Source: an uncultured Pseudomonadota bacterium | Lineage (GTDB): Bacteria; Pseudomonadota; Gammaproteobacteria; Steroidobacterales; Steroidobacteraceae | Direction of reading: 5' to 3' | DNA: 36,109 nt | Assembly: GCA_903929455.1 (NCBI GenBank) | Contig: CAIYVA010000142.1 | Coordinates: 1-36,109, forward strand | Part shown: positions 1-36,109 of the stretch, one piece after another | Layout of the letters: each line of letters begins with the position of its first letter | Position numbering within the stretch: position 1 is the first letter of the stretch | Translations under genes and position numbers: made by a program | Notes under the pieces: model-generated | Told to the model about the DNA's origin: nothing | Seen by the model: the letters and a program-made list of their open reading frames with translations, nothing else | The model's database searches: none

Positions 1-1
1 C

Positions 2-2968
2 ACGGAATCACAGTCCCTCAGTGATCGCGCAGTTGTTAAATACTTTTTCCAGCCCAAGGTTAATGAGGAGCTTGCGTACGCACAGATCACCGGGGTCTCG
101 CAGAGCATGTTGCGCGCAGCGCCTCCCGGTACCACGCCACCTTTCATCTTGGCCTACAACGCCTCGACCGTGCCGGTTCTACAACTGGCACTCTCCAGCG
201 ACAGCCTCTCCGAAGCGCAACTATTCGATGTAACCAACATCGTTCTACGTACCGGACTGTCGACCGTACAAGGCGCCTCTATGCCGTTCCCTTACGGGGG
301 GCTGCAACGCCAAGTGCAAATCGATCTGGATCCACAGGCACTGCGTGCCAAGGGTTTATCCGCCGCTGATGTCAGTGCGGCGATCGGCGCACAAAATTTG
401 ATTCTGCCTGCTGGCACGCAAAAAATTGGCGACCTCGAATATTACGTTGATATCAATGTCAATGCGAAAGCGGCCGATGAGCTCAATAACCTGCCGATCA
501 CCACTCGAAACGGTAATGTGATTTATGTCCGTGACGTAGCGCACGTACGCGACGGTTCCCCGCCGCAAACCAACCTCGTGCGTCGCGATGGCCGCCATGC
601 GGTCCTCATGACCATCTTAAAAACCGGCAGCGCATCCACGCTCAACATCATCAAAGAAATTAAATCACGCCTCCCGCAAATCAAGGAGACGCTGCCCCCT
701 GGCATTCAACTAGACACGTTAGGCGACCAATCCCTGTTTGTGAGCTCCGCTATCGCTGGGGTCGTCCGTGAAGGGGTTATTGCAGCAGCCCTGACGGCTC
801 TGATGATCCTGCTGTTCTTAGGGAGTTGGCGTAGCACCGTTATCATCGCCATCTCAATACCGCTGTCGATTCTCGCATCCATCATATGTCTGTCTGCCTT
901 AGGCGAGACAATCAATATCATGACGCTTGGCGGCTTAGCATTGGCCGTTGGTATTTTGGTCGACGATGCCACCGTCACCATTGAAAACATTAATTGGCAT
1001 TTAGAGGGTGGCGAAGCCGTCACGCCAGCCATTCTCAAAGGCGCACAGCAAATTGCGCTGCCCGCACTGGTATCAACGCTTGCGATTTGTATCGTGTTCG
1101 TGCCGATGTTCATGCTAGCAGGCATCGCCAAATTCTTATTCGTCCCACTGGCCGAAGCCGTTGTGTTTGCGATGCTCGCGTCTTACCTACTGTCTCGTAC
1201 ACTGGTACCGACGCTTGCCAACTATTGGCTCAAACCGCACATGTCCAATGAAGAGCATGGCCCACGTGGCCCCTTTGGCACGTTCCAAGCAGGCTTCGAA
1301 AAGCGATTTGAGGCATTCCGTGAAAGCTATCGCGATCTATTAGAAAAAGCACTGCATGCGGGACCACGCTTTGCTGTGCCTTTTCTAATCGCTATGGCAG
1401 GTACTGCGATCCTCGCATTTCCGCTGGGTCGTTACCTGCCGGGATTAGGGCAAGACTTTTTCCCCACCGTCGATGGTGGCGCCATCAAACTCCATCTGCG
1501 TGACCGCAGTGGTACTCGCATCGATCAAACCGCCCGGTTGTGTGACGCTGTGGAGAAAACCATTCGGGAAGTCATCCCAGCCGATCAGATTGCAACGATG
1601 ATTGACAACATTGGCGTGCCTTATAGTGGCATTAATCTGGCGTATTCAACGTCAGCGCCAGTCGGTCCTGGTGATGCCGATATCTACGTGACGCTGATCC
1701 CCAATCACAAACCCACTGCTGACTATGTGCGTACGCTTCGCACAAAACTGCACGATACCTATCCGTCAGTGACCTTCTCTTTCTTGGCTGCTGATATTGT
1801 CGGTCAAATTCTTAACTTCGGTTTGCCATCACCTATTGATGTGCAGATTTCAGGATTCAATGTTAATGGCAACCGCGAGTATGCCAATGCGTTACTCGGT
1901 AAACTCAAAAATATTCCGGGCATCGTTGACCTGCGGATTCATCAGTCTTTCGACTATCCGCAGATCAACGTCAACGTGGATCGCAGCAAAGCCGCGTTAC
2001 TCGGCTTAACCGAGCAAAATATTGCCTCGGATCTTTTGATCTCGCTTTCTGGCAGCGCACAGGTCGCCCCCTCCCTTTGGATCGAGCCCAAGTCGGGATC
2101 GACTTATGGTGTCGTGGTACAGACGCCTCAGTATCGAATGACATCGCTCACAGACCTGATGTCCACACCCATCATTGCAAAGAATGGTGCGCCCTCGCAG
2201 TTGCTCGCAAACGTGGCGACTATCCAACGTAGCGCCGCACCCGCGGTCGTTAGCCACTACAATGCCTTACCCGTCATTGACCTCTATGCGTCAGTTGAGG
2301 GTGCGGATTTGGGATTCATTTCGGCACAAATCAATAAAGTACTTGCCGGCAGCGAAAAAGATTTGCCTAAGGGCACGCATATCGCAGTTCGCGGCCAAGT
2401 CGAGACCATGAAGGCCTCATTTAATGGGCTCATCTTGGGTTTGGCGGGTGCGATCATTTTGATCTATCTATTAATGGTCGTGAACTTCCAGTCTTGGTTA
2501 GATCCATTCATCATCATCACCGCACTGCCCGCAGCTCTGGCGGGTATTGTATGGACACTGTTCGTTACCCACACCACCGTGAGCGTGCCCGCACTCACAG
2601 GGGCCATCATGTGCATGGGGGTCGCGACCGCCAATAGCGTTCTGATCGTTAGTTTCGCGCGCGATCGCATGAATGCCGGTGATGTCGCCTTAGAGGCGGC
2701 TTGGCTTGCTGGCTTTACCCGTTTCCGCCCCGTCTTAATGACGGCACTCGCGATGATTATCGGTATGGTGCCCATGGCTTTAGGACTCGGGGAGGGTGGC
2801 GAGCAAAATGCCCCCTTAGGTCGCTCCGTCATTGGTGGATTGGTATTTGCCACGGTCGCCACTCTGTTTTTCGTACCCACCGTCTTTACGATGATTCATG
2901 GTCGCAAGACCAAATCGCCACCCGAGCCCGGTTTACCCGAGCCCGCTCTTGGAGCTTCGCATGTCTGA
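2..2968 (+). CDS. RND efflux permease, 5' end outside the window
   Basis: Inner-membrane proton-driven pump of the resistance-nodulation-division superfamily (HAE1-like). The frame is open from base 2, so the start lies outside; 988 residues are visible against about 1050 for the family, so only the first tens of residues are missing. The visible N-terminal part is porter domain (FILAYNASTVPVLQLAL), followed by a block of transmembrane helices. The helix-4 motif LAVGILVDDATVTIENI carries the paired Asp residues of the proton relay. A second periplasmic domain and a second helix block (from about GLILGLAGAIILIYLLMVVN) follow, giving the usual internal duplication. It overlaps the adaptor gene by 8 bases, and an outer-membrane factor follows, so all three parts of the pump are encoded here. 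Substrate cannot be told from sequence. Confidence 0.95.
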   Translation, partial: TESQSLSDRAVVKYFFQPKVNEELAYAQITGVSQSMLRAAPPGTTPPFILAYNASTVPVLQLALSSDSLSEAQLFDVTNIVLRTGLSTVQGASMPFPYGGLQRQVQIDLDPQALRAKGLSAADVSAAIGAQNLILPAGTQKIGDLEYYVDINVNAKAADELNNLPITTRNGNVIYVRDVAHVRDGSPPQTNLVRRDGRHAVLMTILKTGSASTLNIIKEIKSRLPQIKETLPPGIQLDTLGDQSLFVSSAIAGVVREGVIAAALTALMILLFLGSWRSTVIIAISIPLSILASIICLSALGETINIMTLGGLALAVGILVDDATVTIENINWHLEGGEAVTPAILKGAQQIALPALVSTLAICIVFVPMFMLAGIAKFLFVPLAEAVVFAMLASYLLSRTLVPTLANYWLKPHMSNEEHGPRGPFGTFQAGFEKRFEAFRESYRDLLEKALHAGPRFAVPFLIAMAGTAILAFPLGRYLPGLGQDFFPTVDGGAIKLHLRDRSGTRIDQTARLCDAVEKTIREVIPADQIATMIDNIGVPYSGINLAYSTSAPVGPGDADIYVTLIPNHKPTADYVRTLRTKLHDTYPSVTFSFLAADIVGQILNFGLPSPIDVQISGFNVNGNREYANALLGKLKNIPGIVDLRIHQSFDYPQINVNVDRSKAALLGLTEQNIASDLLISLSGSAQVAPSLWIEPKSGSTYGVVVQTPQYRMTSLTDLMSTPIIAKNGAPSQLLANVATIQRSAAPAVVSHYNALPVIDLYASVEGADLGFISAQINKVLAGSEKDLPKGTHIAVRGQVETMKASFNGLILGLAGAIILIYLLMVVNFQSWLDPFIIITALPAALAGIVWTLFVTHTTVSVPALTGAIMCMGVATANSVLIVSFARDRMNAGDVALEAAWLAGFTRFRPVLMTALAMIIGMVPMALGLGEGGEQNAPLGRSVIGGLVFATVATLFFVPTVFTMIHGRKTKSPPEPGLPEPALGASHV

Positions 2969-4157
2969 TTCTCTGCCAACTGACCACGGACCGAGCGTGG
3001 CCCCCACTTTTATTCAGCGCTATCGCAGAGCACTGATATTTGTCGCGCTGATCATCATGATTTGGGGCGTTGCTGATCGCGTCCTCACGCGCGACAAGCT
3101 TGCAGTCACGACCGCGAGCGATGCCATCGCTACCGTGGTGACAACCAAGCCCACACCAGGCCCCGCGACCGAGGCATTGGTGTTGCCTGGCAGCGTACAG
3201 GCGTTGGTCGAAGCGCCCATTTATGCTCGTACGAGTGGGTATCTAAAGAGTTGGAAGACGGACATTGGCGCCGCCGTCAAGAAAGGCCAACTGCTCGCTG
3301 AGATTGACAGTCCTGAAGTCGATCAGCAGCTGCGGCAAGCCAAAGCCGATTTAGCCACTGCAACGGCGCTCTATCAAATCGCGAAAACGACCGATGCGCG
3401 CTGGCAGGGACTGCTGGTCAGTGAGTCAGTATCACCGCAGGATGCAGAGCAGAAAGCCAGCGATGCAGCGGCCAAAAAAGCGGCCCTGCAATCAGCAGAA
3501 GCGAACGTCGCACGGCTTCGTGAGCTAGAGTCGTTTAAGCGCGTCGTCGCACCTTTTGATGGCACCGTCACTGTACGCAACACGGACGTAGGCGCACTCA
3601 TTAATGCCGGACAAAGCGCTGGCAATGCGCTCTTTAACATCGCCGATATGCGCAGGCTACGCATCTACGTCGCGGTGCCAGAGTCTTATGCCACGGCCGC
3701 GAAGCCAGGAGTCAAAGCAGAGCTATTCTTCACGGAGCATCAGGGTCGGGCATTTCCCGCCACCATTACCGCAACATCACAAAGCCTCGATCTGAGCTCA
3801 AGAACACTGAAGGTTGAGTTGCAGATCGATAACGAAAAACATGAGCTGCTTGCTGGCGCTTTCGCGGAGGTGCACTTTAAGTTGGCTCCTACGGTCAACA
3901 CCTTACGCATACCTGTGAATTCGCTTCTCTTTAGAGCGACTGGCATGCAAGTGGCCTGCGTGGGCGTCGATCATTTGGTTAAGCTTCAGAAGATTGTACC
4001 GGGCCGCGATTTTGGAACAGAAATCGAGGTGCTCTCAGGCATCTCAGCGTCCGATAGCATCATTATTAACCCGCCGGATTCGGTTATGGATGGTGTAGAA
4101 GTACGCGTTGCTGCACCGAGTGTCCCCAAAAAGCCTGCCAGTAAAGAGCACCCCTGA
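2961..4157 (+). CDS. RND efflux periplasmic adaptor subunit (MFP family)
   Basis: Membrane-fusion protein expected to bridge the permease and the outer-membrane channel. I chose ATG 2961 because GGAG lies 6 bases upstream and the start overlaps the permease stop (ATGTCTGA); this gives 398 residues, normal for the family. Residues about 16-40 hold a single membrane anchor (ALIFVALIIMIWGVADRVL). Next come the biotinyl-lipoyl half motif (VEAPIYARTSGYLKSWKTDI), an Ala/Gln-rich alpha-helical hairpin, the second lipoyl half (RVVAPFDGTVTVRNTDVGAL), then beta-barrel and membrane-proximal domains. The gene ends in TGATG overlap with the next gene, so translation of the three genes is probably coupled. 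The permease-first order differs from the common adaptor-first order of acrAB-type operons. Confidence 0.93.
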   Translation: MSDSLPTDHGPSVAPTFIQRYRRALIFVALIIMIWGVADRVLTRDKLAVTTASDAIATVVTTKPTPGPATEALVLPGSVQALVEAPIYARTSGYLKSWKTDIGAAVKKGQLLAEIDSPEVDQQLRQAKADLATATALYQIAKTTDARWQGLLVSESVSPQDAEQKASDAAAKKAALQSAEANVARLRELESFKRVVAPFDGTVTVRNTDVGALINAGQSAGNALFNIADMRRLRIYVAVPESYATAAKPGVKAELFFTEHQGRAFPATITATSQSLDLSSRTLKVELQIDNEKHELLAGAFAEVHFKLAPTVNTLRIPVNSLLFRATGMQVACVGVDHLVKLQKIVPGRDFGTEIEVLSGISASDSIIINPPDSVMDGVEVRVAAPSVPKKPASKEHP

Positions 4158-5578
4158 TGCGCGCAGGTTTTGTCTTCTGCCTCGTTTTATTGGCGGGTTG
4201 CTCGCTGGCGCCACGCTATCAGCGTCCAGAAACACCCACCGCAGCGACGTTTAAGGAAGGCGGTGACTGGCAAGTCGCCCTGCCTGCTGATACCGCACCC
4301 CGCGGCCCTTGGTGGGAACGCTTCAACGACCCTACCCTGAATGCGCTGCAGCTTAGCGCGACCAATGCCAACCAAAATCTAAAAGCCGCCTTCGCCCGCT
4401 TACAGGCGGCGCATGCTCAAACCCGAATCGCCGGCGCTGCTTATCTACCAACGATCAAGGTGGCCGATGGTGTCACCCGCAAAGAAGTCTCTAAGCGTTC
4501 ACCTGCGTATTCATCCGCGAGGCCAGATACCTATAACGACTTGGTCGCGGGTGGTTATTTTTCGTACGAACTGGATTTATTTGGTCGAGTCCGCAATACC
4601 GTTGCTGGCGCACGCGCCAGTGAACAGGCAACCATGGGCGATGTCGCTTATCTCGAACTCAGTGTGCGCGCCTTATTAACAGAAACATACTTCTCTTTGC
4701 GCGCACTCGACGCAGTGATTCAGTCATGGGATCAAACGGTTGCAAACGATACGCGCGCGCTCGCACTCACACAGCATTTATATCAGGCAGGCGCCGCCAT
4801 GCTGTCGGATGTCGATCAAGCAACCACCGTACTGAGCGTGGCACAGGCACAGGCGGCAGACGCCCGCTTACAGCGCGCCCAAAGCGAGCACGCGATTGCG
4901 GTCTTAGTGGGCCAGACGCCTTCTAACTTCCATCTCGATCCCAGTCCTTTGACAGGCGGTATCGCACGCGCCATGCCGATTAACGCGATTCCGTCTACGC
5001 TCCTCCAGAGAAGGCCGGATATTGCAGCGGCCGAACGACGGGTGGTCGCAGCCAATGCGGGTATTGGCGTCGCGCGTGCCGCCTACTTCCCGGTACTTAG
5101 CATCAGTGCATCGTTGGGTCGCGAGAGCCTAGAGCGTTCTAACCTTTTTGCGTCGCCCAGTCGTTTCTGGAGCGTACAGCCGCAGGGCGTTTTGACTCTA
5201 TTTGATGGCGGTCTGCACCGCGCTCAATCAGCTGCTGCTCGGGCCGCTTTTGACGAGCAAGTGGCACAGTATCGAAGTACCGTACTTAGCGCGGTACAGG
5301 ACGTCGAGGACAATCTCGCCGCACTACGCGAGCTTGATCTGGAAAGCGACAGCATTCAAGCGGCTGTTATTGCAACCGCGCGCGCGGCCACCAAAGCAAA
5401 CTTGCGTTTGCAGGCGGGCGCTTCGAGCTACCTTGAGGTGGTTGCCACAGATAATGCAGCCTTAGCAGCACAGGTGGCTTTAGCAACCATTGAGGCACGA
5501 CGACTCAATGCCTCAGTCTTATTGATCCGCGCCCTCGGTGGTGACTGGATGAACCCTGAGAGCGCAAATCGTCCTTAG
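4157..5578 (+). CDS. Outer-membrane factor lipoprotein, NodT/OprM family
   Basis: TolC-like outer-membrane channel of the RND pump, 473 residues. The N-terminus MRAGFVFCLVLLAGCSLAPRY is a lipoprotein signal with lipobox LLAGC, so Cys15 should be lipidated. LAPRYQRPETP and PWWERFNDPTLNAL are typical of the NodT family. Two repeated coiled-coil/beta-barrel halves are visible, the second beginning near LLQRRPDIAAAERRVVAANA, a family hallmark. The ATG shares one base with the adaptor stop. No specific regulator is seen in the visible part of the operon; it may lie upstream of the window. Confidence 0.94.
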   Translation: MRAGFVFCLVLLAGCSLAPRYQRPETPTAATFKEGGDWQVALPADTAPRGPWWERFNDPTLNALQLSATNANQNLKAAFARLQAAHAQTRIAGAAYLPTIKVADGVTRKEVSKRSPAYSSARPDTYNDLVAGGYFSYELDLFGRVRNTVAGARASEQATMGDVAYLELSVRALLTETYFSLRALDAVIQSWDQTVANDTRALALTQHLYQAGAAMLSDVDQATTVLSVAQAQAADARLQRAQSEHAIAVLVGQTPSNFHLDPSPLTGGIARAMPINAIPSTLLQRRPDIAAAERRVVAANAGIGVARAAYFPVLSISASLGRESLERSNLFASPSRFWSVQPQGVLTLFDGGLHRAQSAAARAAFDEQVAQYRSTVLSAVQDVEDNLAALRELDLESDSIQAAVIATARAATKANLRLQAGASSYLEVVATDNAALAAQVALATIEARRLNASVLLIRALGGDWMNPESANRP

Positions 5579-5780
5579 AGCCGTTTAAAAGACTCGGCGG
5601 ACACACCCTTCGACTCAGCACAGAGACGCCCCCGATCGATGAGAGCCTGACGTTCGCACAAACCGTTTGATAGATGCTATCTATCGATTAGATAAAAACT
5701 ATTCATTTCATTTATTGATGGCGTAAGGCCAGACTCCTTCCTGCACCACCGATGCGTGCGTTTATTCAGGAAGTAAGACC
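5579..5780 (+). promoter_or_regulatory. Intergenic region before ahpC, containing an OxyR-type operator
   Basis: About 200 bases without a gene. The first part holds nothing recognisable. The OxyR-like site is at 5670-5706. It is followed by an AT-rich stretch (5696-5718) and a Shine-Dalgarno (AGGAAG, about 5768-5773) 7 bases before the ahpC ATG. I could not assign a convincing -10 hexamer. Confidence 0.5.
5670..5706 (+). promoter_or_regulatory. OxyR-like operator upstream of ahpCF
   Basis: The left half, ATAGATGCTATCTAT (5670-5684), matches every defined position of the OxyR half consensus ATAG-n-T-nnn-A-n-CTAT. A 7-base spacer (5685-5691) precedes a degenerate second half (5692-5706) that keeps 6 of 9 defined positions. 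Spacing equals that of the classic four-element OxyR site. The position, about 75 bases upstream of ahpC, fits activation of a peroxide-response operon. Confidence 0.72.
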
Positions 5781-6344
5781 ATGTCTCTCATCAATACCCA
5801 AATCAAACCCTTTAAGGCGACCGCCTATCAGGCAGGTCAATTTATCCCATTGACTGAGGCGTCTGTGAAAGGTCGCTGGTCCGTGTTCTTTTTTTACCCT
5901 GCGGACTTTACCTTCGTGTGTCCTACGGAGCTCGGTGACTTGGCCGATCACCATGCCGAGTTCCAAAAAATGGGCGTTGATCTGTACGGCATCTCCACAG
6001 ATACCCACTTCACACACAAAGCGTGGCATGACACCTCAGACACCATCAGCAAAGTGAACTACCCATTAGTCGGTGATCCCACCCTCAGTCTTGCTCGCAA
6101 TTTTGATGTGTTGATTGAGGACGCCGGCATGGCCATGCGAGGCACGTTCCTGATCAACCCCGAGGGTCACATTAAATTGATGGAGATTAATGATGATGGG
6201 GTAGGCCGGGATGCCAAAGAACTGATGCGTAAGGTGCGTGCTGCTCAATACGTCGCTGCGAACCCAGGGGAGGTATGCCCAGCCAAATGGGCACCGGGTG
6301 CTGCCACCCTCACCCCCTCACTGGATCTCGTCGGCAAGATATAA
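5781..6344 (+). CDS. ahpC: Alkyl hydroperoxide reductase subunit C (2-Cys peroxiredoxin)
   Basis: Cytoplasmic typical 2-Cys peroxiredoxin that reduces H2O2, organic peroxides and peroxynitrite, with electrons from AhpF. At 187 residues it has the same length as E. coli AhpC. The peroxidatic Cys47 lies in [17 protein letters not shown] with the conserved Pro and Thr of PxxxT(S)xxC just before it. The resolving Cys166 lies in GEVCPAKW. The ATG is preceded by AGGAAG at good spacing. It is followed after 82 bases by ahpF on the same strand, with a hairpin in between that may lower ahpF expression. An OxyR-like site lies upstream. Confidence 0.98.
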
Positions 6345-6369
6345 CCCTAACAAGCACCCAGTACCACTC

Positions 6370-6401
6370 GACCCCGCACGGACCCGTGCACGTGCGGGGT
6401 C
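6370..6401 (+). terminator. Hairpin between ahpC and ahpF, possible partial terminator
   Basis: A perfect 11-bp stem, GACCCCGCACG (6370-6380) pairing with CGTGCGGGGTC (6391-6401), with a 10-base loop and followed by ATTTTAG. The U tract is short, so it may act as a partial terminator or as a 3'-end RNA stabiliser that keeps ahpC mRNA in excess over ahpF. Confidence 0.6.
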
Positions 6402-6426
6402 ATTTTAGAGTTCAAGGACATACACC

Positions 6427-7989
6427 ATGTTAGATACCAATTTACAAACACAGCTAAAGAGTCTTCTGCAGCGAATCTCCCAGCCCATCGAGCTGCGCGC
6501 CGCAGTAGATAGCACACCAGCCTCCGCTGACATCTTGGCTCTGTTAAGTGAAATCAGTGCGCTGTCATCACTGATTACCGTGGTCACAGAATCAGATCCA
6601 GCCATTAGAACCCCTTCCTTCACGGTTGCACGCCCGAACCAATCGGCCAACATCCGCTTCGCAGGTGTTCCCTTGGGGCACGAATTTTCATCCCTGGTCT
6701 TGGCCTTGTTGCAGGTAGGTGGTCACCCCTCCAAAGCCTCCATAGACATGATCGAGGCCATCAAGGCCATGCCGAACGAACTGAGGTTTGAGACCTATAT
6801 TTCACTACATTGCCAAAACTGCCCAGACGTCGTGCAGGCGCTCAATCTGATGGCCGTGCTCAATCCAAACATCCACCATACGATGATTGACGGCGCACTG
6901 TTTCAACGTGAGGTGGAAGAAAGACAAATCATGTCGGTCCCTAGTGTGTACCTGAATGGCCAACCATTTAGGCAAGGCCGCATGAGCCTCGAAGAGATTG
7001 TCACGACATTAGACTCGACCGGCTCCGCAAAACAGGTCGCTACGATGAGCGCGCAGGAACCGTTCGATATGCTGGTGATTGGCGGTGGACCCGCGGGTGC
7101 TTCAGCTGCGATCTACGCAGCACGTAAAGGCATCCGCACCGGTGTTGCTGCTGAACGCTTTGGTGGCCAAGTATTAGACACCTTAAGCATTAAGAACTTG
7201 ATCTCTGTCCAGGAGACCGAGGGACCACAGCTGGTTCGCGCGCTAGAGGAACACGTCAAATCGTATGCGGTCGATATCATGTCACAGCAGCGCGCCACCT
7301 CACTCACGCTAGGTCGACAGATCGAGGTTGGCTTCTTAAGTGGCGCCACGCTGCAGGCTCGCACAGTGGTCATTGCCACCGGCGCGCGTTGGAGGGAAAT
7401 GAATGTGCCAGGAGAAGCGCTGTACCGCAATCGCGGCGTTGCCTACTGCCCGCACTGCGATGGGCCGTTATTCAAGGGCAAGGCAGTGGCGGTCATTGGC
7501 GGCGGCAATTCAGGCGTTGAAGCGGCCATCGATCTCGCCGGTATTGCAAGCCACGTGACACTGATAGAGTACGACGCGAGCTTAAGAGCGGATGCGGTGC
7601 TCACGGATAAATTACGCAGTCTGACCAATGTCACTGTACTAACGCACGCGCAGACAACAGAGGTCATTGGCGACGGCAGCAAGGTCATAGCCTTGCTGTA
7701 CCGACACCGTCCATCAGGCGAGATTCATCGGGTCGAGCTTGCGGGGATTTTTGTGCAGATTGGCTTGGTCCCCAATACCGACTGGCTTAAAGGAATCGTT
7801 AAGCTATCGCCTCGGGGTGAGATCGAAGTCGATGCACGCGGCGAAACATCCGTACCCGGCGTCTACGCTGCCGGTGACTGCACCACGGTGCCGTTTAAGC
7901 AGATTGTGATCGCCATTGGCGAGGGAGCCAAGGCTGCGCTCGGTGCGTTCGACTATCTTATCCGACTGCCTGTAGCCAAAGCGGCGTAG
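6427..7989 (+). CDS. ahpF: Alkyl hydroperoxide reductase subunit F
   Basis: Flavoprotein disulfide reductase that passes electrons from NAD(P)H through FAD and two dithiol centres to AhpC. It has 520 residues, as in E. coli. The N-terminal tandem thioredoxin-fold domain carries Cys129-Gln-Asn-Cys132 ([10 protein letters not shown]), at the same positions as the E. coli enzyme. A thioredoxin-reductase-like part follows: the FAD motif [12 protein letters not shown], the redox pair Cys341-Pro-His-Cys344 (AYCPHCDGP), the NAD(P)H-binding [12 protein letters not shown], and the C-terminal FAD motif [20 protein letters not shown] lies 8 bases before the ATG. It forms an operon with ahpC. Confidence 0.98.
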
Positions 7990-8003
7990 TCATCTGCTAG
8001 GCA

Positions 8004-8032
8004 GAATACCCGGCCAATGAGGTCGGGTATTC
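8004..8032. terminator. Hairpin between convergent ahpF and gcdH
   Basis: A 9-bp perfect stem, GAATACCCG (8004-8012) with CGGGTATTC (8024-8032), sits in the short gap between two converging genes. No strong T tract follows on either strand, so its role as a bidirectional terminator is an inference from position. Confidence 0.45.
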
Positions 8033-8056
8033 ACCCAACCACTGGCGTCCGCAGAA

Positions 8057-9262
8057 CTAGAAAAACGCCTGCAGCCCTGTTTGCGCGCGCCCAAGAATGA
8101 GCGCATGAATGTCGTGCGTACCTTCATAGGTGTTCACAGTCTCTAAGTTCTGCGCATGACGCATGATGTGGTAACCACTTTGGATACCATTGCCACCGTG
8201 CATATCGCGAGCGGCGCGCGCGACTTCAAGCGCCTTGCCACAATTATTTCGCTTGATGAGAGAAATCATCTCAGGCGCTACTAAGCTACGATCGAACAAC
8301 TGGCCCACTCGCAACGCCGCCTGTAGTCCTAAGGTGATTTCTGTTTGCATGTCGGCAAGCTTTTTTTGGAACAACTGCGTCTGCGCTAACGGCCGCCCAA
8401 ATTGCACACGATCTAAGCCGTACTGACGGGCACGATGCCAACAGTCTTCAGCGGCTCCCATCACGCCCCATGCAATGCCATAGCGCGCGCGATTAAGGCA
8501 TTCGAACGGACCTTTAAGACCTGCGACGCCAGGCAATAGGTGATCATCCGACACCTCAACGTTCTGCATCACGATTTCACCCGTGATCGAAGCGCGCAGT
8601 GACAATTTTCCTTCGATCTTGGGTGCAGACAGACCGGTCATGCCCTTCTCTAAAATAAATCCCTTAATGGCGTTGTCATGGGCCTCCGATTTCGCCCAGA
8701 CAACAAACACATCCGCAATCGGGCTATTAGAGATCCATAACTTGGCACCATTTAAGCGGTAACCGGTAGGCGTTTTAACCGCGCGAGTGGTCATACCACC
8801 CGGATCAGATCCGGCACCCGGCTCTGTTAATCCGAAACAGCCAATCGCCTCTCCACTCGCCAGCTTAGGCAAATACTTTTTACGCTGCTGCTCTGAACCA
8901 AAGGCATAGATGGGGTACATCACCAACGAGGACTGCACGCTCATCATGGAGCGGTAGCCAGAATCCACACGCTCAATTTCACGGGCCACTAAACCGTAAG
9001 CCACATAAGAGGCCCCCGCACCGCCGTACTCGGCAGGCAAGGTGACACCCAAAAGACCCAGTGCGCCGTATTCCTTAAAAATGGCGATGTCTGTGCGCTC
9101 GTTTAGGTAAGCATCGGTGACCCTGGGCAATAATTCGGTCTGCGCGAAATCACGTGCGCTATCCCGAATGAGCACCTCCTCCTCCGACAGCTGATCCTCC
9201 AGCAGAAAAGGGTCGCTCCAATTAAAGGAACGGGCTGGGGTCTTCGCGTGTTGAGTGCTCAT
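8057..9262 (-). CDS. gcdH: Glutaryl-CoA dehydrogenase (acyl-CoA dehydrogenase family)
   Basis: FAD enzyme converting glutaryl-CoA to crotonyl-CoA plus CO2 in lysine, tryptophan and aromatic degradation. It has 401 residues, typical for the family. The N-terminal [17 protein letters not shown] is characteristic of GcdH. The FAD/substrate signatures [16 protein letters not shown] and the C-terminal [10 protein letters not shown] are present. The expected catalytic base is Glu380 in [20 protein letters not shown], which matches glutaryl-CoA dehydrogenases rather than short-chain acyl-CoA dehydrogenases. It is transcribed alone and converges on ahpF. A weak SD (AGGA) lies about 12 bases before the ATG. 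No linked regulator or CoA-transferase gene is nearby. Confidence 0.92.
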
Positions 9263-9335
9263 ATCATCTGTCCTAGCTAGTCACTGCTATTTTCGCTTAT
9301 TTTGACGCGGTTTAGGGCGGTCCTACCGACTATTT

Positions 9336-10280
9336 GTGTCGCGCCTCAATGGTAGACTGGATCCGCACATGACTTGCCATTCGTGGACACCGATTAACTT
9401 GACTACGCCGCAACATGCCTTTAGCCAAGTACGCCTCGAGGCAGAACCCTCGTGTACGACCTTTGAGGCACTCTGTCGTCGGTTCCCACATATCAGCGCA
9501 GCCGTCTGGTTAGATCGGTTCACACGAGGGCTTATTCTGGATGAGGAAGGGCGCCCCCTATCCAGCACGGACCTGCACTGTCCGGGGCGGCGTGTTCGCT
9601 ATTGTCGCGAAATCGTCGATGAGAGACCCATCCCCTTCACCGAAACCATCCTTTACCAGGATGAGCATTTGGTGGTCGCTGACAAACCGCACTTCTTACC
9701 CATCTCCCCTACAGGCCCCTGGGTTAAGGAAAGCTTGCTGAACCGACTGATGGTCAGACTAGACAATCCCGAGCTCAGTCCCATTCACCGTTTAGACCGT
9801 GGTACCGCCGGTGTCGTGATGTTTTCCACCAACCCGCTGTATCGCAATCGCTATCAGGCTCTATTTCGCGAACGAAAGATTGAGAAAACATACGAGGCCT
9901 TAGCACCCCCGCTTAGCCAGCTGGCTTTCCCGCACGTGAGACGCACACGCATTATCCGCGGCGACCCCTTCTTTTTATCGCAAGAGGTGGAGGGGGAGCC
10001 CAACAGTGAGACCATCATCGAGGTCATAAAAGAACAACCCCTCTACTGGCACTACCGGCTACATCCACAGACGGGTAAGAAGCATCAACTACGCCTACAT
10101 ATGGCGGCACTGGGCGCACCGATACTGGACGATCCCTACTATTCAAAAACCGATACAAAACAAAAAGATGATTATAATAGGCCAATGGCTCTAATCGCAC
10201 GGACGCTCAAATTCACGGATCCCATCTCGGGAACTAAGCATCATTTTGTGAGCGATCGACCAATAGGAAACACGATTTAA
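9336..10280 (+). CDS. RluA-family RNA pseudouridine synthase
   Basis: Isomerises uridine to pseudouridine in rRNA or tRNA. The catalytic motif HRLDRGTAGVVMFS contains the invariant Asp (residue 154 from the GTG start). It is preceded by ILYQDEHLVVADKPHFLPISP (core strand) and followed by KTYEAL and HPQTGKKHQLRLHM, the usual RluA-family blocks. The N-terminal part (FEALCRRFPHISAAVWLDRF) resembles the S4-like N-terminus of this subgroup but is not a clear S4 domain. GTG 9336 and ATG 9369 are both possible starts; neither has a good SD, and ATG 9369 would shorten the protein by 11 residues. The stop overlaps the next start (TAATG), so the two genes are probably co-transcribed. Confidence 0.9.
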   Translation: MSRLNGRLDPHMTCHSWTPINLTTPQHAFSQVRLEAEPSCTTFEALCRRFPHISAAVWLDRFTRGLILDEEGRPLSSTDLHCPGRRVRYCREIVDERPIPFTETILYQDEHLVVADKPHFLPISPTGPWVKESLLNRLMVRLDNPELSPIHRLDRGTAGVVMFSTNPLYRNRYQALFRERKIEKTYEALAPPLSQLAFPHVRRTRIIRGDPFFLSQEVEGEPNSETIIEVIKEQPLYWHYRLHPQTGKKHQLRLHMAALGAPILDDPYYSKTDTKQKDDYNRPMALIARTLKFTDPISGTKHHFVSDRPIGNTI

Positions 10281-10843
10281 TGGAACAGCTGTTAGTGGCA
10301 TTTTCGACCGTGGGTCTTGCCGAACTGGGAGATCGGACGCAATTACTCACCTTAATTTTAGTTGCGCGATTCAAGCGCCCACTGACACTTGTTTTTGCTA
10401 TTTTGTGCGCCTCAGTCATTAACTTCGGGGTGGCTGGCATTATTGGAAGTCACGTGGCGGAATTTCTCACGCCCCACCGGTTACACTTGGTGGTTGGCGT
10501 CAGTATGGTGGCCATGGCGATTTGGGAACTGATTCCTGAAAAACTCAGTAAAGAACAAAAAACCATTCATAAGGGCGTGAGCGTTTTTTTGAGCATGTTC
10601 ATTGCCTACTTGATTGCCGAAATTGGCGACAAAACGCAACTGGCCACCCTTGCCTTGGCAGCCGCCTATCAAAGCACTCTATTGGTCGTCGCAGGGGCGA
10701 CTCTGGGTATGCTCGCAGCAAACGCCCCAGTGGCTTATCTTGGCAATGCCTTCGCTCATCGGTTACCCATCCCAGCCATTCGCTTGGTGACCGCACTGTT
10801 ATTCATCGCGGTCGGTGGATTTTTTATCTACAAGGCCCTGTAA
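10280..10843 (+). CDS. GDT1/TMEM165 (UPF0016) family cation transporter
   Basis: Small inner-membrane protein of 187 residues with two homologous halves. Each half carries the family signature E-x-G-D-[KR]-[TS]: LAELGDRTQLLTLIL near the N-terminus and IAEIGDKTQLATLALA in the middle. About six hydrophobic helices are visible. Characterised relatives export Mn2+ in bacteria or move Ca2+/Mn2+ in eukaryotic Golgi, so Mn2+ export is the likeliest role. The start overlaps the stop of the upstream pseudouridine synthase by one base. There is no visible yybP-ykoY-type riboswitch. Confidence 0.88.
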   Translation: MEQLLVAFSTVGLAELGDRTQLLTLILVARFKRPLTLVFAILCASVINFGVAGIIGSHVAEFLTPHRLHLVVGVSMVAMAIWELIPEKLSKEQKTIHKGVSVFLSMFIAYLIAEIGDKTQLATLALAAAYQSTLLVVAGATLGMLAANAPVAYLGNAFAHRLPIPAIRLVTALLFIAVGGFFIYKAL

Positions 10844-11096
10844 GCCACGAGGGGTCGACGACGTCAGGGGCGACCGAGCCCCTTGCCCTGGATCAACTGA
10901 CTCGACAAGGCACCAGGTATCTGTAGCCTATCGCCGACCCAATCCGACCAAAGGTCTGGCGACTTGCCGAGACGGGTATGGCTTTAGGCGCCTTACATTT
11001 CTGAGGGATCACAACCTTATTCGCGTTAAATACTCCAATAAACGCTTGCCGAATCACCCCAGACATTACACAGTAGTCCGCTCAATCGAGGTAATC
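10844..11096. other. Intergenic region, 253 bases, nothing firmly identified
   Basis: It contains a weak hairpin (AGGGGC/GCCCCT near 10866-10886) and an AT-rich segment near 11020-11045 that could hold the promoter of the hydrolase gene, but no convincing hexamer pair. The frame of the downstream gene stays open here; the translation looks non-protein-like and was not taken as coding. Confidence 0.35.
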
Positions 11097-12404
11097 ATGC
11101 ATACTCAACTTTCCCGCTGGTTCTTTTTATTGACGGTACTCGCGATGACCTCTCTAGCCGCCGCCCCCAGCCAACCAGCCGTTGACGCGCCAGAGTTGGC
11201 TAAACTGGGTTCCCTAGCTGTCGGCGTTCGCACCACAACCTACGTCCACACAGATCAACCCAACGTGTTGGCCTTTAATGCCACGAGTGGCGTCCTGCCT
11301 CATCACGATCGCACCTTGATCGTTGACATATGGTATCCGGCACACGATGTGGGCAAGGCGCATCCGGAAACCTACACGGCGAATTTACCGGGTGAGCCAT
11401 CCTCACCGGCAGCGGTATTTAGTATCCCAGGCATTGCCATTCGTAATGCACCACCGATCGCCGGCAAATACCCGCTCGTTATTCTGTCGCATGGCTATAG
11501 CAATGCCACCGTGGTGTTGAGTTGGCTGACAGAAAATTTGGCATCCAAGGGCTACGTCGTCGCCGCGATCCGTCATGAGGATCCAGATATTTCGGATCGC
11601 TCGTTATTCGCAGGACCCGCTTTCAATCGCCCCTTAGACATCGCTTTTATCGCACGTACACTTCAGGACACGTTAGCTAAAGAAGGACTGATTGATCCGA
11701 GTCTTACAGCACTCGTTGGATATTCGATGGGTGGTTACGGTGTCATTACGGCTGCGGGAGCAACCTTAAATCCTAGCAGCCCGATTGTTGCCAATATTCC
11801 CGGAGGAGCGCTGAGTCGCTACGCACGCGGTGGAACTGATCGCGAGACTGTCCGAGTACAGAATGTAAAGGCCGTCGTGGCGTTAGCACCGGCAGGTGGT
11901 AGCGCTGGTGCTTGGGATGCCGAGGGTCTTGCTGATATATCGGCGCCACTTTTCTTAATTGCCGGCAATCAAGATCATACGGTTGATTACACTACGGGTG
12001 CCCGTGCTTTTTTTGATGCCGCCGTCCATGTGCCTAGATACCTGCTCACGTTCAAAGAAGGCGGTCATGCCATTGGCTTTGATCCCGTCCCTGAAGAAAT
12101 GCGCTCTAAACTATGGGACTTCGATTGGTTTGAAGACCCGGTCTGGCGCAAGGAGCGAATCATCGGCATCAATTTGCATATGATCACGGCGTTCCTTGAT
12201 CTCTATGTCAAAGGCGATGCCAGTCGGCGCGCGTATATTGAAGGGCTGATGCCTAATTCAGACGATGGACAGTGGCCACGAAGTGCGCCCGGTGGCTACG
12301 ATACCTATAGCTCGGGTGACCATGACATCACTGTATGGAAAGGCTTCCAACGCAATCATGCGAGCGGTCTATCACTAGAAAGTCGCCAAGCAACCAAGCG
12401 ATAA
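11097..12404 (+). CDS. Exported alpha/beta hydrolase, PAF-acetylhydrolase-like
   Basis: Predicted secreted serine esterase/lipase of 435 residues. I chose ATG 11097 because GAGGT lies just upstream and the protein then begins with a Sec signal peptide (RWFFLLTVLAMTSLAAAPS). The oxyanion-hole strand is PLVILSHGYSNA. The nucleophile elbow GYSMGG places Ser210; Asp293 (LIAGNQDHTVDY) and His324 (FKEGGHAIGF) complete a plausible triad. The arrangement, with an N-terminal segment and RTLIVDIWYPA before the core, resembles the plasma platelet-activating-factor acetylhydrolase group. The true substrate is unknown. The following gene starts 25 bases downstream. Confidence 0.82.
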   Translation: MHTQLSRWFFLLTVLAMTSLAAAPSQPAVDAPELAKLGSLAVGVRTTTYVHTDQPNVLAFNATSGVLPHHDRTLIVDIWYPAHDVGKAHPETYTANLPGEPSSPAAVFSIPGIAIRNAPPIAGKYPLVILSHGYSNATVVLSWLTENLASKGYVVAAIRHEDPDISDRSLFAGPAFNRPLDIAFIARTLQDTLAKEGLIDPSLTALVGYSMGGYGVITAAGATLNPSSPIVANIPGGALSRYARGGTDRETVRVQNVKAVVALAPAGGSAGAWDAEGLADISAPLFLIAGNQDHTVDYTTGARAFFDAAVHVPRYLLTFKEGGHAIGFDPVPEEMRSKLWDFDWFEDPVWRKERIIGINLHMITAFLDLYVKGDASRRAYIEGLMPNSDDGQWPRSAPGGYDTYSSGDHDITVWKGFQRNHASGLSLESRQATKR

Positions 12405-12429
12405 TTTGCCGGCTGTTTCAGGATTCTTT

Positions 12430-13500
12430 ATGGCGAATCGATTTCTACATCTGCTAGCGACACGGCCGTGGTTATTGGCAGATGGTGCCACGGGCAGCAA
12501 TCTGTTTGAGATGGGTCTCACCTCCGGAGATGCGCCTGAACTGTGGAATCTCGCCCACCCAGATCGCATCGGCGCCCTACATCGTAGCTTTATCGAGGCC
12601 GGTGCCGACATTATCTTAACCAACAGCTTCGGCGGTACCCGCTACCGCCTCAAGTTGCACCAAGCGCAGGATCGCGTCGCGGAACTGAACCAAGCCGCAG
12701 CACGCATCGCGCGCAAAGAAGCCGATGCCAGTGGTCGTGAAGTCGTCGTCGCAGGCAGCATGGGACCGACGGGTGAGATTTTGGAGCCGATCGGACCGTT
12801 ATCCGCTGCGGCGGCGCAGGCGGCATTCGCCGAACAGGCGGAGGCGCTCGCGGCGGGTGGAGTCGATGTGCTTTGGATCGAAACGATGTCTTCTAAAGAG
12901 GAGGTCGAGGCCGCCATTGCGGGTGCTCGTAGCACAGGCTTACCCATCGTCAGCACCATGAGTTTCGATACCAACGGTCGTACCATGATGTCGCTGACAC
13001 CTGCCGAATTGGCCACCATTCACCGCGAGCAGGGGCTTGCTGCGAGTGGTAGTAATTGCGGGGTCGGGCCTTCGGAGATGGTGGCCTCGATCGTTAATCT
13101 ATCAACGGGTGGCGATCCATCCATGGTGTTTGTCGCCAAAGCCAACTGCGGTATCCCGCAATACGTGAATGGCGCCATTCATTACAACGGCACACCCGAG
13201 TTAATGGCGGTCTATGCGGGGCTTGCCTTAGATGCGGGTGCACGTATTATTGGCGGATGCTGCGGAACCACACCTCATCATCTGAAGGTGATGCGAGAGG
13301 CGCTGACAGCTCACGTCTTAGGACCAAAGCCAGACGCTGCGAGCATTGAAGCGCAACTCGGTGCCTTAACGATGGGGGCTAAAGCGCAGCTCCTAGGTCA
13401 TATGGATCGCGCCTCAGGTGCCGCTTTAGGCGCCACCATAAGGCGTAGCTCCAAGCGTCGCGACCATCACGACCTCGACCACAGCAACACGCCTAAATAG
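12430..13500 (+). CDS. Homocysteine S-methyltransferase family protein (BHMT-like)
   Basis: Zinc-dependent methyltransferase that would make methionine from homocysteine with betaine or another methyl donor. ATG 12430 is preferred over an upstream TTG (12406) because AGGA sits just before it; this gives 356 residues. LADGATGSNLFEMGL is the N-terminal TIM-barrel strand. The three zinc-ligand cysteines are visible: Cys210 in SNCGVGP and Cys277-Cys278 in IGGCCGTTPHHL. Both motifs are complete, so the enzyme should be active. The last 50 or so residues, after HVLGPKPD, are a low-complexity Ala/Ser/Arg-rich tail beyond the usual domain. Whether betaine or S-methylmethionine is the donor cannot be decided here. 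Confidence 0.88.
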   Translation: MANRFLHLLATRPWLLADGATGSNLFEMGLTSGDAPELWNLAHPDRIGALHRSFIEAGADIILTNSFGGTRYRLKLHQAQDRVAELNQAAARIARKEADASGREVVVAGSMGPTGEILEPIGPLSAAAAQAAFAEQAEALAAGGVDVLWIETMSSKEEVEAAIAGARSTGLPIVSTMSFDTNGRTMMSLTPAELATIHREQGLAASGSNCGVGPSEMVASIVNLSTGGDPSMVFVAKANCGIPQYVNGAIHYNGTPELMAVYAGLALDAGARIIGGCCGTTPHHLKVMREALTAHVLGPKPDAASIEAQLGALTMGAKAQLLGHMDRASGAALGATIRRSSKRRDHHDLDHSNTPK

Positions 13501-13544
13501 CACTAGACGACTGCCTAGGTCTTAAGGTCTATCAGGAAATAATC

Positions 13545-14321
13545 GTGTCTACTAATCCGTTAGTGGCCTTAGTGACTGGTGCGTCTAGAGGCATCGGCCA
13601 AGGTATTGCCATGACCCTCGCATCGCGCGGGGTGCGCGTGGCTGTGCATTATCACCAGCAGGCTGACGCAGCGACACAGCTGGTGGCCCGCTTACCGGGT
13701 GTGGGACATCACGCATTCGGCGCCGATCTGGCTGATGGCGTAGCCACCGAGTGTCTCTGGAAAGCGGTCGTAGAACGCATGGGTGATATTGATATCGTGA
13801 TCAATAACGCAGGCGTCTTCATCGAGCATCCGCCGCTGACCACCGATTACCCAACATGGCAGCGTATTTGGCAAGAGACGATCAGTACTAATCTGTTAGG
13901 TCCTGCCAACCTATCGATCTTGGCCGCACACAGCATGAGCTTACGACCACTGCGCGACGGCTTTGGACGCGGACGCATCGTCAATGTCACCTCACGAGGC
14001 GCTTTTCGCGGCGAACCGGACGGGCCTGCCTACGGTGCGAGTAAAGCGGCCGTTAACTCGCTTGGTCAATCCTTGGCCAAGGCCCTCGCAGCGCGTGCCA
14101 TCTATGTCTACAGCGTGGCGCCTGGTTGGGTGGAGACGGATATGGCGCAAAGCCATCTGCAGGGGGCAGAAGGCAGTGCCATCCTGGCCCAACACCCGCT
14201 GGGTCGTGTGAATCAGATCGACGAGGTGGCTAAAACCGTCGCGTTTTGTGCGCTTGATGCACCGGCCGCGATGACCGGCGGGGTCATCGACGTGAATGGC
14301 GCCAGCTATCTACGCAGTTGA
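13545..14321 (+). CDS. Short-chain dehydrogenase/reductase (SDR)
   Basis: NAD(P)-dependent oxidoreductase of 258 residues with the classical SDR fold. TGASRGIGQG is the cofactor-binding glycine motif, NNAG the structural motif, and Tyr163-x3-Lys167 (YGASKAA) the catalytic pair. VAPGWVETDM and GGVIDVNGASYLRS are the usual C-terminal blocks. The start is GTG 13545, with AGGAA about 7 bases upstream. It lies 44 bases after the homocysteine methyltransferase gene on the same strand. It resembles FabG-type 3-oxoacyl reductases, but no fatty-acid genes are near, so the substrate is open. Confidence 0.9.
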   Translation: MSTNPLVALVTGASRGIGQGIAMTLASRGVRVAVHYHQQADAATQLVARLPGVGHHAFGADLADGVATECLWKAVVERMGDIDIVINNAGVFIEHPPLTTDYPTWQRIWQETISTNLLGPANLSILAAHSMSLRPLRDGFGRGRIVNVTSRGAFRGEPDGPAYGASKAAVNSLGQSLAKALAARAIYVYSVAPGWVETDMAQSHLQGAEGSAILAQHPLGRVNQIDEVAKTVAFCALDAPAAMTGGVIDVNGASYLRS

Positions 14322-14323
14322 AC

Positions 14324-14764
14324 TTAGCGCTTATCGTCTGACTGACGCGCCTGGGAGGCTTGAAAGGCCACGTAACCCAATACAATCCCGAGACCAATCC
14401 CAAATAAAATTCGGGCCGCGGCATTAATCCCAGCACCGATCGCAATCGCCTCTGTCGCACCACCCGCATGGCGAGTCCAGTCACTGAGCCGCGCCAGCAC
14501 AATACCTGCGACTGCAAAACCCACCAACTCAACCCATGGCGGTGAACGCCGCAACAGGACTTGTGCCGGTGTGCGCGAAGCTTGCCAACCTGCCCCCACC
14601 AACACACCGCCCAGAGCGCCCATCAACCAACGTGGAGCGGCTAATTGGTCTGCAATGCCGGGCAGATCCCCTGCCGTCATGCCCACCAGGCCTAAGCCCA
14701 CCATGACTAAAGCCAAGGCCGCAATGCTAGGTAGACCTGCGGACACCATTCGTTTTGGCTGCAC
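14324..14764 (-). CDS. Small integral membrane protein of unknown function
   Basis: I do not recognise the family. The frame is open from 14968, but the first 68 residues of that reading are not hydrophobic and look unlike protein. GTG 14764 has an SD-like GATGGGG just upstream; ATG 14749 is the next option. From there about 140 residues contain hydrophobic segments (IAALALVMVGLGLVGMTAG, WLMGALGGVLVGAG, LVGFAVAGIVLARL, ILFGIGLGIVLGYVAFQ), so three to four helices, ending in a charged SQARQSDDKR tail. It converges tightly with the SDR gene (2 bases between stops) and is divergent from the hydrolase at 14995. It vaguely resembles YeeE/YedE-like transporters in Gly-rich helices, but I cannot support that. 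Confidence 0.5.
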   Translation of the reverse strand: MQPKRMVSAGLPSIAALALVMVGLGLVGMTAGDLPGIADQLAAPRWLMGALGGVLVGAGWQASRTPAQVLLRRSPPWVELVGFAVAGIVLARLSDWTRHAGGATEAIAIGAGINAAARILFGIGLGIVLGYVAFQASQARQSDDKR

Positions 14765-14910
14765 AAACACCCCATCTGTTAAACCAACAGGGCACAGGGC
14801 CCCAATGCAAAGCTTACCGTACGCCGCCTGAGCGCTCGCCTCAAGTGTCCTGTTTAAAAATTTCCTGACTCGGCACCTGAAAGCCCCCACCGCAACCCCA
14901 GAATCAGCGA

Positions 14911-14928
14911 TTATTGCGCTTGCAATAA
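14911..14928. promoter_or_regulatory. Perfect inverted repeat in a divergent promoter region
   Basis: TTATTGC-GCTT-GCAATAA is a perfect 7-bp inverted repeat with a 4-base centre, about 70 bases before the hydrolase start and 150 bases before the membrane-protein start. Such a symmetric AT/GC pattern is typical of a dimeric repressor operator. No regulator can be assigned. Confidence 0.35.
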
Positions 14929-14994
14929 CCTGCCCAAGTACCGGAAGCTCAGGTTGCCTAGCCCCCACAGTGCCTTAAGGCCGAAAGGATTGAT

Positions 14995-15942
14995 ATGACT
15001 GCCCTGCTCACCCGCCGCACACCCACGCGACTATTGGCTGCTCTATGCCTTTGGAGCATCGCCTCACTCGCCCTCGCAGCGCCCCCGCTCGGTGTCGATC
15101 TCAATCAATTTGATCAGGCGAAAAAGGTAGCCGCCTTACCTAATGGCATCTCACTCGGGTACATCGATCAAGGCCCTAAGGACGGACCTGCGGTGGTGCT
15201 CATTCATGGCTATACCGATAACGCCCGCGACTGGGTACCGTTACTGCCCTACTTAGACAAACATCTGCGCATCATCTTGGTGGATATTCGTGGCCATGGC
15301 CAATCGAGCAAACCCGAATGCTGTTATGACCGTGTGGACTTTGCCTACGACGTCCGCCTGTTACTCGATGTCCTAAAGATTAAGCAAGCGGATATCGTCG
15401 GGCACTCCTTAGGCAGCCTCATTGCCCAGACCTTTGCAGAGTATTGGCCAGAACGCACACGGCACGTTGTCTTGGTGTCCTCAACCGGTGGAGCCCGCGC
15501 TGGCTGCGAGGCGCCGACAGGTCAAACAGAACCTGCCTCCATGGATTTTCGCTCTGAGATCGTCAAACTCACCGATCCCATCGATCCAGAATCCCCTTTC
15601 ATGATCGAGTGGTATGCCTCACCGACGCCAGTGGATGAGGACTTCTTACGCCGACAACGTAAGGACGCTGCTGGTATTCCAGTCAAGGTGTGGCTTGCAG
15701 TCCTCGACCAAGGCCTCTCCGGCTCCGACTTACAAAGCACCCTGCCTAAATTGACAGCACCGACCTTACTCATCTGGGGCGAACAAGATCCGATCTTTGG
15801 TGCGAAAGATCGCTGCTCTCTGATCAAAGCGCTGCCGACTGCCACAGTCAAACTATTTAAAGAGCTGGGTCACAACTCGTTTTGGGAAGACCCACAAGCC
15901 GTGGCCGACACCATCAACCCCTTCTTACTGAAAGCCCTATAA
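14995..15942 (+). CDS. Exported alpha/beta-fold hydrolase
   Basis: Predicted periplasmic or secreted hydrolase of 315 residues. The signal peptide is visible (RLLAALCLWSIASLALAAPP), with AAGGA just upstream of the ATG. VVLIHGYTDNARDW holds the oxyanion-hole HG, GHSLGS gives nucleophile Ser138, LIWGEQDPIFG the acidic residue, and LGHNSFWEDP the catalytic His. It belongs to the epoxide-hydrolase/haloperoxidase-like group; the substrate is not predictable. A heptosyltransferase-type gene follows 36 bases downstream, but a functional link is not evident. Confidence 0.85.
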   Translation: MTALLTRRTPTRLLAALCLWSIASLALAAPPLGVDLNQFDQAKKVAALPNGISLGYIDQGPKDGPAVVLIHGYTDNARDWVPLLPYLDKHLRIILVDIRGHGQSSKPECCYDRVDFAYDVRLLLDVLKIKQADIVGHSLGSLIAQTFAEYWPERTRHVVLVSSTGGARAGCEAPTGQTEPASMDFRSEIVKLTDPIDPESPFMIEWYASPTPVDEDFLRRQRKDAAGIPVKVWLAVLDQGLSGSDLQSTLPKLTAPTLLIWGEQDPIFGAKDRCSLIKALPTATVKLFKELGHNSFWEDPQAVADTINPFLLKAL

Positions 15943-15978
15943 GCACACACAGTAGCTACCCTAGAGCGCGGCGCATTC

Positions 15979-17061
15979 ATGAATGATTTAGTACAGACAC
16001 CGCCGCGCTCTGTCATTCTGGTTAAACTCTCCGCCATCGGTGATGTCTGCCACACACTGCCCGTGGTGCGCGCCTTGCAACGCGCCTGGCCTAACACCCG
16101 ATTCACGTGGATTATTGGCCGTACTGAGGCTACATTCGTAAGCCACTTGGCGGATATCGAATTTATTGTTTTCGATAAAAAAGCGGGGCGCCAAGGAAGG
16201 CTAGCGGTTAAAGCGGCGCTCAATCATCGAACCTTTGATATTGCTTTGCACCTGCAGTTCGCTTGGCGCGCAAGTCAGCTCATGCGTCTGATTAAAGCAC
16301 CCATCAAGCTAGGCTTTGATCGAGCACGTGCACTGGATCTACAGTGGTTATTCACTAACCAAACCATCGCCTCTGTACCGCATCAACATGTGATGGACGG
16401 TCTTCTGGAATTTACGAAGCGACTTGGAGTCACGCCTACACCCTTAATGTGGAATATTCCAATCCCACCAGACGCGCTAAATTACGCCAATCGGGTCATT
16501 AACGGTCACCAACCGGTTTTAATCATCAGTCCCTGCTCCAGCCACCCGCTGCGCAACTGGCATGCTGCAGGCTATGCCGCAGTAGCCGACTACGCGGCCA
16601 CCGCCCTTAACATGCAAGTCTTACTATGTGGTGGACGTACGGATCTTGAGCGGGAAATGGCCACTTCAATCCAATCATTGATGCAAGCGCCTTGCAAGAA
16701 CCTGGTTGGCCAGGACACGCTGATTGAGTTCTATGCCACATTAAGTAAAGCCAGCGTTCTGCTGACCCCCGATTCGGGTCCTGCGCACATGGCAACTGCT
16801 TTAGGCATTCCAGTGGTGGGTCTGTATGCCGCCACCAACCCGGAGCGCAGCGGGCCTTACTTTAGTCGCGCCCTGTGTGTTAATTGTTTTGATCAGGCAG
16901 CGCAGACATTTCTACACAAAAAAGCATCCGCACTGCCGTGGCGCAGCAAGATCGAAAAATCCGGCGTGATGGATCTGATCACAGTACCCGCCGTCATTGA
17001 CAAACTACAGCAAGCGCTTCAACGGCAACAGATCAGTCCATCTACCCAGACGCCCGCTTAG
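15979..17061 (+). CDS. Glycosyltransferase family 9 (heptosyltransferase-like)
   Basis: GT9 enzyme expected to transfer heptose to the LPS inner core on the cytoplasmic face, 360 residues. The N-terminal VILVKLSAIGDVCHTLPVVRAL is the family's opening motif. The C-terminal donor-binding block TPDSGPAHMATALGIPVVGL followed by YAATNPERSGPY is highly characteristic. It is WaaC/WaaF-like; which of these it is cannot be decided without comparison. No SD is clear before ATG 15979. The gene stands apart from other LPS genes and overlaps the convergent gamma-glutamyltransferase gene by 4 bases at its 3' end. Confidence 0.88.
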   Translation: MNDLVQTPPRSVILVKLSAIGDVCHTLPVVRALQRAWPNTRFTWIIGRTEATFVSHLADIEFIVFDKKAGRQGRLAVKAALNHRTFDIALHLQFAWRASQLMRLIKAPIKLGFDRARALDLQWLFTNQTIASVPHQHVMDGLLEFTKRLGVTPTPLMWNIPIPPDALNYANRVINGHQPVLIISPCSSHPLRNWHAAGYAAVADYAATALNMQVLLCGGRTDLEREMATSIQSLMQAPCKNLVGQDTLIEFYATLSKASVLLTPDSGPAHMATALGIPVVGLYAATNPERSGPYFSRALCVNCFDQAAQTFLHKKASALPWRSKIEKSGVMDLITVPAVIDKLQQALQRQQISPSTQTPA

Positions 17062-18722
17062 TGCAGGTTGCCAAACACTCGGCCAACACCTGAGCCTCTT
17101 GGATCAGGCACCGCGCTGAGCCCCGTCGTAGCCACTTCAATCGCTTGGATATCACCATTCCAATTTTGATTTTCCAATCGATAGCCACGCGAAATTAAGT
17201 CAGAACGCGTCGCCTGGTCTAATATTTGATAAGGCTCTTCATAAATTAAATTTTCCGGTAACAACTGGTGATGCACTCGGGTGGCCGACACCGCTTCTTT
17301 GAGAGGCATCGCGAAGTCATGCCAGTTGGTGATCACTTGGAAGACCGACGTGAAAATACGCGACCCACCCGGCGTTCCAATCACCAACGCCACCTTGCCA
17401 TCGCGTGTCAAAATGGTAGGCGTCATCGAGGATAGCGGTCGCTTGCCAGGTGCAATGGCATTGGCATCACCGCCAACCACCCCGTAAATATTCGGCGTGC
17501 CCGGCTTGACTGAGAAATCATCCATCTCATTATTGAGTAAAAAGCCCGCCCCTTTAACCACCGCACCACTACCAAATTCGTCATTTAGTGTGTAGGTGTT
17601 TGCGACCGCATTTCCGTCTGCGTCGATCACTGAAAAGTGTGTGGTGTTGTGGTGCGGCACCAAACCGGGCCCAACCGAACTGAGGGTAGAGATGCTATCG
17701 ACTTGCACCTCATGAGCACGACGTTGCAAGTATGCGGTGTCCGTGAGCTGTGCCACAGGCACCGCAAAGAAATCAGGGTCTCCTAAGTACTCAGCACGGT
17801 CCGCAAATACTCTCTTCTCTATTTCAGCGATCAAGTGAACGTACTGCGCAGAATTTAATAAGACACCACTGAACGCTGGGGACAGCGTTTCTTTCATCTT
17901 AAGCAAGGCCACCAGCCCAATCCCGCCAGAGCTTGGCGGCGGTGCTGTCACCACTTGGTATCCTGCCCAGTCAACCAAAATAGGATCACGCCAAACCGTC
18001 TGATAGGCCTTAAGATCAGACAGTGAAATCAGTCCGCCATTGCGGTGCATATCAGCAGCAATGAGGCGAGCGGTGTCTCCCTGATAAAATCCGTCACGAC
18101 CGTGCACTGCAATACGACGCAAGCTTCGCGCCAATTCAGGCTGTCTTAGTAGCTGTCCAGGCTGCAGGCTGCCGAAGTACTGCGAAAAATTAGTACGTCC
18201 AGCCAAGGTTTTAGAGAAGTCATCGGCTGACTGAGCGAGTTCAGCACGCACGCTAAAGCCTTTCTCCGCGTAGCGAATCGCCGGCTCTAAATCAGCTTTC
18301 CAAGGCAAGCGACCAAAGCGACGGTGCAAATCCCAAAGACCGGCGACCGTCCCGGGTACAGCAGCCGCCTTCACACCGACCGTACTGAGATCAGGGACAA
18401 CCTGACCCTTGGCATCTAGATACATCGACGCACTCGCCGCATGTGGTGCGCGCTCTCGGTAATCTAGGAAGTACGAGTGCCCGCCAAAATACACCGTTGC
18501 AAAACCACCGCCACCCAAGTTGCCCGCTTCGGGGTAAGTCACTGACAGGGTGAACGCAATCGCCACAGCGGCATCCACGGCATTGCCACCCTGCTTAAAA
18601 ATGTCTCCTGCGGTATCGGCCGCGAAGCGATCGGGAACCGCGACCGCAGCATCTGCAAAAACCCGCGGCAGCCATGCCAGCGAAAACACAGCGACCAGCA
18701 TCCAATAGATGTATTTTTTCAT
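17058..18722 (-). CDS. ggt: Gamma-glutamyltransferase (glutathione hydrolase)
   Basis: Periplasmic Ntn-hydrolase that cleaves the gamma-glutamyl bond of glutathione and transfers or hydrolyses the glutamyl group. It has 554 residues with a Sec signal peptide (MLVAVFSLAWLPRVFADA). The proprotein should self-cleave before Thr360, the first Thr of HNTTHFSVID, which becomes the catalytic N-terminus of the small subunit. The substrate-binding stretches LSSMTPTIL and GTPGGSRIFTSVFQVI are present, as is DYRERAP in the large subunit. It is transcribed alone. Its promoter must lie in the 278-base gap shared with the divergent permease gene. Confidence 0.95.
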   Translation of the reverse strand: MKKYIYWMLVAVFSLAWLPRVFADAAVAVPDRFAADTAGDIFKQGGNAVDAAVAIAFTLSVTYPEAGNLGGGGFATVYFGGHSYFLDYRERAPHAASASMYLDAKGQVVPDLSTVGVKAAAVPGTVAGLWDLHRRFGRLPWKADLEPAIRYAEKGFSVRAELAQSADDFSKTLAGRTNFSQYFGSLQPGQLLRQPELARSLRRIAVHGRDGFYQGDTARLIAADMHRNGGLISLSDLKAYQTVWRDPILVDWAGYQVVTAPPPSSGGIGLVALLKMKETLSPAFSGVLLNSAQYVHLIAEIEKRVFADRAEYLGDPDFFAVPVAQLTDTAYLQRRAHEVQVDSISTLSSVGPGLVPHHNTTHFSVIDADGNAVANTYTLNDEFGSGAVVKGAGFLLNNEMDDFSVKPGTPNIYGVVGGDANAIAPGKRPLSSMTPTILTRDGKVALVIGTPGGSRIFTSVFQVITNWHDFAMPLKEAVSATRVHHQLLPENLIYEEPYQILDQATRSDLISRGYRLENQNWNGDIQAIEVATTGLSAVPDPRGSGVGRVFGNLH

Positions 18723-19000
18723 ATCATTTACTCAGTGTTAAACACACATCAGTCACTGGCCACAGAATAGCCAAAATCAATCAAAGAAACCTCTTTATTG
18801 GCAGGGATCGAGCAGGCTAACGGCGGTGCAATCAGTGCTTAGTCCCCTGGTTTGTCCTGCCACAAGATAAAAAGTCTGGCGTGAACGGAGGCGCACATAG
18901 GCTTGCCGGATGCCAAAGCTGAGTTTTTCAAGCATGGGCACACAGCCACGCTGTCATCTATGGGAAGATAGCCGCTCCGATGGATAGAGTGAGCGTGTAA
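18723..19000. promoter_or_regulatory. Divergent intergenic region between ggt and the TauE-like gene
   Basis: This 278-base gap must hold the promoters of two divergent genes. The visible structure is a long-range inverted pair, GGCAGG (18800-18805) and CCTGCC (18856-18861), enclosing GC-rich sequence with a second possible pairing (GGGA near 18804-18807 with TCCC at 18843-18846). I could not match it to a known riboswitch class. No tRNA fold was found. Confidence 0.35.
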
Positions 19001-19789
19001 GTGAATTGGGCTGAAATTCTATCGGGAGCGATTGTTGGCCTATTAATCGGTCTCACCGGCGTCGGGGGTGGCTCCCTGATGACGCCCGTACTCGTCTTAC
19101 TGCTAGGCGTTCAGCCCTTAACAGCGGTCGGTACGGATCTGTGGTTTGCGGCGACCACCAAAATAGTCGCCTCACGGATTTATCACTCGCATGTCTTAAT
19201 CGACTGGCCGGTGGTCGGCCGCTTGTGGCTAGGGAGTCTACCGGCTGCACTCTTAACCCTACTGTGGCTCAGCCATCAAGCAAAACGCCCGCAGGTGGAT
19301 CCTTGGGTCATCACCGCCATCGCCCTCAGTGTCGGCTTATCTGCCCTCATGATGCTGATGCGGCGAGGATGGGCTGCTCCCAGCGCTGGTGCGCCGGCAT
19401 TAGCCAGCGGAGTTAAAGGACTGCAAGTGACCTTGACGATTATCGCGGGTAGCCTACTCGGGGTGCTCGTAACACTCACCTCCGTGGGCGCGGGCGCCAT
19501 CGGCGCCACGATGCTGAGCTACTTGTACCCTCAGCGACTGAGCCCCCAACGCCTCATCGCGACCGACATTGTGCATGCGGTACCCTTGGCGCTATTCGCT
19601 GGCATCGGTCATTTGTGGATCGGTGATGTGAACTTTGCTCTACTGGGTATGCTGCTCATGGGTTCCATTCCGGGCGTGGTCATCGGTTCTATGCTATCCA
19701 CGCGTCTACCGGCTACCGCCTTACGGCGCATGCTGGCGGTGATTTTATTGCTGGTGAGCATCAAGATGCTGTCAGCGGTGATGTCCTAG
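19001..19789 (+). CDS. TauE/SafE (sulfite exporter) family membrane permease
   Basis: Polytopic inner-membrane protein of 262 residues. The N-terminal GAIVGLLIGLTGVGGGSLMTPVLVLL is the Gly-rich signature of the family, and its inverted counterpart appears in the second half (GVLVTLTSVGAGAIGATMLSYLYP). About seven to eight helices are visible. Relatives export sulfite, sulfoacetate or other organosulfonates. The start is GTG 19001, with AGAGTGAG upstream at about 7 bases. Uup follows 46 bases downstream on the same strand. No sulfur-metabolism genes are adjacent except ggt, which could release cysteine from glutathione; that link is weak. Confidence 0.85.
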   Translation: MNWAEILSGAIVGLLIGLTGVGGGSLMTPVLVLLLGVQPLTAVGTDLWFAATTKIVASRIYHSHVLIDWPVVGRLWLGSLPAALLTLLWLSHQAKRPQVDPWVITAIALSVGLSALMMLMRRGWAAPSAGAPALASGVKGLQVTLTIIAGSLLGVLVTLTSVGAGAIGATMLSYLYPQRLSPQRLIATDIVHAVPLALFAGIGHLWIGDVNFALLGMLLMGSIPGVVIGSMLSTRLPATALRRMLAVILLLVSIKMLSAVMS

Positions 19790-19835
19790 ACGGGTCATCA
19801 GCCACGCACTCTATTATTTCTCGTAGGTCTCTTGT

Positions 19836-21644
19836 ATGACGTTGATTAGCCTAATCGGTGGCCAACTGGCCTATGGCCTAACTCCTCTATTGGATGGCGC
19901 CAACCTCAACATCCAACCCGGTGAGCGGGTGGGCCTCATTGGACGTAATGGCACGGGCAAGTCCTCTTTACTGAGCATCCTTGCTAAACGCTCGCTTTTA
20001 GAAGAGGGCGAACTACAGTCCAAAAGCGGTCTACGCGTCACGGTGGTTGAGCAAGAGCCGCTATTACCACCCGCAGACACCATGCTAGAAAGTCTTCAGT
20101 TGCGCGGGGATTTTGAGCATCAGGCCGATGAACGGCAACGCTGGCGCATCGAAGCACGTTTAATTGAGTACTTGGATCGCTTCAGTCTACCAACCGACGT
20201 CTCCCCAGAGCGCGCCTCCGGTGGTGAATGCAAACGAGGAGCTTTGGCACTGGCACTTGCCTTAGATCCGGATTTACTGCTCCTTGATGAGCCGACCAAC
20301 CATCTCGATGTAGATGCCATACGACTACTGGAGGATCTATTGATCACGGGTCCTTCTGCGGTATTTGTAACCCATGATCGTTCATTCCTCGATCGTGTCG
20401 CTACGCGCATTATTGAGCTGGATCGGGGTTACTTACGCTCATACCCTGGCAACTTCACGGCTTACACGGAAAGAAAAGAAGAACAACTGGCAGCTGAGAA
20501 AATTGCGAATCGTAAGTTCGATAAATTTTGGGCACAGGAGGAAGTGTGGATTCGCCGCGGTGTCGAAGCCAGACGTACGCGCAATGAAGGCCGGGTACGA
20601 CGCCTAGAGTCCTTGCGTAATGAGCGCGCCGATCGACGCGAACGCATGGGCAGCGTCAAGCTATCGATCGATGCCAGAGAACGCTCCGGTAAGCTGGTGG
20701 CTGAACTTAAGAATGTCACTAAAGTATTTGGTGAGCGAACCATCGTCAGTGACTTATCCATGTCAGTGATGCGAGGCGATCGGATTGCGATCTTAGGTCC
20801 GAACGGCGCAGGAAAGTCCACGCTCATCAAGCTGCTGCTAGCCACTTTGGATCCCGATAGCGGCTCAGTTCGCTTAGGAACCAATGTGCAAGTCGCCTAC
20901 TTTGACCAAATGCGCGAACAACTGGATCTGGACAAAACGGTGGCAGCCACCATTAGTCCTGGTTCTGACTGGGTTGAGATTGGCACCGAACGAAAGCACA
21001 TTACGAGCTATTTGGCCGATTTTTTATTCTCTCCACAAAGAGCCGGCACCCCAGTCCGAGCCCTTTCCGGCGGTGAACGCAATCGACTGTTGCTCGCCCG
21101 CTTATTCGCTCGTCCAGCCAATGTGCTGGTACTGGATGAACCAACCAATGATCTAGACATCGAGTCGCTAGAACTGTTGGAGCAGGCCATTCAAGACTTC
21201 CCGGGGACTGTGCTGCTGGTGAGCCATGACCGCGTATTCGTCGATAATGTGGTCACTCAGACGCTCGCACCTTTAGGCGAAGGCCGTTGGAAGGAATATG
21301 TGGGGGGCTATAGCGACTGGCTAAACCAGCGCCCCGCGGGCCCTGCCGTCACCAGTCTGAAAGCGGCGACCATCGGTGCTACGGTGAAGCCTGTCAAAAA
21401 AGCCAAGCTATCCTATAAGGATCAGCGCGAGCTTGAGGGCATCCCGGCGGAGATTGAGGCGCTGGAGGCTGAACAGCGATTGCTGACTGAGCGCATCAGC
21501 ACACCCAACTACGCACAAAAGGAACCCGCGCAGTTGGCAAAAGATGGTGCGCGAATCGCGGCTTTAGAAAAACTACTACACGACAAACTAGAGCGTTGGG
21601 ATGTACTAGAGGCCGCCTCTAACGGCATCAAAGCCACACCTTAG
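19836..21644 (+). CDS. uup: ABC-F ATPase Uup
   Basis: Cytoplasmic ABC-F protein with two ATPase domains and no membrane helices, 602 residues. Domain 1 has Walker A GRNGTGKSS, signature ASGGECKR and Walker B LLLLDEPTNHLD. Domain 2 has GPNGAGKST, LSGGERNRLLLAR and LVLDEPTNDLD. A linker rich in Lys/Arg/Glu lies between them (KFWAQEEVWIRRGVEARRTR), and this particular sequence is diagnostic of Uup. The C-terminal part (from about KAKLSYKDQRELEGIPAEI) is the coiled-coil DNA-binding domain. Uup is linked to ribosome function and to suppression of transposon precise excision. Lone gene behind the permease. Confidence 0.95.
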   Translation: MTLISLIGGQLAYGLTPLLDGANLNIQPGERVGLIGRNGTGKSSLLSILAKRSLLEEGELQSKSGLRVTVVEQEPLLPPADTMLESLQLRGDFEHQADERQRWRIEARLIEYLDRFSLPTDVSPERASGGECKRGALALALALDPDLLLLDEPTNHLDVDAIRLLEDLLITGPSAVFVTHDRSFLDRVATRIIELDRGYLRSYPGNFTAYTERKEEQLAAEKIANRKFDKFWAQEEVWIRRGVEARRTRNEGRVRRLESLRNERADRRERMGSVKLSIDARERSGKLVAELKNVTKVFGERTIVSDLSMSVMRGDRIAILGPNGAGKSTLIKLLLATLDPDSGSVRLGTNVQVAYFDQMREQLDLDKTVAATISPGSDWVEIGTERKHITSYLADFLFSPQRAGTPVRALSGGERNRLLLARLFARPANVLVLDEPTNDLDIESLELLEQAIQDFPGTVLLVSHDRVFVDNVVTQTLAPLGEGRWKEYVGGYSDWLNQRPAGPAVTSLKAATIGATVKPVKKAKLSYKDQRELEGIPAEIEALEAEQRLLTERISTPNYAQKEPAQLAKDGARIAALEKLLHDKLERWDVLEAASNGIKATP

Positions 21645-21686
21645 ACCCGCACACGTACTGGCCACCGATGCAGCTCAACGGCTATC

Positions 21687-22304
21687 TCAAAACCAGCTGT
21701 AGTTAAAACTGATACTGACCCGATCAGTGCTAGCGGCATTGGCGGTCACTTCATGTCTTAACCAGCTCTCAAACAGAATCAGGTGCCCCGCTTTGGCCGG
21801 CATCACCACCCACGGCGCCTGATCCGCCTGCTGATCAGCGGCCCTTGGGGGTGCTGCCATGAAACGATCCAGTCTCGGATCCTCTAACTTGAGGCCGGAG
21901 GCGCGCGGTGGTGTCTTGACGTAATAGGTCCCACTGATCGTCGACAGCGGATGCAGATGTAAGCTGTGTACCACCCCTTTGGGCATCACGTTCACCCAGC
22001 AGTCGGTCATGGTGAGGGGGCGCGCCTTCAGATCAAAGGCCAAGGCTTTCGCATACGCCTTGATGTGCCGAGCCAGTTTCACCTCCAACGCCGCAAAGGT
22101 AGGCGAGTACTGGTGCATTCGACTGGCGGATGCATAGGAGGTATAACCGCCCGGATAGTTGGCCTCCGACCAACGCTTACCTGCGCGGTCATCTGCCATT
22201 AAATAATTGATTTCATTCAATAATTTGTTATTGAACGGCACCGCGCCCTGAGATTGTAGCGGGGCGGTATACACTCGGGTTGGGAAGAAGGTGTGTAGTG
22301 ACAT
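21687..22304 (-). CDS. TIGR02466-type 2OG-Fe(II) oxygenase-like protein
   Basis: Protein of 205 residues, start chosen at ATG 22304 (MSLHTFFPTRVY), where family members normally begin (FPTxxY). The core HSLHLHPLSTISGTYYVKTP contains a His cluster and the conserved SGTYYV strand. LILFESWLRHEVTANAASTDRVSISFNY gives the distal His and the Arg/Ser pair that would hold 2-oxoglutarate. This is the putative cupin-fold 2OG/Fe(II) oxygenase family known from phages and bacteria; substrates are unknown. It is divergent from an ECF sigma operon, and an intrinsic terminator sits in its own leader (22363-22390), so expression may be controlled by attenuation. Confidence 0.8.
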   Translation of the reverse strand: MSLHTFFPTRVYTAPLQSQGAVPFNNKLLNEINYLMADDRAGKRWSEANYPGGYTSYASASRMHQYSPTFAALEVKLARHIKAYAKALAFDLKARPLTMTDCWVNVMPKGVVHSLHLHPLSTISGTYYVKTPPRASGLKLEDPRLDRFMAAPPRAADQQADQAPWVVMPAKAGHLILFESWLRHEVTANAASTDRVSISFNYSWF

Positions 22305-22362
22305 GGGGCTATTATCACCCAGAGAACGGCACCGCGTGGGTAAGGGCGCGTAAAACGTAGGC

Positions 22363-22390
22363 AAAAAAAAGGGCAGAACTGAGTCTGCCC
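22363..22390 (-). terminator. Intrinsic terminator in the leader of the TIGR02466-type gene
   Basis: Read on the minus strand: GGGCAGA-CTCAGT-TCTGCCC (22390-22371), a perfect 7-bp stem with 6-base loop, followed at once by eight T (22370-22363). This is a textbook rho-independent terminator, located 59 bases before the start codon at 22304, with no gene ending there on the minus strand. It can act as an attenuator or as the 3' end of a small RNA. A C-run at 22398-22394 could pair with the first G residues of the stem and act as an antiterminator. Confidence 0.75.
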
Positions 22391-22541
22391 CGAGGGGGTT
22401 TGTTTGGAGGGCGCCATGGGCTACCGTCGATGGGGGTACTTTAGATGCCCACCCTCCCCGCGACAAACGATCATTGTCAGACCGACAGGTGAGCACCATT
22501 CATGCGTGCGCCCCCTGACCTTGGTCACTCACCGCTCTTTT

Positions 22542-22570
22542 GAAACTTTTAAGCCGCTGCGGTGTTTTTC
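22542..22570 (+). promoter_or_regulatory. Candidate ECF-type autoregulatory promoter
   Basis: GAAACTTTT (22542-22550) matches the GAAC/GAAAC -35 signature shared by many ECF sigma promoters. A GC-rich spacer and CGGTGTTTTT (from 22560) could form a -10 of the CGTC/TGTT kind at near-normal spacing. It lies 60 bases before the likely start of the ECF sigma gene, so autoregulation is plausible. No direct proof is visible. Confidence 0.35.
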
Positions 22571-22605
22571 TCCTACGACACCAACCGTTCGTAGTTAAGC
22601 CCCCC

Positions 22606-23142
22606 TTGAAATCCACCCCAACCATAGCCTTCACCGCGTTTATGACTGCCTATCAAGACATGGTATTTACCACCGCCGTACGACTCGTGGCAGATACGGC
22701 AGAAGCGCAAAACATCTCACAAGACGTATTTCTACGTGCCTATGTGCACTTCACTGAATTGGAGCACAGCCCAACGGCAGGTGGCTGGCTAAAGACAGTC
22801 GCCCGACATCTCGCGCTCAATCATCTCTCTCGCTACAAAAAACGATGGCGTTTATTCTCTGAATATGTGAACGATGAGGAAGCCCACCAGGATGTCGACC
22901 AACATGCCCACATCAGCGATACCTTAGGACAGGACTTAGATTTGCAATCGGAACATGAACGCATCGAGCAGGCACTCACGCAACTCCCTAAACAGGAGCG
23001 CATTCCACTGGTGCTGTTTCATTTTGAGGATATGAGTTATCAGGACATTGCCGACACACTGCACTGCTCCCTAGGAAAGGTAAAAACCGATATTCATCGT
23101 GGCCGGACGAAGCTTGCCTCACTGCTCTCACACACGGATTGA
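22606..23142 (+). CDS. ECF RNA polymerase sigma factor
   Basis: Sigma-70 family ECF protein. Region 2 is FMTAYQDMVFTTAVRLVADTAEAQNISQDVFLRAY with WLKTVARHLALNHL; region 4 is ALTQLPKQERIPLVLFHFEDMSYQDIADTLHCSLGKVKTDIHRGRTKL, ending in a helix-turn-helix. Start uncertain: TTG 22606 (178 residues) keeps the complete first helix; an upstream TTG at 22540 would overlap the likely promoter, and ATG 22642 would cut region 2. No good SD is visible. The stop overlaps or abuts the next gene, which encodes a small membrane protein in the position of an anti-sigma factor. It probably controls this operon in response to envelope conditions. Confidence 0.87.
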   Translation: MKSTPTIAFTAFMTAYQDMVFTTAVRLVADTAEAQNISQDVFLRAYVHFTELEHSPTAGGWLKTVARHLALNHLSRYKKRWRLFSEYVNDEEAHQDVDQHAHISDTLGQDLDLQSEHERIEQALTQLPKQERIPLVLFHFEDMSYQDIADTLHCSLGKVKTDIHRGRTKLASLLSHTD

Positions 23143-23150
23143 CCAGCATC

Positions 23151-23639
23151 ATGAATCCCTCTTCTGATATGGACTCCCGGTCTGTACAGCGCCTTCACAA
23201 GGTGCTTCGAGCCTTGCCGAATCGGCAGGCGCCTAAGCAATTGACACAACACGTGCTACAGACCATAGAACAGCAGGCGCACGCATCTTGGTGGAAGCAC
23301 GCGTTCCGTCGCTGGCCGCGGGGTGCGCAGACTGCGCTCATCAGCGCCTGCTTGATTGCGCTATCCGTCATCACTGTGTGGAGTCCCTGGCGTTTTTCTC
23401 TTTTACACATACCCTTACACGCAACCGACGGCGTCACGCAACTGACCCCACTACTCACCCCACTGGATACCATTATCAGCTGGCAAAGCGCCCTACTGCA
23501 TGGGCTCGAAAAGGTGCCTCTACACTGGCTCATATCCTTCGGCAGCGCACTGGGCACGCTCTATCTGTCGATCATTCTGCTCGCCTCCCTGATCACCCAA
23601 CGTTTCTCGCACGCTCACACCATAGGTCGATCCACATGA
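23151..23639 (+). CDS. Small membrane protein, candidate anti-sigma factor
   Basis: About 162 residues from ATG 23151; a TTG at 23139 overlapping the sigma stop is also possible. A 45-residue cytoplasmic N-terminal part (RSVQRLHKVLRALPNRQAPK) is followed by one helix (AQTALISACLIALSVITVWS), a periplasmic loop of about 45 residues, and a second helix (LISFGSALGTLYLSIILLASLI). Position right after an ECF gene and membrane location suggest an anti-sigma factor. The zinc-binding HxxxCxxC of classical anti-sigma domains is absent; the only cysteine is within helix 1. The next gene overlaps by ATGA, so the genes are translationally coupled. Confidence 0.7.
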   Translation: MNPSSDMDSRSVQRLHKVLRALPNRQAPKQLTQHVLQTIEQQAHASWWKHAFRRWPRGAQTALISACLIALSVITVWSPWRFSLLHIPLHATDGVTQLTPLLTPLDTIISWQSALLHGLEKVPLHWLISFGSALGTLYLSIILLASLITQRFSHAHTIGRST

Positions 23640-24853
23640 ACCGAATTCACACCCTCGTCTTCATCACCAGTGTCTTGTTTGGCAGCCTAGGTAACACCTG
23701 CCTAGCACAGGCGTCAGGAGCAGTAGCGGCAGAGACGACAAAAACAATCGTCATCGACACCTCTATAGACACGGACAGCGAAGACACCGATGGCAATCAT
23801 GTCCACGTCAAAGTGCATCATGAACACGCCGATCACGATACCGTCTCCGTAGGCAGTGATGCGTACCTGGCACCCAATCGGCATGCCGATTCCCTGGTCG
23901 CAGTCTTTGGTTCAGCGACCAGTGATGGCGAGGTCACCGACTCAGTGGTCTCTATTTTCGGCAATACGCGCACCAATGGCCCAACGGGTCACTCAAGCGT
24001 TGCCGTCGTTGGCAACAACTACATCAACAGTAAAGTCGGTGGCAGCGCGGTGGCGGTGTTAGGGGATATCGAATTAGGACCCCTCGCGGAAGTGGATGGC
24101 GATGTCGTCACGGTAGGCGGGACCGTGACGCAAGATCCAAACGCTGTGGTGCACGGATCAATCCAGCATGTATTTGGTCGCTCCTTAGGTGGCTTTAATT
24201 GGCTGCATACCTGGGTTGAACACTGTCTGCTACTCGGGCGACCCCTCGCCATCGCACCGGGCCTCGGTTGGGCCTGGGTGCTCGCCTTATCGATGCTGGG
24301 CTTTTACACCGTCCTCGCTGCGATCATGCCAAAGCCAATCGATGAGGCGGTGCATACACTGACGACAGCACCCGGACCTTCGGTGTTGACTTCACTGCTC
24401 TCCATCGTGCTGACCCCGGTGGCCTTCATTTTGCTGTGCGTCACCATTATTGGCATCGTCATTGTGCCTTTCTTTGCCATTGCCGTATTAGCCATGAGTC
24501 TGCTAGGCAATGCCGTGGTGCTCGCAGCCATCGGGCGTGGCATGTATCAGATTGGCCGAGGCACACGACCGATCGCTACGTGGCTTGCCGTCTTAGTGGG
24601 CGGTGTCGTGATGCTCGGTCTTTATCTGATACCGATACTTGGCTTCATACTCTATAAATTGATCGGCATTCTAGGCTTCGGTGTCGTTATTTACACTCTC
24701 ATCCTTAAGCTGCCACACGGGCAAGCCACCGCGGATCACCACCTGAAGCCACGATCAGCACCACATCCGCTAAACCCAGCGAGGGCTCTGTCGTTGACGA
24801 CACGATCACGCCAACAGCCGCACTCGCAACGATGCCTCGGGCGGGATTTATGA
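23636..24853 (+). CDS. Polymer-forming (bactofilin-like) membrane protein, C-terminus probably frameshifted
   Basis: ATG 23636 overlaps the upstream stop. A signal peptide (LVFITSVLFGSLGNTCLAQAS) leads into a Thr/Asp/His-rich segment. A repetitive beta-helix-like block of about 100 residues follows (DSLVAVFGSATSDGEVTDS, SVAVVGNNYINSKVGGSAV, AVLGDIELGPLAEVDGDVV), as in bactofilin-like polymer-forming domains. After that come four or more hydrophobic helices (VLALSMLGFYTVLAAIM, LLSIVLTPVAFILLCVTIIG, LAVLVGGVVMLGLYLIPILG). The end, after TLILKLPHG, is basic and unlike protein, while the -1 frame there gives a normal linker running into the RDD domain. The intact protein probably spans 23636-25218. 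Confidence 0.75.
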   Translation: MNRIHTLVFITSVLFGSLGNTCLAQASGAVAAETTKTIVIDTSIDTDSEDTDGNHVHVKVHHEHADHDTVSVGSDAYLAPNRHADSLVAVFGSATSDGEVTDSVVSIFGNTRTNGPTGHSSVAVVGNNYINSKVGGSAVAVLGDIELGPLAEVDGDVVTVGGTVTQDPNAVVHGSIQHVFGRSLGGFNWLHTWVEHCLLLGRPLAIAPGLGWAWVLALSMLGFYTVLAAIMPKPIDEAVHTLTTAPGPSVLTSLLSIVLTPVAFILLCVTIIGIVIVPFFAIAVLAMSLLGNAVVLAAIGRGMYQIGRGTRPIATWLAVLVGGVVMLGLYLIPILGFILYKLIGILGFGVVIYTLILKLPHGQATADHHLKPRSAPHPLNPARALSLTTRSRQQPHSQRCLGRDL

Positions 24854-25218
24854 TTCGCATGGCAGCACTTATCCTAGATTGCATACTGATTGGTATCGTC
24901 TTAGCGTGCATCGGTAGCGATCAAGATGCGGCCAGCAATGCGTTTCTAATCGCACTTGCACTCTATGGTGCAGTCATGTGGAAAATAAGGAGCACCACGA
25001 TTGGCGGCATTATCTGTGGACTTAAAGTAGTGCGTCTCGATGGAAATGCCATGGATTGGCCGACCGTGACGGTGCGCGCGCTGAGCTGCTTTCTGTCACT
25101 GGTGGTGGCGGGGCTCGGTTTCTTCTGGATATTGTTCAGTCGTGAACGTCAGGCATGGCATGACAAAATTGCCGGTACTGTGGTGGTCTATGCGCCTAAA
25201 GGCAACTCTTTAGTCTAA
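24832..25218 (+). CDS. RDD-family membrane domain, probably the C-terminal part of the preceding protein
   Basis: 128 residues from ATG 24832. RAGFMIRMAALILDCILIGIV is the N-terminal helix of the RDD family (R and D around helix 1), with a second helix (LIALALYGAVMWKI), STTIGGIICGLKVVRLDG, and the C-terminal SRERQAWHDKIAGTVVV that ends most RDD proteins. In this frame the sequence is open upstream to 24709 and reads as a linker (PPEATISTTSAKPSEGSVV). No start codon lies between 24709 and 24832. This suggests that the domain is fused to the polymer-forming protein in the ancestor, with a -1 frameshift (mutation, sequencing error or programmed) between about 24709 and 24740. Confidence 0.72.
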   Translation: MPRAGFMIRMAALILDCILIGIVLACIGSDQDAASNAFLIALALYGAVMWKIRSTTIGGIICGLKVVRLDGNAMDWPTVTVRALSCFLSLVVAGLGFFWILFSRERQAWHDKIAGTVVVYAPKGNSLV

Positions 25219-25235
25219 ACCACGCCGGTCGTTAG

Positions 25236-25263
25236 CACGGTGTGTACCTTTGTGCACACCGTG
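25236..25263. terminator. Hairpin between convergent genes
   Basis: CACGGTGTGTAC (25236-25247) pairs with GTGCACACCGTG (25252-25263): a 12-bp stem with a single U-G wobble and a CTTT loop. It lies in the 82-base gap between the convergent RDD and DUF885 genes. No T tract follows, so a bidirectional terminator is likely only by position. Confidence 0.5.
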
Positions 25264-25300
25264 GATCGACGGCGCGCAACCCGCATCAGAGCGATCACCT

Positions 25301-27094
25301 CTATTCCATATCAGGGTATGGTCCAATGCCCCCGGCTGCAATCAACTGATCACTGCGCGCCAGCACCATGCTTAAGGGAACGGATCCCAAATCCAATATT
25401 GCATCATGAAAAGCACGGATGTTAAATCGCGCGCCCAGCGCGGTCTCTGCCTGATGCCGCGCTTTCCAAATGGTCATCGCCCCTAAGTAATACGACAGTG
25501 CCTGACCAGGCCAAGAGATATACCGGTCCACCTCCGTCTCGATTTCACGGTCGGACAGTGCTGTCTGATCATGCATGTACTGTTGCGCTTGTAAACGCGT
25601 CCATCCCTTCACATGAATGCCGGTATCTACAACCAAGCGCACCGCCCGCCACATTTGGTAGGTCAGCATGCCAAAGTGCTCGTACGGCGTTTTATACATA
25701 CCCATCTCAAGCCCTAGGCGTTCGCAATACAGTGCCCAGCCCTCGCCATAGCCAGACAGGTAAGACTTCTGTCTGAATTCGGGCTGACCCGAGTGTTCCA
25801 ACGCGATGGGCATCTGAAATGCATGGCCGGGAGCAGACTCATGCAGCGTGAGCGCAGTCAACGCATACAACGGACGCGCGGGCAGATCATAGGTGTTCAC
25901 GAGGTAAACGCCCGGCCCTCCACGACCCGCCGTATAAAAAGGGGCGATCTCATCTGGAACCGCCTTAATCGCAAAACGGGCTCTCGGCAGATATCCAAAG
26001 TAATCTGCCGCTTTACCGTCGAAGTCCTTCGCGATACCAGCGGCCCGCAGGAGTAAGTCGTTGGATGATTTAGCATAGAACTGTTCATCGGTTCTCAGAT
26101 ACCGCAAGAACGCCTCAAAAGAACCAACAAAGCCACTGTCCTGCATGACCTGCAACATCTGAACGCGTAGGGCGCCCACCTCGGCAAGACCGATCGCATG
26201 AATCTCGTCTGGGCTTAATTCAAGCGTGGTGTATTCACGCACTTTGGCTTGATAGTAAGCCTTGCCATTGGGCAATTGGCTTGCCGCCAGCGTTTTACGT
26301 GCCTGTGGAATATAGCGTTCAGTCATGAAACGCAGCAGACGCTGATAGGCAGGCACGACGCGGGTCTCGATCACATCTCGCGCCTCTAGACGTAGCTGCG
26401 CCTGCTCTGCCTCACTGATCCGCGATGACATCTGAAGAAACGGGAGGTAATAGGGATTCGCTTCAATCGACGCCGCTGCACTCACTGCTGTGAGCGAGCC
26501 CTCGCGGTGGGCTAAGGTCACTGCGGGTGGCGTGAATCCACGTGCGAGACCCGCGCTCATGTTGACCATTTGCTCATCAAAATAACGGGGGACATCGCGT
26601 AGTTGCGATAAGTAGTGCTGATAGTCCTCTAATGTATGAAAGGACTGTCGCGCTGTGCCCGCTAAATTAGTCCAGAAGGTGGTATCGGCATTTAAGGGTT
26701 GCTCATACTCCTTAAACAATTGATGCTCAATCAACGTGCGTATTTGTGCCGCGTAGATCTCATAATTAATTTTGGCCTCGGCCGATAGCTGACTTTGATC
26801 CACGCTTGCCAGTTGCGTCTTAACCTCTTGCCAGTAGCGCAGATAAGACGCCTGTGTGGCGGCATCAACGTGAGACAGGTGGTCTCTGATGGTCTCGTGC
26901 GCGTCTTCGTTGTCTTCCCCACCGAATTGCGCCTGGCGCCAGGCCCACTCGCGCGAGTAAATAGCGGTGAATGTCTGCTCGGCACTTGACACGGGATCGG
27001 CGGCGCATGAGATGGACATCGGCCACACACCGAGAAGGATGAGGCATGGGGCTAACACGATGCGCCATGCACGCCTATGCAGTCGGGTCACCAT
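25301..27094 (-). CDS. DUF885 family protein, exported, peptidase-like
   Basis: Large protein with the DUF885 fold. I chose ATG 27094 (597 residues) because AAGG lies about 9 bases upstream and the protein starts with a signal peptide (IVLAPCLILLGVWPMSISCA). The metallopeptidase-type motif LHESAPGHAFQ (HExxxGH) and the downstream GYGEGWALYCERLG with Glu as a possible third metal ligand are both intact. REYTTLELSPDEIHAIGLAEV and RFAIKAVPDEIAPFYTAGRGG are family blocks. Members are thought to be zinc carboxypeptidase-like, acting in the periplasm, but few are characterised. It lies 88 bases downstream of the NRAMP-like gene on the same strand. Confidence 0.85.
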   Translation of the reverse strand: MVTRLHRRAWRIVLAPCLILLGVWPMSISCAADPVSSAEQTFTAIYSREWAWRQAQFGGEDNEDAHETIRDHLSHVDAATQASYLRYWQEVKTQLASVDQSQLSAEAKINYEIYAAQIRTLIEHQLFKEYEQPLNADTTFWTNLAGTARQSFHTLEDYQHYLSQLRDVPRYFDEQMVNMSAGLARGFTPPAVTLAHREGSLTAVSAAASIEANPYYLPFLQMSSRISEAEQAQLRLEARDVIETRVVPAYQRLLRFMTERYIPQARKTLAASQLPNGKAYYQAKVREYTTLELSPDEIHAIGLAEVGALRVQMLQVMQDSGFVGSFEAFLRYLRTDEQFYAKSSNDLLLRAAGIAKDFDGKAADYFGYLPRARFAIKAVPDEIAPFYTAGRGGPGVYLVNTYDLPARPLYALTALTLHESAPGHAFQMPIALEHSGQPEFRQKSYLSGYGEGWALYCERLGLEMGMYKTPYEHFGMLTYQMWRAVRLVVDTGIHVKGWTRLQAQQYMHDQTALSDREIETEVDRYISWPGQALSYYLGAMTIWKARHQAETALGARFNIRAFHDAILDLGSVPLSMVLARSDQLIAAGGIGPYPDME

Positions 27095-27182
27095 CTGAAA
27101 CATCCTTAGGGTTCGTAAAGACACATCACACAGCCCATGGGTCGACAGGTACCACCCTGCTTCTAGGTCCAATGCGTTGCCA

Positions 27183-28475
27183 TCAATTAGGCCACAGCAT
27201 ACGGATGACAGCAGCGCCCATCACGATCACCGTCAGCCAGCCCACGCATTGTGTCAGCCGATGACTGGTGAAAGGACCCATCACAGAGCGGCGTGAGGCT
27301 AAGACAACAATGACAGCCACCACGGGCACCGCCACTACCCCATTGATGACGGCACTCCAAAAAAGCGCCTGCATGGGTGTGATCGGCGAATACTGAATGG
27401 ATAATGCCACCAGACAACTGAGCGTAATGATGCCATAGAAGCCGCGCGCCTTAAGCACCGGGGCGTCAAGGCTTGCCTTCCAACTCATGGTTTCAGACAC
27501 GGCGTAGGCGGCGGAGCCTGCTAAGACCGGCACCGCAATAAGACCCACCGCCATGATGCCCACGGCGAACACCACAGAAGCAAACTCCCCTGCCAAGGGT
27601 CGCAAGGCTTCTGCCGCTTGTGCCGCGGTTTGGATCTGCGTGATCCCAGCGACATGTAAAGTGACTGCGGTGGCCAAAATAATGAAGTAGCCAATTAAAT
27701 CTGAGTAAAACATCCCGGTCCACGTATCCCAATGAATACGACGAAGTTCTGGAACGGCTTGACGCGCGTCTTCCCTTAGCGGCTTGGCGTTTGACTGTAA
27801 ACTCATGTCTTCAATTTCTTCGCTCGCCTGCCAGAAGAATAAGTAGGGGCTAATGGTGGTTCCAAAGACGCCAAGCAGGACAGTGACGGTGGCCACATTG
27901 AGCGCGAGATGCGGGGAGAGCGTATGCCAGGCCACTTGCCGCCAGGGCACATGAACGGTGAATAGCACCAACACATAGGCCAGTAGCGACAGCGTCAACC
28001 AGCGTAGAAACACCACATAGCGCCGATAGGGCACGAGCACTTGCAGACCCAAACTTAACAGCGTGAATACGAGCGTCATCGCGTGTCGGTTAAGACCTGT
28101 GACCAACTCAGCGGCCTCACCCATCGCGGCAATATCAGCGGCGATGTTTAAGGTATTGGTGATGAGTAACAGAGCCACCACCGTACGCACCACGGTGGGG
28201 TGAAAGGCTTCTTTTATATTGGCGGCAATGCCCTTACCGGTCACTCGACCAATGCGCGCGCACATCAGTTGAACCGCCACCATCATGGGCAACGCAACCG
28301 GCATGGTCCACAGGGCGTCTAAACCAAACTGTGCGCCGGCCTGCGAGTAGGTGGCAATGCCGCTCGGATCATCATCTGCAACGCCGGTGATCAGCCCAGG
28401 CCCAATGCGTGCCAGCGGGTGAGTCTTAAACCGCGACCACAAGGGGCGCACCGGGGATGACCTTTGATTCGACAT
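27183..28475 (-). CDS. NRAMP-related divalent metal transporter with altered binding site
   Basis: Polytopic protein of 430 residues with the NRAMP (LeuT-like) fold. The unwound helix-1 motif is GVADDDPSGIATYSQAGAQFG, where canonical NRAMPs have DPG(N): Asp and Pro remain, but Gly becomes Ser and Asn becomes Gly. The helix-6 motif is FGTTISPYLFFWQASEE, where canonical members have A-x-x-MPH: Met is Ser and His is Tyr. The selective Asn and the soft Met ligand for Mn2+/Fe2+ are therefore missing, so the protein may carry another ion such as Mg2+, as in the NRAMP-related magnesium transporters. ATG 28475 follows a G-rich SD; a TTG lies just before it. Confidence 0.85.
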   Translation of the reverse strand: MSNQRSSPVRPLWSRFKTHPLARIGPGLITGVADDDPSGIATYSQAGAQFGLDALWTMPVALPMMVAVQLMCARIGRVTGKGIAANIKEAFHPTVVRTVVALLLITNTLNIAADIAAMGEAAELVTGLNRHAMTLVFTLLSLGLQVLVPYRRYVVFLRWLTLSLLAYVLVLFTVHVPWRQVAWHTLSPHLALNVATVTVLLGVFGTTISPYLFFWQASEEIEDMSLQSNAKPLREDARQAVPELRRIHWDTWTGMFYSDLIGYFIILATAVTLHVAGITQIQTAAQAAEALRPLAGEFASVVFAVGIMAVGLIAVPVLAGSAAYAVSETMSWKASLDAPVLKARGFYGIITLSCLVALSIQYSPITPMQALFWSAVINGVVAVPVVAVIVVLASRRSVMGPFTSHRLTQCVGWLTVIVMGAAVIRMLWPN

Positions 28476-28570
28476 CAACCCCCCCTAGACCAAAGACACG
28501 ACGCGACGTAACGCGATGAGCCTACTCTGCCTAGTCCAGAGTGACAGACTCAATACGGGCAACCCGCAGG

Positions 28571-29422
28571 TCACAGCCGGCTGGTTTTCGTTGCCAGTAT
28601 CCCGTCGCCATTGAATTGAGTGGTAAAGCCCGCTTTTTTAAGTCGTTTAGCCACTTCGGCGGGGACATCCCTACCTGTGGTGAGCTGATTGGGATTGCCT
28701 GTGTAATGGAAGAGCCGGCCCTGGTGGACGAGTACACGGGCCAAATGCGCATAGAACACCTGAGAATACAGCTCCCCTGCAATGCCAAAGCGCGGCGGGT
28801 CATGTAACACCGCGTCAACCGACGCCTTACCCATTGATAGGATTCGCTCTGTGATATCACCCTGTGTGACTTGCAACGCAGAGTGATCGCTGGTCGCCCA
28901 AGGACTGTCGGGTGACCACGCGTTGAGGCTTCGGATCCACAAGACATCCGGATTTTTTTCGAACGAATGAATCGATGCAGCGCCTTGTTGCAAGGCCGCT
29001 CGAGCGAAATAGCCTAAGCCGCCGCAGGTATCGAGCAACCGTTTGGCGAAGGGTTTGACGAGTGCAACTTTACGCTCGGCATCAAGGAGGGGTGACACCT
29101 TAGCCGTAGGCAACATTTTGATGCCATCGATTTCAAAGGTGGGTGGACCCCAGTCAGTGGGTACTAACTTAATCAGCGCCTGTGTGAAGCGAGACACCAC
29201 CTCAAATGCGCTCCCCGTCCAATAATAAATGGTGCGTTCTTTACATCGCTCTAGAAAAGGGAATTTACGGTTTTCATAAATCCACCCATCCGACTCAATG
29301 ATCACCGTCACCACAGAACAGCCCAAGTCCAGCGAACACAAGCACACAGGCGCTTTGGCAACTCTCGCCTCTTGTAATGAGGTATGCACAGACAAGGTCA
29401 ATAACGGCATCCGCGCCATCAC
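28571..29422 (-). CDS. SAM-dependent methyltransferase, COG2521-like
   Basis: Protein of 283 residues. A Rossmann methyltransferase core is visible: LLDTCGGLGYFARAAL is motif I with the glycine loop, IHSFEKNPDVL the acidic end of strand 2, and DAVLHDPPRFG resembles the DPP(F/Y) motif seen in N6-adenine and RNA methyltransferases. GRLFHYTGNP is a late strand. The N-terminal 100 residues are less typical. The start overlaps the end of the pseudouridine synthase gene upstream by 4 bases, so the two are co-expressed and may act on the same RNA. Exact substrate unknown. Confidence 0.75.
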   Translation of the reverse strand: MMARMPLLTLSVHTSLQEARVAKAPVCLCSLDLGCSVVTVIIESDGWIYENRKFPFLERCKERTIYYWTGSAFEVVSRFTQALIKLVPTDWGPPTFEIDGIKMLPTAKVSPLLDAERKVALVKPFAKRLLDTCGGLGYFARAALQQGAASIHSFEKNPDVLWIRSLNAWSPDSPWATSDHSALQVTQGDITERILSMGKASVDAVLHDPPRFGIAGELYSQVFYAHLARVLVHQGRLFHYTGNPNQLTTGRDVPAEVAKRLKKAGFTTQFNGDGILATKTSRL

Positions 29423-30162
29423 ACAAGCTCCGCCACTTCCGAATCACTCAGCCAACGCCAAGCCCCTTTCTGCAAATCACCCAGCACCAACGGTCCCACC
29501 GAGACGCGAATCAATCGCAGCACTTCCAACTCACACGCACTGAGCAAACGCCTAATCTGTCGATTACGGCCCTCCGCTAGCACCAATTCAAGCCATGCAT
29601 TCTTATGTCCTACACGAAGAAGACGGGCGTCCTGCACCGATAAGTGCTCATCCTCAACTTGCACGCCCCCGATCATCTGCTGTAATTGAATATCGCTCAC
29701 GAGATCGTTCACTTGTACGTGATACGTTTTTGTAGGTCCTCGTTCTGGATCCGTCACCTGGGCGGCCCAAGCAGGATCATTGCTAAACAACAGCAAGCCC
29801 TCGCTTGCTTTATCAAGCCGGCCCACCGGTGCGAGCCACGGTAAATTAGCGCCATCGAAACAGCGATACACCGTCTCTCGACCTTTTTCATCCGACGTGG
29901 TGGTCACAAGCCCTCTCGGCTTATTCAACATCAAGACACGACGCGCTGCGGTGTGTACTTGCTCACCATCAATATCGATACGATCAATGCCCTGACGTGT
30001 GGAGAAGTCGGGGTCTCGAACGACCACCCCGTTAACACTGACTCGTCCCTCAAGCACCCAGCGGGTCGCCTGACTGCGGGATCCCCTGCCCTCTTTTGAA
30101 ATCACCCGAGCAACCCCATGTCGGGGACTGGTGGACTGCGGCTTGTACGGCAAACGTGTCAT
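29419..30162 (-). CDS. RsuA/RluB-family RNA pseudouridine synthase
   Basis: Protein of 247 residues from ATG 30162; the frame is open further upstream to 30282, but that N-terminus (MPSTCKASRGAH) does not resemble the family. The S4 RNA-binding domain (GRGSRSQATRWVLEGRVSVN) precedes the catalytic domain: RRVLMLNKPRGLVTT, then the catalytic Asp in APVGRLDKASEGLLLFSND, then KTYHVQV and AEGRNRQIRRLL, the family's final signature. Expected to modify 16S or 23S rRNA; the exact site is not decided. It is the first gene of a minus-strand pair with the methyltransferase and lies divergent to ybiT. Confidence 0.9.
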   Translation of the reverse strand: MTRLPYKPQSTSPRHGVARVISKEGRGSRSQATRWVLEGRVSVNGVVVRDPDFSTRQGIDRIDIDGEQVHTAARRVLMLNKPRGLVTTTSDEKGRETVYRCFDGANLPWLAPVGRLDKASEGLLLFSNDPAWAAQVTDPERGPTKTYHVQVNDLVSDIQLQQMIGGVQVEDEHLSVQDARLLRVGHKNAWLELVLAEGRNRQIRRLLSACELEVLRLIRVSVGPLVLGDLQKGAWRWLSDSEVAELV

Positions 30163-30370
30163 CGGCACAGTGTGTCTGAGCGGCGCGTTTAAGGCTACCG
30201 GCCATCCCACGGAAGAAACGCGACGAAACCCCTTGGCTCGGCTAGAATGCGCGCCCCGGGAGGCCTTACAGGTCGACGGCACCGTTCGCTCAGCAAGCGG
30301 TCACTGCGCCGCGTCTTCTTTGGCACCTCACGGTGGTTCCCTGCCTTATTTATATTTGGGTTGAATATTC
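30163..30370. promoter_or_regulatory. Divergent promoter region of the RsuA-family gene and ybiT
   Basis: TAGAAT at 30243-30248, followed by GCGCGCC, resembles a strong -10 with GC discriminator reading toward ybiT; its -35 (near CGACGA) is poor. It would leave a leader of about 115 bases before ATG 30371. Nothing else is recognisable. Confidence 0.4.
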
Positions 30371-31975
30371 ATGCTCGCGACCTCCAATCTGGCCATTCAG
30401 TTCGGCGCCAAGCCCCTGTTCGAACAAGTCACCGTCAAGTTTGTGGACGGCAACCGCTATGGGCTAATTGGTGCCAACGGCTGTGGCAAATCAACCCTCA
30501 TGAAAGTATTGGGTAGTGATTTGGAGGCCAGTGCGGGCGATGTCATGCTGCAAGCAGGCATGCGCCTTGGCAAGCTCAGTCAAAACCAATTCGGGTACGA
30601 AGAGCAACGGGTGCTTGATGTTGTGATGCAAGGCCACACCGAGATGTGGCAAGCCATGCAGCAACGTGATCAGATCTATGCCAATGCCGATGCGACCGAC
30701 GATGACTACATGAAAGCCGCGGAGCTCGAAGCTAAATTTGCCGAGTACGGTGGCTATAACGCAGAGGCGCGCGCCGGCAGCCTACTCATTGATGCCGGTA
30801 TCGGTGAAGCCTTACACAACGTACCCATGCGAGAAGTGCCACCGGGCCTTAAATTACGTGTTTTGCTGGTACAGGCTTTATTTTCTAAGCCAGACGTCTT
30901 GCTGCTAGATGAGCCCACCAACAACTTGGATATTCACTCGATTCGTTGGTTAGAAGATGTCCTTAACGACTATGACGCCACCATGGTGATTATTAGCCAT
31001 GATCGTCACTTCCTAAACCAAGTGTGTACTCACATTGCGGATCTCGATTATCAGCAAGTGAAAATTTACCCTGGCAACTATGATGACTTCATGTTGGCCT
31101 CCGTACAGGCGAGACAACGGGTCGAATCCGCGAATGCCAAAGCCAAAGACAAGATCTCCGATTTGCAGGAGTTTGTCCGACGTTTCTCTGCGAATGCATC
31201 CAAAGCGCGTCAAGCGACGTCACGACGTCGGCAGTTAGAAAAAATTAAAATTGAGGAAATTAAGCCCTCCTCGCGACAGAACCCCTACATTCGTTTCGAA
31301 CAGGCCAAAAAGCTTTACCGTTCAGCTGTCTCCGTCGACAAGGTCACATTCACCTATCCGGGCACCGAAACGCCCATTCTTCGCAATGTTAATTTGAAGA
31401 TCGAGGCGGCCGAGCGCATTGCCATCATCGGACCCAACGGTATCGGTAAAACCACGCTCATCCGCTTGCTCGCGGGTGATTTACAGCCCACCGAAGGCAC
31501 CATCACGTGGGTGGAAAATGCCGAATTAGGGTACATGCCGCAGGATCCACAGGCGGAATTCGCTGAAAAAACCGATTTATTTAGCTGGATGTCGACCTAC
31601 ACGGGCAAAGCCGATGACGATCAGATCGTTCGTGCCACCCTAGGACGACTGCTGTTCTCTGGGGATGAGACCAAGAAATCGGTCAAAGTACTGTCCGGTG
31701 GTGAAAAAGGCCGAATGATTTACGGCAAACTCATGCTCACGCGACCCAATGTGATGTTGATGGACGAACCCACCAATCATATGGACATGGAAACCATCGA
31801 ATCCCTACAAATTGGCTTAGAAAAATTCCCAGGCACTCTGATCTTTGTGTCGCACGACCGTGAGTTTGTCGGCGGCCTAGCGACACGCATCATTGAGTTA
31901 CGTGCCAATGGTGAGATTAAAGACTTCAACGGCAGCTATGACGAGTACCTAAGCTCTCAGGGCATCAGCACCTAA
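30371..31975 (+). CDS. ybiT: ABC-F ATPase YbiT
   Basis: Soluble ABC-F protein of 534 residues, very close to E. coli YbiT throughout (QFGAKPLFE, ASVQARQRV, SANASKARQATSRRRQLEKI). Domain 1 has Walker A GANGCGKST, an atypical signature (PPGLKLRVLLVQAL instead of SGGxxxR) and Walker B LLLDEPTNNLD. The atypical signature is shared with E. coli YbiT. Domain 2 has GPNGIGKTT, LSGGEKGRM and LMDEPTNHMD. A helical linker of the type that reaches the peptidyl-transferase centre lies between the domains. ABC-F proteins act as translation factors on the ribosome. Confidence 0.95.
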   Translation: MLATSNLAIQFGAKPLFEQVTVKFVDGNRYGLIGANGCGKSTLMKVLGSDLEASAGDVMLQAGMRLGKLSQNQFGYEEQRVLDVVMQGHTEMWQAMQQRDQIYANADATDDDYMKAAELEAKFAEYGGYNAEARAGSLLIDAGIGEALHNVPMREVPPGLKLRVLLVQALFSKPDVLLLDEPTNNLDIHSIRWLEDVLNDYDATMVIISHDRHFLNQVCTHIADLDYQQVKIYPGNYDDFMLASVQARQRVESANAKAKDKISDLQEFVRRFSANASKARQATSRRRQLEKIKIEEIKPSSRQNPYIRFEQAKKLYRSAVSVDKVTFTYPGTETPILRNVNLKIEAAERIAIIGPNGIGKTTLIRLLAGDLQPTEGTITWVENAELGYMPQDPQAEFAEKTDLFSWMSTYTGKADDDQIVRATLGRLLFSGDETKKSVKVLSGGEKGRMIYGKLMLTRPNVMLMDEPTNHMDMETIESLQIGLEKFPGTLIFVSHDREFVGGLATRIIELRANGEIKDFNGSYDEYLSSQGIST

Positions 31976-32006
31976 ATCGCCTTGCGTCATGGGTAATTGC
32001 GCCGCT

Positions 32007-32696
32007 TCACACCACGCGGTGCGTCAGCGTGCCTAGCGACTCGATGCCAGCAATCACCACATCGCCCACCGACAACGGTCCCACACCAGCCGGTGTGCCG
32101 GTGTAAATGAGATCTCCCGGCTGCAAGCTAAAGTAACTCGATAACTCGGCAATGATGTCTGGCACCGACCAGATCATCTGCGCAAGGTCACTGTCTTGTT
32201 TGATGACGCCATTCACCGACAACCAAATCCGACCGCGCTTCAAATGCCCCACCATCGGGGTCGCATAGATCGCACCGATACCTGCTGCCCCCTCAAAGGT
32301 TTTGGCGATATCCCACGGTTGACCTTGCGCCCGCGCCGTCGTTTGTAAATCACGTCGCGTGAAATCATTGCCAACCGCATAGCCATACACATGATCTAAG
32401 GCGCGGGCAGCCGGAATGTGTGCGCCGCCCGTACCGATCGCCACCACCAACTCCACCTCATAATGTAAATCGCTGGTTTTTGAGGGATAGGACAGATGCT
32501 GGCCATCGGCTAACAAGGTGTCAGCGGCTTTACCAAACAGCACCGGCGGTGTCTTAACCGCATCTTTCGACATCTCTACCGCATGATCGGCGTAGTTAAA
32601 ACCGACGCCGTAAATACGCTGAACCGGAAAACGAGCCACTTCACCATCAACCGCCACAGACGGTCGCGGCAATGGTGTCACCACATAACTGGCCAT
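32007..32696 (-). CDS. Fumarylacetoacetate hydrolase family protein
   Basis: FAH-fold hydrolase of 229 residues, ATG 32696 with GGGAG 5 bases upstream. RIYGVGFNYADHAVEMS is the N-terminal motif, KTSDLHYEVELVVAIG gives the Glu/Glu metal ligands, and YAVGNDFTRRDLQ plus QPGDLIYTGTPAGVGPLSVGD complete the metal-binding core. It is similar to fumarylpyruvate/acylpyruvate hydrolases of aromatic catabolism (NagK-like). It converges with ybiT (31 bases between stops). No other aromatic-degradation gene is close, except gcdH far upstream. Confidence 0.9.
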   Translation of the reverse strand: MASYVVTPLPRPSVAVDGEVARFPVQRIYGVGFNYADHAVEMSKDAVKTPPVLFGKAADTLLADGQHLSYPSKTSDLHYEVELVVAIGTGGAHIPAARALDHVYGYAVGNDFTRRDLQTTARAQGQPWDIAKTFEGAAGIGAIYATPMVGHLKRGRIWLSVNGVIKQDSDLAQMIWSVPDIIAELSSYFSLQPGDLIYTGTPAGVGPLSVGDVVIAGIESLGTLTHRVV

Positions 32697-32752
32697 CCCT
32701 CTCTCCCTCTTAAAAAACACACCCACGTCAGTATCCGATCAGCCGACCACAC

Positions 32753-33193
32753 TCAGGACGTGCACCACTGCAATCGAGGGGTTCCACCCTCATCACAGCA
32801 CACCACTGCATTTTGCTGGTATCTCGTACCAAGCATCAAGGCATCTGCCTGACTCACACCCAATACCAGAAGCCCACACTCGATCGGCCACTGTTCGGTT
32901 GAATCCAGCGCTTCCGCTGACAAGTAAGCGAAGCCCGCTGTGCGTAAATCCGCGAGCAAATGCGCGTGCGCCCGCGCATTCACATGCTCGTCACACAAGA
33001 CACTATAGGGATTCCATGCCGTCATAAATGCTGAGGCGTTAACGCCATGTCGCACATGACACTGCCGCAGTACCGCGCTCGGTTGATCAATGAGCAACGT
33101 AAAGGACTCCCCGGCCTCATGGATCCGGTAATGAGCCTGCCTATACGCTCGCTCACACGCAGCGCGCTCGACCCTTGGCGCCAAGTCATTCAT
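32753..33193 (-). CDS. DUF3293 domain protein
   Basis: 146 residues. Family landmarks are YRIHEAGESFTLLIDQPS, SAFMTAWNPYS, LADLRTAGFAYL and LLVLGVSQADALMLGTRYQQNAVV, where the last one (GxxxxQNAVV) is especially recognisable. No function is known for the family. The ATG lies inside the kfrA-like stop (8-base overlap, ATGAATGA), so it is expected to be translated together with the KfrA-like protein. Whether it shares its role or is a host gene joined by chance is unclear. Confidence 0.82.
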   Translation of the reverse strand: MNDLAPRVERAACERAYRQAHYRIHEAGESFTLLIDQPSAVLRQCHVRHGVNASAFMTAWNPYSVLCDEHVNARAHAHLLADLRTAGFAYLSAEALDSTEQWPIECGLLVLGVSQADALMLGTRYQQNAVVCCDEGGTPRLQWCTS

Positions 33194-33650
33194 GCGGGAT
33201 GATCGGCGCTACCGACTGCAGAGCGCGCTCCAACTCAACAATGCGCGCATGTGCACTGGCCAATGCCCGAGTCAACTCCGTCACCCGGGTGCGATGCACA
33301 GCCATTTCCTGCTGAATGCGATCCGTGGCTTCCGCTTTATGACGCAAGGCATCCATCTCGCGCGCCCATCGAGCCTGATGAACCCGCTCTCGTTCCTCAG
33401 CCACTTCCGCCCGCGCAATCGCCGCCTCCCTCGATTCATCAGACGCACTTCGATACGCCGGTGTCGCCGCCGGGGGCACCGGTGTGGTGGCTCTGGCCAA
33501 CAAGCGATACACGCGGGTGACGCCGCCACGTGCGCCATAGCGCCGCGCCAGCAAGGCCCGAACGGCCACCCCAGTCACCCGAGGACCCAGACTTTGGATC
33601 TCCTGGATCGCGGCGCTGATGGCATCGTCGGTGAGTAAAGGGGGTCGCAT
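33186..33650 (-). CDS. KfrA-like DNA-binding protein with coiled coil
   Basis: 154 residues. The N-terminal part (LLTDDAISAAIQEIQSLGPR, ALLARRYGARGGVTRVYRLL) matches the KfrA N-terminal DNA-binding domain; from about residue 70 to 145 the sequence is a long charged heptad-like helix (RAEVAEERERVHQARWAREM), so a coiled coil. KfrA proteins are plasmid-encoded, bind DNA at palindromes and support stable inheritance. The gene lies just after parB/parS, as on IncP plasmids. Shorter than RK2 KfrA (about 300 residues), mostly in the coil. A perfect palindrome overlaps its promoter. Confidence 0.78.
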   Translation of the reverse strand: MRPPLLTDDAISAAIQEIQSLGPRVTGVAVRALLARRYGARGGVTRVYRLLARATTPVPPAATPAYRSASDESREAAIARAEVAEERERVHQARWAREMDALRHKAEATDRIQQEMAVHRTRVTELTRALASAHARIVELERALQSVAPIIPHE

Positions 33651-33668
33651 CCGAGACAGACTACCATC

Positions 33669-33690
33669 ATTACGGAAAATTTTCCGTAAT
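33669..33690. promoter_or_regulatory. 22-bp perfect palindrome, KfrA-type operator
   Basis: The left half is ATTACGGAAAA, and the right half is its exact complement (TTTTCCGTAAT), with no spacer. It lies 19 bases before the kfrA-like start and overlaps the -10. A KfrA palindrome over the promoter is the known mode of autorepression in this family. Confidence 0.7.
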
Positions 33691-33717
33691 CATACTTTTT
33701 AGTCTCTTTGCGGTTAA
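33689..33717 (-). promoter_or_regulatory. Sigma70-like promoter of the kfrA-like gene
   Basis: On the minus strand TTAACC (33717-33712) as -35, a 17-base spacer, and TATGAT (33694-33689) as -10. It matches 4/6 and 5/6 consensus bases. The -10 overlaps the end of the palindrome at 33669-33690, so a protein bound there would block it. Confidence 0.6.
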
Positions 33718-33940
33718 AAATAGGCTGCTTAAATAAAGTAATAATCAATATAATCAATTACTTATTTATTTAAATGTTCCACGCGATGTTCCACGAAAGC
33801 GCTGCCGCTGCCTTAGGTGGCACCACGCACTGGCATGGCTGGCCTACCCGCATCGTGCCGTGGTGCGGTTTCGTGTACCCAAAGTGCTATATATTCGTTT
33901 AAATTCAATTAGTTACTGATGTTTCGTCTCGAAACTAGGC
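33691..33940. other. Candidate partition centromere (parS) with IHF site and repeats
   Basis: Gene-free 250 bases between parB and the kfrA-like gene. 33691-33774 is 79% A+T. AATCAATTACTTA (33752-33764) is a perfect IHF consensus. TGTTCCACG occurs twice, at 33775-33783 and 33787-33795 (12-base period), and is half of a chromosomal-type parS. Further CCACG at 33823-33827, CGTGG at 33859-33863, and CACGAAA (33792-33798) versus TTTCGTG (33869-33875) form inverted copies. GTTTCG-TCT-CGAAAC (33921-33935) lies at the parB end. The order parA-parB-parS with an IHF site matches P1-type systems. Confidence 0.6.
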
Positions 33941-34918
33941 TTAGCTCAGGTCTTTCAGCACCTGCTCCATGGCCTGCATCACGCCCTCTCGATCCGCCAC
34001 CTTAAGTCCCTTCGGGAAAGCCAGCGTGACTTTGCCCTTGGAGTTGCGCGTGAGGATGGCGCGACCAGCGCTACCGACGTTGTACTCGCGACGCATCGGG
34101 GGAAGTTTGCGGGTTTGATCGAGGCTTGCCAGCAAGAGCTTTAACACCACCCGTGGATCACGCCCCCCCTCCTCCTCACGCCGCGCCAAATTCTTAGCGG
34201 CCTGCAGCACCACATCCCGAGCGCCCGGACGCTCCATGAGGGCAATGAGCTTATATGCCTGCTCTACAGGCACCGCGGACCGATCGACGATCAGGCTGGC
34301 GATGGGGCCATGATTGAGCAATTGGGCTGCCTTCAGCATCTTGGCCACCTGCCCTTTTGACACGTTTAAGGCATGCGCCAGCGAGTCCTGGGTCGGAAAT
34401 AACTTGGCTTCCAACTGGATCTGAAAGGACAAGGCGCGCTCCATCGGCGTGATGTCCTGGCGATCGGCATTCTCCAAATGCATCAATACCGCTGCTTGGC
34501 TGTCAGGGATCTCCACTACCCGCACTTTCAATTTGTGATTGGTGGCTTCACAGGCATAGCGGCGACGCATGCCGTAGATGATTTCATAGTCAAAATCGCT
34601 GTCCCCCACCACGCGACGCGCCAACGCGGGTTCTTGTTGGCCATCTTTCGGGATGGACTGAATCAGATCCTCGCAGCGCTCGCGCGTGTACCAGGCGGCG
34701 GTACGGTTATGGTATTTCCAGCCACGGCACCGCTTCGGATCGACGCTTAAAATGGTCTCACGGGTAAGTCCCGGGCTCGTACGCCCTTGCAGTGCCAGCT
34801 CAGCCGTCGGCAGCACCGCGCGCATCCCGGCGCGAGCCGGTTCCACGTCAGGACGACTTTTTAAGGAGGTGGCGATATCGCCTAACTTCGTACCGCCAAA
34901 TAGCTTCTTATTGCTCAT
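33941..34918 (-). CDS. parB: ParB-type centromere-binding protein
   Basis: 325 residues from ATG 34918, with a G-rich SD just upstream; 11 bases separate it from the parA stop. The ParB/Srx CTPase domain is visible: GQQEPALARRV (box I), YEIIYGMRRRYAC (GxRRxxA, CTP binding) and HLENADRQDITPMERALSF (ENxxRxD-type box). The central helix-turn-helix is DSLAHALNVSKGQVAKMLKAAQLL. The C-terminal part (VGSAGRAILTRNSKGKVTL) should be the dimer domain. It would bind the parS candidate just downstream of its gene and act with ParA in segregation. It is more like plasmid and chromid ParB than the Spo0J-like chromosomal type. Confidence 0.92.
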   Translation of the reverse strand: MSNKKLFGGTKLGDIATSLKSRPDVEPARAGMRAVLPTAELALQGRTSPGLTRETILSVDPKRCRGWKYHNRTAAWYTRERCEDLIQSIPKDGQQEPALARRVVGDSDFDYEIIYGMRRRYACEATNHKLKVRVVEIPDSQAAVLMHLENADRQDITPMERALSFQIQLEAKLFPTQDSLAHALNVSKGQVAKMLKAAQLLNHGPIASLIVDRSAVPVEQAYKLIALMERPGARDVVLQAAKNLARREEEGGRDPRVVLKLLLASLDQTRKLPPMRREYNVGSAGRAILTRNSKGKVTLAFPKGLKVADREGVMQAMEQVLKDLS

Positions 34919-34929
34919 CCCCGCCCCCT

Positions 34930-36105
34930 TCAGGTTATGCCCTGCGCACTTAATTCCGTTCGTTTGGATGGCCACTCACGCAAAATCGCCAGTTCGATCT
35001 CGCGATAGACACCATCCATCATCTCGAGCACCTTGCGATTAGGCTTCGCGACCTCGTACGGGCCCACGAACTGCGCCGACGCATTAATGACTTCCGCCGA
35101 ATGGAAAAACACGCGTTGGAATACTGACTCACCAAAACACGCGCGCATCACATCTACAAACTGCCGCTGACTGTCATAGCGCTGGTCATACAGCGTGGTC
35201 AGCACCGAAATCCATCGATAGCTCTTATCCGGTGCAAGCTGCGCCACGTAATTTCGGATCATCCGAAAGAACTGCACGGTCGATGAGAAATCGAACATCT
35301 TGGCGGCGGTTGGCACTAACAGGGCATCCGCCGCGATCAACACGTTGAGAGAAATCACGCCTAAGGCCGGTGGCGAATCGAGCAGCACCACGTCGTAGTT
35401 CTGTGCCACCGTCTGAATACCGTAACTGAGCTCCGCAAAGACCTCCCGACGGGCCTCCGGGGTCGCCTGCTCGGCGATGTGCAGTACCAAGGCGATCTCT
35501 GCCTCATACAGCGCCAGACACGCTGGAATCAAATCAATTCCCGGGAAATAGGTCTTTCGCACCACCGGCTCTAAGGTGGGATGTGCGCCGCCTAAGTACG
35601 CCAAGATCGTATCGTCTTGCGCGATCTCCGCATCCGGCACGTAGCCAAACATCGAGGTGGTGGTCGCCTGACTGTCGGTATCAATCACCAAGACGCGATA
35701 CCCCTTCAGCGCCAGGTAATGCGCGAAGTTAATGCAGGTGGTCGACTTGCCCACGCCGCCTTTGAAGTTCTGACACGCAATGACCATCGGTTGGTCGCGC
35801 TCAGGATCCCGGTGCGGCAAAGTCCCAAAGTGAGCGCGAAATGCTTGGACCTGCTCTAAGGTGTACCCCACCCGACGGTTGTTATCGGGATTGCGGGCAG
35901 CCGGTGTCACCATGAGTTCCGCCTCCGCCCGCGCTAAGGTCGTGCGATCACGCCCCACCATGGCAGCGGCTTCCGAGGGACTGAACAAACGCTGCAGAGA
36001 CTTACGCTCGTGCGGCGACTGCCCCATCTCGTGCATCTTGGTCAAAAAGCTTTCGCTGGACGCCAGAATGTCGTCTAACTTGTCAATCGCTCGGGTGACT
36101 GGCAC
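34930..36105 (-). CDS. parA: Type Ia ParA partition ATPase, 5' end at the window edge
   Basis: 391 residues from GTG 36105; the frame stays open to the window end, so the true start may lie outside. The N-terminal 100 residues contain a MerR-like helix-turn-helix (LFSPSEAAAMVGRDRTTLARA), the mark of P1-type (Ia) ParA, which also represses its own operon. The ATPase core has the deviant Walker A NFKGGVGKSTTCINFAHYLA with the signature Lys, VLVIDTDSQATTTSMFG (A') and VVLLDSPPALGVISLNVL (Walker B). It is followed immediately by parB. ParA binds nucleoid DNA with ATP and moves ParB-bound replicons. Confidence 0.93.
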   Translation of the reverse strand: MPVTRAIDKLDDILASSESFLTKMHEMGQSPHERKSLQRLFSPSEAAAMVGRDRTTLARAEAELMVTPAARNPDNNRRVGYTLEQVQAFRAHFGTLPHRDPERDQPMVIACQNFKGGVGKSTTCINFAHYLALKGYRVLVIDTDSQATTTSMFGYVPDAEIAQDDTILAYLGGAHPTLEPVVRKTYFPGIDLIPACLALYEAEIALVLHIAEQATPEARREVFAELSYGIQTVAQNYDVVLLDSPPALGVISLNVLIAADALLVPTAAKMFDFSSTVQFFRMIRNYVAQLAPDKSYRWISVLTTLYDQRYDSQRQFVDVMRACFGESVFQRVFFHSAEVINASAQFVGPYEVAKPNRKVLEMMDGVYREIELAILREWPSKRTELSAQGIT

Positions 36106-36109
36106 ACTG

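Follow-up and report, generated by a model that had tools for sequence, protein, structure and literature searches.

A likely parS module of P1-like layout and a separate conserved cassette downstream of a parAB locus in the Steroidobacteraceae

The partition locus and its replicon

The window, by which we mean the whole stretch of DNA analysed here, is an entire contig of 36,109 bp from a 2.44-Mb assembly of 244 contigs. Metabolic and housekeeping-type genes fill most of it and a partition locus occupies its right end, where parA, parB and a gene for a KfrA-like protein all lie on the minus strand (Table 1). As a preliminary description of this DNA had it, the segment between the KfrA-like gene and parB (33651-33940) is gene-free, with no open reading frame of 80 aa or more. 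An Rfam scan returned a single sub-threshold match (E 0.57, 18 bits versus the 33 needed), and blastn of 33660-33945 against plasmid and phage collections gave no convincing relative: of the best 20 of 22 plasmid matches, none covered more than 17% of the query. At a related locus (L035; loci and genomes are cited by L and G numbers), a RepA_C gene lies divergent from parA and is followed by MobA/MobL and VirB3/VirB4 genes, and long RepA matches were found in stretches from nine further relatives. Hence the right end of the window is a plasmid or chromid backbone. The segment is best explained as part of a secondary replicon, comprising its centromere and the control region next to it.

Table 1. 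Features at the right end of the window, in order of position
Feature	Positions	Strand	Remarks
KfrA-like gene	33186..33650	-	154 aa; exactly one homologue in 14/15 genomes of the genus
Palindrome ATTACGGAAAATTTTCCGTAAT	33669..33690		Candidate KfrA-like operator; adjoins promoter-like site
Cassette IHF-like site AATCAATTACTTA	33752..33764	+	10-11 nt from direct repeat in 19/23 loci, at most 2 mismatches
Direct repeat TGTTCCACG-CGA-TGTTCCACG	33775..33795	+	Half-sites of genus parS; assigned to KfrA cassette, not to parS of the window's ParB
Variable spacer	33796..33867		Unconserved by eye; terminator-like hairpin 33848-33868 overlaps its end
Likely parS module	33868-33935	-	68 bp: GTTTCG-N3-CGAAAC, 5 nt, IHF-like site, box GGTACACGAAAC
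Likely parS, second box GGTACACGAAAC	33868..33879	-	About 41 nt after palindrome
Likely parS, IHF-like site TAACTAATTGAAT	33903..33915	-	One mismatch to the consensus that we take to be that of IHF
Likely parS, core palindrome GTTTCGAGACGAAAC	33921..33935	-	Directly after parB; own assembly's only copy
parB	33941..34918	-	325 aa; start moved by alignment from 344-aa ORF; TIGR00180 E 6.9e-27
parA	34930..36105	-	ParA/SopA/RepA-type ATPase; PF13614 2.8e-36

The ParA protein carries its PF13614 domain at residues 108-289, with about 107 residues ahead of the ATPase domain, and the contig may break off a few residues short of the N-terminus; its gene stands upstream of parB. Its best named models were TIGR03453 (2.3e-69) and a SopA model (8e-58), both under their curated cut-offs. 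We also built a structure model of ParB from 16 sequences, which reached moderate quality only (pLDDT 78.1, pTM 0.63). In this model, the N-terminal domain resembles KorB and CTP- or CDP-bound ParB, the middle part superposes on the helix-turn-helix (HTH) DNA-binding domain of SopB (Z 13.2, rmsd 3.0 over 113), and the HTH part resembles P1 ParB in complex with DNA (2ntz, Z 8.9; 1zx4, Z 8.5). The predicted order of the C-terminal domain is beta-beta-beta-helix (EEEH), the topology that PMC5016525 describes for ParB/SopB. SopB and P1 ParB were absent among the matches listed in PDB sequence searches with ParB. Features of type Ia ParABS systems (the P1/F class) are present here, namely a ParA-type ATPase with a long N-terminal region and, as far as a moderate model tells, the ParB HTH and C-terminal topology.

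A likely parS module beside parB

The preliminary description had proposed a P1-like parS downstream of parB, made up of an IHF site at 33752-33764 and a pair of TGTTCCACG repeats. Close relatives of ParB (64-94%) are encoded in 10 of the 14 other genomes of the genus and in G027, and we used them to footprint the DNA downstream of parB. In this DNA lies a 68-bp module whose core palindrome, GTTTCGNNNCGAAAC, had gone unnamed in that description. The palindrome is present in 12 of the 15 genus genomes, one copy each, and 11 copies adjoin a close parB, in G005 one that is split over two contigs. The remaining copy, in G003, lies within an HbpS-like gene of a genome with no parB match; we took it as a chance copy, which shows that the palindrome alone can arise by chance. 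The three genomes that lack the palindrome (G001, G010 and G012) all lack a close parB.

We aligned 20 modules, 19 of which differ in sequence (those of L057 and L064 are identical). An IHF-like site (YAANNNNTTGAW-like, one mismatch allowed) begins 5 nt past the palindrome in all 20, with its AAC and TG invariant. The second box reads GGTACAC in 10 rows and TACAC in 14, the latter being absent from L044, L058, L059, L063, L077 and L149. Dyad pairs of the palindrome are kept in 97.1% of cells; the figure is 89.3% after shuffling (0 of 500) and 18.6-60.7% with the frame slid. Five of the seven pairs never vary and are hence uninformative alone, the outermost pair fails in four rows, and an inner pair is altered on both sides in five, two of which have an identical module sequence.

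In a sister clade (seven rows), the whole module has its place between parA and parB. There, both arms of the palindrome have changed to GTTTCC-N3-GGAAAC in five rows, and GTTTCG-N3-CGAAAC still stands in L058 and L063. When 12 ParBs of the GTTTCG type were aligned with four of the GTTTCC type (n=16), 20 columns discriminated between them. Residues 219 (D/E to A/I) and 223 (K to N), both in the DNA-binding domain, differ in the four GTTTCC-type proteins. Judged by the superposition range of the model, these residues may lie near the Arg outside the HTH that SopB uses; we treat this as a lead only.

The association with ParB extends beyond the genus. Across 396 genomes of the order, the palindrome plus an IHF-like half-site was found at 18 places in 16 genomes (a reversed control gave 0), and all 18 adjoin a ParB of the window's family at 41-100% identity. 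Two of these places share one sequence, and the place in G005 adjoins a parB fragment at a contig end. A further locus, L060 (ParB 57%), has two palindromes and no IHF-like site at the standard spacing, and was missed by the module pattern.

On its conservation, spacing, co-variation and linkage to ParB, we consider 33868-33935 very likely to be the parS of the window's ParB, with a P1-like layout and with letters and a place of its own. A ParB dimer would most likely bind GTTTCG-N3-CGAAAC by means of its SopB-like HTH domain; IHF would bend the DNA at the site adjoining the palindrome, the second box 41 nt on would join the complex, and ParA would then move the ParB-centromere complex. The same genome contains what we infer to be the genes for both IHF subunits, an IHF-alpha-like gene beside a pheT-like gene and an IHF-beta-like gene beside an rpsA-like gene.

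The place downstream of parB and the layout of boxes flanking an IHF site were therefore rightly seen in the preliminary description, and the elements that it had named were not the right ones. The TGTTCCACG pair and the site at 33752-33764 do stand downstream of parB, and genus loci with a window-type ParB conserve both, but the same pair and IHF-like site also occur on replicons whose ParB is about 28-32% identical and which have their own palindromes beside parB. Moreover, nine places in seven genomes encode the window's ParB family and keep the module (GTTTCS-N3-SGAAAC) with no TGTTCCACG-type pair in the 2.4-16 kb of each stretch; at one of them, L064, there is one lone half-site at a distance of about 4 kb. 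These nine come from 12 loci, since L159/L059, L160/L064 and L162/L044 are each the same place seen twice. The pair is likewise found without the module, so that module and cassette are separable. We rejected the pair and its IHF site as the parS of this ParB, a very improbable reading given that the pair and the ParB family occur apart. The suggestion of a new ParB specificity can be kept for the GTTTCG-N3-CGAAAC palindrome and has to be dropped for the TGTTCCACG repeats. The inverted CCACG/CGTGG and CCACGAAA copies that had been pointed out look like chance: the CGTGG-bearing spacer is unconserved by eye, and we rejected the CCACG/CGTGG copies as signal. TTTCGTG at 33870-33876 belongs to the conserved box GTTTCGTGTACC (33868-33879).

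We rejected as extremely improbable the reading in which the palindrome serves the parAB transcript as an intrinsic terminator and is no centromere. The palindrome could form a hairpin right after the parB stop codon, but it is missing from the output of the terminator scan and lies upstream of parB in the sister clade, and conservation extends past it into the IHF-like site and the second box.

A shared cassette ahead of the KfrA-like gene

The elements named at first are real in the window. The site at 33752-33764, AATCAATTACTTA, is a perfect match to WATCAANNNNTTR, the consensus that we take to be that of IHF and used for scoring sites here, and the two TGTTCCACG copies stand at 33775-33783 and 33787-33795 with a 12-base period. 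A search for the repeat elsewhere, which had been recommended, showed that TGTTYCACG in the window is solely this pair. Neither element stands out statistically: the IHF consensus has 2 matches in the window versus 0.82 expected, and 19 of 100 shuffles reach 2, so that it is not above chance alone; for TGTTYCACG, 0.64 are expected and 12 of 100 shuffles give two anywhere. Pair and IHF-like site are credible because they are conserved.

From the pair towards the KfrA-like gene, the cassette runs through the IHF-like site to an ACGGAAA-type palindrome (ACGGAAANNTTTCCGT). Among the 23 cassette loci, which leave out a spurious pattern match at L030, 19 have such a palindrome (at most 4 mismatches), and in 18 of these it lies at +87 to +89 nt from the pair (+88 in L075); in L079 it lies at +97. 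The other four (L060, L149, L150 and L151) keep the pair, lack the palindrome and by eye carry an AATCAA or ATCAA motif in opposite orientation. L150 and L151 have other inverted repeats by eye and a KfrA-like protein about 30% identical; a palindrome scored at +115 in L151 was spurious. One genome, G011, has four cassettes (L038, L075, L080 and L122). In the window protein there was no KfrA_N match above the Pfam cut-off, and two homologues scored 23.7 and 21.3 bits versus the 26.1 required.

The surroundings of the cassette vary. In L037 and L038, no KfrA-like gene follows it and a TACTGTATAT...ACAGT box, presumably LexA-like, stands there instead. In L044 and L163 (G027 and G250), its place downstream of parB is taken by a second, Noc/Spo0J-like ParB gene (by eye for the L163 protein), preceded by TGTTCTACGTAGAACA or GGTTCTACGTAGAACA. 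The cassette is also present on a second replicon type, that with the ParB about 28-32% identical. This type encodes a protein X of 325-355 aa with no Pfam match, and the stretches examined gave no RepA_C match. Protein X (L072:8148-9143 and homologues) looks HTH-like by eye and is possibly a new replication initiator. By eye, L071-L075 and L078-L080 have at least two palindromes of their own downstream of parB, for example TATGYACGCGTRCATA, TTTAGCGCGCTAAA, AATTCCACGCGTGGAATT and TTTAACGCGTTAAA, and L072 has a SoPB_HTH match.

The repeat had been described as differing from the canonical 16-bp parS, which is wrong, as TGTTCCACG is half of canonical parS plus one base. Across 46 units it reads CGTGRAACA, with 40 G and 6 A at position 5, with 42 A, 3 G and 1 C at position 9, and with one deviation at position 1; part of this likeness to parS is built in, since at position 5 the search patterns accepted no letters other than R or Y. 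The TGTTYCACGTGRAACA form of parS (one mismatch allowed) is found in 13 of the 15 genus genomes as two copies 612 bp apart, and all mismatches fall at the outermost base, which corresponds to repeat position 9. These sites are presumably chromosomal, and in G011 and G013 a canonical-type ParB match shares their contig. The window's own assembly has 0 sites of TGTTYCACGTGRAACA over its 16 bp with up to 2 mismatches.

Rep, ParB and the KfrA-like operator differ between loci that share an unchanged repeat. The simplest reader of the repeat would hence be a host protein that is itself conserved, and since the repeat is half of the genus parS, chromosomal ParB is suggested as that protein. The TGTTCCACG pair, IHF site and TTACGGAAAATTTTCCGTAA palindrome make up a rigid cassette of their own, which would control the KfrA-like gene and probably help to maintain the replicon; the palindrome would be the KfrA-like operator, and chromosomal ParB is the best guess for what reads the pair. 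We put this forward tentatively, as a possible reading of a sequence pattern. Counting against chromosomal ParB as reader, the pair is found at 20 places in 19 of the 396 genomes of the order and its reversed control matches in 4 of 396, and three pair places in another genus (L146:7981, L147:8352 and L148:7887) have no par match in 16 kb.

Rather doubtful is the reading of the cassette as a replication origin, in which the pair would be two iterons or weak DnaA boxes with an IHF site and AT-rich DNA beside them, and Rep would bind the palindrome. The window does have AT-rich DNA, for which the preliminary description had considered a part in origin opening, and which is unconserved between species. 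At a locus of another genus (L081:3287-3382), eight tandem 12-bp CGTGGAACCATG repeats stand after the X gene. A contig of 1.27 Mb (G010, C14) has a second-type par/cassette locus at about 649-651 kb, and its GC skew changes in that region. In 40 samples of 20 kb, skew was negative in 20/20 to the left and positive in 13/20 to the right, the cumulative minimum fell in the sample from 640-660 kb, and a change point was best placed between the samples whose centres are 650 and 682 kb (p 5e-5 by permutation). However, skew places an origin only to tens of kb, and suggests that such par/cassette loci are origin-proximal, not that the window segment is the origin. In addition, one and the same cassette serves RepA_C replicons and replicons with no RepA_C match in the stretches examined that carry protein X, their guessed Rep. 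Contig C14 is possibly a second chromosome in the genus.

An extension of the maintenance cassette, distinctly doubtful at present, would make it a shared address tag on the secondary replicons of these bacteria, whatever their own Rep and Par. The tag would consist of a direct repeat of the parS half-site of the chromosome and a bend site, set at a constant distance from a KfrA-like operator. Chromosomal ParB, along with one trans-acting KfrA-like protein, would use it to tie plasmid and chromid upkeep to the main chromosome.

The pair could also be bound by the KfrA-like protein. According to PMC7783346, KfrA of RA3 binds 9-bp direct repeats, and the promoters of some KfrA proteins hold iterated repeats of that length as binding sites; the pair lies ahead of the KfrA-like gene. 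Such binding here is unlikely, as the pair is unchanged in the two loci with a KfrA-like protein about 30% identical and a different palindrome, and persists at five loci with no KfrA-like match in 10-16 kb (L037, L038, L075, L079 and L080).

Finally, a site of an OmpR-family response regulator is improbable. It would suit the three par-less places, since the pair of L148 stands between genes for a response regulator and a calcineurin-like phosphoesterase (Pfam) and those of L146 and L147 look alike by eye, but the period of the repeat varies from 12 to 14.

Comparison with known partition and control sites

The likely parS module would be a new-sequence centromere within a known, P1-like layout, with a separate, shared cassette beside it. 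Together with its ParB, the module offers a new pair of protein and centromere that can be put to the test, with variants of specificity supplied by nature, and it is set apart from the second element. If chromosomal ParB does read the cassette, this would link the segregation of the chromosome to secondary replicons, a matter still open for multipartite genomes. Among the matches listed, no paper on the parS module was found in the literature searched, which was accessible in part, and the exact module and repeat strings had no match there.

The cassette is like the KfrA operators of RA3 and RK2, as described in PMC7783346, in having repeats or a palindrome ahead of a KfrA-like gene. Unlike them, it is a rigid composite with an IHF-like site, is kept at loci that lack the gene, and stands before a gene for a protein of only 154 aa. 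Compared with chromosomal parS, TGTTYCACGTGRAACA, the cassette repeat equals one half-site plus one base; chromosomal parS is an inverted repeat, whereas the cassette is a direct repeat with a period of 12-14 bp.

Alphaproteobacterial plasmid parABS loci (four records, ParB 31-35%) are like the window and its relatives in having palindromes that either separate parA from parB or follow parB directly. The palindromes differ, being of the AATTGCAC type, TTGCCAATTGGCAA or GTTGCCCATGGGCAAC, and a GTTTC-type palindrome was found in none of the stretches from these four records.

With SopABC of F, the window shares a ParB/SopB-type C-terminus and a DNA-binding domain that superposes on that of SopB, both in a model of moderate quality, and a ParA match to the SopA model below its cut-off. 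The F centromere is an array with a palindrome of its own, whereas the window's family mostly has one copy of a different palindrome, together with an IHF-like site.

The P1 B-box hexamer is absent from both strands of 33851-33941. The core found there is instead palindromic over 15 bp, has a 3-bp centre and keeps a fixed spacing, which sets it apart from P1 parS. In the arrangement of its parts, the module is nevertheless like the P1 site, whose ParB boxes flank an IHF site (PMC5016525): two boxes of different sequence, both of them predicted to be bound, flank an IHF-like site beside parB.
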